From Cunninghamella blakesleeana (Eukaryota; Mucoromycota; Mucoromycetes; Mucorales; Cunninghamellaceae), in NCBI GenBank assembly GCA_017871115.1, contig JAFCIZ010000005.1, forward strand, positions 5,511,501 to 5,575,500: 64,000 bases of DNA, read 5' to 3'. The notes beneath the pieces are model-generated. The model was not told the DNA's origin. It saw only the letters and a program-made list of their open reading frames with translations, and ran no database searches. This document shows positions 1-64,000 of this stretch, piece by piece; within the stretch, counting starts at the first letter, position 1; each line of letters starts with the position of its first letter. Both the position numbers and the translations under genes were made by a program.

Positions 1-598
1 ACAACTCCTTTTATTAAAAGAAGACCCTCTTTTTTATCCATTGAAAATTTGAATACGAGTTCAAATAGTAATAATAATGATAATGGTAATAATAAACAAC
101 AACAAGATTTTTGGATTAAACATCAACATGATCATCAACATAATAATAAAAAACAGCATTCTAAAAATGGATTCTCGTTATTTTATAATAAATTTATAAT
201 GGATCAGCATCAACATCAAAAAAACATGCGTGGCCATGGCGTGGATTTTACTTATTTTCCTCGATCACCTACTTTTGGAAAAAGAATGGAAAAAACCGAA
301 GAAATGATACGAAGCATATGTTTAGATCAACAAGATGCTTTGAATCAACATTTTTCGTTTACTTCCTTATTGAAAAAAGATGATCATTGTTGGGGTATTA
401 TTGATAAAGATAATTATGGTGTTGATTTTACTGTAAGTATTATGTTTATATATACATATATTTACATTTTTATTAATAAATATATAAATATAACTTTATG
501 TACGTATCATTTTTTTGCTTTATCAATAGTCAATGCCTCCACCCAAACCAAAACATTCTTTTAATTATTTACAAAAGCAAAAGAGTTTGTTTTTTTAA
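1..598 (+). CDS. 3' part of an unknown low-complexity protein gene (partial)
   Basis: The reading frame is open from the first base of the window, so the start lies upstream. Two exons are visible: 1-432, ending at a GTAAGT donor, and 530-598 after a TTTGCTTTATCAATAG acceptor. They join in phase 0 and end at TAA 596-598. The visible part has Asn/Gln/His-rich stretches, an Arg-Arg-Pro-Ser motif at its start that could be a basophilic kinase site, and a more ordered segment with the residues YFPRSPTFGKRMEKTEEMIR. The C-terminus is short and basic. I do not recognise a family and give no function. The frame could also begin at an in-window codon, but nothing marks a start there. Confidence 0.6.
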
Positions 599-2040
599 AG
601 AAAAAGAAATACTCTCTTGGCTTATTGATTTTTTTTCTCTTTTCTCTCTTCCTCACACTCTCTCTTTATCGCCTATCTTTTCTTTTTTTTTTTTAAAAAA
701 AAAAAAAAATAATTAATCATCCTAATACTGGTTATTATATATCCAATTTTGTACAATTACCATCCCTCTCCTCCTTTTTCTTTTTCCACCTTCTTTCTCC
801 TTCCAACTATGAAATTTTATATATGTATATATATTTTTGTTTAAAAAAAAATTTATTAGTATAGTAGTAGTATGTTTATAATTATCCTTTCCTCCTTTTT
901 TTTATATATTCCCTCATTGCCATCTTTTTTTATTATATATTTATCCCACCCATATATATATATATATATATATATATTAATTATAGTTTATCCAGCAAAA
1001 TAGTCCAAAAAAGATTTATATATAAATATCATCTTGGTTATTTTACTCTCGAAAAATAAATATCATAAAAAAAAAGAGAAAAAACAATCTATTCCATCAT
1101 TTCGTCAAAATAATATATGACTCAGCATTATTGAATCATAATACATAAATACATACACATTTATGATAATAGAACGAAAACAGTTAATATCGAAACCTCA
1201 TCACAATACATATTTATTTATTGACTTATTTTATTCAAATTTTCTAACATATTATTTTTGAGGATTAATTGATAACAGGTTTCAATACTTGAAGAGAGTT
1301 TTTTTTTAGCATAATATATTATAAATATCAACAATATAGATATCATATACTGAAACATACATCCATCTTTTTTTTTTTTTTTCATTCTTTTTTAATCTAG
1401 TAATAGATCCGAAATATCTCCACTCATCATCATCCATCTACAAACTAATTCTTTTGTTTTTATTTTTTAAAGAGCGAATGCTTGTCCTATTTCACCCGAG
1501 AAATAAGCAAAATAAAATAAAGTATTAAGACTTTGATTATATTTTTAAGATGTAATGAGTTTACTAATGAGAAAAGCATGAGTATAAATAAATAAATAAA
1601 TAAAAAACAGATTTATTATATTATTAAATCTACTAATGAATTGAAACATATCACGTAGATTTATGCGTATATTTAAATCGACCTTGACCATGAGAACATA
1701 TTATTTATATAAAAAAAAAAAGGATATACTAATAACCTATTGTTGGGTTATTTTTTTTTTTTTGATGTTGCACTGATCGGTTTTCTCTTAAAATAATACG
1801 AAAAACAACAAATTAGATTATCTATTTAACATATATCCATGTTTAGACCATTGGAACGGGTGCATAATCAATGAGACTGTGATGTTTAAATAAATAATTT
1901 TTTTAGGGTGAGAATATTTTTTTTAAAAGCGCGTATAAAAAAAATAATTTTAAAAATAAAAAGGGTTCAAATTTTTTTTTTTTCTTCCTTCTTTTTCTTT
2001 CCAATTATTATTTATATTTTATTTTAATAAGCTAAAAACC
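599..2040. other. Spacer and THI4 5' region, no gene seen
   Basis: About 1.4 kb of AT-rich sequence with T and A homopolymers, a TA tract near 954-976 and short TAAA repeats near 1587-1603. I see no coding exon. The last 60 bases before THI4 are pyrimidine-rich, as in many fungal leaders. No second TPP aptamer is present here; the one GGGTGC...TGAGA coincidence near 1858-1874 lacks the rest of the fold. Confidence 0.5.
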
Positions 2041-3162
2041 ATGTCTACTGCAAACTCTACTTCAACAACTACTGTTACTAATCAAGAAAGTTTCCGTCTC
2101 GTTGGTGATTACACACCACCTCTTGCTCTTAATGATTTTGAAGGCTACAAGTTTAAGCCTATTCGTGAATCTGAAGTAAATCGCGAAATGACTAGTCGCT
2201 ATATGACTGATATGTTGGATTATGCTGAAACCGATGTGATTATTGTTGGTTGTGGTAGTGCCGGTTTATCATGTGCATGGGAATTAACCAAAGACCCCAA
2301 AATCAAAGTGGCTATCATTGAACAAAATGTTTCTCCAGGAGGTGGTTGTTGGTTAGGTGGACAACTCTTTTCTGCTATGGTCGTACGTAAACCTGCTCAT
2401 GAATTTTTGAAGGATGTAGGTGTTCCTTTTGACGAAAAGGAAAACTACGTTGTGGTAAAGCATGCTGCTTTATTTACTTCTACCATCATGTCTAAATTAT
2501 TAGCTCGTCCCAATGTGAAATTATTCAACGCTACTGCTGTGGAAGATTTGATTGTCAAAGATAAAAAGGTTTGTGGTGTAGTAACTAATTGGGCTTTAGT
2601 AACTATGAACCATGACACTCAATCTTGTATGGATCCTAATGTTATGGAATGTAAAGTAGTTGTTTCTGGCTGTGGTCATGATGGCCCTATGGGTGCCTCT
2701 GGTGTGAAACGTCTTGAATCTATTGGTTTAGTAGAACCTTTAAAACGTATGCATTGTCTTGATATGAATGCTGCTGAAGGCGATATTGTTAAATATACTC
2801 GTGAAGTTGTTCCCGGTATGGTTGTCTGTGTAAGTGAATAAAATAAAAATGAATTCTATATTTTGGAGATTTTTATTAACTTGATCATGATTATTTGTTT
2901 TTTAGGGTATGGAAGTATCTGAACTTGATGGTGCTCCTCGCATGGTTAGAAGAAATAATAATAATAATTAATGATGGTAGGATTATTTTTTTAAAAAAAA
3001 AATTCTAACACAATTTTTTCTTTTTTTAAAAAAAAAATCATCATGGTGTAGGGCCCTACTTTCGGAGCTATGTTGATTTCTGGACAAAAAGCAGCTTATG
3101 CAGCTCGTGCTTCTCTTGAACGCCAAAGTCAAGCTGGTGGTGAACAAAAGGTTGCCGCTTAA
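2041..3162 (+). CDS. THI4: Thiamine thiazole synthase (THI4), 312 aa, 3 exons
   Basis: Makes the thiazole moiety of thiamine from NAD and glycine, with sulfur taken from the enzyme itself. Exons are 2041-2829, 2906-2944 (39 nt) and 3052-3162, joined in phase. The N-terminus holds the FAD/NAD-binding [13 protein letters not shown] segment (about residues 70-82) and the [11 protein letters not shown] motif (about 100-110). TQSCMDPN places Cys196 at the position of the yeast sulfur-donor cysteine, so this is the suicidal, single-turnover type. [12 protein letters not shown] follows, and [13 protein letters not shown] plus GPTFGAM are split across the last two introns. Length matches fungal THI4 (about 320-350 aa). 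The ATG is the first in frame after a pyrimidine-rich leader. A TPP riboswitch lies 216 nt beyond the stop on the same strand, so thiamine feedback on the 3' end is likely. Confidence 0.97.
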
Positions 3163-3367
3163 ATCCAACGATTTTAAAAAGAAACAAATGAAAAAGGGTA
3201 TTACAAGTATTGTTTGACTATTCTGGGTGTATATGTATATTAAACTTTTGTGTATATATTTTTTAAAAAAAAATCAGGTATTAGTATATATAAAAAACGA
3301 AAATAATTAAAAAAAGTTAAAAAAATGGCTTAAAAATACTTCAAAAAAAAAAATCTTTATTTTTTTC

Positions 3368-3492
3368 ATACAATATTATCACTTGGGGTGCCTCCATTTT
3401 TTTATTTTAAAAAAAAATGGAGTGCTGAGATTATACCCATTGAACGGATCTGTTTAATTACAGCGCACGGATTGTGATTCTTAATATTGTAT
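3368..3492 (+). promoter_or_regulatory. TPP (thiamine pyrophosphate) riboswitch aptamer downstream of THI4
   Basis: All helices of the THI-box aptamer can be drawn. P1 is ATCAC 3378-3382 with GTGAT 3474-3478, extended by ATACAATATT 3368-3377 with AATATTGTAT 3483-3492. P2 pairs GGGT (3386-3389) with ACCC (3435-3438). P3 is a 12-nt arm, CTCCATTTTTTT with its complement ending in ATGGAG. The conserved CTGAGA is at 3425-3430. GAACGGATCTG (3442-3452), a TTAATT loop and ACAGCG (3460-3465) form P4/P5, followed by CACGGA. P4 carries a CG/CG pairing in place of the usual CCU/AGG. It lies in the presumed THI4 3' UTR; no gene follows on this strand for about 7 kb apart from one doubtful short frame. In plants THIC has a TPP riboswitch in its 3' UTR, whereas the well-studied fungal examples are in 5' leader introns. 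Confidence 0.92.
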
Positions 3493-6109
3493 ATATCTTT
3501 TTCATTTAATAAAAACCTTTTATCAATTTATTTAAAATATCGTTTGTGATTTTATTCTATTTGTATGTAAATTTTGAATGATTGAGATTAAATTTTAGAA
3601 TTTTTTCTAAAATGGAAAATTTTTAATTTTATAGTTTTTGGTTGTCCTTTTTTCGCTTATTTTATTCTATACAAGAAAATTATAAATACAATTATAAAGT
3701 GCACTTTATATCATTAATAAAAGCAATGATGATAGTAGTTATCAATTACTATTTACGTTCCTTTGCAAGAGTTTCACTTTTTGATTAAGCAGATTGGAAA
3801 ACTGCTTCAAACCAAAAAAGTCAAAAAAAAAGTAGGAATGTAACCAACAACAAATTTATGAAATAAAAAATACATTATTAGCGATAATTATACCCGTTTG
3901 AATGAGCTCCAATTGAAAAAATAATTCGACCCATTCTCGTTACAAATATTAAAATTGGATCAAAATTACTTTATGAAAATCACCAATGAATCAACCATAT
4001 CCCAATATTTAACCACCACTACTTAACAATAAAAATCACTTTGATAGTCTGGTATTCAATATAAAGCTTGTATTTAGAAATATTAAAATATCTGATTTTC
4101 TACAAAAAAAATACCAGTAAATTAGTTCATGAATTTGCTTTTTTTTATTTTTAATACTTCTCTCTCCCACGAAATAAATGGTTAATGGTTCCTTTATTAA
4201 TATTATATATAAATAAGCTCTTTTTAAAGCATGATAAATGCTTATATGTCTTACTTTATATATAAAAGTCATTTCATAGTAATAAAATGGTATAATTTTT
4301 TTTATTTTATTAATGCCAAAATAAAAATAAATTCTTGGAAAAATTCTCGCTTTAGATTAATATTTAATGACTTTAGATAAAATAAAACAGATATTTTTTT
4401 TCATTCTAAATATAATATGAAGTTGACTTGAAAAAATTGAATGTTTATAGTACATAAAAATATAATTAATCATTTAAAAAACATGATGCTTATAAATTTT
4501 AATATATATATTGTGTGCGCGTGTGTGTATACTATGAAGAAAATTAATATAATAGGTATTCACCATAAGGTATAAAAAATAAAGTCTAGATTTAGTTTAA
4601 GGCATAAAAAAATTAAACCTCAGTCACGGAGATTTTTAGTATTATAGAGAGCCTTTATGAGTAAGAATTTTTTACTACCATTCTTTTGGTTTTTATTTAA
4701 TATCATTATCGTGACACTCTTTTTCAGTTACTATAGATGAATATTAGTTTGATACTATAATGCTTATTGAATTTAATTTGAAAAGGTTGAAAGATTGTTT
4801 ATAAAGTATAATACCATTAATCATTATTGTAATTTATTTATATTATATATGTATAATATATATTTAAAGAAAATGCACGCTGAATTTAGTAAACAGCTAC
4901 TGAAATATAAAAATATAATAGTACGAAAAATAAACACAATCGTAAAGTAAGCATAAGTAGATGTAAATAAAAGTGGAATAGCATATCAGTAATTAGTAAT
5001 AGAATGGCAATCAATAATTTGGCTGTAATAAAAGCGTATAAAAAAAATACGAATCTACAACTTCTTGTTAACTATATAATTGTTTTATTATTGAATATAA
5101 ATATAAAAAAACAGCATGAAAAAATGTATATATTTATATAAAAGTGGAAGAAACAATTAATCGAAAAAATACATACTATAGATGGTTATTATCAAGAAAT
5201 ATTATTATTATATTATACTAGAATGAATTTTTTTTGGAAAAAATAGCCAAGTTGTACTAAATGACAATATAAATAATTAATAGGATGATAATTAACAGAC
5301 ATACACACACAGACTCATACAAACATATATATATTCTGGACACTTTACTTTAGTTAACAGTCAAAAAATTAACCATTAATATCAATATAGAGCAGAGAAT
5401 ACTGTTTATAATTGACCAGTAGAAATTGGCCAATATATCAATGCAATGAGAAACAGCACGTGTTATCAAGTGTGTCCTCGGTTATTTTATGTTGAAGAAG
5501 ATGAAGATGATGGTACTTCAGTTACCAGTTACCATTATTTCTCTCCACATGCTGTTTTAAATCCGGACATTTTTTGTAATCACAAAAAGGTACACAAAAT
5601 ATAAAATAATAATAAGAGTAACAATAATAATAATAACAATTGGATTAGTATAACATTGAATTATTTATATTTTTTATTGATAATATATATATATATATAT
5701 GTATATATGTATATTAACATATATTTATATATAGTGAAAAATGATATAAATAGGAATCTTTACAGCCATTCATTTGCTTTTTTAATATCAACTTTTATTT
5801 TCAAGGACCATAATTAAATAAATAAATAGTAACATTGGATAAAAAGTATTTACCAGTCTATTAAACTTTCTTTTTTTTTTTACACCTATTTAAACTTTAA
5901 TGAATACAATATTTCTATATAATACTTGGACGATCAAAATAATCTAAAATTTATCGTAAATAAAAGAAAAGTAAAAAGGGTATAATAAACTGACGAAAAA
6001 AGAAGAATATAAAAAATTGGACATGTATATATCTTTTTATTGTAATCCTTTTTCTAGAAGTCGATAGAAGCCCCAATATATGTGATGATTGGTCTATTTA
6101 AAGTTAATG
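3493..6109. other. Long AT-rich spacer; only one doubtful short frame
   Basis: Extremely AT-rich. It holds poly(A)-signal-like AATAAA motifs just after the riboswitch (near 3510), a 6-bp hairpin AAGCAG/CTGCTT at about 3788-3809, and microsatellite-like TA tracts near 5684-5702. Apart from the short frame at 5446-5604, annotated separately, I see no supportable coding exon on either strand. Confidence 0.5.
5446..5604 (+). CDS. Possible short orphan frame or first exon, 52 codons
   Basis: ATG-initiated frame of 52 codons in an otherwise stop-dense spacer. Its composition is less AT-rich than its surroundings and the translation looks protein-like, with an acidic patch (VEEDEDDGTS) and YFSPHAVLNPDIFCNHKK. 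An AAG|GTACAC junction at 5589/5590 could be a splice donor, which would make this a first exon, but I cannot find a convincing partner exon. It could be a small gene, a relic of a lost gene, or chance. No family recognised. Confidence 0.25.
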   Translation: MRNSTCYQVCPRLFYVEEDEDDGTSVTSYHYFSPHAVLNPDIFCNHKKVHKI

Positions 6110-6542
6110 TCACCCAATTTGATTTTTTAAATCCAGTGTCTTTGTTGATTTACTTTTTTGAACACGAGATTGACAAATATGGTTAAAGCTTGGATATGTT
6201 AAGGGATTAAACGCCACAAGGGATTGTTCATATATTCTGTAAAAAAAAAAGAGCATCATTATTGGTTAAAAAAATAAATGAAATCCAATAAAAAAAAATA
6301 AAAAAAAAGAAAATAAATATATCGATATTGTAAAACATATAAAACATGTTTGTAAGATTAAATAAAAATAATAATATTAAAATAAATACGTAATTAAGTA
6401 ATAATATAATACATTATGTACTTATATACATTTAAACATTGGATACTAAAAATAATAGTATTTTGATCGGTAATAATATAAAATAGGAAGTTTGGATTAC
6501 TCAATTAAGATCAAGATCGCGGTCATCCATTTTGGAATAAAG
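6110..6542 (-). CDS. Unconnected exon-like pieces downstream of the RhoGEF gene
   Basis: Two segments look exonic. The first, 6501-6542, follows a CTGTTTTTAG acceptor and ends at GTAATC. The second, 6110-6236, follows a TTTTTTTTTACAG acceptor and is open for about 42 codons to TGA. Both are richer in G+C than the flanks. Joined, the only continuous frame reads IPKWMTAILILIEIYEQ and then SLVAFNPLTYPSFNHICQ. However, the phase required does not match the visible donor (GTTAAA) at the end of the RhoGEF reading frame, where splicing gives an early stop. They may be C-terminal exons of that gene with a missed connecting exon, alternative exons, or remnants. Confidence 0.3.
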
Positions 6543-6756
6543 CTAAAAACAGATTGCATTAATAGTTAAAACTAGCCAATAAAATGAAATTTTTTTGAAA
6601 CGATATATATTCAAAAGGCAATAAAGTCGTTTTTATTATTTTCAAAAAAAAAAAAAAGATTGTATATTATATATAATTATGTATAAAGATAATGATATAT
6701 GTATGTATATGTATAAATAAGAATAAATATTTATATATATGTTTTTTTTTTTTTAT

Positions 6757-9144
6757 TTAACTCGTTTTTCTTCGATGGATTTTTTGTGTATTATTCATTC
6801 CCATTGCTAAGGCTGATATTATTTGAACTAGTTTATCAATACTTTCATAATCCTCATTATCCACAGGTGTATGTCTTAAAAGATCTAAAGATTGATATTA
6901 ATAAAAGATTGATTAAAAAATGATTAACTTTATAAAATAAAATTGATCTTCTTAAAAAGATTTACCTTTTAATAATAATAAATATCTAGGGACTCTTTGA
7001 ATAGGTGCAATTAAATAATCTGCTATTCCCATTCGTTTAGATTCTTTTCTGGTCAAATATTCCTGTAAATAGATACACAAGTAAATAAATAAATAAATAA
7101 ATAAAATGTATAAATTTGACACGTAATCATTTTTTTTTTTTTTCGCCACACCCCCAAATATAAACAAATAAACCCAAAAAAAAAAGTTTATCTTTTATAA
7201 AATACATTTCATCACCCATCCATAAACATTTATAAAGAAAATCATATGAAATATATATTTACCTGATTGATACGAAGAACGAAAACATTATTACAAGCAC
7301 GTTTAATGGATTTTGTATTAGATTCATAATGAACAGCGTATTTTAAAAATATAGACCATTCTTCATATAAATTTAACCATAATTGACCTATACATAAAGT
7401 TGCATTATTGTTGATGTTATTATTATAATAAAGCTTATCTTGATGGAATCCATTTAAAATTGTTTCTGATAAATTGATTAAGGAAGATAAATGTGTAAAT
7501 AATAAAGGAATATCATCTGATTTGACTAAGGGATCTTTGGCTTGAACGGCTTCCATTATTGGTTCCATATATCTCTATATTATTTTTAAAAAAAGAAATA
7601 AAATTTAAAATAAAATAAAAAACATGTAGATATTTATTTATGGTGGTTACCTTTTTAGTGAAAACCAGTAATTCATGATATGATTTTTCGGTTGTATAAA
7701 TTTCATTTATAATAAATTTTCTTAATGATAAAGATTTAATATCATCATGAACGGTAGTGAGCTATGAACAAAAAAAACCAAAATAAATAAATATAAAAGA
7801 GTTTCATGATCAGTATACGTATATATATATCTTGATTTTTTTTTTTTTTACCTTTGTACTCGGAATGCTCCGCTGAAATTCTTGTTGTAAAATATGTGTA
7901 ACAGTATTTCGCCAAGCTAAAATAACTTTTTGTTCTTTTTGTTGTTGAGGATCTTGTATACCAAACACGGAGCGAGCGCGCGAAGGTAAGGGCAACGGAC
8001 TTTCAAAGGATGATTTCTTTTTTTGATTATTATTAGTACTTGAATTTAAAATTGGTGAAGAGGGAGTAGAACTGGATTGAGGTTTTTTTCTTCTTTGAAT
8101 ATAACGTTGTTGTTGTTGAAGATGAGAGTAGGGACAATTAATACTTTTAATACGAATAGGATGCATAATTTCTTTTTCTTTTTGATAATTAGTAGTATGT
8201 ACAATAGGTAAAGGTGGAGGTAAAGAAGATGATAAAGGAGATGACAAAGATGGGGTAGGTGTTAGGGATGTTTTGTTGCGAATGGATGGCAATTGATTAT
8301 TTTTTTTGGAATGCCAGCTTGGATGAGGATCATATTCTTCTTCATTAATAATCAAGGATGTTAAATCTTGATGAGGATCTATGATCATGGATTGTCTACT
8401 TGTTGGTGTTTTAATAGATGAGGATCTAGAAGAGTCCTGACTAGATGATGAAGCAGATGATGAAGAAGAAGAAGAATTGGAACGTTGATGCGTAGAGGAA
8501 ATAGAATGAGGATGATCGTTATAATTATCTTCTATTATATTAATGTAATGAGGGAAGTCAATAATGGTAGAATGAGGTCGTGCTGGTAAATGGCTAAAAG
8601 TTCGCGATTGCCGTTGTGGTTGTAATTGATCTTGATCTTGTTCTTGAATGGATGAGGATGAAAATATATATTGTGACAAAGGTCTTTGTCTTTTTATTTT
8701 AGAAGATGGTGAAGATGATTTATGCTGCAAAGTAGGTGAAGTAGATATAGATGATGTATTATGTTCATTATTTGTATTTTTATTAAATGATGAAGTTGTA
8801 TTTTTATTATTTTTTGATAAGATATGAAATGAGAGTGATTTATTATTGTTATTACTTAATTTTTGTTGTTTTTGCTTTTGTTGTTTGTTATTATTCATAT
8901 TATTACTGCTATTATTATTAAAAGGATTTAAAAGAGTGCGACTTATGCTTTGTAATCTACTTAGTGTTGTAGATGGTGATGGTGTTGGGGTTGGTAATGA
9001 ATTAACATTTTTATTATTTGAAGATAATTTAGCTTTTCCTTTTCGTGACAAAAAAGTTTCAGGTTTTGACATTCTTTTTAGTATGTTTGGGGTATATAAT
9101 GATGAAGAAGAAGATGAATAAGATGATGATTTATATGTAGACAT
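6757..9144 (-). CDS. RhoGEF (Dbl-homology domain) protein, 646 aa, 5 exons
   Basis: Predicted guanine nucleotide exchange factor for a Rho-type GTPase, acting in polarity or cell-wall signalling. Exons (minus strand) are 9144-7852, 7761-7651, 7574-7263, 7062-6966 and 6884-6757; phases agree throughout. The first about 415 residues are Ser/Asn/Gln/Pro-rich and probably disordered. The DH domain starts around residue 440 with LRKFIINEIYTTEKSYHELL (conserved region 1), continues with the loop-rich middle, then YLIAPIQRVPRYLLLLKDLL (the diagnostic CR3 helix), and ends in the final helix DLLRHTPVDNEDYESIDKL. No PH domain follows, although most Dbl proteins have one; the frame stops 18 residues after the last DH helix. 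Orphan exon-like sequence downstream (6110-6542) hints that the C-terminus may be longer. The DH call is firm; the specific GTPase is unknown. Confidence 0.85.
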
Positions 9145-10306
9145 AATATTTATTTATTTATTTATATATATATGATAATGATAATGATAAATTATATGAA
9201 AAAAAAAAAAAAAAAAAGTAAAAGAAAGAAGAAGAAGAAAAAAAAAAATTCAAGCTGGGGATTAAATCTTTATAAATGAAAAAAAAAGGAGATAAAAAAA
9301 AAAAAACTTTTTTTTTTTTTTGGTACCACCTTGTAATAATAAAAAAAGGCTATTTTTTTTTTTACTCTTATTCCTCTTCACTCTTTTTAGTTTAACTTAA
9401 TCTTATCATTTAATCATATAATAAATGAAATAATTTATTATAAAAGCCTTATTGTTTTATTTTATATATTAACTAATAAGAGTACTTTGTATTTTTTATA
9501 TTTCATCATTATTTCTACCTTATATATAAACTCAGAACCCTTTTTTTTCTTTATCATCGTCTAGTTAATGACAGGTTTATATTACCCTCTGAGACACTCC
9601 ACATGTAACACAGCCATTCAATCTTCGGCGGAATCACAAGATATAGAGAATTGAATCATATTAATATAGAAAAACGGCTTTTCCCTTCTTTTTATTCGTC
9701 TTTTTTATCAGGGAAATCAAAGCATAAATCATCGGTTATTAAATAACTCTTACGCTCGCTTTTTCTCTCTCAAATTAATACTGAAAATAAAAATAAATTC
9801 TATTAAATTGCCTAAAAAGTTTATCATACATACATCTATATATATATGTATGTATGTATTTCATAACTCTTATATAATATTAATAATAATCATAAATTAA
9901 TTCATAAACAAATGTTGTATTATATAATACACCAATAAAAAATAAGGGAAGGCTTTTTTAGAAACATATCAAATAAAAAATCACTAAAAACAAATCAAGG
10001 CTTCTATTAAAAAAAATGTTTAACTTTCATTTATATTAATTAATAGAAAATATTACTAATAATAATAATAATGATTATATAAATATATATATAAATATAT
10101 ACAAATATATATATATTGGTCGATCCCACTATACGCTTTAAAAAATAACAATAATATAAGAATAAAGATCAAAAAAACATATACATATAAGATGGCGGGC
10201 GGAGAATAAATTTGCGATTGGCTTAAAAAAATACAGTGGTAAAAAAAAATTCACTCTTTTCCTTCTTTTTAAAGTTGTTTTTTAAAAAAGAAAAAAGAAA
10301 AAAAAA
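9145..10306. other. Divergent promoter region between the RhoGEF gene and ERG8
   Basis: About 1.16 kb without a gene, shared by two divergently transcribed genes. It holds long A and T runs and a locally GC-richer patch at about 9588-9640 (ACCCTCTGAGACACTCC and CTTCGGCGGAATCAC) that could hold upstream activating elements. The patch has no RNA fold that I recognise. Confidence 0.4.
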
Positions 10307-12502
10307 ATGTCATCAACTGATTCAGAACGCGTCATAATAGCCTCAGCGCCTGGAAAAGTACTTGTTACTGGTGGTTATTTGGTTTTAGATCAAAAATATA
10401 CTGGTCTTGTTATCGGTACCTCGGCTCGTTTTTACACCATCATACATAATAAAAAAAAGAATACTGAGCAAGAAAATATTACGGTTCGTTCTCCTCAATT
10501 TAAGCAAGCTGATTGGAAATATAAAGTTTCTTTACTTGATGATACCCTTGAATTTACAGCAAAGTACATTTATATTAATAATAATAATAATAATTTAATT
10601 ATAATAATAATATGATGATAACTCCATTCATGAATATATATCTCCATTTTATTTTACATCTCTATATACTATTGTATTAACTTGCATTTTTTTTGTACTC
10701 TTATTTGTTTGTTTGTTTAGGGAGACCGAGTCACCAAACAAGTTTGTTCAAACTTGTTTAAGATTTACTTTAATAGTCATACATCAATTAATAGGCTCAA
10801 GCTTATTTAATAAAATTTTAGGTGATGGTTTAGATATTTCTATCATAGGAGATAATGACTTTTACTCTCAGCGTGAAGAGGTAATATATAAATTTATATA
10901 ACAATAGGAAAAAAAAATTAGTGAATATAAATAGGATATTTATTTTATATATGTATATATTTATTATTATTATTATTTTTCAGCTTGAAAAATTAGGATT
11001 ATCAGTTAAACAAGCCAGCTCAAGAGAACAATTAAAACCATTTTGTGATACGCATGCTACATTAAAAACCGTGAATAAAACAGGACTTGGTAGTTCGGCC
11101 GCTTTAACCACATCTTTAGTAGGGGCCTTATTTTTATATTTCAACGTTTTCCAAGATTTGCAAGAAAATAATGCCAATTTAACATGGATTCATAATGTAG
11201 CTCAATTTGTTCATTGTTTTGCTCAAGGTAAAGTAGGGTCTGGTTTTGATGTATCAGCTGCTGTTTTTGGTAGCCATCGATATCAACGCTTCAATCCATC
11301 CATTTTGACACCTATTATGGTAATAAATTTATGTATATTTATATGGCAAAAAAAAAAGTGAAACATGAACCCTTCTATTCATACCCCATTTTTTTCCATT
11401 TCTTAATTTTCTTTTAGAATGAAGATATTGATCCAGTCTTATTAACAAAGTCACTTAATGCTGAAAATAAAAGGTATGCCATTATCGTTATCATCATCAT
11501 ATAATATTAGTCATAATAAGAATAAATTAAAGAAGAGAAAAAGAGCAAGAAAAAAAAAATGATGACCTCATTTTAACTATATATACTTGTATATATTAAA
11601 TATAGCTGGGATAATAAAGTGTCTACCGTTGCATTGCCACCACAATTTCAAATGATTTTAGCCGATATTGATGCTGGAAGTCATACACCTACACTAGTCA
11701 GTCAAGTATTAAAATGGCGTAAAGAACAACCTGAAGAAGCTAATCAATTATGGGATGAATTAGATTATTATAACTCAAGAGTAGAACAACATTTTAGAGA
11801 TTTAACTTTGGCTGCTGAAACAGATGATATCGGTTATAAAAATGCTATAGCAGAAGTAGTGGATTTACCTGTATCTCAAGTAATAAAAAGAAAAAGAATA
11901 ATTTTATGTATATATACGGATGAAAGGGTATATTAATTTAAATTTCAATCTATTTATATTTTATGATTATTATTATTATAGTGGGAAAAAATTCAAGATC
12001 ATACTAAAGTTCATCAGTTTTTAATTGAATTAGCAGCTGATTTCACCAAAGTAAGACACCTTTTACAAAAAATGAGCCAAGCTACAAACGTACCCATTGA
12101 ACCTAGTGAACAAACTCAATTACTTGATCAATGTATGGAAGTACCTGGAACTATTATGGCTGGTGTACCTGGAGGTAATAATAAAAATAATAACATAGTT
12201 TGTGTGTGTGTGTGCGTGTATTTGTACATTTCTTTTGTTTGATATTTTTTTTTCTAAAAAAAACTAAACGATCCTTTTCTTTTTTCATTTTCTTTTAAAT
12301 CAATGATGAAATGATAGCTGGTGGTTATGATGCTATATTTTGTATTGTTCTTTCTGAAGAGGCTAAAGATGGTGTTCATCGAATTTGGGAACAATGGTCA
12401 CTTTGTAATGTAAGCCCTTTACTTTGTCAAGCAGATTCAACTGGTATAACTAATATAGACCCAAATTCATCTACTGGTGCTATATGTTTGAAAAGGGCTT
12501 AG
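10307..12502 (+). CDS. ERG8: Phosphomevalonate kinase (ERG8), 486 aa, 7 exons
   Basis: Phosphorylates 5-phosphomevalonate to 5-diphosphomevalonate in the mevalonate/ergosterol pathway; cytosolic GHMP-family kinase. Exons are 10307-10563, 10721-10880, 10984-11319, 11418-11473, 11606-11879, 11982-12174 and 12318-12502; all phases agree. The N-terminus has the family start IASAPGKVLVTGGYLVLD. ISIIGDNDFYSQ, typical of fungal ERG8, lies at the end of exon 2. The GHMP ATP-binding loop KTGLGSSAALTTSLVGA is at about residues 171-187. KVGSGFDVSAAVFGSHRYQR follows. The C-terminal GHMP motif is around VPGAGGYDAIFCIVLS, split over the last intron. Length is close to the yeast enzyme (451 aa). The ATG is the first in frame after an A-rich leader. 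Confidence 0.96.
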
Positions 12503-12995
12503 AGAGTATTGTTTTTTTGTTTTATTATTATTATAATTTGAAGTAAATAATAAAAATAAAAAGTAAATTTATATATTGTTTTTGATTATATAATAAATGA
12601 TAAAAAAACACTCAACAGTAAAAATAATAAATAATATTAAGAGTAGCGCATATATAAAACATAATCATAGCATTTAAAATGTCAAAGGTTTAATCATTTT
12701 ACTTTTTATATACTGATAATATATTTTGTATATCTGTTTATATATATATATAGATTATGTATACGGAATAAGAAGAGCTAAATTGATAATAAAAAGAAAA
12801 ACTATTTTAATATGTAGGAAATATAAAGTAAAAAATAGGAGAATATAGTGATTAAAATAAAATAATAATGTGATATATTCATAAATATATGTAAACAAAA
12901 AAATAAATAAGTAAAAAAAGAAAATAATATATATCTATATAATAATTATTATATATAAAAACCGTTGAATACATATATGTATATCAATTGTTTTT
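12503..12995. other. Convergent 3' ends of ERG8 and CDC50
   Basis: About 490 bases between two stop codons facing each other. AT-rich with AATAAA-type motifs (for example near 12548 and 12590) that could serve as poly(A) signals on either strand. No gene seen. Confidence 0.4.
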
Positions 12996-14806
12996 TTAAT
13001 GTTGTTTTATATTTGAAGTTTGGTTCCATGATAAACGATCGTGGTCACCAAGTTTTCTAAAAAATAAAAATTTATATTATTAGAAATTACATGCACTTAA
13101 TATCACTATATATGTATTGACTTACCTTGGTTTAAAGAAATGCCATCCTAAGAACACAACACCTAATAACGCACATATACAACCCATAATAATATATGCT
13201 AAGCCCATAAAAGCATTTCGATCTCCTAAAAATGAGGTACCAGTAATAACAATGGATTTTGTCCCACCATAAGCTTTAATGTCATAGTCTATTTTAAAAA
13301 AAATAATAATTTTATTTTATTTAGTACCGTGAGTTCTTTTTCATTATTATTATTATATTTAAAAAAAAAAAAAAAAAAAAAAGATGAATGAGCTTACTTA
13401 AATCCACTTGAATTTGATAGGATCCAGGTTCCAAAGGAGCAACATTAACACCACCACCATTGCTATAATGTGAATATAATTTACGGAAAGTAGGATACCA
13501 ACTTGTACGCATCCAAACTTGGAAATGCTCATCTTCTTGAGGATTAAATATATTATTAGAGGTGTATTGTTGATACCGACGAACCCAATTAGGTGGAGGT
13601 GTGATGGATTCTACTGGCATCTGTGTTGGCTTATATCTCTGACGATCCGATGGCCATGCAATACCTGTCGTACTAAAATTATAAAATTTACTATCATTAC
13701 TTGTGTTTGCAGGATTCAATAAACGTAAACCAGAAAAGGAGTCTAGGTATTGATAAAATGGTAGAAAAAGTAAAACAGAAGATGAGAATGAGGAGGAATG
13801 ATATATACTTTCTACAAATCCCTTTTTTTCTTTATCCTTTTTATATATTACCATTAAACATAGAATTAGCAATTAAACCACAAGGATAGTAAATTTTTTG
13901 ATCAGGACTAATAGCAAGAGGATTGCAAGAAGCTCCTGCTTCTGCTGGTGTAATGATCTCGCCAGATAATTGGCTATAACTAAGACTTTTCACATACTTT
14001 CGATGATTCTGATAAAAATTATTTAATTTGTAATAAATAAAGACAGGTGGATGAAGTTCAATAGGAATACTAAATTGGATAGTACAGCGAGTAACAACTC
14101 CATTACCAGGAAGCCCATCTAAAAATGTATCTGAAGTTGAAGTTTTATAAGCTGGTGCTCGGATAGCTATAAAAAAATAATATAAAAATAGTGAATGGTA
14201 TCAAAAGTTAATATTAAAAAAAAATCACGTCTGTGTTAAATAAATAAAACCATATTTTATTATTAATTTATCTTAGTATCCACACATACCTGTAGAATTA
14301 TCAGTAAATTTATAACTATATAAATCTGGACTTAAAGTTCGTTCCATAGTACCAGCAGAATAACAATCTGTGTAATCAATAACAATTTCATTAACCTATT
14401 TAATGTCGTCATTTCAATATAGATATATATAGAGAAAAAGGGGTATAAATAAATAAAACAATTAATATAAAATATTTTTTGTTGTAAAAAAATTAAAAAA
14501 AATACTAACCGTCTCACTCTTATATAAGAAAAGACCGCCCAAAGGAGCAAAAATGATACCGGCAATAAATAATGTAGGTAACACTGTTTTGGGTGTTAAT
14601 AATGGTTGCCAAGACTTAAGCCGTTGTTGTTTAAAAGCAGTGTCTTTATTATTTTAAATAAGGACAAAAAATAATTAGCCATCACAATGATAATAAAAAT
14701 AAATAAATAAGTAAAATGCCATAACCATAATTATGAATAAAATATACACATATATACAATTTATATACTACGTACTTGCCGGTTTACGACTTTTTATTTC
14801 AGCCAT
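12996..14806 (-). CDS. CDC50/LEM3-family P4-ATPase (flippase) subunit, 384 aa, 7 exons
   Basis: Non-catalytic subunit that folds, traffics and supports P4-ATPase lipid flippases. Exons (minus) are 14806-14776, 14643-14510, 14395-14290, 14166-13852, 13742-13398, 13288-13126 and 13056-12996, in phase. The topology is the family one: a cytosolic N-terminus with [21 protein letters not shown]1 at about residues 31-51, a large extracytosolic loop, TM2 at about 337-360, and a short C-terminal tail ending after [10 protein letters not shown]. The loop contains DYTDC, paired Cys ([28 protein letters not shown]), [13 protein letters not shown], and the C-terminal region [14 protein letters not shown]. 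Length and signatures match fungal CDC50/LEM3 proteins (about 390-410 aa). I cannot assign a specific paralogue among Cdc50, Lem3 and Crf1. It diverges from the palmitoyltransferase gene across a 321-bp promoter. Confidence 0.96.
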
Positions 14807-15127
14807 GATGTTTATATATTTATATAATAAAAATATTAAAAACAATAAAATGAATTAAAAAGATGAATAAAAGAAAGGAAAAAAAAATGCTTTGAGAAAT
14901 TGAAAGTGTAAAAAAAAATGGCGGATTTTAAATTTTGATGTTAAAAGAGAAGCTTTTTTTTGGCTAAGTTTTTTTTTCTCTCTCTTTCCCCTTTCTATAT
15001 AACAACTTATATATTATATTATATTATATATATACACCTTTATATCATAATTTTATTTTTTAATGATTATATAACTAATTTATTTTTATTTTAAACTATA
15101 CATTTATAAAAAAAATCTCTATAAACC
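14807..15127. other. Divergent promoter between CDC50 and the DHHC gene
   Basis: 321 bases with A and T runs and the short GC-richer element ATGGCGGATTTTAAATTTTG near 14918, plus a CT-rich stretch near 14978-14993. No gene seen. Confidence 0.4.
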
Positions 15128-16094
15128 ATGTTGGAATCTATTCCTGGAAAAGTATTTGTAGTGGGAGTTACCTTACTTATAATAACTATCGCCTATTCAT
15201 CGCAATACTTTATATTTATATCTTTTCTTCAAGAAGCATCTTATTCTATACCTTGGATTTTAGGTCCTTTAAATATTTTTGTACTTTTAATATTTTATAA
15301 TTATTACTTGGCTTCAACAACTGATCCTGGAAAAGTACCTATCAATTGGGTAAGACGAAAAAAAAAAAAATTATATTATAATAACAACATTCTAAAAAAG
15401 GGAGAACCGATACAAACTATGGATTAAAAACGTTAATTTTTTTTTTATTACTTAGGAGCCACCCTTATCAATATTAAATCAAAATAATACAACAGAAGGA
15501 GCTTCGCCACCAAGGTTTTGCAAATCTTGTCAATGTTATAAACCACCAAGAACCCATCACTGTCGATACTGTGGAAGATGTGTACTAAAAATGGATCATC
15601 ACTGTCCATGGATTAACAATTGTGTTGGCATTAAAAATTATCCTCATTTTTTAAGGTTTATATTTTATGTTGATATTGCTTGTTTATATGTTTTGGTATT
15701 ATTGATATGGAGAGTAAGGTATATTATGGATGCGATACGTCATTTTAGAGTAAGTTTTGTAATATGAACATAACTATATATGCATAGTCATTTTTTATTA
15801 TGGTTATTATTAATATGATTTAAATTTGATTTTTTTGATAATTTAATTCATATTTTGTAGTTTGATGCAGAACCAACCACTACTGAAGTCGTATTTATTG
15901 TGATCAACTTTGTACTGGACATCATTGTTTTATTTTCTGTTGGTATATTAAGTGGATATCATTTTTATTGCCTTCTTGTGAACCAATCTACAATTGAAGC
16001 TTGGGAAAGAAGCAAAGTAGAAACACTCATTCGTCGAGGAAAAATACCACCTGTAAGTAAATATATATTAACGAATGATAAATATTTATTTATT

Positions 16095-16148
<54 letters not shown>

Positions 16149-16868
16149 TTATATGTATAAGTTGATTAGAGTGTACAATCATTATCATTATCAAGTTCAT
16201 GGCTACTTTTTATTGACTAATTTTTCTCTTTCTATATATAGTTTGAATATCCTTTTAGTGTTGGTATTTATAGAAATATATGCTCAGTATTGGGAAATAA
16301 TCCACTTTTATGGCTAATACCTAGCCGCCAAGTAGAAGGAGATGGTATTACATTTGCTTTACAACCTCATATCAACCCATTGTCAGTTTATCATTGGCCA
16401 CCAAGAGATCCTGATGATTTACGTCCTTCTATCTTTTCTTCAAAATATAAACGTTTACAAGAAAAAAGACAAATGCAACAATTACAAGGAATACCCCTTT
16501 CTTCAACATATCAGGACGATAATGTGGATGATTCCGAAGATTATTATGATTCAGGAAGCTTTATGACTGAGAGTGAAGATGATTATTCTATTTCAGACGA
16601 AGAGTTAAATATGAGGGATACAACATATAATGATCAGGAAACATATCGACGACGATTTGATCATCATCCTCATCCTTCAACAACTTCCATACCATCACAA
16701 TACCCATTACATCATAGACAACAGCAACATTATCAGTATACTCAACAACAACAAAATTATTACCCTTCGCATGATGTTGAAAATACAGATGAAGAGGACA
16801 CAATACCATTGACTGCTTTTATTCCAAGATCATCACCATCATCATCGAAAGAAACAAAAGGGGATTAG
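15128..16868 (+). CDS. DHHC-type protein S-palmitoyltransferase (PFA4-like), 444 aa, 4 exons
   Basis: Integral-membrane enzyme that attaches palmitate to cysteines of target proteins; Pfa4 acts in the ER and is needed for chitin synthase III export in yeast. Exons are 15128-15349, 15456-15749, 15861-16052 and 16242-16868, in phase. TM1 is at about residues 9-29 and TM2 at about 43-63, followed by STTDPGKVP (the DPG motif). The Cys-rich domain has CKSCQCYKPPRTHHCRYC and the catalytic DHHC at 121-124, then PWINNCVG. Two further TMs follow, then NQSTIEAWE (TTxE-like motif) and NPLLWLIPS. The last about 150 residues are an acidic, Gln/His-rich low-complexity tail, longer than in yeast Pfa4 (378 aa). 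The PFA4 assignment rests on the N-terminal layout and could be another DHHC subgroup. Confidence 0.93.
16097..16148. repeat. TA tract followed by GT tract in intron 3 of the DHHC gene
   Basis: About 34 bases of alternating AT directly followed by about 18 bases of alternating GT, inside the intron between 16053 and 16241. Likely length-variable. Confidence 0.9.
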
Positions 16869-17309
16869 TGTATATATTGGTCATTTATCAGGACTGTTTA
16901 TTTATTTATTTAATTTACTACTCTATTATAATTGAAAATAAAATCATTACTGTTTATATTTCTTTTTATTTCTTTTTTAAAAGAGATCATCGATATGACG
17001 TTTTTACTAATTTATTATCATATTTAAACGTTTACAATACAAAAAAAAGAAAAATGATATAAAAAAAAATTGGAGATGTGGGTGGTAAAATGATCATTAT
17101 TAAATAAATAATAATAAAAAGAAAAAGAAAAAGAAAAAAAATGAGTAATAAAATAATAATAATAATAATAATAAATCTACAAATCACTATTCACAGTAAA
17201 AAAAAGTAAAAAAAAAGAACCAATACATATATAAATATTAATAATAAAAAAAAACCTTCTATATATTTTATCCTTTTTTCTTTTTTTTCAAGTCATTGAT
17301 TAAAAAAGT
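16869..17309. other. Convergent 3' ends of the DHHC gene and TIM23
   Basis: About 440 bases, AT-rich, with an AAT-type repeat near 17147-17172 and several AATAAA motifs. No gene seen. Confidence 0.4.
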
Positions 17310-18168
17310 CTAGTTTTTGAACATATCAGAAAAAATTGACCAGACACCAGCAGCAACAGCACAAGCACCAGAAGAAAAGGCCATAGCACGAGGACCTATT
17401 TTTTTTATATTTAAAAAATAATATAGAAAATAAAAAAAAAATGAATATGTATGATCTTCTTTCATATTTTTTCGTACTTCATTTTTTATTCATATCACTA
17501 TCTTTTCCACTCCTTTCATTTATATTTCTATTTATTATTATTATTTTTTAAAAAAATAACTTACCAGCAGTACTCTTAAAGATGGCACCAGAAATAGCAC
17601 CAGCGGTTACACTACTAAAGATATCGTGAGTACCTCTTGTAGCATCAATCATAGCAGTGGTACCATTATACATCATAGCAATAACACCGACGGAGTTACC
17701 TAAACCAGGACCACGACGAGTAATTGTATTTAAGGTTGTATTTAATCTGACTCTCATGTTGGTGGAAGTGGCTGCACTCTTTTTTAAACCTTCAGCTAAC
17801 CCAATAGCACCACCTAAAGTTAAACCACCTAAATAAACAGTACCAGTACCATAACATAAATCATCGGTCCAACCACGAGAAGGAGTGAAAGTAGCACCAC
17901 CACCATAAGAAGCAGATTGTTGTGGATCATCGACTTGTAAAAAATCAATACCTCCTTGTACCGCTAAAGGATGAAGTTTAGCTGTATCATATTGATAACT
18001 ACTGCTCATAAAATCGGGCATCTTTTCATAACTATTACTATCATCACCAAAGGATTCTTGTTCATTAAATCCAGCATTAGCAGAAGGGGAATATATATCT
18101 TCGGTGTTGTTTTGAAATTGTGTGTCGTCTTGGTTGTTATTACTTGATCCAAATCCAAAAATACCCAT
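17310..18168 (-). CDS. TIM23: TIM23, mitochondrial inner-membrane import channel, 229 aa, 2 exons
   Basis: Channel subunit of the presequence translocase of the mitochondrial inner membrane. Exons (minus) are 18168-17565 and 17395-17310, joined through a split Gly codon. The N-terminal about 100 residues are hydrophilic, Asn/Ser-rich and acidic, the intermembrane-space receptor region. It includes KLHPLAVQGGIDFLQVDD, resembling the conserved stretch just before the membrane part. The Tim17/22/23 membrane domain follows: GWTDDLCYGTGTVYLGGLTL, Gly-rich helices GGAIGLAEGL and GNSVGVIAMMYNG, and GAISGAIFKSTAG. The second exon adds PRAMAFSSGACAVAAGVWS. Length matches yeast Tim23 (222 aa). Tim17 and Tim22 are excluded by the long N-terminus. 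Confidence 0.94.
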
Positions 18169-20581
18169 TTTTTATTATTATTAATTTATAATTTTATGAT
18201 ATACAATAAAAGAAAAAAAATCTATACAGTTCTTTTTTTTAAAAAAATTACAAGTTGACAGATAAGTTTAATAAAAGAATATAAAACTTATTGATAATAT
18301 GGTATTATAAAAGAAAAATGAAAAAAGAAAAAGAAAATATTTAAGAGAGAAAAAAAAAGATTTATAAACTCAACCCCCCATCACTGTGACGATTATTATT
18401 CATCCACCCGAGTTTTTTTTTGCGGGCTGGGATTTAAAAAAAAATTGGCTTAAAAAGGATTAACTTTTATTCTTTTTTGTCACTTTACTGCTTTAATCTA
18501 TTTAGTCCTTGTTTAATATTAAATAAATATTATGATAAACTATCTTTTTTACCTTTATTAAATATTTCGCCAAAAATCTAAAAAGAAAAAAATGAAAAGC
18601 GCTTGATAATATATCAAAGTAAAATTGCATAATGTAAAAGCCAAGTTAAAAATAAATGCATAGAGATAATATGAATATAAAAAAAAGTCAAAATCCACTC
18701 AAAAAAATATGAAGATAAATAAAATATAATTAATATTTCAGCTATATCTGAAAGAGAAGTAGAACCATGATACCAAAATTAAAAAATATTATTTTGTGTA
18801 TAATTAAGTTATACATCTTAATGTGAAGAATGTTCATAAAAGATGAAAATTATAAAACAGAGATAAAATAACGACACAGTCAATAACATACGCGTTGATA
18901 TTTCATGTATATTAACACAAATAATAAAAATATGACCCTATAAATTCATAAATAAGAATATATAATCAACAGTTAGTGCTTTGTTTTTTTTTTATATATT
19001 TTTTCTTTTTAGTAGCTCATGATCTTTGAAGGAAAAAAAAAGTGATGATGGTGATAATAACGTTTTTAATGATAACATTAACAGCATTAATAAGCACAAA
19101 AAAAGTAATAGTTTATTGGATTTTTTAATTGAATTATATAATTTCCAATTATTATATCACATCTAATTACTAATGGACAGCTAACAATGCTAATACAAAA
19201 ATCTCGAAACCATAGAAAAATGCACTAACTGGGGTAGCATATTATCAATAGGTTTTTATTTATCCCTCAATTAATAAACAAACGACTACCATGTACTCGC
19301 CAACTTTAATTCTTTTTTAACCGAATATCTTGTTTATGAAAAACAAAATTAGAAAAGGAATAATAGTTGATTAAACAAAGTATCCAGAATTAAAAACTAT
19401 TACATGAGAAATTTTTGCTGATGGGTAAGTAATGTTGTATCGAAAATTATCCTTATTGGCAGCATCTTACACTTTATATTTTTTAAAAAAAAAAATAACG
19501 CGTTCAAGAATTGTAAAAGAAAACACTCTATTTGGTAGATATAATATGAAGAAGAATAAGAATGATGATGGAGACATATTTGTTCATTCTTTGAGTTATT
19601 TTAAAAACATATCTGGAAAAGGAAATAAAATTATAGCCTTTTAAATGAGGGAAAATATATGCAAACTTTTTGCTAAAAAAAATATATGTTTTTAACTAGA
19701 GAGATGGGACATTTGGAAAGTCATCAAACCATTAATATCTATTTATTTAGTTAGATTGAGACAGGAAATGGCGACAAGGATGGATAAATTTGTGCATAAT
19801 CATATAATCAATCCAAAAGTATATCTAATAGTGATAGAACAGTACTCGTAAGCAAAAAACAAAAACAAAAAAAGACATGGGTCGAAATTAAACTCTATCA
19901 CCAAATCAACAATTAGTGATATTGAAAATAGTTTATGTTTTGGAAGAAGATAATAAAAAATGATAATTACCACAAATAAAAGAAAATCACTACCAGGACA
20001 AAGATGGTAATGGTACAACAGTATTGTTTTATCAGCAATCTATGAGTGATGCTTTCGATAATTTTGATAATAAATATTTTTTTTATATCTAGATTGTAAA
20101 TATATTTATGCATAATAATATTTTTATACAACAATCAAAAACATTTTTTTATACATCTTTTATTTATTTATTTTTTATATCTTTTTTTCCAAATTTTTTT
20201 AAATAGAATGTTGCCATTATATATTATAATACTTGTTTTTTGAAATACAATATATTATTTCTATCATGACAATTCTTTATAATTCTAATGATTTTAATAG
20301 TATTAAATACATATATCAATATAAACGTTCATTTAGTCAATTAGTTTTTATTTGTTTTCATTTTTTTTAAAAAAAAACTAATATTCTATACACTCTTTTT
20401 TTTTTAATAGTCTTAATTTATTATAACCATATTAGACTATTTTTTTAACCACACGAATACTACAATTTGATTAACTATAAAAAAAAATAAGAATAAAAAA
20501 AGGCTTGCTTACTAGATATAGGGTCCATAATAGTGTATATGTTAAACAAATTGGTTATTTAAAAAAATACTTGTGGATAAA

Positions 20582-20614
<33 letters not shown>

Positions 20615-21365
20615 CGAATAGATAGTACAGGGTTAATTTTCTTTAATAAGTTGACTCCATTTTAAGCAATAATTTTTCTTCTCCAGCAAATATAAAGAAT
20701 TAAAGTTTAAGGGATAAATAAATAATCTTGAAGATCAGATTATGTATGAATTAACTAGTTAAGATTTGAACATATATAGTATAATAATAATAGTAATAAA
20801 TAGGCAGCTTATTATTAATACAATTACATTGGTAGAAATAACTAATATATTACCATCATGTACCAATTATTAAAATAAGACCCTTTTAATAATGATGCCT
20901 TAGTGTATAAATTCTTTATATTTTCAAATTGATTATTAAACAAATATTTGTCGAGAATATCTTTTTACTGGAAAATAATAATAATAATTAACACGTATAG
21001 ACTTTTTGTTCTTTTTTTTAATAAAATATTATTAAGTACATATACGTATGCTTTTTTTAACCACTAAAAATATACCTACAATAAACATTTATTTATTTTT
21101 TTGTTTTAATTAACTCTATTCAGATACGTAATTAAAAAAAAGCTTTTTTTTTTTTTTTTGACTTCATTTTAAATAAACTCTGCCAAGAAAGTAAACTTTA
21201 TCAAGTTTAGTAAAAATATTAATAACCTCAATAAATTTTAAATAATACTTGTGTATACTGCACAATAAAATATAAAAAGGATTTTTTATTATTTATTACC
21301 ATCTTATATAACAAAATAAAAATGAGTAAAGGTGATCATATTTATAGTAATAATCAAATTATAAA

Positions 21366-21410
<45 letters not shown>

Positions 21411-21712
21411 CAATCAATTCTTATTATTTGTTTTTCTTAAATAGATCGATTTACCTTTTTCATTATACTTAAAAATTTAAAAGAGCAAAAAAAAAAAAAA
21501 AAAAAGACCAGACACCTTCCATATTAGGAAAGTCTTTATTAACGGAAAGGGGTAGGATACTGTCATTGACCAACTTATAAATACTCAAATAAATTTCATT
21601 TTACTATTTCTCTTCTTTTCATTTTTATTTTATTTTTTCTAAAAGAATAATAATAAAAATCATCACCTATTTATTCATTTATTTTTTCTTTTTTCAAAAT
21701 AAATAAATTAAA
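18169..21712. other. 3.5-kb AT-rich spacer
   Basis: The longest gene-free stretch in the window. It starts with the TIM23 promoter region, including CACCCGAGTTTTTTTTTG at 18405-18422. Short open frames occur (70 codons near 19432-19644 and others near 19700-20020) and their translations are loosely protein-like, but all are interrupted and I cannot support a gene. TA tracts lie at about 20588-20615 and 21369-21409. The sequence just before 21713 is T-rich and probably the promoter of the next gene. Confidence 0.4.
21369..21409. repeat. AT dinucleotide tract
   Basis: About 41 bases of uninterrupted alternating AT, some 300 bp upstream of the gene at 21713. Confidence 0.9.
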
Positions 21713-22315
21713 ATGGCACTTCATAATTTAGTATATAATAATTATGGTAATTATATGACATCTTCCTCAACAACAATATCTAACCAATTAGGTAAAATGA
21801 TCAATTATTTTTCATATACCAATATTATAATCAATACCCCGCCACCATCATTATCTTCTCCCTCCAAACCGGATCCTTCTCCTCCAAATCATCAACGATG
21901 GGTCTCCCCTAATCATGGCCATCTTTTCCAAATGACATCTAAAAAATTATCTCAGCAACCTCGGCAAGAGTCTTGTGGATTAAGAAAAAAGCTACTATTA
22001 AAACAAATGTTGACAAAATTGCGACCCAATAAAAGACATGCAATGATTTTATTGCCTATTCAATCTTTACCACAACCCCATTCACAACCCTTAATATATC
22101 CTCCACAACCTACTTATCATCCTCATTCTTATCGTTCATACTATAAACCTAAAGTAAAATTACCTTGTCCAAAAATAAATACTTCAATGATTCAACGTAA
22201 ACGTCATAATCCTCCATCGCCCACTTCTCCTCCTTTACCTTCTAAATCTATATGTAATCTTGATGATGACGACGATGATATTCCTCTTGGGACTTTGATT
22301 TCAAAGAAGCCTTAA
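21713..22315 (+). CDS. Hypothetical Pro/Ser-rich basic protein, 200 aa, single exon
   Basis: Intact ATG-to-TAA frame with no visible intron. The N-terminal half is Ser/Pro-rich, followed by a basic segment (RKKLLLKQMLTKLRPNKRH, about residues 91-109) and a Pro/His/Tyr-rich stretch. It ends with an acidic run and the short motif DDDDIPLGTLISKKP. Similar acidic-IPL motifs occur at the ends of other low-complexity proteins, including the DHHC protein in this window (EEDTIPLTAF). The T-rich leader and AATAAA-like motifs downstream suit a real gene. No known domain recognised; probably largely disordered. Confidence 0.55.
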   Translation: MALHNLVYNNYGNYMTSSSTTISNQLGKMINYFSYTNIIINTPPPSLSSPSKPDPSPPNHQRWVSPNHGHLFQMTSKKLSQQPRQESCGLRKKLLLKQMLTKLRPNKRHAMILLPIQSLPQPHSQPLIYPPQPTYHPHSYRSYYKPKVKLPCPKINTSMIQRKRHNPPSPTSPPLPSKSICNLDDDDDDIPLGTLISKKP

Positions 22316-22934
22316 TTTTCATTTTTACTTTCTTTTGTTTTATATTTTTCCTCCCATTTTTGTACATAGTTTGATTTTTTTTTTTTTTTGCAATATAATA
22401 AATTTTTATTATTGTTTTTATTTTACATGTAAAATAAATCTACATTTTTTTTTTTATGGATAAAACAAAAAGTAATCATTATATATATTAAAAGACAGCA
22501 CTTCATATGAGTTTGATTTTATCATTTTAAACCAAGTCTATCCTTCACTCTATTTTTTTATTTGTTTAATAAAAATATAAAATGATGCTTTAGTAACACA
22601 ACATTTAAAACATGTACAACGCTGAAAAAAGCAACTACCGAAACACCATATATAGTTTAGCGAAAATCTGGACAATGGGATGAATGTGATTTTTTTTATC
22701 AGTATTATCATTTTTATTGTGTTTTTGTGTATTTTTATATATAGGGAGAGAAAGATATAATGAAAGTAAAATAAATAATAATAAATAACAATGAATATAT
22801 ATATATATATATATATTTGAATAAATAAATAAATAAATTATTTATATAAATTAAAGTTTTATCATCATGATGTTTTTTTTTTTGGGAATTATGTTTTTGG
22901 TTAAAATAGAAAATCTAAAAAAAAAAAAAAAGAT
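22316..22934. other. Convergent 3' region
   Basis: About 620 bases between the hypothetical gene and the PLC-like gene, with AATAAA-type signals, T runs and an AT tract near 22796-22816. No gene seen. Confidence 0.4.
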
Positions 22935-23499
22935 CTAAAAGTAAACAATGCCAAGAGCAACTACTAAGAAAAGTGTCATCAAAGTAGAAGAGATAGTTAA
23001 ATGATGAGCACCAGATTTACCATTGCTACTTCCAGGACCGTTTGTAGCTTCATTATTACATTGAAGTTGCTTTGAGGAATCATAAGTGACATTATTAAGC
23101 TGAGCAGCAACAGCCATTGTATTACCAAGGTTAAAGAAATCGACTTCTAAAAAGGTTGGAAGTCTACCAAAGGTAGAAGAACATTCTTTTGCTTGATTTA
23201 ATAAAGAATCGCTATTAGTTTTATTAGCGGTTCCCTTTTGTGGAAGTTCAACAGTAGTAGAACCAAATTGTAATGAGCCATAAATAAAATGGTTCATTAC
23301 ATACATCATAGATTGTGCATTGGCGGGGTTGGAAGGGCGATCAATAGTACAAGAAAATGAATTTTCATCACGGTTATCATAAGGAGTTTCAAAAACATAA
23401 TTAAATTCTGGTAATAACCTATATTAAAATAAATATAAATAAATAAATAAAAAAAATATTAATAAATATATATTAGGTTTATGTAGACAAATATAGTAT

Positions 23500-23544
<45 letters not shown>

Positions 23545-23609
23545 GAAAAGACGTCCTTGTATATATATCCGTTTTTATTATACATATCTCATTCTCATTC
23601 TCTTCATTA

Positions 23610-23661
<52 letters not shown>

Positions 23662-24262
23662 ATTTTTCTTACCAAGGAAGTTGTGATTGATCGGCGCCAA
23701 TATCAGTAAATGTAACCAATCTTTTTCCTGAAGCAATCATTTCTTGAAGAGTGGGCCAAGTATAATTGTTAGCAGGTTGCGTAAAGACATAATCTAATAA
23801 ACCAGAGGCTTGATACATGGCTTTAAAGTCGGAAACTTTAAAAGGGTTATTGTTTGGGGTATTCCACATAATAGTAACGACTTCGTTAGGGTTGCTCTTT
23901 AACCAATCTGCTACCTGAGATAATGTTTGGGTAGCTGGGCCAGCATCTAAAATACTACAAGAGGTATGACATAAATGAATGTCTTTGGTAGGGTCACTTA
24001 AGGTAACGTTGCTTGGAACAATAGCTGATAATTTAAGACCTCGAACACCATCTGATAACTGGGTAGTGACAGCGCAAGCTTGATTAGCTGCTACATTGGC
24101 GAAGTTAGCATAAGAGTTATGGGTGAGGACTGTAACAGTTTGATGATATGGTCTTGAGCATAACTCACTATATCCATTACATGCTTGCTGCTGTCCTGAA
24201 ACAGCAACTGCCGATATTACTGTGGCTAATAATGTGTTGAGTAGGTTTTTATTAAAATACAT
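22935..24262 (-). CDS. Secreted, probably GPI-anchored PI-PLC X-domain protein, 357 aa, 2 exons
   Basis: Related to the phosphatidylinositol-specific phospholipase C-like (TIM-barrel) family of cell-surface fungal proteins; the substrate is not known. Exons (minus) are 24262-23673 and 23418-22935, joined through a split Trp codon. A signal peptide covers about residues 1-23 (hydrophobic LLATVISAVAVSG). The X-domain motifs are VLTHNSYANF (candidate catalytic His48), DGVRGLKLSA, and DIHLCHTSC (candidate second His at 96 or 99), then WLKSNPNEVVTIMWN and SGKRLVTFTDIGAD, typical of fungal members. The C-terminus has small residues (NGPGSSNGKSG) before a hydrophobic tail (LMTLFLVVALGIVYF), a classic GPI-anchor signal. 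Several NxS/T sequons are present. The 254-bp intron contains two long TA tracts. Confidence 0.9.
23505..23656. repeat. Two TA tracts within the single intron of the PLC-like gene
   Basis: About 36 bases (23505-23540) and about 45 bases (23612-23656) of alternating TA flank a CATTCTCATTCTC segment inside the intron 23419-23672. The intron is roughly twice the usual length here because of them. Confidence 0.9.
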
Positions 24263-25505
24263 TGTTGTTGTTTTTTATTATTATTATATTATTATTATTC
24301 GAAAAATAAAATAAAAAGGGAATATATATATTTACAAAAAAGAAGAAGAATAAAGATAAAATAATAATAAAAAAAGTGAAAAGAAACGTAAAGAAAAGAA
24401 AATAAAAAGCCAAAAATAGTTTCTTTATTTTAATACTAAAAAAAATTTCACAGAAACTCAGCCAATAAACTATGTTTAAATATGTTATTTTTAACCTAAA
24501 AAAATAAAAATATTCTCTATTTATTCCTTTTAATAATAAACCACCGTTTTATTATCATTATTATTATTATTTTTTATTAAATGGGCTAGTTTATTAAAAG
24601 TATTCATATCAACCAGTTTTTTTTTTTTTTTTTTTTTTCTAGAAAAAAAAAAATAGTATGCGTTTATATTATTTAATAATAATAATAATAATAATAATAA
24701 TAGTATGGAGAAAAAAAAAGGTACAAAGTTACCATGTTTTATGAAACGAAATCTTGAAACCTCGAACATATATATACATACATATATATATATATATATA
24801 TTATAAAGACAACACTAGATCTTAATGAACAATAAATGCTTTCGTTCCAATATAATGACATAGCCCTAAAGTATTTTAAATAATCATTACATTATTTTAG
24901 TTTTGTCTAGAAAAGATAGAATACTTTTTAAAGTTGTTATCCATCGTGAGTAAAGATCAACCAATCATATTACAGTCTCGGTTTAAATGAATATTATTCT
25001 TTTTTTCATTTAAGGTAATTAGCTTGCTTTTTTATAAGTTGACTTTATATAAATACCTGTAAAAAAATAAAATGACAAGAAATGTATATTTCTCTCAATA
25101 TGGTAAACTGACACTTTTTTTTGCTTGTTTTATAAAAAAGCATAAAAAATCAAACTCCTATTTTTTTTTTTTTTCTTTCTCTCACTCAGGCTCCTTTCCT
25201 TTCTTTTTTTTAATTTTTATTTTTTTTAAAGCAGCTTTTTTATTATTTTCTTTCTTTTTTCTTTCTTTTTTAAATATATATATATATATATATTAAATAT
25301 ATTAAAGATTTAATAATAATAAAAGTTTATATATTATTATTAAATCTTTCTTTATTAAACTTTATACATTTATTATTATTACTATTAGTATTATATAAAC
25401 TTTTTTTTTTTCTAATATATACAAATTTATACAACAATATAACTAATATATATAAAAAATAACTAAACCTAAAAGGTGATATATATAACTATCTAGTTTA
25501 TACAT
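24263..25505. other. Divergent promoter of the PLC-like gene and the CH-kinase gene
   Basis: About 1.24 kb with AAT/ATT repeats (near 24553-24572 and 24675-24701), long T runs, a TA tract near 24782-24800 and an inverted arrangement of TTTAATAATAATAAA with TTTATTATTATTA around 25308-25385. No supportable gene. Confidence 0.4.
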
Positions 25506-28500
25506 ATGAATCGCTCCATCAGTTATCAAATAGCACCTACTTTATCACCTAATATAAAATATAAATATTCTAAACAACAATGGACGCGAACTTGGATTGA
25601 ATCTATTTTAGAACAACCTTTACCAACAAATAACTTATTTCTTAGTTTACAAGACGGTATTATTTTATGCAGGTAAATAAATCCATTTCTTTTTCCTCTT
25701 CAATATCATTATATATATATATATATATATATATAAAGCTTATTTAAGGGAAAAAAATAATAATCTAAAAGATAGAATAAAAAAAAAGTAGGAGAAAAAA
25801 AGGTTAAAGGAAAAATAATAATATATAATATAATAGATAATGGATATAATAAACCCCTTTGTATAAAATCGGAAGGAGCTCATAATAGATATTCACCTTT
25901 TTATATTATTTTTATTTTTACATGTAGACTATTAAATAAAATACAACCTGGTTCTATAAAGCATATTTATAATAATGATTCTTTATCTGCTAAAGTAAAT
26001 AATAATAACTATTAATCATTCAATGATATATATATATATATATATACGTCTTAAAGTTATTTTGGTTAACTTTATGTTTTTATTCATATAATAGGAAAAA
26101 AATATTTATCAATTCTTAAAAGTTGCATCACAGGTACACCAAGGATTATATATAGAAATAAAGTTTTTAAAAAAGTATATTTCTATTTTATTTATTAATA
26201 CCCTTTTATCATTATGTTTTGTATTTATCTATTTCTATAGATGGGTCTGCAGGATTCTGATTTATTTAATGTTACTGACTTGTTAGATGGAAAAAATATG
26301 AATGCTGTAAATTGAAAAAAAAGGAGAATATAATGATGGTCTTTTTTTTTTTTTTTATCTTTAAATTGTTTGATTTTTTAACTTTGTATTTTTTTTTTTT
26401 TTTATTCATCCATATATTTATATTTACTTATATATATGTATGCATAAATAGGTTATGCTCACGTTATATAGACTTGCAACCTTAACGAATCATCAACAAC
26501 ATTCATGGTCAAACTATGATTTATGTTCAACTTCACATTCTTTATTCATGTTGTCAAATCACCTTAAAGAACACGCGGATGATGATATAAATGTAAGGGA
26601 AAACGTGATTTCTAAGGATAGTAGTCATAATGAAGGTTCAACTATTAAGGAGGTATTCATTCAATCACCATCTTCACACCAAATATCTTTACCAATAAAT
26701 TCTCACCATCAACACCATCACTACCATCATAATCAAGGGATAAAATTGGGGGATTATAATAATAGGCAATCAATATGGTCATTGCCTGATGAAGAAGAAA
26801 TAGGCGAAGAAGATAATCAATTTGCATGGCATCATCCTATTTCACCTCATACGCAATCTTTTGCTCTTTCCTTTAATGATACTGCTAATACAATGCCTTC
26901 AACAAAAACTTCTTTTGGATACAGTGATTATGGTACTACGCCAACAACAAAAAGATATTCTAATCACCACCAACAGCAATCATCTCTTCAGCATCATCAG
27001 CATCATCATACTACTACTACTACTACTACTTTAGAAACTTTATTTGATACTTCCACTTCTCCTTATCAAAGTATATCATCCAACAATTCTGATCTTCGCC
27101 ATCATCATGAAAATAATCATAACGATAGTTTTGATTCTATTCATTCATCTTCTACTACTTCGTTTTCCTCCTCATCCTCGTCTCAGTTTTACAATGAAAA
27201 CAGTACCAGCAATAGTAAGAGTAAATCTTCCACTTTTTCTAAATTAACTCATTTACCTTTTACAAAAAAGTTTTCACTTCGACAAAAAACTCCTTTTCAT
27301 ATGCGTTATCAAGAATGGACCGAATCAAAATTAAAAAGCAATAATCATTATAATGATAATAATAACCCTAAACCTTCGGTCATGGATATGTTTCATACTC
27401 ATTCTGAAAAAAAGGATGACTCTTTCCTACTTCAACCCATGGTATATCCTTCACTTTCTTCTCCATTAATTTATAAAGATGATCATCAAAATTTACCTTC
27501 TTCTCTACAACAACAATACAATGATGGTCATGATGATCGTAACGATCACGTTACACAGCATGACAATAATGACGAACCTTTATCGCCCTTATCTGATACT
27601 TCCATTAGTATGAATACTAGAACAACTACTACTCTTGATTCCTTTCAAGAAAAAGATCGTACCCAATCTGTTCCTCTTCCTTCTACATCAACATCATCAA
27701 TAATTAATAATGATTCTACTCAGACAAATGATATGGTGACAAGGAGAAAATCTACTGGTACACTTCATACTACTTTACAACCAAAAGATATACCTTCCTC
27801 TTCTGATAGTAATAAAAATTTAGAATTAATTGATGCTTCTGGTCAATTAACTGGTAGATATGTAAGTAATAATCGATAAGGAACAATAACAATAATAATA
27901 AAAAATAAGGAAAATATAAAGGGGTTGGTCATTTTATTTTTAAAAATATCTTTATCTTAATTTTTTTTCTTTTTTTTTTTTATAGAAACTAGGCAATGTT
28001 ATTGGCAAAGGTAGCTTTGGTACTGTTTATCGGTAAATATTAATATAAATATACTTGAAAAAGATTATTATTGCTATTTTATAATTTTAAAGTAAAAGAA
28101 ATGGGTCTATATATATATGTATACATATACTTATCATACATATATTTTATAAACATAATAGTGCATTAGAGCTTCGTACTGGAAAAATGGTGGCTGTTAA
28201 ACAAATTGAAATGCATTCATCTAAAAAACGTGATGTGGTGGATGTGATGGTAAAAGGAAGATATATGATTTTTTAATCAAGGAATAATAATAATAAAAAG
28301 TATATATTCTAATTTGTAATCTTTTCCTCTTCCTTTCTTCTTTTTTTATTTTTATATCTATTTATAGCAAGAAGCCAAGTTATTACAAAATCTTAAACAT
28401 CCCAACATAGTAAAGTATGAAGGCTTTTTACAAACAGATGGCTATATGAATATTATTTTAGAATACGTGGAAAATGGATCACTTTTGAATACATTAAAAT

Positions 28501-30256
28501 CCTTTGGTAGTTTTCCTGAAAGTCTAGTGGCTAGTTATTGTATTTATATTTTAAATGGGCTTGATTATTTGCATCAACAAAATGTCGTGCATTGTGATTT
28601 AAAAGCTGCTAACCTATTAACAACAAAAAGTGGAGATGTGAAGTTATCTGATTTTGGTGTTTCTTTAAATCTTAAATTTGAAGATTCTGAAGTCGATAAA
28701 GTAGCTGGTACTGCTTATTGGAGTAAGTTTTGAAAAACAAACAAACAAATAAATAAATTAACATAAATAGAATGTGAAAATTAAAATGTAGATCAAAATG
28801 AAAATACAACTAAATGTTTATATTTATTTTGTTTATTTGTATATTTTTATTAAATAGTGGCACCAGAAATCATTGAATTAAAAGGTGCTTCTATTAAATC
28901 AGATATATGGTCACTCGGTTGCACTATTATTGAATTATGTACTGGCAGCCCTCCTTATATTGAACTAAACCATTACTCTGCTCTTTATCGTATAGTAGAA
29001 GATGAATATCCACCTTTTCCTTCCGATATATCTGAAGTAATGACAAAATAATAAAAATAATGAAATGAATTTTTCTTTTAATTCTTTATTTATTTGTTTA
29101 TATATAGGATTTGTATGACTTTTTAAAAAAATGCTTTTCAAAAAACCCTGATGATAGACCAACAGCAAGTGAATTATTATCACATCCTTGGATCCAAACT
29201 CATCAAAATACCGATAATGAAAACCATCATCATCCTTCATCCTTTGCAACACTTGGTACATCTATTTTGGATTCTGATCGTGACTATTCAAAACTAGAAC
29301 AGCATCCGTCTCATTTAGTTGAAGATTCTATCCCATCTAAACATGCATCTACCTCTTCTAATTCTTTAGATACTGCACCCAATACACCTCATTTATTAGA
29401 CGATGATAATCATGCTGATTATCCTCCTTGGATAGAAAAAGAAAAAGAAGACTATGATGTCTCATCTAAAAACTTTCCTCCTTCACAGAACCATCATTCT
29501 ATTAGTGTTTTAGCAGATAAATTTCAACAAAAACATGCCAATAAATCAATTCAAAAACATCATTTCGTTGTAGGTACTTTTTCAAAAGGTAAAACTTAAA
29601 ACTATAAAGATTAAAGTAGAGTTATATAAATATATTATATGCATCATATAAGGTAAAATAATACTAATTATAATATAATGATGTAATATACTTATTTTTA
29701 TTTAAATAGGTGCTATAAAATGTAAAGGATGCCAGTTACCAATTAAAAAAGATGCATATATATGTGAAGGTAATATTAATAATAATGATAATAATACAAT
29801 ATATTTACTTTTTTTTTAAAAAATAAATAAATAAATAAATTATAATTGTAAGTATCTATTTGTCTCATAGTTATTCTTTTTTTTCCTTTTTTTTTTTTTA
29901 GATTGTGGATATATTTGTCATGACCAATGTAAAGAAAATTCAACCTGCCATAGAACTTTATTTACAACTTCATCACCTATTCTTGATCAACCATCACCTA
30001 CTTTATCTTATACCCAAGATTCATCATCTTCTGAATTTGATCATGATAGAAAGCGATCTGGTTCATTTTATTCAATTCAAGGAATGCTATCATTACAAAA
30101 ATCTCCTTCTCCTTCTCCAAAGCCTAGAAATTCAGTATCTACTCAACTTCGTCAAAAAACACGTAAACTTTCAAAAGTATTTACCTCTAAGATTTCATCT
30201 TCCACTTCTTCTTCTTTAACCTCTCATCACCAACAACAGCACCAATATACCCAATC

Positions 30257-30297
<41 letters not shown>

Positions 30298-30644
30298 GTG
30301 CTAGTTATCATCATAAAAATAAAAATAATAATAGTAATATCAATAATCATCATAATAATAGTAATAAAAATAATGAAAACATTAAAAACAAAAAACAACT
30401 ACAACAACCCAAACAACATAAAAGGCCATATGGAAGTAAAAGTTGCGAAGCTTTACGTCTCATTCAAGAAGAATCATCCAATGCATCTGTGATTACTCAT
30501 CATTCTGATATTACTTATTACGATAATCATAGTTCTATATCCTCTTCATCACACAATACCTTACCATTAAGCTCTAAAAGAGATTCTAGACGGGAAAAAT
30601 TAAGAAGGAGACCTACTAATCCAGATGATTGTATCATTTCTTAA
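25506..30644 (+). CDS. CH domain - Ser/Thr kinase (Cdc7/SepH/MAP3K-like) - C1 domain protein, 1233 aa, 12 exons
   Basis: Predicted signalling kinase combining a calponin-homology domain (about 24-125; [51 protein letters not shown]), a long Ser/His/Asn-rich linker, a STE-group kinase domain (about 584-845) and a C1 zinc finger (His958 to Cys1002). Exons are 25506-25672, 25928-25994, 26095-26133, 26241-26306, 26452-27861, 27986-28032, 28162-28249, 28368-28722, 28858-29036, 29108-29588, 29710-29769 and 29902-30644, all in phase. Kinase motifs: [15 protein letters not shown] (Lys612), [12 protein letters not shown] (HCD at 703-705), DFG 723-725, GTAYWMAPE. The kinase resembles septation-initiation kinases (Cdc7/SepH, plant MAP3K epsilon). 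The C1 spacing is H-x12-C-x2-C-x10-C-x2-C-x4-H-x2-C-x5-C, slightly short at the end. The tail has 13 Asn in a row and basic, Ser-rich sequence. Role in septation or MAPK signalling is inferred. Confidence 0.9.
30258..30296 (+). repeat. AAT trinucleotide repeat encoding 13 Asn
   Basis: Thirteen uninterrupted AAT codons inside the last exon of the CH-kinase gene; expected to vary in length between strains. Confidence 0.9.
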
Positions 30645-31190
30645 TAAATATATATACTATACATTTTTATTTTTTTATTTTTTTATTACCATTATTATTT
30701 GAATAATAATATTTAATGCACATTGATAATAATAATAATTATAACAATCTCATGATATTTATTAATTTTTAATACATATATTTAATTTTCATTAATAAAA
30801 ATAATAATAAATAAATCGCTATCAATTTGAAAAAGAATAAAGCATGGACATGATAAAAGAATTTAAATATTAAGAAAAAGATGTAATAAAATAATAGTAT
30901 ATGGTGGATATTGATTGGTAAAATAAAAATAAAATAAAAACTGATTTGTTTTTAAACAAAAGAAAAAAAAAAGCTAATAAAATGAGATACAAATATTGTA
31001 TATAAAGAATCTTTTTTAATCGTTTATCTACAAGATAAAATAACATGAAATCATGGAAATAAATATTTATAAATATATTAACAAAAAAATATTGATAACT
31101 ATATATTTTTTTTGTTTTTGTTTTTTCGAAAAAAATGAAAAAAATTGTATATATATATATTGGAACTGATACTAATTATAATATCATACA
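30645..31190. other. Convergent 3' region
   Basis: About 545 bases between the CH-kinase gene and a small minus-strand gene; AT-rich with ATTATT runs and AATAAA-like motifs. No gene seen. Confidence 0.4.
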
Positions 31191-31481
31191 CTAAAACTTT
31201 GGACCTAAAGGAGGAAGCGATTGCATAGATACATAACCGTAGAAGATAGGACTGTTTGTAGCAGCATCAAACTGATCAGGTTGTATTCTATTATTATTAG
31301 TGGCAGTAGTTGAAGTAGGGTATGTGGGTAGATGTTGCATAGATCTTTGTTGCTGATGTTGAAGATGTCTTTGTGGTATCATTGGTTGAATAGTTCCAAA
31401 GGCTGGATGCATTTTTGAAGAGTCAAAATTAATAGGACGGTGTGTTAAGGTTGGATTTTGTTGTGATAAATGATGGTACAT
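31191..31481 (-). CDS. Small hypothetical protein, 96 aa
   Basis: Intact single-exon frame whose codon content and lower AT match coding sequence. The protein is rich in Gln, His, Pro and Met, with ordered-looking pieces PINFDSSKMHPAFGTIQPM and DAATNSPIFYGYVSMQSLPP and a C-terminal PLGPKF. No signal peptide, membrane segment or known domain. It may be a complete small gene, since the ATG follows a plausible leader and A-rich promoter-like sequence lies upstream, or the last exon of a longer one. I do not recognise it. Confidence 0.5.
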   Translation of the reverse strand: MYHHLSQQNPTLTHRPINFDSSKMHPAFGTIQPMIPQRHLQHQQQRSMQHLPTYPTSTTATNNNRIQPDQFDAATNSPIFYGYVSMQSLPPLGPKF

Positions 31482-32043
31482 AGTACTTTAATATATCTAT
31501 ATAATAAAATTAATAAATAATAATAATGAAAGAAAAAGAATAAAAAGGATATTTATCTAAACTTTATAAATATATTTATATATAATATAGGTTGATATAA
31601 TATTATAATTATATTATTAATAAATAGTAATAATATGTATAAAAAAAGGAAAAAAAAAGAGAAAAAAAAGAGCGACAAAAAAAAAAAATGTGGGGATTTA
31701 AATTTGCTTGATCAAGAAAATTTTTAATGACCAATGGCATTTTTTTAGATTTTTATTTACACTTTTAATGTATTTTTCTATCATTATCCTATTTTTATGA
31801 ATTTTAACTAATATTTAATAAAAAAATAATTATATATATATATATATATATATATTTAAATATATATATAAAAACATGCTTGATTATCCCCATTTTTCAT
31901 TAGAGTGAGAGTGAGAGTGAGAATGAATCTTTACTCATAACTATATACATAAAAAAAATAGAATACGGGGGTATGTTGTGTGAATATGAACCCCACCCTT
32001 TTTTTTCTTTGTTCGTGATAAAAAAAACAACTTCTGATATAAT
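31482..32043. other. Spacer between two small minus-strand genes
   Basis: About 560 bases with purine-rich AAAAAAAGAGAAAAAAAAG stretches near 31645-31680, a TA tract near 31830-31855 and a GAGTGA repeat near 31903-31923. Probably the promoter of the 96-aa gene and the 3' region of the next. Confidence 0.4.
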
Positions 32044-32259
32044 CTAATCATCGTTATCTTCATTCTCAAAGTCTAAATCGTCAATATCAAAAGCATCATC
32101 GAGATCAAAGAGTAATACAATGACTAATAGCATAGGAAGAACAACTTTAGGCCGTATAACTTGTTTAGAAAATTGAATCATAATATCTGCAAAATAAGCT
32201 GGTGGGGAAGTTGCAACCGGTGTATTGATTAACTTATACGGGAACAAGCCAAGAGACAT
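32044..32259 (-). CDS. Small predicted single-pass membrane protein, 71 aa
   Basis: Intact 71-codon frame. The N-terminal half contains YKLINTPVATSPPAYFADIM, followed by QFSKQVIRPKVVLPMLLVIVL, a short hydrophobic segment (about residues 39-53) preceded by basic residues. The last 20 residues are strongly acidic (DDAFDIDDLDFENEDNDD). Basic-hydrophobic-acidic layout suggests a tail-anchored or small mitochondrial/ER membrane protein, but no family is recognised. The stop is followed by T-rich sequence. A CCCGACTTTTTT element sits about 115 bp upstream of the ATG. Confidence 0.55.
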   Translation of the reverse strand: MSLGLFPYKLINTPVATSPPAYFADIMIQFSKQVIRPKVVLPMLLVIVLLFDLDDAFDIDDLDFENEDNDD

Positions 32260-33318
32260 AGTGTGTTATTATTGTTATTATTGATATTATTTAAAAAAAA
32301 AGGGAGAGAAAGAAAAGGAAAAATATAGTAATCACAATAAATGATTTTTTAGCTTTTTTTATTATTTTAAAACCCGACTTTTTTGATGGTAATGATGATT
32401 TTAAACTATACACACCCTATATTTATTGTTTTTTTAATACATATATATATAAATAACAAACTCCTCCCCCATCTTTAATAAAATAAAATAAGATAAACAC
32501 CGTAAATGAAATCAAACTATCACGAACAAAAAAAAAAAAAAAAGAGTATCATATTCGATGAAAAAAACGTTTTTATATTTTCCAATAAAAAAAGAGCATA
32601 ATCTTGAAAAAAGTAGAATGCCATCTTGAATGAATAAAAAGATCAACAATACAAATAAATTTAGATGATCATCTTAAACTAAAAAACGTTATCGCATTAA
32701 GTAAAAAAAGAGTTCTACTAATGCCAAAAAATTTATAAAAAAAAGTTATATCTTGTAGGTTGCCTTTTATGGGTTCTAAAAAATCACTTCATACATAGTA
32801 AAACTCTATATTAATAACCAAGAAATACACTGAGATATACAAATACTTGATAAATAAATTAAAATATGATATTTAAACATGTATCATATACGTTTAAATG
32901 GCTACCTTTTTTTATTATATTTATCAGCCAGACTACATAATAAATGATAGTAAAAATAAGGATGCTAATATTTCTCACATATAAAACATGTTTATTAATT
33001 TAATTCTGAAGATACTAATAGTACCCTAACCAATAATCATGCATATACATAAGTTTATATTATTCAAGAAAGGTTAAAGGATATCATTAAAATACATTAT
33101 TCTGATAGATTTTTTTTTTTTTTTTTGACACTGATATACATATACATTTTTTTATCTTTATTTTTTATTTTCAATCATGATGTTTCAAAAAAGTATAATG
33201 ATCAAGATAAACAATAGTATTAAAAAAAAATAATAGTTTTTAAAAAAAAAAATCAACGATATAATAAAATTTTAATGCATATTTCAGAATTTTTTTTTTA
33301 ATATTGAATATATTACTA
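32260..33318. other. About 1-kb AT-rich spacer upstream of the 71-aa gene
   Basis: Contains promoter-like sequence next to 32259 and the 3' region of the eIF2 beta gene near 33300. No coding exon seen on either strand. Confidence 0.4.
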
Positions 33319-34935
33319 TTAAGCTCTAAGTGCACGTCTATCTTCCTTAGTTTGAGCTTTGAAACCAGTCTTAATAGCAGATACTGAACGAGTAGAACCA
33401 CAAGCTTCACATTGTACAAAGTATAAACGATTATCCTTAGTCATAATAGTATCAGGTGATTTACAAGTCTTACAAGTAACGTATTCAACTATATAAAGTA
33501 GAGAGTTGATAAAATAAAGTAATACTCATGATTAGCTACAAGTATTTTTTTTTTAATATTACTAATATAATATTGATTGCCTTACCAATATAACGACGTA
33601 AAACACTTTCAATTTGTTTTTGTTGGAAACGACCTTTAATAATAAGACGTTGAGATCCATCTACGGAACCAGTAGTACCCAATTCAGCGAATAAGAATTG
33701 AATGACATGTTCAGGTTCACGATGAAGACTAAAAATAAAAAATAAAATAAAAATTCCAATAGTGAAAAATGAGTTAGTATGAGTCAAATTACTAATGTGA
33801 TCATTAATTTTTTCTGTTTCTAAAAAAATTATATCATTTTACCGTCTAGAAATATCAGCAACATTAGCAAAGATGGTTTTCTTGTTACCTTCACGATGAA
33901 TAGATGGAGGAACAATAGTATATCTTTTCTTTTCACCAACTAATTCAGGATTATTTTGTCTTAAAATATCAAATACACGTCCAAGAAGCTATTTCATCAA
34001 TTCAAATATATAATTGTAGATTACGGAATCGATTAATTATTATTTTAATGATTCCCATTATTACTATTGTATTTGTTATTGTTATTAAAAAAACTTACTT
34101 CTTCATAAGTATAATCTCTATCACTCTTTAACCAAGATTCTTCATTAGAGGTCTTAGATGCATCATCTTCTTTAGCTTCACCTTCATCACCTTCACCAAG
34201 TTCAGCTTCAAATTCTGCCATATTTTTCTTCTTCTTCTTCTTCTTCTTCAAAGCACCGAAATCTAAATCTTCTTCACCACCTTCAGGAGCTGCTTCTGCT
34301 TCTTCAGGAGCATCCTAAATAATAATAGTAAAAACAATACAAAAAAAAAGTAAGAAGAATAAACCCGATGAAATAAAAAATAGAAAATGTTATCAGCATA
34401 AAAAAAAATACATGTATATATATATGTGCAAAATATGCGTTCTAATTCTATATATCCAAACTTACTTCTACAGGTTTAGATTTCTTCTTCTTTTTCTTTT
34501 TTAATTCAGCAAACATTGCATCTGGATCTTCTTCAGCAGCTTCATCTAAATAAATATATATATATATATAAATTTATAAATATGACGTTTTTTTTTAGTT
34601 ATATATTTTGATCAAGTATAATGTATGTAAATCATCAATGGTTTTTGAATATTATTTTGTTTTAAAATCATATATCTACCTTGAGGAGCATCTTCAGTTG
34701 TAGGTTCAGGTTGTTCAGCTGTATCTTCGGTATCAAATTCGACTTTCTTTTTAGATTTCTTCTTCTTTTTGAGTTTGGAGAAATCGGGCTAAGTGTAAAA
34801 AATAACGAGTAAAAAAAAATAAATATGATTAAAAAAGTTGTATTTATTTTAATAAATATAAAACTATGTATTCAATATATTTACTTCTTCTTCGTCGAAT
34901 TGATTGTCGATAGGTTCGTTTTCTTTATCAGACAT
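33319..34935 (-). CDS. SUI3: Translation initiation factor eIF2 subunit beta, 304 aa, 7 exons
   Basis: Beta subunit of eIF2, which delivers initiator Met-tRNA to the 40S ribosome. Exons (minus) are 34935-34885, 34788-34680, 34545-34466, 34314-34099, 33988-33843, 33728-33586 and 33488-33319, in phase. Three Lys blocks of seven to nine residues ([30 protein letters not shown]) are the K-boxes that bind eIF5 and eIF2B epsilon. The conserved C-terminal domain has [49 protein letters not shown] and [15 protein letters not shown]. The zinc ribbon is [12 protein letters not shown]...[12 protein letters not shown]. Length is near yeast Sui3 (285 aa). An out-of-frame upstream ATG frame overlaps the start. 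Confidence 0.97.
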
Positions 34936-35333
34936 TATAATTTTTTTGACTCAAAAAAAAAATAGGAAGAAAAAGGTTGAAAAAAAAATAGACTCCTACA
35001 TTTTTATAAACCGTGTTGTGGTGAAAAAAAAAATTGTATGAGCCATGCAAGTCACAGGCTAAGCTGCGCTCCAAGAGACTTAATGATTTTTTTTGCATAA
35101 CTTCACTATCCATTCAATAAACTACTTTCATTATATTATTCTTTTTATTTTTTTACTTTAATTTTTAAAATATGTTATAGATATATATATAAATAAACCC
35201 AAAATAATTCATAGATATAATTTATTTATTTATATAAAGAATAGTACTATGATTATTAATAAATAAATAAAAAAGTAATTGAAAACATATATTTATACGT
35301 ATTTATATAATTGTATAATTATATAGTTGATAT
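34936..35333. other. Spacer between eIF2 beta and UBA1 (tandem, minus strand)
   Basis: About 400 bases. It holds the eIF2 beta leader and promoter and the 3' region of UBA1. A GC-richer island at about 35038-35090 stands out, and on the minus strand an ATG at 35113-35111 opens a 61-codon frame ending at 34928, a few bases inside the eIF2 beta coding start. Confidence 0.4.
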
Positions 35334-38300
35334 TTAAGGTCTGATTTTAATTCTAACATAAGGTACCTACAAATAATAATAAAAATAAATAATAATTAAT
35401 ATCTATACCATTAAATCTACTCCACAATAATTTTATCAATGTTATTATATATTACTTCGACATCTTCGCCTTCTGTATCATTTGCACAAATTTCGACAAT
35501 AATTGCCTTTACGTGAGGGGGGATTGGTTTTTTAGAAATAGTTTCAACTAACTTGGAAATACTAAAATAAAATAAAAATTATGTATATGAAAATGAAGAT
35601 AAGCATAAAGTATTGTATTATTTTTTAATTAATATGTTAGAATATATTTGTATATTTATTTAAAATAAATATACTTACGGTAAACCTAAACGTTCATCCA
35701 CTTTCTTTTTAGGTAAGAAGAAGGCATAAAGCATAGATACACCAGAGGACAACATTGTAACTTCTAATTGATGTTCGTTTTTAAAGTAATCAATAAATTC
35801 TTGAAGAGTAATGTCACCTTCAATATCAAATCTATCCCATAAACTGAATTCCTTGTCATTATATTTCATCTTGGGCATAGCAATAGGTTCGGAGAAGCCA
35901 AAGAAGGGTAATGCTAAGTTAACAAACCCATTTTTATATTCTTCTAAATTGTCCTTACCATCAATGATCTAAAAAACAACATATAAATTAGTTACCTTTT
36001 TATTTATTTCTTTCCAATCATTATATAACTTTTATAGCTAAGTCTATTATTTACTGACCTTATATAATTCAAGACAAACTAAACCAGTGACAAGAGCAGT
36101 AGTAGTAGCAATGGCAGGAATAATTTTACCGGCAATGAATTTAGTTTTATGTCTATCAGTAGGCTCGATACCATAATTAATAGCTCTTAAGTTGGAAGCA
36201 GCAGTAATGAAATCAATATGGAAGTTGCTATCATCATCTTTTTCAAATTCACAGGGTTCAAGTCTGAATCCAGCTAAAGTTGAAGGTGCAGGTAAATTAT
36301 TAATCAAATCATCAACAGGATCTATAAAATTTAAAAAATTACAAAGTAAAAATTAATATATATTGCTATCTATTATTAAGCAACTTCATTCACTACTTAT
36401 ATTTTAATATATAATAGCAATTTTTTCTTGACTTACCAGAATTATCATTTTCTACGGTTTCATTTTCTTGTACTTGAATCTTAACACCTTCCTTAGGTTT
36501 AAATTCGGGGACTGTAATCTTTTCTAATTCACGACAGAAGTATTCACGGTCAGTTTCACCCTTTAAACCATAGTTAAAAGCATGTAAATTAGCAGCATAA
36601 ACAATAAAGTCCATATGTGTAGCCTATTAGTAGTTTAATATACAATAATTATAGTAATAATAATAAATAGGAGATTAGTTAAAATGCATTTCATATGTGA
36701 AAGAGGATATAATAGAATTAATATTAATAATAAGAATTTACATTTTTAGGATCGAATACGATGGGTTCAGGTGCACGTTTAGGTCCAGACCAGAAAGGTT
36801 GTCCAGTAGAAGTTAACTGAAAAAAGAAAGAAAAGTATATATAGTTATATTAAAAATAATTCTAATATTATACCTATCATCATTCATTTCTATCATCAAT
36901 CTATTAACTAATTTTACTTACAGAATCCTTAGGGAAATTGAATAGTAATTGACGAATGTTATTGCTGTAAAGATCTTCAAATTTAAATCTAGCCCAAGCG
37001 ATACAATCAGGGAATGATAATGGTTTTTGTGCAACTAAATAGTTGTATACAGATTCAAATGTTTCCTTTTGACTAGCTCCTTGTTTTTGAGTGGATTCTA
37101 CAAAGTTAGGTTGTGTTAAGTAAAGATTTACGTTATCAGCAGGTTGTTTGAAAAATCCTTCAAATAAGTCACGAGACCACTATAATATTAATCCATTAGC
37201 AACAGTATTAAAAATAACTATGACGATAGTATTATTATACATATTTATTTTACTTTGTTTACTTACTTGAATAGTATGTTCAATAGCGTTAGGGAAGTTC
37301 TTAAGTGTACAACTAGGGATAGATTTTTCAGGAGGGTCTTGAGAGGAAGAATAAGATTCAGTTAAATAAGGAAGAATCACTTGAGTATTACCCTTTGTAC
37401 CTAAAGTACCAGATTCTAAAAGTGGTTTACGGTAGTATACACATCGACGATCAACATATTTACGAGCTTCAACGTTGTCAAGAGCATTAGTAACACCGGA
37501 AAGGCTTTCAAAGAATTCATCATTATAAATATCTATTCAAAAGAAAAAGAGAAAGAGAAAAAAAATAATGAGCTATCCAATTCTTAATATATTATTACTA
37601 TTAATATTATTATTATTGAATTACTTTCAGTTTCAGGGCTAACACGTTCTTGATGCACATCAATCTTTCCATTTAAATCGGGATTCATTTTTATAACTGC
37701 AGCGGCAGCAGTTTCAGATTTTAAGTTCTATAGTGTATTGTAAAAATAATTTTAATTTATTGTCCCATTTTTTCTTTCTTTCCTCCCTCTCTTTTTTTAT
37801 TTTTTCAAAAAAAAAAAAAAAATATTATTTTAATGACTTACACCAACATCAGCAGGTCTAAATAAGAATTGTCTGTTCAAATTACTCTTTTCAATAGTAT
37901 CCATATCTGTGATAGTAAGTCTTCCATTAGGACCAGTACCTAAACCAATCATTGCCCAATTCTTTAACATTTCACATCCAATAGCACCAGCACCAACAAG
38001 GAACTCTTTTGTATTAGCAATTTTTTCTTGGAATTCACGACCAAATACAGCAATTTGTCCATCATAACGAGATCCAATCTATCATGTAATAAAGTAATAT
38101 ATAATAAATTTAATAAAATTCTAAATGGTATATAGTTAATTTTTTAATATGAATAACTTACAGGTGCACATTGTTCTTCATTCAAAGTAGAGTTCTTTGG
38201 TAAAGCTTCTAAAGCATCAAAGTAGAGATGTTGGTGGATAGGATGGAATTTACCACTAACAGATTTTAAAACTTCTTGGGCAGCCAAACCACCATAAACA

Positions 38301-40048
38301 GCAACCATGGGAGAAATTTCACCAGAAGATTGATAAGCAAGTTCTTTAATCAATTTTTCATCTAATTCTATTTTTTCTTCTCCAGAGGAAGCTAATTGTT
38401 GAGTTAATTGATATACTTCAGTAGCATCTTGTTCATTTCTTGGTTTAGGGAAACGATTGTTCTTTTCAATAAATTGATGAAGAGCTTGGAAACCAACATG
38501 TAATTGAGCAGGACGATCAAATTTGGCAAAATCAGAAACTAAAAATTCAGGTTTAGCAAGTGATTCACGGAATGATAAAAAGTCAACGTATTTAGGTACA
38601 TTAACTTGGGTAAAAATACCGCCACGGATATATTCAGAAAACCCACTTGTATCACCAATGCTGAAAGTATAAGGACCTAATTTTTTTTTAAAAAAAAAAA
38701 TAAAAAATAAAAAATAAAATAGAAAAGTAAATTTCGTTAAATATAAATATTTATAACCATATTTTTATGTCGATTACTAATAAACTCTGATGGTAAATTC
38801 TTTTTTAAATAACAATAATAATTACCTAATACTTTAACTTTACGAGGGGCTGATCCATTTAATTCTGTCATTCCTTGAATTTCAGTAAAAGTAACATAGT
38901 TTCCATCTTCTAAACCATGTCTAGTTTCATCAAGACAAGTGATAACGCCTTCAGAATCCTATAACGTTAATAAAATCAATAATAAAAGTTATAACTAATG
39001 ATCAGTCAACAATGAAAAGAGAGATGAAGTAGTATGGCTTTCATTATATATGTATGTATGTATATATTAATACCTTTGAAATAGCAGCAACCATTCCACG
39101 TAAGGGTTCTTCACCAGTAGCATCAATGATTTCAAATTGTTTACCAAAATCATTGAAAATACGACTATTTAATAAAAATAATATTAAAGTTAATTAATAC
39201 TTTGAATACATAATTTTTAAAAATCATCATTGTTATCATTTTTTTTTTATCTATTTATGATTGATCACATTACCCAAAAAGACCACGAACTTCTGTTGAA
39301 ATAAAGTGAATATTATTGGCATGACAAATATCAGAAATTTCAAGTTGTTTGGAGAAAGGTAATTCAGTAACAACGACAGCCTTATATTTTTTCAACACTT
39401 CTTCGGTTAATTCACCATTAATAACATGGACAGGTACGTATTGATTGAGTTCTGCTAATAAAGGTTGAGATACTTCGGCTCGTGATTTACCAATATCTTC
39501 AGGACGAAGGTAGAACTATGGTAATAAAATAAAATAGGTATGTATATGTGTATGAGTATAAAAAAAATGCTTATTCATCTATATATTCTATACATTTTTT
39601 TTTTTTTTTTATGTATCTCCTTTCTTTACCTGAGCTGATAAATCAGATAATTGTGTAGCTTGAGGATCATAAAGAGTTACACTTTTAACACCAGCAAGAA
39701 TTACGTTTTTAGCTAGTTTTTTGATAAAAAAAAAAAAATTAGTAAATTGTATCGATATTCTAACATATTCACATGTATCTTCTTACCAATTTCAACACCG
39801 AGGCCTTTAAGACCAATAATAAGAACATGAGCAACACTCATTTTTTTCATAGCTTCATGACCAAGGACATAACTAAAGATTATTATTAATAAAAACAAAA
39901 AATAAAAAGTAATGGTTAGTAAAGGGACAAGGAGAAAAATTGTAGATGAATAAAATAAAATGAAATAAACATAAATTATAACGTACAGTTGACGAGAATA
40001 TAAACCTTCATCAATGGTATTTTCGCTATCAATATTCATATTAGACAT
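35334..40048 (-). CDS. UBA1: Ubiquitin-activating enzyme E1, 1009 aa, 17 exons
   Basis: Activates ubiquitin with ATP and passes it to E2 enzymes. Exons (minus) are 40048-39987, 39872-39787, 39712-39630, 39515-39274, 39164-39074, 38958-38826, 38676-38162, 38078-37842, 37727-37625, 37532-37267, 37179-36922, 36816-36742, 36623-36437, 36321-36059, 35968-35679, 35561-35456 and 35366-35334; every phase agrees. The N-terminus has [17 protein letters not shown] and the inactive adenylation half. The active ThiF domain has [20 protein letters not shown] and [18 protein letters not shown]. The catalytic cysteine is Cys592 in [20 protein letters not shown], followed by [25 protein letters not shown] and the C-terminal ubiquitin-fold domain ([24 protein letters not shown]) complete it. 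Length matches yeast Uba1 (1024 aa). Confidence 0.98.
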
Positions 40049-40871
40049 ATTTATTTATATATAAAGTATTAAAGAAAAGAAAAAAAGAACAAGAAAGAAG
40101 AATTTGGAAAAAATTAATTCAAGCGCGACAACTTTTTAATCTTACGTTTTTTTTTTTAGCTCTCACGTCACAAAAATTAATAGCCCGATTTTTTTTTTTT
40201 TTGGCGTAAATTGATTATACATAGCTTTTCTTATAAATTATATATTTATTTCTGTTCGTTTTTATTTCTATATATATATGTATATTTATTTATTTATTTT
40301 TGGTTGTAATATACTGCTTAGCAATGAATAAAAAGTTGGTATTGAACTTAAGCTGTATGACGATAAAAAAAACCTTACTATCGATTTTTTAGTGGCATTT
40401 TATAATTTTAAAGTACGAAAAGCTAGCATTAATGCAAATACATTTTTAGTTATAATCTCTTCGAAAAATAAAATTGTAAAGTGATGAATTAGCTTATCAA
40501 TTTTAAAAATAAATTTAAACATTTCTTTTTAATGAATAAATATTTTTTAGAGTACAGTGAGAAAATCATTATGAATTTGTTTTACAAAAAAATTCATGCT
40601 CTGTATATAATCTTTATTTTTAAGCTATCAGTTTGACTATATTTCTATTTTTTAATCAATAAAATAGTTATTATTGTATATTGTTACTATTATTTATAAA
40701 AACATTTTATTGTAACCATTTAAAAATGGTTGTTATTATTATTATTAATAAGATTAAAATTCGAGTCACTAATTCAGATTTGGTAATAAATTGAGGCGAA
40801 GCACCGAGTTTTTTTCCTTTCTCTTTTCTTTTTCAGCTTTTTTTAAAAAAGTGACGCAGTAAATAGAAAAC
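40049..40871. other. Divergent promoter of UBA1 and the glycosylase-like gene
   Basis: About 820 bases. Notable elements are TAGCCCGATTTTTTTTTTTT near 40181-40202, CTCACGTCAC near 40162-40171 (an ACGTCA core resembling a CRE/ATF site), and CACCGAGTTTTTTT at 40802-40815, 57 bases before the ATG of the next gene. No gene seen. Confidence 0.4.
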
Positions 40872-41927
40872 ATGTCAAATATTGATGAACGTTTGCAAAA
40901 TTTATTCCAAGTCCCTGTTACAAGTGAAGTTAAAGGTTCTAAAGCACATTATGAAAAAGTATTTTATTCCATATGTAGTGAATTAATGTTGAACTATGAT
41001 CTCTGTTTTAAACGCGATGGCGATAATAAAGAAGAAACAATCAAACGATATGATTTACTAGAAGTGGAAAGTTATTTCAAGACGGAAAAATATCATCATA
41101 ATGATCCTTATACGCACAATCATCCTATTCAATATAAAAATGGATTATGGTATTTTCATCATATGGGCAAATCTTCTAGTTTTAAAGGTGGAACAAGAAA
41201 GGGTGTGGATATTACTCTTGGTAGAATTGAAAATGGTAATCAAGTTGCTAGTGGTGGAATTTTAATCCGCGCTATTCAATGTCAAACAACACAAAAATTA
41301 GTTGAGGGACCAAGTTTATTAGTGGATACCATTTTAAAAGAACTAGGATACACTTCTCTTGAAGGTTTAGTTACAAACCAATTTGATAAACAGAAAATTT
41401 CGGGTCAATGTTGGGATCCAAAAAGTGGCTTTTTTTTAGCACCAAAAGAAAAAGAAAAAGAAAAAAAACCACAGCAACAAAAGATTAACTTTTTTAATAA
41501 TAAGGCTGAAAAAGAAGAAAATGATATGGAGCATCAAATCAACACATCTTGTCGTGTCGGTTTAGGGTTAAAAAATCGATCCCCTTCTTTAGAAATTAGA
41601 TTAGACTATGTATGCAGACCTTATCGGTTCACTAAAAAGACTTGGTTATTAAGTAAAGGAAAAGTTTGGACTATATTGGCCTTATTGAGGGATCAAAAAC
41701 AGCATCATTCTTCATCGAAAAGATTAAATATTAAATCAACATTGATGAAATCGTGTCAATTAGAATATGAATATGGGGTTAAAAATTCTGCCAAAGTGAT
41801 TGAATCTTGTTTACTCGGTAAAGATATTTTAGAAGGTGGGCTTGGATGGAAAATTAAAGTTATGAGTGCGATTTTATTTAGAGAAGATCAATTAATGAAA
41901 GGGAATAAAATAGAATTAAAAGTTTAA
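40872..41927 (+). CDS. Predicted AAG/MPG-fold DNA glycosylase-like protein, 351 aa, single exon
   Basis: Intact intronless frame. I see a distant match to alkyladenine DNA glycosylase. LLEVESYF (62-69) aligns with the VETEAY motif that holds the catalytic Glu and pocket Tyr (here Glu66 and Tyr68). DPYTHNHP corresponds to the following His segment, GLWYFHHMGKSS (91-102) to the LYVY-xx-YG strand, SGGILIRAIQ (127-136) to the VLLRALEP strand, and EGPSLLVDTILKEL (145-158) to the GPSKL helix. Between them lies FKGGTRKGVDITLG, which is not in AAG. The C-terminal third, after a Lys/Gln-rich insert (190-215), contains SCRVGLGLKNRSPSLEIRLDYVCRPYRF. These matches are by eye. Enzyme activity is unproven, and it could be a fold relative with another role. 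Confidence 0.5.
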   Translation: MSNIDERLQNLFQVPVTSEVKGSKAHYEKVFYSICSELMLNYDLCFKRDGDNKEETIKRYDLLEVESYFKTEKYHHNDPYTHNHPIQYKNGLWYFHHMGKSSSFKGGTRKGVDITLGRIENGNQVASGGILIRAIQCQTTQKLVEGPSLLVDTILKELGYTSLEGLVTNQFDKQKISGQCWDPKSGFFLAPKEKEKEKKPQQQKINFFNNKAEKEENDMEHQINTSCRVGLGLKNRSPSLEIRLDYVCRPYRFTKKTWLLSKGKVWTILALLRDQKQHHSSSKRLNIKSTLMKSCQLEYEYGVKNSAKVIESCLLGKDILEGGLGWKIKVMSAILFREDQLMKGNKIELKV

Positions 41928-42249
41928 TATGAATTTGTAAAATAAATTATAAAAAAAGCTGGCATTTTATTTATCTAATAAAAAAGTAATATCGACAAAA
42001 GTGATGAAAACTAGATTATAATTTATAAATTAAAAAAAAAAAAAGGAAATTAGATGTAGTTTAAGTATCGTTGATTAAAGTAATAATTAAATAAAAAAAG
42101 GTATCTTTTTAAAATATGATTCATTGTCATCTTCAATTATGTAATTTGCATATATATATATATATATGTATATATGTATAATTGCTGGCGTTATTTTATT
42201 ATTTTCTTGGATGATATATTGTTAATTTATAACGATGGAAAAAAAAGAA
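41928..42249. other. Convergent 3' region
   Basis: About 320 AT-rich bases with AATAAA motifs and a TA tract near 42151-42167. No gene seen. Confidence 0.4.
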
Positions 42250-43233
42250 TTAAATTGGTGATAGTTGTTTTCTTGATGATAGGTTTTTTGATTCTGTAAG
42301 TGGTAATTTTTCTGATAAATTTAACATTTCTCTTAAGCCTTGGTTTTCTAGCTCCAATTGATAGATACGTGAATCATGTGAGTCGATGGTTTCTTCTTCA
42401 TAAACTGTTCTTAATACATTCGATAATCGTGATAGTTGTGACTGTAACATAGTATTTTCAACAAATAAAGCTGCCGTTGTTTCCTTTATAATCGTGAATA
42501 TAGTGTGTATATATATAAATATATTTATATACGTTAAAAATCAATTTTCATACCTATATAAATATCCTTCCTATATCTCTATCACTCATTTTATTGCTAT
42601 TAATATAGACATTATTACCTTTTCAGCAGATAATAATGCTTCATATTCTCTCCTTAATTGTATTTGGCCTTCAGAAGAGGAATTCTTAAAATATAAAGTA
42701 AAAAAAAGAGACAGTTAATGGTTTGTTTAAATTTCTTTTGCGTATATCTCTGTTTATCCCATTTTTATCATAGTTTGACTTACTGCATAAGTGCGTAGCT
42801 TGGTTGCAATTTTTTCAAACTGAGACTCATATTCATCTACCAAAGCTTGTAGCTGCTTTCTTTCCTGTTCTAGTTCTTGATTCTTGGCTTGTAATTGATA
42901 ATGTTCTTGTAATAGTTTAACATGTTTTGATAGTATATATGACTTGTCTTCCTCGGCTGTTGTATTTAAATTGGCTGGTAATAACTCTGGTAAAAGATCA
43001 TCTACGTCAAGGTCGTAATCTATATGTTAAAGCAGAATATACAAACATATACTTTTAATAAAATGTTGACAAACCAGCTTTATTAATAATATTATTATTA
43101 CTATTATTTTGCTTTTTTTTTTTTACCTTGATTATTTTCTTTTTCATTGACTGCACGTTGCTAAAAAAGAGGAAATAAAATTAATTAGTAAATACGTAAA
43201 CCATATACATCTGCTGAGAGTGGGAGAATATAT

Positions 43234-43273
<40 letters not shown>

Positions 43274-43398
43274 ATGGCTACCTTAAAGTCGTCCAATTGA
43301 CCTTTAAGATCAGTAGCAATATCTTGATTTGTTTGTTGTTGTCGTGTTAAATCATTTGTAAGCTTCCATACTCTTTGTAATAAGTCATCTTCATTCAT
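42250..43398 (-). CDS. FGFR1OP2/SIKE-family coiled-coil protein (STRIPAK/SIP subunit), 228 aa, 5 exons
   Basis: Probable adaptor of the STRIPAK complex (called SIP in fission yeast, where it opposes the septation initiation network). Exons (minus) are 43398-43282, 43160-43127, 43019-42784, 42684-42619 and 42483-42250, in phase. Nearly the whole protein is predicted coiled coil: HVKLLQEHYQLQAKNQELEQ, then SQFEKIATKLRTYA, then QLRREYEALLSAEKETTAAL. The C-terminus is the most diagnostic. LSNVLRTVYEEE and RIYQLELENQGLREMLNL match the family signature seen in FGFR1OP2 (AVMRKAIE..., FQLEQENKGLREIL). Length is close to animal members (about 207-250 aa). A generic coiled-coil protein is the alternative, but the C-terminal motif argues against it. 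Confidence 0.8.
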
Positions 43399-43772
43399 AT
43401 TTTATAAAAATTAAAGTAAAGAGTTATAAAGCAAAATATTAAAAAAAGGAGAAAAATTTAAATTTGGTTTGGTCAGTATAATTTTTTAAAGTTCCGAACT
43501 TTTTTTTTTGGCTGATGATCATTTTAAATTTTTTCTCTTTTCCTCTTTTTTGTATCAAAAAAAAAAAAAAAATAGCTCACCCATATAATTTATTTGCTGA
43601 ATATACATTGATAATAATATGATTGATAAAAGCGTATATTCTAAGAAAAAGATATATGTAAATTTATTTATTTAATTGATATGAATAAAAAGATACTATT
43701 GTATTTGGTACCTGATCGTAATTATTATTATTATTTATTTTATTTATTGTATAGATAAAAAGTAAAGATGAA
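43399..43772. other. Divergent promoter of the SIKE-like and CLASP-like genes
   Basis: About 375 bases with GTTCCGAACTTTTTTTTTTG at 43491-43510 and a 14-A run. No gene seen. Confidence 0.4.
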
Positions 43773-45428
43773 ATGGATAGAGAAATGAAACGAATACAAG
43801 TATTATTTTCTAAAAAAGAAAGCGAAGACAATTGGCAGCAGTTTGATCAAGCCTTAAATAATATTAAACAGTGGGCAACTAATGATAAAATACATAGATA
43901 CCCTGGTTTTGTAGATCATATAAAACTACTTCATAAACCTATTATATCATCGGTAATACACACGCCTGATTCTATTTATTTTATATTAAAAAAATTAAAG
44001 TTCATTTTACTTATTTCATATATAATTATATATTATTTGTTTATTTATCTTTTTAGTTAACAAGTGAACGTACTCGTCTTGCAACAACAGCGCATGATTT
44101 ATTAAAAGAGTTATCCAAAGCCATGCAACGCAAATATGAACTGATCCATGATTTATTTGCACCTACTTTAATTAAACTATTTGCACGCACCAATAAAGTT
44201 CATATGAAAAATGCCCTCACTTGTTACAAATCTATCATTGAACATAGTAAAATACCTAGAAACACCAAAAAATTATGTATGGTTTTACGAAGCAACAACA
44301 ACAATAATAAGGAGACCAACAATAAATCAGTACGATATTGTGTTACAGAGTGTTTAAATACTATCATTCAAGTGAATGCTACTGCTGATCTTATCAAATA
44401 TGTGGATGATATAGAAAATGCAATAAAATCTACTGCAATGGACCCTGCACCGGATGTTAGGTCAAGTATTAGAATGTGTTATAAATTATATTGTGAAAAA
44501 ATTCCTGATCATGCAACAAGGTAATAATATTTTTTTTAAAAAGGATAATTTAATTTTAGAAAATATACATTTTTTTTTATACGTACATTAATTAAACTTT
44601 ATTTTTTTATGGGATGTATTTTATAGGTTTTCTAAAACTTTATCGACAGATATATTAAAATACCTCCAAGTCATATCAAAATCACGATCTGAAATATCAA
44701 CATCTTCACCATCATTAAAACGTAGTACTTCGTCGTCGTCATTAACAAAACGAGATCAAGCGAAAACAAAAATATCACCTTCTACATCCACATCCTCGAT
44801 ATCATCTACTAAATCAATACGTATGACTTCAGGTTTATCTACATTATCATTATCATCCACCGTTTCTTCCAACATGAATACCACTACTAATAGCAATAGT
44901 AATGGCAGTAGTAATACTCCATCTTTATCAAAAACAAATATGAAACGACCTAGACTTACTACAGCAACAGCAAGCTATTTATCACCTACTTCTTCCTCAT
45001 CAGCGAAAGCCATTTCTAAAACAACAGCATCATCTAAATTATCGTCTTTAACACCGTTAAAACCATCCACAAGTTTACAAATGAAATATCTTGGTAAAAA
45101 AAATATTCCTACTTCCTTTTCATTAAAAATGGCTTATAAAATGAAACGTCCTAGTATGATTCAAGGAATGCGAGCTGGAAGAGTTGCAAAATCATCGTCA
45201 TCGCCAATTTCTCGAACTGCAATAAAAGAAGGAAAAGAAGGAAAGGAAGAAAAGAATGAAAATGAAAACGGGAATGAAAATGAAAACGAAAAATACAATA
45301 TATTATCGATTCCGTCACCACCTACTACAACTAAAAATGAATATGATACCACTCTTAAACGATCGTTACCTGACGAACCTTTAAAGGAAGAAGATATAAA
45401 CCAAAAAAAGTTAAAAGTAGACGCATAA
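43773..45428 (+). CDS. CLASP N-terminal (TOG/HEAT)-domain protein, 481 aa, 3 exons
   Basis: Likely microtubule-associated protein of the CLASP/Stu1 type. Exons are 43773-43952, 44057-44520 and 44627-45428, in phase. Residues 1-210 form alpha-helical HEAT-like repeats: DNWQQFDQALNNIKQWATND, SERTRLATTAHDLLKELSKAM, ELIHDLFAPTLIKLFARTNK and AMDPAPDVRSSIRMCYKLY. These match the CLASP_N pattern, in which successive helices line a tubulin-binding edge. The remainder is Ser/Thr/Lys/Arg-rich (residues 215-420), the kind of basic linker that binds the microtubule lattice, with KMKRPSMIQGMRAGRVAKSS, and ends in an acidic, Lys-containing tail (EEDINQKKLKVDA) that resembles a nuclear localisation signal. 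It has only one clear TOG-like domain, so it is much shorter than full CLASPs. The family call is by pattern. Confidence 0.75.
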
Positions 45429-45735
45429 TGTAATTGCAAATTATTTTTTATAATATACATATATACATATATATATATTATATAACCATTAATTATCATG
45501 AAAATCAAAACAACTGGATTAACAGTAACAACAACTAAATATATATATATATATATATATGATCGACTCTTTACTTTTTTATTTATACATATTGTTATGA
45601 TTATTTTTATTAGTATATTTTATTCTTATTTTTTATTTTTATTATTTTTATTATTATTATTATGTTCAATATCAGTATCCGTATTATAAATATAAATAAT
45701 TCATTATACACACTAGTATGTCTTTATTTTATTCA

Positions 45736-45894
45736 CTAGTAATAATTTATTTTAAAATTTTGAAAAGAGTAAATGATGTATTTTCTCATTCCAAAAAACG
45801 TTAAAAAATCAGAATGGTCACCAGCATTAACTAAGTTACGTTGCTCATATTCATTAAATATTTCAACAAAATCATTTAACGTACAGGTTAGATT
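45736..45894 (-). pseudogene. Orphan terminal exon or gene fragment
   Basis: On the minus strand a 52-codon frame runs from an AAAG acceptor-like site to TAG. Its translation is clearly protein-like: LNDFVEIFNEYEQRNLVNAG followed by DHSDFLTFFGMRKYIIYSFQ. I cannot identify upstream exons that continue it. The overlapping plus-strand frame (45775 onward) is also open, but its translation looks less natural. It may be the last exon of a gene I have failed to assemble or a relic of a degraded gene. Family not recognised. Confidence 0.35.
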
Positions 45895-46012
45895 CTTTAC
45901 AGTTATTCTCTATTTAAATATCTTTTTTTTTTTTGTAATACCTATTTATTTATGTTTGGTGATTCATTATAATTATTGTTATTCATCTTTCTTGAAAATA
46001 CTTATTGAGTGA

Positions 46013-46110
46013 TTAAAATGATGAATCAGTTAATTCTTTATTTTGAAGATAGACACTTTTTGTCGCTAATAGATCTTGATTGTAATAATTTACTAATTTT
46101 ACTATCCTTT
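46013..46110 (-). pseudogene. Second orphan minus-strand fragment
   Basis: A minus-strand frame with the translation RIVKLVNYYNQDLLATKSVY followed by LQNKELTDSSF, ending at TAA 46015-46013. It lies just upstream (in transcriptional terms) of the fragment at 45736-45894 but in a different frame, and no GT donor before the stop would link them. Together the two pieces suggest a decayed or poorly modelled gene on this strand. Confidence 0.25.
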
Positions 46111-46799
46111 CTTCAATAATAATAAAAAATAAAGAGATAAAAAAAAAAGGATAAAATCAATGCATAATAAAATAGAAAATTGATGAAATAAAAAAAATGA
46201 AAATGAAAATGAAAAATCGCGTCAAAAATTATAAAATTCATGTGCTATTTCATTTTCCCCTATATCTTTTTTTTTTAAAAAAAAAAAAAAATACAAATCA
46301 ACTGAGCGACTTTTTCTGTAAGTACACAGCACCCTATACTTTTTCTAACTAGTTCCCTTTATTGTAATTCTTCATACATAATTCTTTTTTAATATATATA
46401 TATATATATATGAACATAGAAATGTGTAGAGAAAATAAAAAACCGGAATATTTTTTAATTCTATGCTTGATCTTTTTTTTCAATATCATTATAAATTTTA
46501 TTTTGTTACGGATCTTGATGATTTTTATGGAAATCAAAATATCAGGCAAAACAATAATAATAATAATAATAATAAAGGTGCTAATATAATTACTTTTTAT
46601 TATTACTATTATTACCATTTCCTACTATTATCATTATTTCCATGATTATACATACATACAATAAATTATTTTTATTCTTGAATAATAAAAGAAAGAATGA
46701 AAGCAATTACTATTATTATAATCTAGTAAAAGCACAAGCACTTCTAATGATATTAATAAAAAAATTATTAATTATTTTATTTTATATTTATTTTTTCAG

Positions 46800-46925
46800 G
46801 AGGATAGTAAGAAAAAGGGATTATTATTATATGCAAATCAATATTCCATATGGATGCAATGCTTTTTATTTATTTTTAATGATACTAATATGACAGATTG
46901 TGATTTTGAATTTGACAAAATGTAA
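46800..46925 (+). CDS. Possible terminal exon of an unresolved plus-strand gene
   Basis: A strong acceptor (TATTTATTTTTTCAG) ends at 46799 and is followed by 41 open codons to TAA: EDSKKKGLLLYANQYSIWMQ, then CFLFIFNDTNMTDCDFEFDKM. A possible upstream coding patch around 46505-46575 (TDLDDFYGNQNIRQ then Asn repeats) is on the same strand, but no donor of the right phase is evident. Low support; no family recognised. Confidence 0.25.
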   Translation, partial: EDSKKKGLLLYANQYSIWMQCFLFIFNDTNMTDCDFEFDKM

Positions 46926-48173
46926 ATCGAATCAACAACTCTGATGTATATCACTCTCTTTTTCCTTTTCCTTTTTTATTTCTTTTTTTAATACCTCCTT
47001 GTCTATTTTTTTTATGTATATATTTCTTATAACCTCCCCTTTCAATATGACAAATATATATATAATATCCCTTTATTAGAAAATTATTCCTTTCTTTTGG
47101 TTTTATTTAATATACACTTTATTTTTAATTTGTTTTGTTTTGTATTTTTTATCAGGCTTTGTTATTTAAACATAGATTTGATTTGATATATAGCATTTCT
47201 TATCCCTTTTATGATTAATAAATAGATGATCAAAAGAATACTATTTTGTTCTTTACGACTATTTTTTTTTTTATAAAAAAAAAGAAAAACTCTACTTTAC
47301 TCCTATTTATTGATTCCCTTAATATGGCATTGACCAAAAAAGAAAAAAGAAATTCATTTTTTTTAAAGTTTTTTGAAAATGATCGATATTTTCGAACTTC
47401 CTCGGAGTTTCAACATCATATTTTCATGCCACACAAGCACACCCATATACAACTTTGAATGGACATTAGTTTAAATTTGGTAAAACTGTCAAAATCACCT
47501 GTTTTGATCTGCAAAAAAAAAAAAAAAGATTAAAAGATAAAAACAAAAATAATAATATAATAATAATAATAAAAAAGACGAGTCCCCTCGAAAATAAAAT
47601 ATTTTTGATGTCTATTTATCGATATAATAAAAACGTAATCATAATAAACATACTCTTTTTAAAATGATTAGAAGACAATATTCAAAACCTTTTTTTTTTT
47701 TTTTATATATATTTTTTTTATTTTATTTTTTAATCCTTTTTCTCTCTCCCCCCCCCCCCTCCCTTTATCTCCCTCTCTTTTATCCTTTTCAACCCCCTTT
47801 TTTTTCACATTCCAACACACAACAGTTTAAAGAGAGAGAGAGAGAGACTTGACATAATAGTATATCTTTTTTTTTTTTGCATATAAAAAGTTCTCCTCTT
47901 TTTATTATTTCTTTTCTTTTCTCTTCCTCTCTCTCTCTCTTTTTTATTTTTTTTAAAAAATATCATATATATAAATATAAATATCATTATTCTAAACTTA
48001 TTTTTTTTTTTAATTGTATAACTTTGTATGTATTAAACCTTTTTTTTTTTCTTTTAAATTATAAATTATTCTTATACTATAAATTATTCTTATATTCTAT
48101 ATTATTTTATTCTATATATTATTATTATTATTATTATCATACTATAATTAATTCATTAAGCTAAAAAAAAAAA
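46926..48173. other. Long promoter and leader region of the homeobox gene
   Basis: About 1.25 kb, with pyrimidine tracts including 12 consecutive C (47748-47759), an AG tract (47830-47847) and CT tracts (47921-47940). A long CT-rich leader is common before fungal regulatory genes. No supportable coding exon. Confidence 0.4.
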
Positions 48174-49208
48174 ATGACAGAACAAATCATTAAACAAGAA
48201 GAAATCCATTCACCTTCCATTTATTTTGAAAATGAATGTTTTGAAGAAGATGATTACTGTACTTATTGTATTCAATCACCTGAACATCAACATCAACATC
48301 ATCATCAACATTCATCTCATCAACAACCCATTCAAAAAGATTTCATGCCAACCTTTTATAACCCTTTTGAAACAAAACATCGTAGAAGAACATCTCGTGC
48401 TCAATTTAAAATTTTAGAAACATCTTTTTATGAAAATGCAAAACCTAATGCAACCATGCGTCGTTGGTTGGCTCATAAATTAGGTATGACACCTCGTAGT
48501 GTCCAAGTTTGGTTTCAAAATAGAAGGGCTAAAGCTAAGTCTCAATTAAAAAAGCATATCAACGCCGCTTCTTCATCATCATCTTCTTCACCATCATTAT
48601 TATCTTCATCACCTTCAACTTCTTCATTCATCCCATCTCCTCATCCTCTTATGATACCAGCCGACTCCTCCTCTTCCTTTTATTCTCCAATGATGATGCC
48701 TATGGAATCACCTACCTTTGATCAAGAGTGGTCAACTTCTATTTCATCTTCTTCTTCACCAAATTTAATTACACCCACTATACCTATGAATGATGATGAT
48801 TATTATACCTTAACCCCACCTATGCTATCAACATCTTCCCCTTCTTCTTGTTCCTCATCCTATGATCCTTCTCAATGGCAATATCACCACCAACATCCCC
48901 CCTCCTCTTCTCATTTAGATGATCCATTATCCATCATGTCTATGTATCCTTATCCCTCCCCAACTACTACTTTATCATCATCTCCAACTAATATCATGTA
49001 CCAACAACATCCTTCAATTGATCAACAACAACGTCGTACCTCTTACCCTATAGACCCTTCTAATTTTGATAAAGATGATGTTAGACGTTTATCTGAACCT
49101 ATATTTCATCAACCCATTCCTTCAACAACATCAGATTATTTATTAATGGATCATCACCAAACTATTCCTTTAAATATGGTGGATACTAATGATATTTGCT
49201 TTATGTAA
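48174..49208 (+). CDS. Homeobox transcription factor, 344 aa, single exon
   Basis: Sequence-specific DNA-binding protein. The homeodomain is at about residues 68-127: KHRRRTSRAQFKILETSFYE (arm and helix 1), ATMRRWLAHKLGM (helix 2) and SVQVWFQNRRAKAK (recognition helix 3, with the invariant Trp113, Phe114, Asn116, Arg118). Spacing is that of a typical 60-residue homeodomain, not a TALE type. It is flanked by His/Gln-rich N-terminal and Ser/Pro/His/Met-rich C-terminal disordered regions; KRVS/RRLSEP-like sites (RRLSEPIFHQP, about 305-315) could be phosphorylated. The first ATG follows an A-run directly. It resembles fungal Yox1/Pho2/Phx1-like regulators, but I cannot pick one. Confidence 0.93.
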   Translation: MTEQIIKQEEIHSPSIYFENECFEEDDYCTYCIQSPEHQHQHHHQHSSHQQPIQKDFMPTFYNPFETKHRRRTSRAQFKILETSFYENAKPNATMRRWLAHKLGMTPRSVQVWFQNRRAKAKSQLKKHINAASSSSSSSPSLLSSSPSTSSFIPSPHPLMIPADSSSSFYSPMMMPMESPTFDQEWSTSISSSSSPNLITPTIPMNDDDYYTLTPPMLSTSSPSSCSSSYDPSQWQYHHQHPPSSSHLDDPLSIMSMYPYPSPTTTLSSSPTNIMYQQHPSIDQQQRRTSYPIDPSNFDKDDVRRLSEPIFHQPIPSTTSDYLLMDHHQTIPLNMVDTNDICFM

Positions 49209-49938
49209 ATATATATATAAATCCTAAATCTATGATACAAAAAAATATTTTTTTTTTCCAAAAAAAAAAAAGCCACATATATATATGTCAAAATATAATA
49301 CCCATCATTATTATTAACTCTTTGTTTTATGTTTATGAATTCTTCCCTTTTTTATCCTTTTCCCTATTTTTTTTTTTAATTAAATTTCTTGACTTTATAA
49401 TCGCTAATCCCTCCATTAATATTTTACGCTCTCACTCTCTCTCACTCTCTTAACACTCTCTCATTTGATTATATACTCTAAATCCCCTTTATTCCCAAAA
49501 AAAAAAAAAAATTCCCCCTTTACTCCTTTTCCTTTTTTAATTTTTAACTATGCTCATTATAATTTTTTTTATGCCCTTTTATTATATATTTTATTTATTT
49601 ATTTATTTTAATATAGAGCCGGTACTGCATTCTATTTTATGATAATCCTTTTTTTTTTTTTATTTCTCGTTAATATGTATATAATTCTAATTTTACTTAC
49701 ATTATTACAGCATTTTTATAAATTTTATATCCATATATATAAAGTGGAGATGGTCTATTTATTCATTATTTTATTTTTATTTTTTTTATACATATAATCC
49801 TATTTAAATTATTATTAAATTATTATTAAATTATTATTATTTAACTTATTAAAACTTATAATAAAATAACCTTTTTTTCTTTTTTTCATATTTATTTATT
49901 TGTTTATTTTCTGTTTTATGTATGTACCTAGTATTAAA
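49209..49938. other. Convergent 3' region
   Basis: About 730 bases between the homeobox gene and the DDX20-like gene, with CTCACTCTCT repeats near 49430-49460 and T/A runs. No gene seen. Confidence 0.4.
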
Positions 49939-51345
49939 TTAAAAAAATAAATCTGGTGGTATAAATGGCGCTTTCTTTTTAAAAGGAAACAATGGGTGAG
50001 GTGGCAAAATAAAAGGTGGCGGGATACAATTATTATTATTACTATTATTATAGGATGAATAATTAAAATCAGGGTAAGGATAATTATATGGATAAGGGTA
50101 AGGATAAGGAGATGAAGATAATGCTGGATAATAATGAGTAGGAGGTTGTAATGGTGGTGATGATGACGATAAGTATTGATAACCACACAATTCATTACTA
50201 TTATAAGTTTGCATACCAATCGTACTGGCTTGTTGTAAAGAATGCATTTCATGGAGTGATGATGATGTCTTGATTATTTTCTTCTTTTTCTTCTTATTAA
50301 TAGTATTTTCATTTATAGATTCCATCTTATTCCCTCGTTTCTTATTCATTTGCTGATGTAAGGATGAGGATGTATGAAATTCTTTCGTTTTTTTGTCATT
50401 CTTTTGTTGTTTTATCATTTGAACCTTAATATATTCGAGGGGAGTCTCCTATTAAAAAAGATAGAAAAAAATAAAAATAAAGTTTAGTTAAATATGCCTC
50501 CAAATTTTATTACTTTATACTATTTTTTTTTTTTTCATACTAATGTATTTAGATTAATATGTACCTGCTTTTTAATCCGTTGGGTTTGGTGTTTCTGCCA
50601 TACTTTTTCTTCTTCTGTATTTAATTCCTTACGATATGCACCAAATGTCACTTGATCTAATATAGGAAAAAATAATAAATATATAATAATAATATAATTA
50701 ATTTCATGATATAAAAAAAAAGTAAAAAATAATACACATGCCCTTTAATAATAATAATAATAATATATATATATATAGTACCAGGTAAGGGTTCAATATC
50801 TATTACTTGATCTTGTAATAAGTTTAAAAATGCTTCATCTTCTTCACTAGCAATAATGTTAATAGCAATACCAGAAGTTCCTAAAATAGAAACAATAATA
50901 AAAATATTAACATAATTATATGTATATAAATATATAAAAAGTTATGCAGGTTTTTTTTTTCCTTAAAAAAAATTAAAAAACAAGTGTTACCATAACGACC
51001 AGACCTTCCAACGCGATGGTGATAAGTTTCAATATCCCTTGGGTAATCCATATTAATAACTAAATTTACTCGATCAATATCAATTCCTCTAGCAATCTAA
51101 ATATAATAATTACATTAAGAATGGAATAAAAATAAAATATGAATAATTAATATACTATTAAATCACAAATATATATATATGTATGTATGTATGTATATAA
51201 TACCAAATCACTGCAAACAAGTACTCGCATTTTAAATTGTCGCATACTATTCATAACTTGTATTCTTTTTTCTTGTGATATTCCAGCACAGATATGACCA
51301 GATTGCCATCCCATCTCTGTCAACCACTTTGATAATTCATTTGCC

Positions 51346-51391
<46 letters not shown>

Positions 51392-52318
51392 AGTCATATA
51401 TAAGTAAATATTATTAATTTATTTTTATATATAATTATATAATGAACTTACTGGGGAAAACTATTAACAAAGATCATGCATTGATAAAAATCTACTTTTG
51501 ATAATATTTCTGCAGCTTTTTCAAATTTGGCTTTATATATTCGCATATTTTCAAGAAAATGACCAGCGTTTCCTTGATTATTATCTTTTGTTATATTCTT
51601 TGTATTAATTTTGACATAATATTGTTGTACCTCTATTATAATAATAATAAAAATTAAATCAAATTACATAAAAATTAACAATTATTGATTTTTTTCCCTC
51701 TCCCCAATGTACCTATATACTTATACATTTATTCATAATCAATTTGTTTTCATTACCCTCTAAAATAGGTGTATCATAGGTCAATTTAACAATTTGAGGA
51801 TGGTTTACATATTGATTTAAAGAATCCATCAATTCATTTGTAAAAGTGGCTGAAAAGGCAACCGTTTGTTTATTGACAGGTAGTCTTTTATAAATATAGC
51901 TATAATACACAAAATAAAAATAAAAATGGAATAAATGAGTCAACTATTATTTATACAACACACAGGTATATATGTAGGTTTTTTTATTACTTGATTTGAT
52001 CCTTGAAAGCTTCTGTCATAAGCTTATCTGCTTCGTCTAATACTAATAATTTAATTGTATTTGTTGATAATAACTTATTTTCTAATAACCACATCAATCT
52101 TCCCGGTGTACATACTAAAACTTGACATTGTGGTAACCGTTGTATATCTCCTTTTAATGATAATCCTCCAATAAATACCCCACATTTGAATCCTGGCATA
52201 CATTGTCCTAAATTTTGAACAACGTCTCGTATTTGTAGTGCTATTTCACGTGTCGGTGCTATCATTAATACCTGTATAATATATATATGTATAAGCGCTG
52301 TTCTTTTTTCTTTTCACA

Positions 52319-52364
<46 letters not shown>

Positions 52365-52634
52365 GCAATACTTTACTTGAGGTGATTTTATTCTTAATTG
52401 TATAGCTTCTAATGCAATAACTCCAAAAACAACAGTTTTCCCAGTCCCTGATTTAGCTTGAGCTATTAAGTCCACACCAAGTCGACCCAAAGGAATAGCT
52501 TTTAATTGAATAGGTGATGGTCTTGCATAACCAGATTTATCTAATCCTTTCAATATCGATTGATTTTGTATTAGGGTGCTAAAATCTATATCTTCTTCAA
52601 TACGTACGTCTTTGGATCGATTTAGTACACTCAT
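49939..52634 (-). CDS. DEAD-box RNA helicase of the DDX20/Gemin3 type, 615 aa, 9 exons
   Basis: ATP-dependent RNA helicase; DDX20/Gemin3 is part of the SMN complex that assembles spliceosomal snRNPs. Exons (minus) are 52634-52377, 52271-51991, 51899-51721, 51632-51452, 51345-51204, 51096-50991, 50880-50782, 50656-50565 and 50448-49939, in phase. Motifs in order: Q motif [20 protein letters not shown], Walker [31 protein letters not shown] (VLDEADKL), [23 protein letters not shown], and [10 protein letters not shown]. The [14 protein letters not shown] segment, LDLI-like spacing and [20 protein letters not shown] favour DDX20 over other DEAD boxes. The C-terminal about 170 residues are Lys/Ser-rich then Pro/Tyr-rich ([13 protein letters not shown]) and end PFIPPDLFF; this tail is unlike animal DDX20. 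Confidence 0.88.
52321..52364. repeat. TTA trinucleotide repeat in intron 1 of the DDX20-like gene
   Basis: About 44 bases of perfect TTA repeat. Read in the gene's frame, without splicing, it would add a run of Asn after exon 1, but a GTAAAG donor at 52376-52371 precedes it, so it is intronic. Confidence 0.85.
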
Positions 52635-53643
52635 ATAATATATATATATTTCTATTACTATTTTAATAAAAATAGATATTATATAGATAAAATAAAATTA
52701 AAGGAAAAAAAAAAAAATGAATGGAGGTTAAAAGGTAAAAAAATTGGCCATCCTTTCTTACAATTTTTTTTTTTTTGGGCGCAGTTTAAACCATGAGTAC
52801 AAATTGTTCATTTTAAAATTATACTACATTTTTATATTACTTTCTACTTGTTAATATTACATATTTTAAATCAATACTTACAATATATTTTTTTTTGATA
52901 AAACATATATTGATAAACTTTTATTATAATATATAATTTTAGTATATAATTATTAAATCAGTTCCATATCATTACTTTATTATATGAAGAAAATAAGAGG
53001 TATTAGCTTGGATATGAACCTTTAGATTATTTAATTAGCATTTAAAATATCTCATGAAAATTAGCTCTACATATAAAAAATAATTATGTCGTTAAACAGC
53101 TAAATTATAAAATAAATTGGTGTTATCTATAAAAATAAATACATACTACGTCAACTATGATCATTTAAATAAACCAGTCAATATTTGAGTTTATTCTATA
53201 AAAATTAGTCTTCCTATAGACAATTATCTTATTATTAACCTATTAAATTTTTAACTTGATATACCTATTATATATGAAGATATATGAATGCTCTGTTTCA
53301 ATATATAAATCTTTAAATTGATTAAGGAATATTTGTAATCATCTGAAGATTTTATTTATTTTATTTTACGTTATATATTAGTATATAATATCAAATTTTA
53401 CATATGGTATTACTATTATTATTATTATTATTATGTATATATATAATAACAGTAGTAAATAATATAATAATTTAATATGAAAAATTATGCAATTTTATTT
53501 TTTAAAGAAGTGTCAAAAAATTCAAGCCCGATTTTTTTTCAGTGACTATTTAAGTAAAAAAGGAAATTTAAAATTTTTTTTAATCAAAAAAAAAAATCTT
53601 TTTTTTTTCTTTTACTTTTTATTAATTTATTTTATTATATATA
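52635..53643. other. Divergent promoter of the DDX20-like gene and BUD20
   Basis: About 1 kb, AT-rich. Near the DDX20 side is ATTGGCCATCC with TTTTTTTTGGGCGCAG (52743-52786); near BUD20 is CAAGCCCGATTTTTTTTC (53523-53540). No gene seen. Confidence 0.4.
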
Positions 53644-54448
53644 ATGGGAAGGTATGATCAACATATCAATAATTGTATTTACTTGAAAAATATAAATCTA
53701 TTCACTTACAAGATATTAATCTATTTTTCTTCTTTTTATTATTTTTTATTTTTATTATAGACTTGCTAAAGCTAGAAAACATAGTAATATTAGAGATACT
53801 TATAGAAAATACCGTACAAGAAATTATACTAGAGATCTTGATCAAATCCATGACGATATTAAACCTGAAAATGCCGAAAAATTAAAAAATCAAGCTATAG
53901 ATACTGACAAACCTGGATTAGGGCAACACTACTGTGTTGAATGTGCGTAAGTTTAATAAATACATATATATAGATATATAAAAATATAAATTTGAACTTA
54001 AAAAAAATGGGTATATATATAAACTTTAAAAAAGTAAGGTACCCTAATACTAAAAAAAAATTCTTAATTTTATTTTATATGGATACAGTCGTCACTTTAT
54101 CAATAATGACGCATTAGATATTCATCTTCGTGGGAAGTTACATAAAAGAAGAGTAAAAAAATTACAAGAAGAACCATATACACAAGCAGAGGTATAATTA
54201 AAAAGATATATACATATAAAATATGTAAAAGAGATCATGGTTATATATATATATTGATGGATAGTGATGATCAATGATTTTGTTATTTAAAAAATAAGAA
54301 TAAAAGAGAATAATGATGATTGTTTTTTAATTTTATAAATTATAATTAAAAATAGGCAGATGCAGCTGCAGGATTAGGCAAACCTGACAATGGAAAACGT
54401 GGTGGACGCAGTCTTTTAACTCAAGATGTAGCAATGGCGGAAAGTTAA
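53644..54448 (+). CDS. BUD20: BUD20/ZNF593-family ribosome biogenesis zinc-finger protein, 129 aa, 4 exons
   Basis: Shuttling factor of pre-60S ribosome export. Exons are 53644-53651 (8 nt, encoding Met-Gly and part of Arg), 53761-53946, 54089-54191 and 54356-54448; phases agree. The joined start reads [20 protein letters not shown], the family's conserved basic N-terminus, followed by [16 protein letters not shown] and [15 protein letters not shown]. The zinc finger is C-x2-C-x12-H-x5-H (CVECARHF...[17 protein letters not shown]), matching Bud20/ZNF593. It ends with a Gly/Lys-rich tail. Length is near human ZNF593 (134 aa) and shorter than yeast Bud20 (166 aa). The tiny first exon is unusual but gives exactly the expected N-terminus. 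Confidence 0.94.
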
Positions 54449-54857
54449 ATAGAATAATAATAATAATAATAGTAATCATCATTGGGCAAAAAAAAAAAAG
54501 AAGCATTTATTTTCATGTTGTGTGTGTAGTATAAATATATATATATTAATTTTAATAATAATAAACAATAAATAAATAAATAAAGAATTATTATTATAAA
54601 AAGTTTACAGCATAAGGGGGTGATTGGAAGTAAGCAGGCACATGGCTAAATAAAAATCTATCATTTTTCCCCTATTTATATCCGTTTTTTTAAAAAAGTA
54701 GGTTTTTTTTTCTTTTTCTTTTCTCTTTTTTATTTAAATATAAAAATTATAAAAATTATATATATTACTGTCACATCACTTTCCTTTTTTTTTTTACTAC
54801 CCTCCTCTCTCTTTCATTCATTCATTCACCCTGTCATTTATACAACACATTATATAA
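54449..54857. other. Spacer between BUD20 and the next plus-strand gene
   Basis: About 410 bases with AATAAATAAATAAATAAAG (poly(A)-signal-like, near 54567-54585), T runs and a CATTCATTCATTCACC repeat just before the next gene. No gene seen. Confidence 0.4.
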
Positions 54858-56486
54858 ATGACAACTTCACTACGCCACCGTAAAAGCAATACCTTTTTAC
54901 GTAAATTTGATACTGATATAAGATTATTTCATATTGAACCTTGTAAAATACCCAAATATAAATGGTCAAGTTATTTTGCTTCCATATTTAAACGGTCCAA
55001 ATCTAAACAAAATACCAACGATATAAATAATAATAATAATAATAAAAATAATAAAAATGACCTCTCCCCATACAATAATACTTTTATGGATCATCAGCAG
55101 GTAGTGTTAGATTCAAAATCGGAATTTGAACAAGATGATCATTCATCCACAAAAGGTACATTTATAATATAGCATAATATATATATATATATATATATAA
55201 ATGATTAAAATAATATCATTATATATTTATATTTATTTTAATTTTTTTTTTTATTCATATTACTCATAAATATTTAATTAGAAAACATGGTTTATCATCA
55301 ATATATTGCTACATTACCATCAAGTCCTGTATCATCTTTATCACCACCACCCAAACATACTATGATCATTCATAGACAACATAAAAGTAAAAGCTTAATG
55401 CCGTTAGATATATCATCTTATTCAAAATCATCATCCACACCTATACCAAAAACCTATTCATCTACACCTACATTAACTATAACGGACACTGACAATAATA
55501 ATAATAACAATAATAATAAAGTACAATCAGTTACTTCTCCTTTTGTACCACCATCTTCATCACCATCTACTGTAATAGCTATACCAAGACAATATATTCC
55601 TGCACGGTCACCTATACTTCGTTTATCTTTAGATTTTGAACATCATCATCACCATTTAAATCAATTTAATCATTCAAGACAATCCTCTGCTCAATCAAAT
55701 GACGAAAGTATTGATTTGAATTATAATTACAATATTAATAATAATAAAATATGTAAAAAAAATACTTCAACGGCACAAAATATAAATGATCAAGAACAAG
55801 GCAGTATTACACCACCATATTTATCATCATCAAATTTAATTGAACGTCGAAGACAACGGAATTCATTATTATTATGGAAAGGACCAGGGATATTAGATTT
55901 AGACCATCGATCCTCTTTTATTGATGAAGGAGAAGAAGAAGAAAAAGGAAAAGAAATAAATGAATTAATGATGGATTTTCAACAGCTGGATCAACAACAA
56001 CAACAGCAACATGAACTAGATTTATCATTCTCTACTACTGCTTCCACTACTTTTGATCATCATCATCACCAAAAAAACAATCAAATAGGAAAAGAAAAAG
56101 CTCATTATGATGCCATTGTAGCTTCTACCTTATTTCACCATAGATCGTCACAAGAAGAACAACAACAACAACGATTAAAACACCAATCATTATTTATTTC
56201 AAGTAATAATCATCATTATTCCAATTCTGTCACTTCATCCTCGATTGCCCCAACAATTGCGTTCAATCCCTCCCCCCTTAATCTTCCTATTTATTCCAAG
56301 GATACCGATCAGTCTTTAAAACATAATGACACTAATAACAACATTAATAATAATAAAAAACCATTGATTGGATTATTAGACACTCCTCCGTCTTCTGCCC
56401 AATTAATCGATCCTAATTTATCATTTTCTCATCTTCCTTCATCACCTCATTCTATGATTTCTAACGAATTGGATTCACACTTATAA
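54858..56486 (+). CDS. Hypothetical low-complexity protein, 500 aa, 2 exons
   Basis: Exons are 54858-55155 and 55282-56486, joined through a split Glu codon (GTACAT donor, TTAATTAG acceptor). The N-terminal 45 residues look ordered: LRHRKSNTFLRKFDTDIRLF followed by HIEPCKIPKYKWSSYFASIF. The rest is Ser/Pro/Asn/Gln/His-rich and probably disordered, with short ordered islands such as SPILRLSLDFEHH, LIERRRQRNSLLLWKGPGIL and KKPLIGLLDTPPSSAQLIDP. I recognise no domain. Basic and Ser/Pro-rich composition would suit a regulatory or scaffold protein, but no function can be assigned. Confidence 0.6.
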
Positions 56487-56802
56487 ATTTCTCCACATTT
56501 TTATATATATACCGTCAGGTACGGTAATATAACGATATAATTTTCCTCCTTTAATTTTATTTTCTATCATTTTATTTTATTTCTTTCCCTTATTTTTTTT
56601 TTTATTTCCCTTATTAATCATCTATAATTATAATTATAATAATACTTATAATCACTTTTTTTAATCAATAAACTTTGTTTAATTTCTAATCCATACAATC
56701 ATATTTATTTTATTTTATATTATTATAATGTACTTATTATTTATAATCTAAAAAATGACATTATTCTATCTTATTTATTTTCCTATTTTATGATAATAAT
56801 GA
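56487..56802. other. Convergent 3' region
   Basis: About 315 AT-rich bases with T-rich and AATAAA-type sequence. No gene seen. Confidence 0.4.
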
Positions 56803-58051
56803 TTATTTTTGTTTTTGTTGTTGTAAAGCTTTTAATTGACCACCATTTTCAAGATATTCTTGAACATACTTTTTAAAACTAGCTGTAACTTCTTCTGAAG
56901 TGGTATCCTTTGCATAGCAATCCACAAATTTTCCTTCAGGGTCCATTAAATAAAAGAAAATAGAATGATCTACCAAATAATCTTCACCGTCAGCTACTTT
57001 AGGAGGAGTGGAAACATAGACACGGAAAGATTTGGCTACTTTACGGATTTCTTCTTGAGTTCCGGTAAATCCAACCATATCTTCATGGAAATCGGCAATA
57101 TACTCTTTGACAATTTCGGCATTATCTCTACGAGGATCACATGTAATAAACACTGGCACTAAGATATCTTTACCTAATTCTTTATCGGCCTCTATCAAAT
57201 TATTATTTTAAAAAATAAATAAGATTATCACCATCATCTAGTATAGTAATATTATTTTCTTTTTCTTTTTTTTTAATATATATATGAACGGAGGCTGACT
57301 TACTGATATGATCTACTACTTCAGCCATTTTATCTAATTCCTCAGGACAAATATCGGGACAATGAGTAAATCCAAAATATACCATGTAGTATTGACCCTT
57401 AAAATCATCACTACTTGTATAATCACCAGTGCTAGCATTTTGTAAGGTAAAAGGTGCTCCAATCTTGGGTTTACCAAATGACTTTGTTTCATTTTGTTGT
57501 TTTTTACCTTTTATATATATGAAAGACGAATATTATACTATTTAATATTTTCCTTTCTCTTGTTTTTTATTAGTGTGAATAATTATTTTTAACTGGTTTG
57601 ATACTTACGTTCTTCTTCTACTCTTTTTTTTTCATTTTGAAAATAAATCAACAAACCAGCACCAGTACCAAGGAAGGCTGCTGCTGCTTTCCAAGTAAAA
57701 GGCTATGATAAAACAACAACAACAATAATAATAATAATAAATATGTGGTTAGTTATTTGTATTCACATATATATTAGTCGTTTATACATGATCATTAATA
57801 TTAATTTACACCTAAAGTTGCTTGAGCTCGCTGAGAAGAATTATTTCCAGGAGTGGTTGCAAAAAAACGGTGTCTAGAACCAATTTGACAAGTACGTTGC
57901 CAAATAGGTCTTTGGGGTGTCTATAATAATATAATAATAAGGGGTGAATGGGAAAGGGAGACAAAAAGAAATAGATAGAGTTTTTTTACATACACATTTT
58001 ATCCTTTACCCTTAAAGTGGCACGAAACATGGCTTTAGTAAAAAAGGACAT
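56803..58051 (-). CDS. SCO1: SCO1-type copper chaperone of cytochrome c oxidase, 279 aa, 5 exons
   Basis: Delivers copper to the CuA site of Cox2 in the mitochondrial intermembrane space. Exons (minus) are 58051-58010, 57920-57810, 57702-57609, 57507-57304 and 57191-56803, in phase. The N-terminus is Arg-rich and basic (MSFFTKAMFRATLR, QRPIWQRTCQIGSRHRFFAT), a mitochondrial presequence. A transmembrane helix follows (WKAAAAFLGTGAGLLIYF, about residues 55-72). The thioredoxin-like domain has IGAPFTLQNA, YYMVYFGFTHCPDICPEEL with the copper-binding CxxxC, VFITCDPRRD, and the third copper ligand His in YLVDHSIFFYLM. Length is near yeast Sco1 (295 aa). The Gln-rich C-terminal tail (LKALQQQKQK) is a local extension. 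Confidence 0.96.
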
Positions 58052-58987
58052 GCTGTTGTTTTATACTTTTAATAATAAATAATAGCGGAAAGAGAAGTTT
58101 TTTTTTTTTCAAAAAAAATCAGGCTACAGAAAAAATAAATAAAAATTTATTAAAATTAAAGTTCCGGCGCTGGTCTATCGAATTCATGGTCAAAATGAAA
58201 AAAATATATATAGAGAATATACAATAAGCAAAACTTCGATGTCCAAAATAAACTATTATAATTAAATACATACCCATTATAGACTATCTGTGACTGCCAA
58301 GATTAAGAAAGAAAGAAAGAAAGAAATAGAGAGAGAACTGCATGAATCAATAAAAGATTTCCTTTTTTATTATGGCACCCATACTCCCCTTCTTCTAATA
58401 ATACATTTATTTATATATTGACCAAGTATACTATTTATAATATATATATTCTCTTTATTTTATAATAATAATAACAACAATAATAATACATGAATAATAC
58501 ATACAATTATTATAGTGAATCATATCAAGACAATAGTAGTAGTAACAACAACCTGATATTTTTTAAAAAAAGGGGGAGAGAATAGAAAGTGATTTTTTTT
58601 AATTTCCCAAGGCTTTTTATTACACCAACGGACTCTCTCGCTCTCCATCAAAATAATAAAATGATCGCCGATATCCCCCAAAATAGATAATTTTATTTCA
58701 TTAATAAAGAATTAGCAATGTATTTTTCCTTTTTATTTCGTTTTTTATTATTTTCTACGTTTTTTATTATTATTACCTTTTTAAAAACATGCGATGTGAA
58801 AGGGTAAGAAAACATATATATATAATAACATTAAGCCCAATAAGTGTAACACTCGACCCAAAAATAAAAAATTAAAAAATATGGAAAAAGTTAAAATGAT
58901 TTTTCAAGACCCGCATTTTTTTTTTTTTTTAAAATTTAATACTTTCACTTCCCCTTTCTTTTTTCTCTCTTTTCTCTCTTTTTCTTT

Positions 58988-59021
<34 letters not shown>

Positions 59022-59254
59022 CGTCTTTCATTTATTATTATTATTATTATTATTCATATTCATATTCATAATACCTTTTCATATACATATATTTTAATTT
59101 AAATATATTTATCATTCATCTCATTTTTTTTATATTCTATTTATTTTATATATTCACCTTCTTTTTATTTTTGATTTATACCTTTTTATCCTCTCATCCT
59201 ATTCATTGTATTAAAAATTATTTATATATATATATATTTATACACATATATATC
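58052..59254. other. Divergent promoter of SCO1 and the SSK1-type gene
   Basis: About 1.2 kb. Features include a GC-richer patch GTTCCGGCGCTGGTC (58162-58176) near SCO1, an AAGAAAGAAAGAAAGAAAG repeat (58308-58326), CAAGACCCGCATTTTTTT (58905-58922), a long T tract (58991-59017) and an ATT repeat near 59034-59052, probably the SSK1 leader. A frame at 58881-59102 is homopolymer-driven and not supported. Confidence 0.4.
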
Positions 59255-62200
59255 ATGGCTTATTTTACATTACCTCATAAACATACAGCGCTCAACAACG
59301 AAAAAGAAGATAAACCATTATTGTCTGAAGATTCATACACTCAATACCAATCTACTACATCTATAGTATCATCTGATAATCTTTCAAGGTCTTCGCCATT
59401 ATCACAAAACACTACTACTACTTCTTCTACTTCTTCGTGTACAACTCCACTAGACGGCGCAGATATTAAACCAATAAAGCGTTTAGCTCATTTACGCAGA
59501 TCTAATTGGTCTATTCCTTCTACTGATCCACCTACTATAAATAACAATAATAATAACAATAATAACAGTAGTAATAACAGTCGTTGTAGTAGTAGTAACA
59601 GTAATATTAATAGCAGTCGATACGAAGATATTTATACACCTTTACAAATACCATCATTTCAATTATATAATACCAACAATACCAACAATAATAATAATCT
59701 TTATATAAAAAGAGAAAAAGATGCCATCACTCATGAAATAGATTTATATATCACCTTTGGAATCATTACAAGTCTTTTATGTCCATTTTTATCCACCATT
59801 CTTGTATTTAAAGCACAGAATGCTGGTCATTCTATCTGGATTCAACAATCCTTACAACCTTTATTACTTGTTACTTGGTGTTTATTATTTGTCTTGTGGC
59901 AACATCGACCTAAAAGAATGAAATTATTTTTATTATGTGTTCAATTAATTAATATAATAACGCTCATCACTATTGTCTTGATCCCTACCATGTTTATCAT
60001 TTTACCTGAATTTATTTATTTTCTCATCTCATGCCTTCTCTTGTCTCTTGGTCTATTTTATCTTGGTCGTCGATTAAATCGTGCAAATCAACAATTACAC
60101 CTCTCCTTTCAACAACGCGTTACCAATCATTATAGCTTAGTTCAACGCCATTTACAAGATCAATCCTTTTCACATACTCAACGGCATTTATCATTTTTAT
60201 CCACTATTTCTAGTGAAATTCAAGATGCTGCCATTATGGTCATGGCTACATTGGAACAGTTCTCTCCTTCGATGATTTTAGCCAATTCGAATGAATTATT
60301 AAGTGCCTGCTCTATTGCAGTTCCTATTTCTAGTATTGCGGCTATTAATACCACCATAAAACAAGTGTGTCATATTAGCTCTCATTTACAATTAATGTCT
60401 TGTTTTGTACAAGCAAGTCATTCTAACGACTCTTTATCTTCCATTACTACTACTACTTCTTCCTTATCATCAAATGACCATCAGCAACAACAACAACAAC
60501 AACAATCTATTATTCGATCTCCTATTCAACAAATGTTTGATATTGGTGAATTATTACAAAATATTGGCGATGCTTTAGCTGGAATGGCTTCGAAATTGGA
60601 TGTTAATTTTGTTATTTATCATTGGGATAATACTTTACACCATAAAAAAGTATTGGGTGACGAAGCTGCGGTTAGGCATGCATTACTAAATGTAAGCTCT
60701 TTTTTTTTTTTTTCTTTTTTTTTTTAAAAAAAAAAAAAGGATAAAAAAAATAATAAATGAAAAGAACAATTATTAATAAATTCTCATTAACTAACATATA
60801 TATATTACTTCTTTTATTTATTTTTAGTTAATCAGAAATGTTTTGGAGAGCTGCACACCTGGTGCTTGTGTCGAACTTGGACTTAATTCAACAACAAACA
60901 AAAACAATACATCAAAAACATACGTAACTTTTGAAGTAATTCATATACCATCACCTTGTCTTCCAGCTCATTTATTATCAGAACCTATTTTATCAGAAAC
61001 TCATATTACCAAACAATTAATACAATATGCTGGCGGATCTCTATCGATACATTCACTTCCTAAGCATAAAACAAGATTTGAAATAATTATAGAATTGGAA
61101 ACAACAAATACAAGCAATAATTCTCTTCATGACCATTCTCATCCTTTTTTCATCAAAAATAGCTCAAATACCACCACAGCTACAGCACCACCTACACAAT
61201 TACAAAAGGCTTTTAATCACATTAAATTTGCTAATGAACCAACTTTAAAAGAATTGATGAAATTCATGGAAACATTAAAAGGATTAAAAATGGTTTTACA
61301 TGCTAAGGAACAAAGTATGTTTGCAAAACATTTAACTGGTTGTCTTGCAAGTTGGAATACCGATATTAGCCATGTACCAGTGTCTCAATTAGATAACGAA
61401 GATATTGTTAACGACCTTCACACACCCGGATCTGACAGTAATGCTAGTGCAGATACTTCATCCACAGATGGTCCTAATCCTTTACCTTCACCCCGTTACT
61501 TTAACAACAACCTCCACCACATCAGTCAACAGCAACAACAGCAACAAGTTCCATCGCCAGCCATTGCAGAAGAACAACTACACTCTATTCCACCAGCTTT
61601 CATACTTATTGATGACCATGTTGTTACATTAGAGCAAAAATTAATAGAATTTCGTACCCATACACCTGTATCAGCAACAGTATTACAAAACGGCAGAAGA
61701 CATAAACATTCAAAATCCGCTTCATCTATTCATCACCACCATCATAATCTACATCATCCTTCTCATCATGGAACTACTACAGCTATTATTCATTTCACTT
61801 CACTTAGCAATTATAAACGTGTACGTGATACTATTCAATGGGTTGCCACTTTACCTATGCCTTATACCATGCCAAGAATTGTTGTGGTACCTAAACCGGC
61901 TGGACCTAGACGATATTTAACAGCTTTACACACGGCTTGGCACAATGCTATGGTGAAACCTCATTTTATACCTATTGCTACTTCACCTACCAGTCCTTTA
62001 CCAACATTAATTCCTTCCTTTTTAACCACTTCCTCAGATGCTATCTCTACTCCTTCTTCTACTTCTAGTCGAACACCTCCTACACCCAATCATCATCATC
62101 CTATGTCAGCAGGACCTTTTACAGTAAGTCACTTTGATTATGGTAGAACAAATGATATGACAAGTAATGGTAATAATAATAATGGTCGATCAAGAAGAAA

Positions 62201-64000
62201 TATCAATATGCATCATTTCACCTTACAACAACATGAACCAAATAGTTATTTCTTTGATCGTACCGGCAATGCTAACCCATCTTTACCTTTTACATCACCT
62301 TCTAACAATAATAATAACAATAATAATCGAATGCGTAGAAGATCACATAATAATGAAACAGCGACAGCTACAGCCTTTGATTTCATGACAACTGGACATC
62401 AACCTAGTAATAATAATAGTGAATTCATGAAGGCTATTAATTATAATTTTTCACAAATGGTTTCGCCATTAACGAAAGCGGATCGATCTAATAAGCTTTT
62501 ATCTTCAAAAGAATATATCAATCCAACCATTTCTCCATTAGAACCATCACCACCTACTGATAATGATGATAATGATGATCATTGTTCTAATTCAGCAACG
62601 AATAAAAATAATGATAAACATCAATTATTAACATGCAACACATCACCAACCATACTTCCACCTAATGATGAAGGAACCATTGTCACTACCTCTCCACAAG
62701 AACTCATTCATTCATCCATATTAAATACAAAGAAAGAGAGGAATAATAATGATGATCATTCTATTTCTGCATCTTCTCCACATCCTCACTCAATCACTCC
62801 TCCATCACAACCTCATCCTTCATTAACTAATACTACTCCTAACGAGCATCATCATTCACCTTCATTACCTTCACCTCCTTTATCACAATCACAATCTCAA
62901 TCACAACTGCAACAACAAACAGAAAATAAACCCAAAATAGTATCGAAAATGACAAGTATTAAAATGAATAATAAAAAGAAGAAAAAGGATAAAGGAACAC
63001 CATTTTCAAATGCTGTCAGTCCACCTATTAATGTTTTAATTGTTGAAGGTATATATATATAAAGAGAAAAGAAAAAAAAATGAGATATAGATAATTAATG
63101 ATGATGTTAACTAAATCATTTATTTATTTATTTATTATATAAATATAGATAATATTATCAATCAAGCTATTTTATCAGCCTGGATGAAAAAACATAAAAT
63201 TCAATTTTCAGTTGCAAGTGATGGTAAAGAAGCAGTTGAAAAATGGAAAGGTGGTGGATTTCATCTTATTTTGGTAATAAATATAATATATATATATATA
63301 TATAAATGGAATAATAAATAAAAGTGGTGATTTATTTATAATTTATTTATAATTTATTGTATTTTATTGTATTTTTACTCTATATAATACTTAGATGGAT
63401 ATTCAACTTCCTGTGATGAATGGACTCGAAGCAACAAAAACGATCCGATCGATTGAAAAAGAACAAAAGATTGGAGTATTACCCATGTCATCCTTCTTTT
63501 TAAGACAACAGCAGCAACAACAACAAGGATTGTCAACTATTGGAGAAACGAATGAAATGGAATCGTTATCATCACCTAATAGTGTCCATAAATTACCATT
63601 CTCACCTACAACTACAGAAGATAGTAACTATAATAATAGTAGTAATTTAGATACATCCCAATTAGCACCATCTACATTCCGATCACCTGTTATTATAGTT
63701 GCATTAACGGCCTCCTCATTAGAATCTGATCGACATGCAGCCTTAGCAGCAGGTTGTAACGATTTCTTGACAAAACCGGTTAGTTTAGAATGGCTTGAAA
63801 AGAAAATCATTGAATGGGGATGTATGCAAGCATTAATTGATTTTGAAGGTTGGCGACGATGGAAACAATCTTCAACACATGATGGAGATAATTCTTCATC
63901 AGCATCTTCCTCGGCAACGACTACAGCTACAACAAATACAATGACAAAAGGTCAACAAGGGGGTATGAATCAACATTCCGATCATCTTATTAATGGCAAC
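59255..64000 (+). CDS. SSK1: SSK1/Mcs4-type response regulator with N-terminal membrane segments and pseudo-histidine kinase (3' end beyond window)
   Basis: Response regulator of the fungal HOG/SAPK phosphorelay that activates MAP3Ks. Exons are 59255-60691, 60828-63048, 63149-63273 and 63395 to the window edge, in phase; about 1463 residues are visible. After a Ser/Asn-rich leader come four hydrophobic segments (about 165-185, 200-216, 223-249, 252-271). A degenerate kinase core follows: FLSTISSEI (314-322) has Ser320 where kinases have the phospho-acceptor His, an N-box-like GDEAAVRHALLNLIRNVLES lies near 464-485, and a final ITKQLIQYAGGSLSIHS box lies around 540-560. A long disordered linker leads to the receiver: VLIVEDNIINQAILSAWMKK, phospho-acceptor Asp1263 (MDIQLPVMNG), ALTAS (Thr1366) and FLTKPV (Lys1388). 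About 68 residues, Gln/Ser/Asn-rich, interrupt the receiver at about 1290-1357, a feature of the SSK1 subfamily. The ATG chosen (59255) follows a TA-rich leader; an upstream in-frame codon at 59171 is unlikely. Confidence 0.92.

Follow-up and report, generated by a model that had tools for sequence, protein, structure and literature searches.

Riboswitches are few in eukaryotes, and those of fungi have so far been understood as splice switches located in 5' leaders or in coding introns. The TPP riboswitches of ascomycete NMT1, THI4 and transporter genes (Mukherjee types I-III) lie in 5'-UTR or coding introns (PMC5882874). For Mucoromycota, TPP elements have been reported at THI4, NMT1 and sugar-transporter genes (TPPsw-THI4, TPPsw-NMT1 and TPPsw-SUGAR), with type I (5' UTR) predominant overall and the TPPsw-SUGAR group consistently placed in the 5' UTR, mostly as type I and in some cases as type III (Vargas-Junior et al. 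2024, PMC11683625). Plant THIC works from the other end of the message: at low TPP a 5' splice site of the 3' UTR is tied up by pairing with the aptamer, and at high TPP that site is freed, the intron carrying the poly(A) site is spliced out, and a long, unstable mRNA results (PMC10226581). TPP elements in the 3' UTR are also described for prasinophytes and other algae (PMC4260697), and those of diatom THIC and SSSP genes lie in the 3' UTR in all putative cases, with thiamine having no effect (PMC9544697). Among fungi, the main text of PMC5882874 names a single 3'-UTR case, in the two copies of the eIF5B gene of Postia placenta, and its authors could not validate it by energy minimisation; the conclusion of the same paper includes '3' UTR' among TPP locations with no detail, and PMC4133162 speaks of TPP riboswitches 'in all basal fungi' with no position given.

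The TPP elements that we find in Cunninghamella blakesleeana belong to the same aptamer class and accompany the same two biosynthetic genes as those of ascomycetes, but four out of four lie past a stop codon. They likewise share their phylum and their three gene classes with TPPsw-THI4, TPPsw-NMT1 and TPPsw-SUGAR, whereas our two sugar-transporter elements begin 193 and 166 nt past the stop rather than in the 5' UTR; either they disagree with the published 5' placement or this genus differs. Unlike Postia placenta eIF5B, which is unrelated to thiamine, THI4 and THI5 are thiamine genes. The 3'-UTR site is shared with the diatom aptamers in a different lineage, and the plant THIC-like position claimed in the original prediction, past the stop codon and on the same strand, is what we observe. 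As in plant THIC, candidate 5' splice sites precede the aptamers; unlike plant THIC, the organism is a fungus, the genes are THI4, THI5 and transporters, and the splice switch is putative, and weak at THI4. As far as the literature searched goes (main texts and passages), TPP switches on the 3' side have not been described for Mucoromycota, and the position would be new for fungal thiamine genes.

A TPP aptamer behind THI4

In the window (the whole stretch of 64,000 nt that was analysed), the THI4 thiazole synthase gene occupies 2041-3162 on the + strand, with exons at 2041-2829, 2906-2944 and 3052-3162, whose limits were taken from a reading of the sequence, and a stop codon at 3160-3162. Its spliced product has 312 aa, 310 of them identical to a deposited thiazole synthase of Cunninghamella echinulata. 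With 326 bits to Pfam PF01946 it is the sole strong copy in the genome, the matches elsewhere being four short ones of 24-27 bits, two of which were counted above the 26.2-bit cut-off. Intron 2 (2945-3051) opens with a non-consensus 5' splice site, GTTAGA, and THI4 models deposited for C. echinulata and C. blakesleeana run into this intron and terminate early; the truncated entries are probably annotation errors, or else intron 2 is weak and possibly retained. Among other Mucorales THI4 loci, none was confirmed in viral contigs, and genome contigs gave 12 short matches of 28-53% identity, to bacterial or archaeal records.

Past the stop codon, an interval of 211 nt (3163-3373, + strand, presumably 3' UTR) leads to a TPP aptamer at 3374-3489 on the same strand. 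RF00059 matches it over its full length (model positions 1-105) with 46.4 bits and E = 2.2e-7 when 2.2 kb is searched, or 8.9e-7 when 9 kb is searched. An aptamer 3' of THI4, on its strand and with limits at 3368-3492, had been predicted from the letters of the window, and both placement and limits are borne out: the wider limits add to the Rfam-defined element an 11-bp extension of P1, whose 5' strand (3368-3378, from the minimum-energy fold and the sequence) pairs over a 4-nt bulge with its 3' strand (3482-3492, from the minimum-energy fold). The same RF00059 search gave no second match in window positions 1-9000 at E of 2 or less. An additional 5' TPP element on THI4 was considered and rejected, the roughly 2 kb upstream having no match at that level.

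A low covariance score was named in the original prediction as a result that would count against it. By the letter the score is low, since 46.4 bits falls short of the Rfam gathering score of 54.3, a detection threshold set by the curators and not a structural feature; in substance we do not judge it low. Because the element lies below the gathering score, a default Rfam scan of the 64-kb window comes back empty. A 133-nt segment carrying the element folds with z = -4.6, a stability equalled in 0 of 200 shuffles. The fold of lowest energy differs from that of the canonical aptamer (for the THI4 element -29.5 kcal/mol, versus -18.4 kcal/mol for the canonical pairs alone); an energy minimum may depart from the aptamer fold when the ligand and tertiary contacts are left out. 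The P1-P5 three-way junction is found both in the full-length model match and in a covariation with the three other elements of the genome that 0 of 500 shuffles equal. By structure, motif (CUGAGA and GCG) and covariation, the THI4 element is a TPP aptamer with a shortfall in score; its ligand binding is putative.

The absence of a close downstream gene, also part of the original prediction, holds over a considerable distance: between 3490 and 8827, that is, for 5.3 kb past the aptamer, no frame (stop to stop) of at least 80 aa starts on the + strand. The next gene after THI4 is represented by RhoGEF-domain pieces at 6952-7574 on the - strand, convergent with THI4. On this ground we rejected the element as the leader of a gene downstream of THI4.

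Four elements past stop codons

Searching the genome assembly (31.9 Mb, 12 contigs) with RF00059 up to E = 10 gave four matches, of 52.2, 46.4 (THI4), 43.8 and 41.1 bits, with E-values from 2.7e-8 to 1.5e-5, all below the gathering score; there was no fifth match among the 49 of 695 first-look candidates that were scored. The 52.2-bit element lies 232 nt past the stop of a gene, hereafter THI5, that is the sole NMT1/THI5-family member (PF09084) found in the genome. Those of 43.8 and 41.1 bits follow two genes of the sugar-transporter family (PF00083; L006:5237-6298 and L007:5166-6354, both on the - strand, in the 10-kb loci from which neighbouring genes were read), at 193 and 166 nt past their stops; the products of these two genes, whose elements are labelled MFS_C4 and MFS_C5, share 48% identity over 212 aa. 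With the 211 nt at THI4, every element therefore lies past a stop codon and on the strand of the gene that precedes it. If about 12,000 genes are assumed for this genome, a random spot would fall within 250 nt past a same-strand stop about 5% of the time, so that four out of four would arise by chance about 5 times in a million (a back-of-envelope figure rather than a program output). All detected members of the TPP regulon, namely THI4, THI5 and both transporter genes, have their element on the 3' side, and this recurrence is the strongest argument that the 3' arrangement is real. By association, the two PF00083 transporters, which account for two of the four elements (the THI4 element not being one of them), become candidate importers of thiamine or a precursor.

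The neighbours on the other side of the elements bear on a different reading, that each element heads a separate downstream transcript or gene and stands outside the THI4 mRNA. A distance of 211 nt is no proof of co-transcription; at the THI5 locus an 87-aa frame (L005:4507-4770, - strand) that looks partly protein-like by eye follows on the same strand 142 nt past the aptamer, and at the MFS_C4 locus a phosphate-transporter frame (PF01384) lies 1.6 kb downstream, again on the same strand. We nevertheless consider this reading very unlikely, as a Pfam search with the 87-aa frame gave nothing up to E = 1 and the THI4 aptamer is followed by the long + strand stretch described above. Genes further downstream also vary by locus (a catalase and a phosphate transporter by Pfam, the one at L007 judged by eye), whereas those upstream are thiamine genes or members of a single transporter family. 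Because the downstream genes differ while the transporters share a family, the upstream gene is the constant partner of the TPP element.

An alignment of the four elements, with P3 loops shortened and the structure hand-set on THI4, has 80% of its cells paired, and nine of its 22 pairs are changed on both sides. Its covariation score reaches 0.424; shuffles average 0.156, and each of the six slid controls falls far short of it. The ligand-contact motifs CUGAGA, universal in TPP aptamers (PMC9544697), and GCG, described in PMC11683625, are invariant in all four. The four elements are not recent copies of one another. A chance likeness to the TPP model could be argued from scores that fall below the gathering threshold, but E-values of this size in a 32-Mb genome, the covariation and the linkage to both THI4 and THI5 make it improbable in the extreme.

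The conservation is less even within the structure. Paired cells make up 67% of P3 and 75% of P4-P5, and the P1 of MFS_C5 is short, weak and separated from P2; in the other three elements P1 extends beyond the 5 bp of the model (THI4 with its extension, THI5 with 9 bp and MFS_C4 with 8 bp). The weaker helices, together with the four scores short of the gathering threshold and the precedent of the diatom 3'-UTR elements (PMC9544697), would fit aptamers that are conserved yet inactive, or put to some other use. We think this unlikely, if worth keeping in mind: four diverged elements retain CUGAGA, GCG and compensating pairs and are still linked to thiamine genes. RF00059 also often misjudges fungal aptamers with a long P3 (PMC11683625), although among the four elements only that of THI5 clearly has one.

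Other searches returned members of this set. A gapped core DNA pattern matched three of the four elements and nothing more (control 0), the THI5 element not fitting the pattern. A model built from the four elements and run on 294 kb recovered the four it was trained on, plus two weak hits of 19.0 and 14.4 bits. A 15-base core pattern allowed up to two mismatches matched at 145 places, compared with 75 for its reversed control; the three exact matches are known elements. A further divergent TPP element may have been overlooked in the genome. The 15-base scan also met many identical near-matches (GTTGACAACATACTC, GCTGAAAATATACTT and GCAGAGAATATACTT) on several contigs, pointing to dispersed repeat families.

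Candidate splice and poly(A) signals around the aptamers

The position of the four elements suggests that in these messages thiamine acts at the 3' end, as it does in plants, instead of on the leader, as it does in well-studied fungi. The interpretation in the original prediction is partly supported: the 3' position on a fungal THI4 and its likeness to plant THIC stand, control of 3' end processing or mRNA stability by thiamine is a putative mechanism, and the independent arrival at the plant-like design is a conjecture. We infer that each element is co-transcribed with its gene and binds TPP, and that TPP lowers expression through 3' end processing of the pre-mRNA. For THI4, we favour an explanation that we regard as close to an even bet: its aptamer, within the 3' UTR, would act as a TPP riboswitch, held as in plant THIC in a 3'-UTR intron whose splicing TPP alters. 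A 5' splice site between the stop codon and the aptamer and a 3' splice site past the aptamer would define an intron containing the aptamer; bound TPP would alter use of the 5' splice site; and high TPP would thereby lead to an alternative 3' UTR and an mRNA that is less stable or less productive.

Splice signals were compared with those of other 3' regions in 294 kb of the genome, taken as the 200 (or 600) nt past open frames of at least 200 aa, which were assumed to be gene ends. There were 66 such frames, and dropping nine that have a strong 5'-splice-like hexamer close to their end left 57; these include the two transporter loci, so that 55 remain without them and 52 where 600 nt was required. 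The motif AG/GTA (slash at the presumed splice junction), picked after inspection, is present in each of the four stop-to-aptamer intervals, compared with 8 of the 55 other 3' regions, and in 9 of 2000 dinucleotide shuffles it was present in all four intervals. Splice models were derived from introns inferred via open frames, either 311 (a noisy set) or a stricter 32. With the looser model, the best 5' score before the aptamer was equalled by background at 20/55 for THI4, 6/55 for THI5 and 1/55 each for MFS_C4 and MFS_C5. With the 32-intron model, the best pair of a 5' and a 3' site spanning the aptamer was equalled in one of 52 background regions for each transporter, in seven for THI5 and in 19 for THI4. 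The best THI4 5' site, CAG/GTATTA (3278-3283, + strand), is a low-confidence candidate equalled in 16 of the 52. Only the two transporters thus have a convincing predicted intron across the aptamer, that of THI5 being fair and that of THI4 unremarkable, and support for the splice model comes from the four elements as a set rather than from THI4 by itself.

Predicted pairing between the 5' sites and the aptamers, the basis of the plant switch, is similarly uneven. At THI5, the site at -177 is predicted to pair into the free aptamer region at 0.70, second of 226 windows, and its openness rises from 0.12 to 0.35 once the aptamer is imposed; the other THI5 site (-83) is predicted to pair at 0.56 and does not open when the aptamer is imposed. 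For the remaining elements predicted pairing of 5' sites into the aptamer is small or absent (THI4, 0.10 and 0.00; MFS_C4, 0.03; MFS_C5, 0.00 and 0.00). When the seven candidate sites were treated as plain duplexes with P4-P5, 16 to 97 windows among 154-220 did better.

The unremarkable splice signals of THI4 leave room for a 3'-UTR sensor that dispenses with splicing, in which a TPP-stabilised fold adjacent to poly(A) signals changes where the transcript is cleaved and polyadenylated, or the folded aptamer alters the stability or decay of the mRNA. P1 exceeding the model's 5 bp in three of the four elements would make a compact block near the 3' end, and AATAAA occurs within 60 nt past the aptamer at three of the four loci. 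At THI4 this hexamer, a possible poly(A) signal, lies at 3508-3513 (+ strand), 18 nt past the aptamer, and it is common in the AT-rich DNA here: background has it at 21 of 66 open-frame ends (a 60-nt bin, 150-210 nt downstream), so that three of four carries little weight. We rejected AATAAA as a sign of poly(A) control. A sensor of this kind leaves the AG/GTA enrichment unexplained, and the characterised eukaryotic TPP switches act by splicing (PMC9544697). We regard it as possible but rather doubtful.

Beyond this genome, there is a broader proposal that we put forward tentatively and would expect to fail somewhat more readily than to hold: in Mucorales the entire TPP regulon, comprising both biosynthetic genes and vitamin transporters, would have moved to or arisen on the 3' side, with thiamine repressing it through a switch, in 3'-UTR splicing or at the 3' end, that arose independently of the plant one. 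If so, the published 5'-UTR assignments of Mucoromycota sugar-transporter elements would need revision, and the two sugar-family transporters would be candidate thiamine carriers. A genome with all its detected TPP elements past the stop codon offers a compact natural test of whether 3' riboswitch regulation evolved more than once, and Cunninghamella could provide a system beyond plants in which to study the mechanism of 3'-UTR riboswitches.

Two minor features of the 3' regions deserve mention. The transporter gene at L006 has a strong splice-site-like sequence, TAG/GTAAGG, 4 nt past its stop codon. The octamer TGTATATA, a Puf-site-like or poly(A)-efficiency-like motif, occurs at window positions 3251-3258 and at L005:5182-5189 (- strand), 88 and 97 nt past the THI4 and THI5 stops, and thus in two of the four stop-to-aptamer intervals versus 7 of the 57 other 3' regions.
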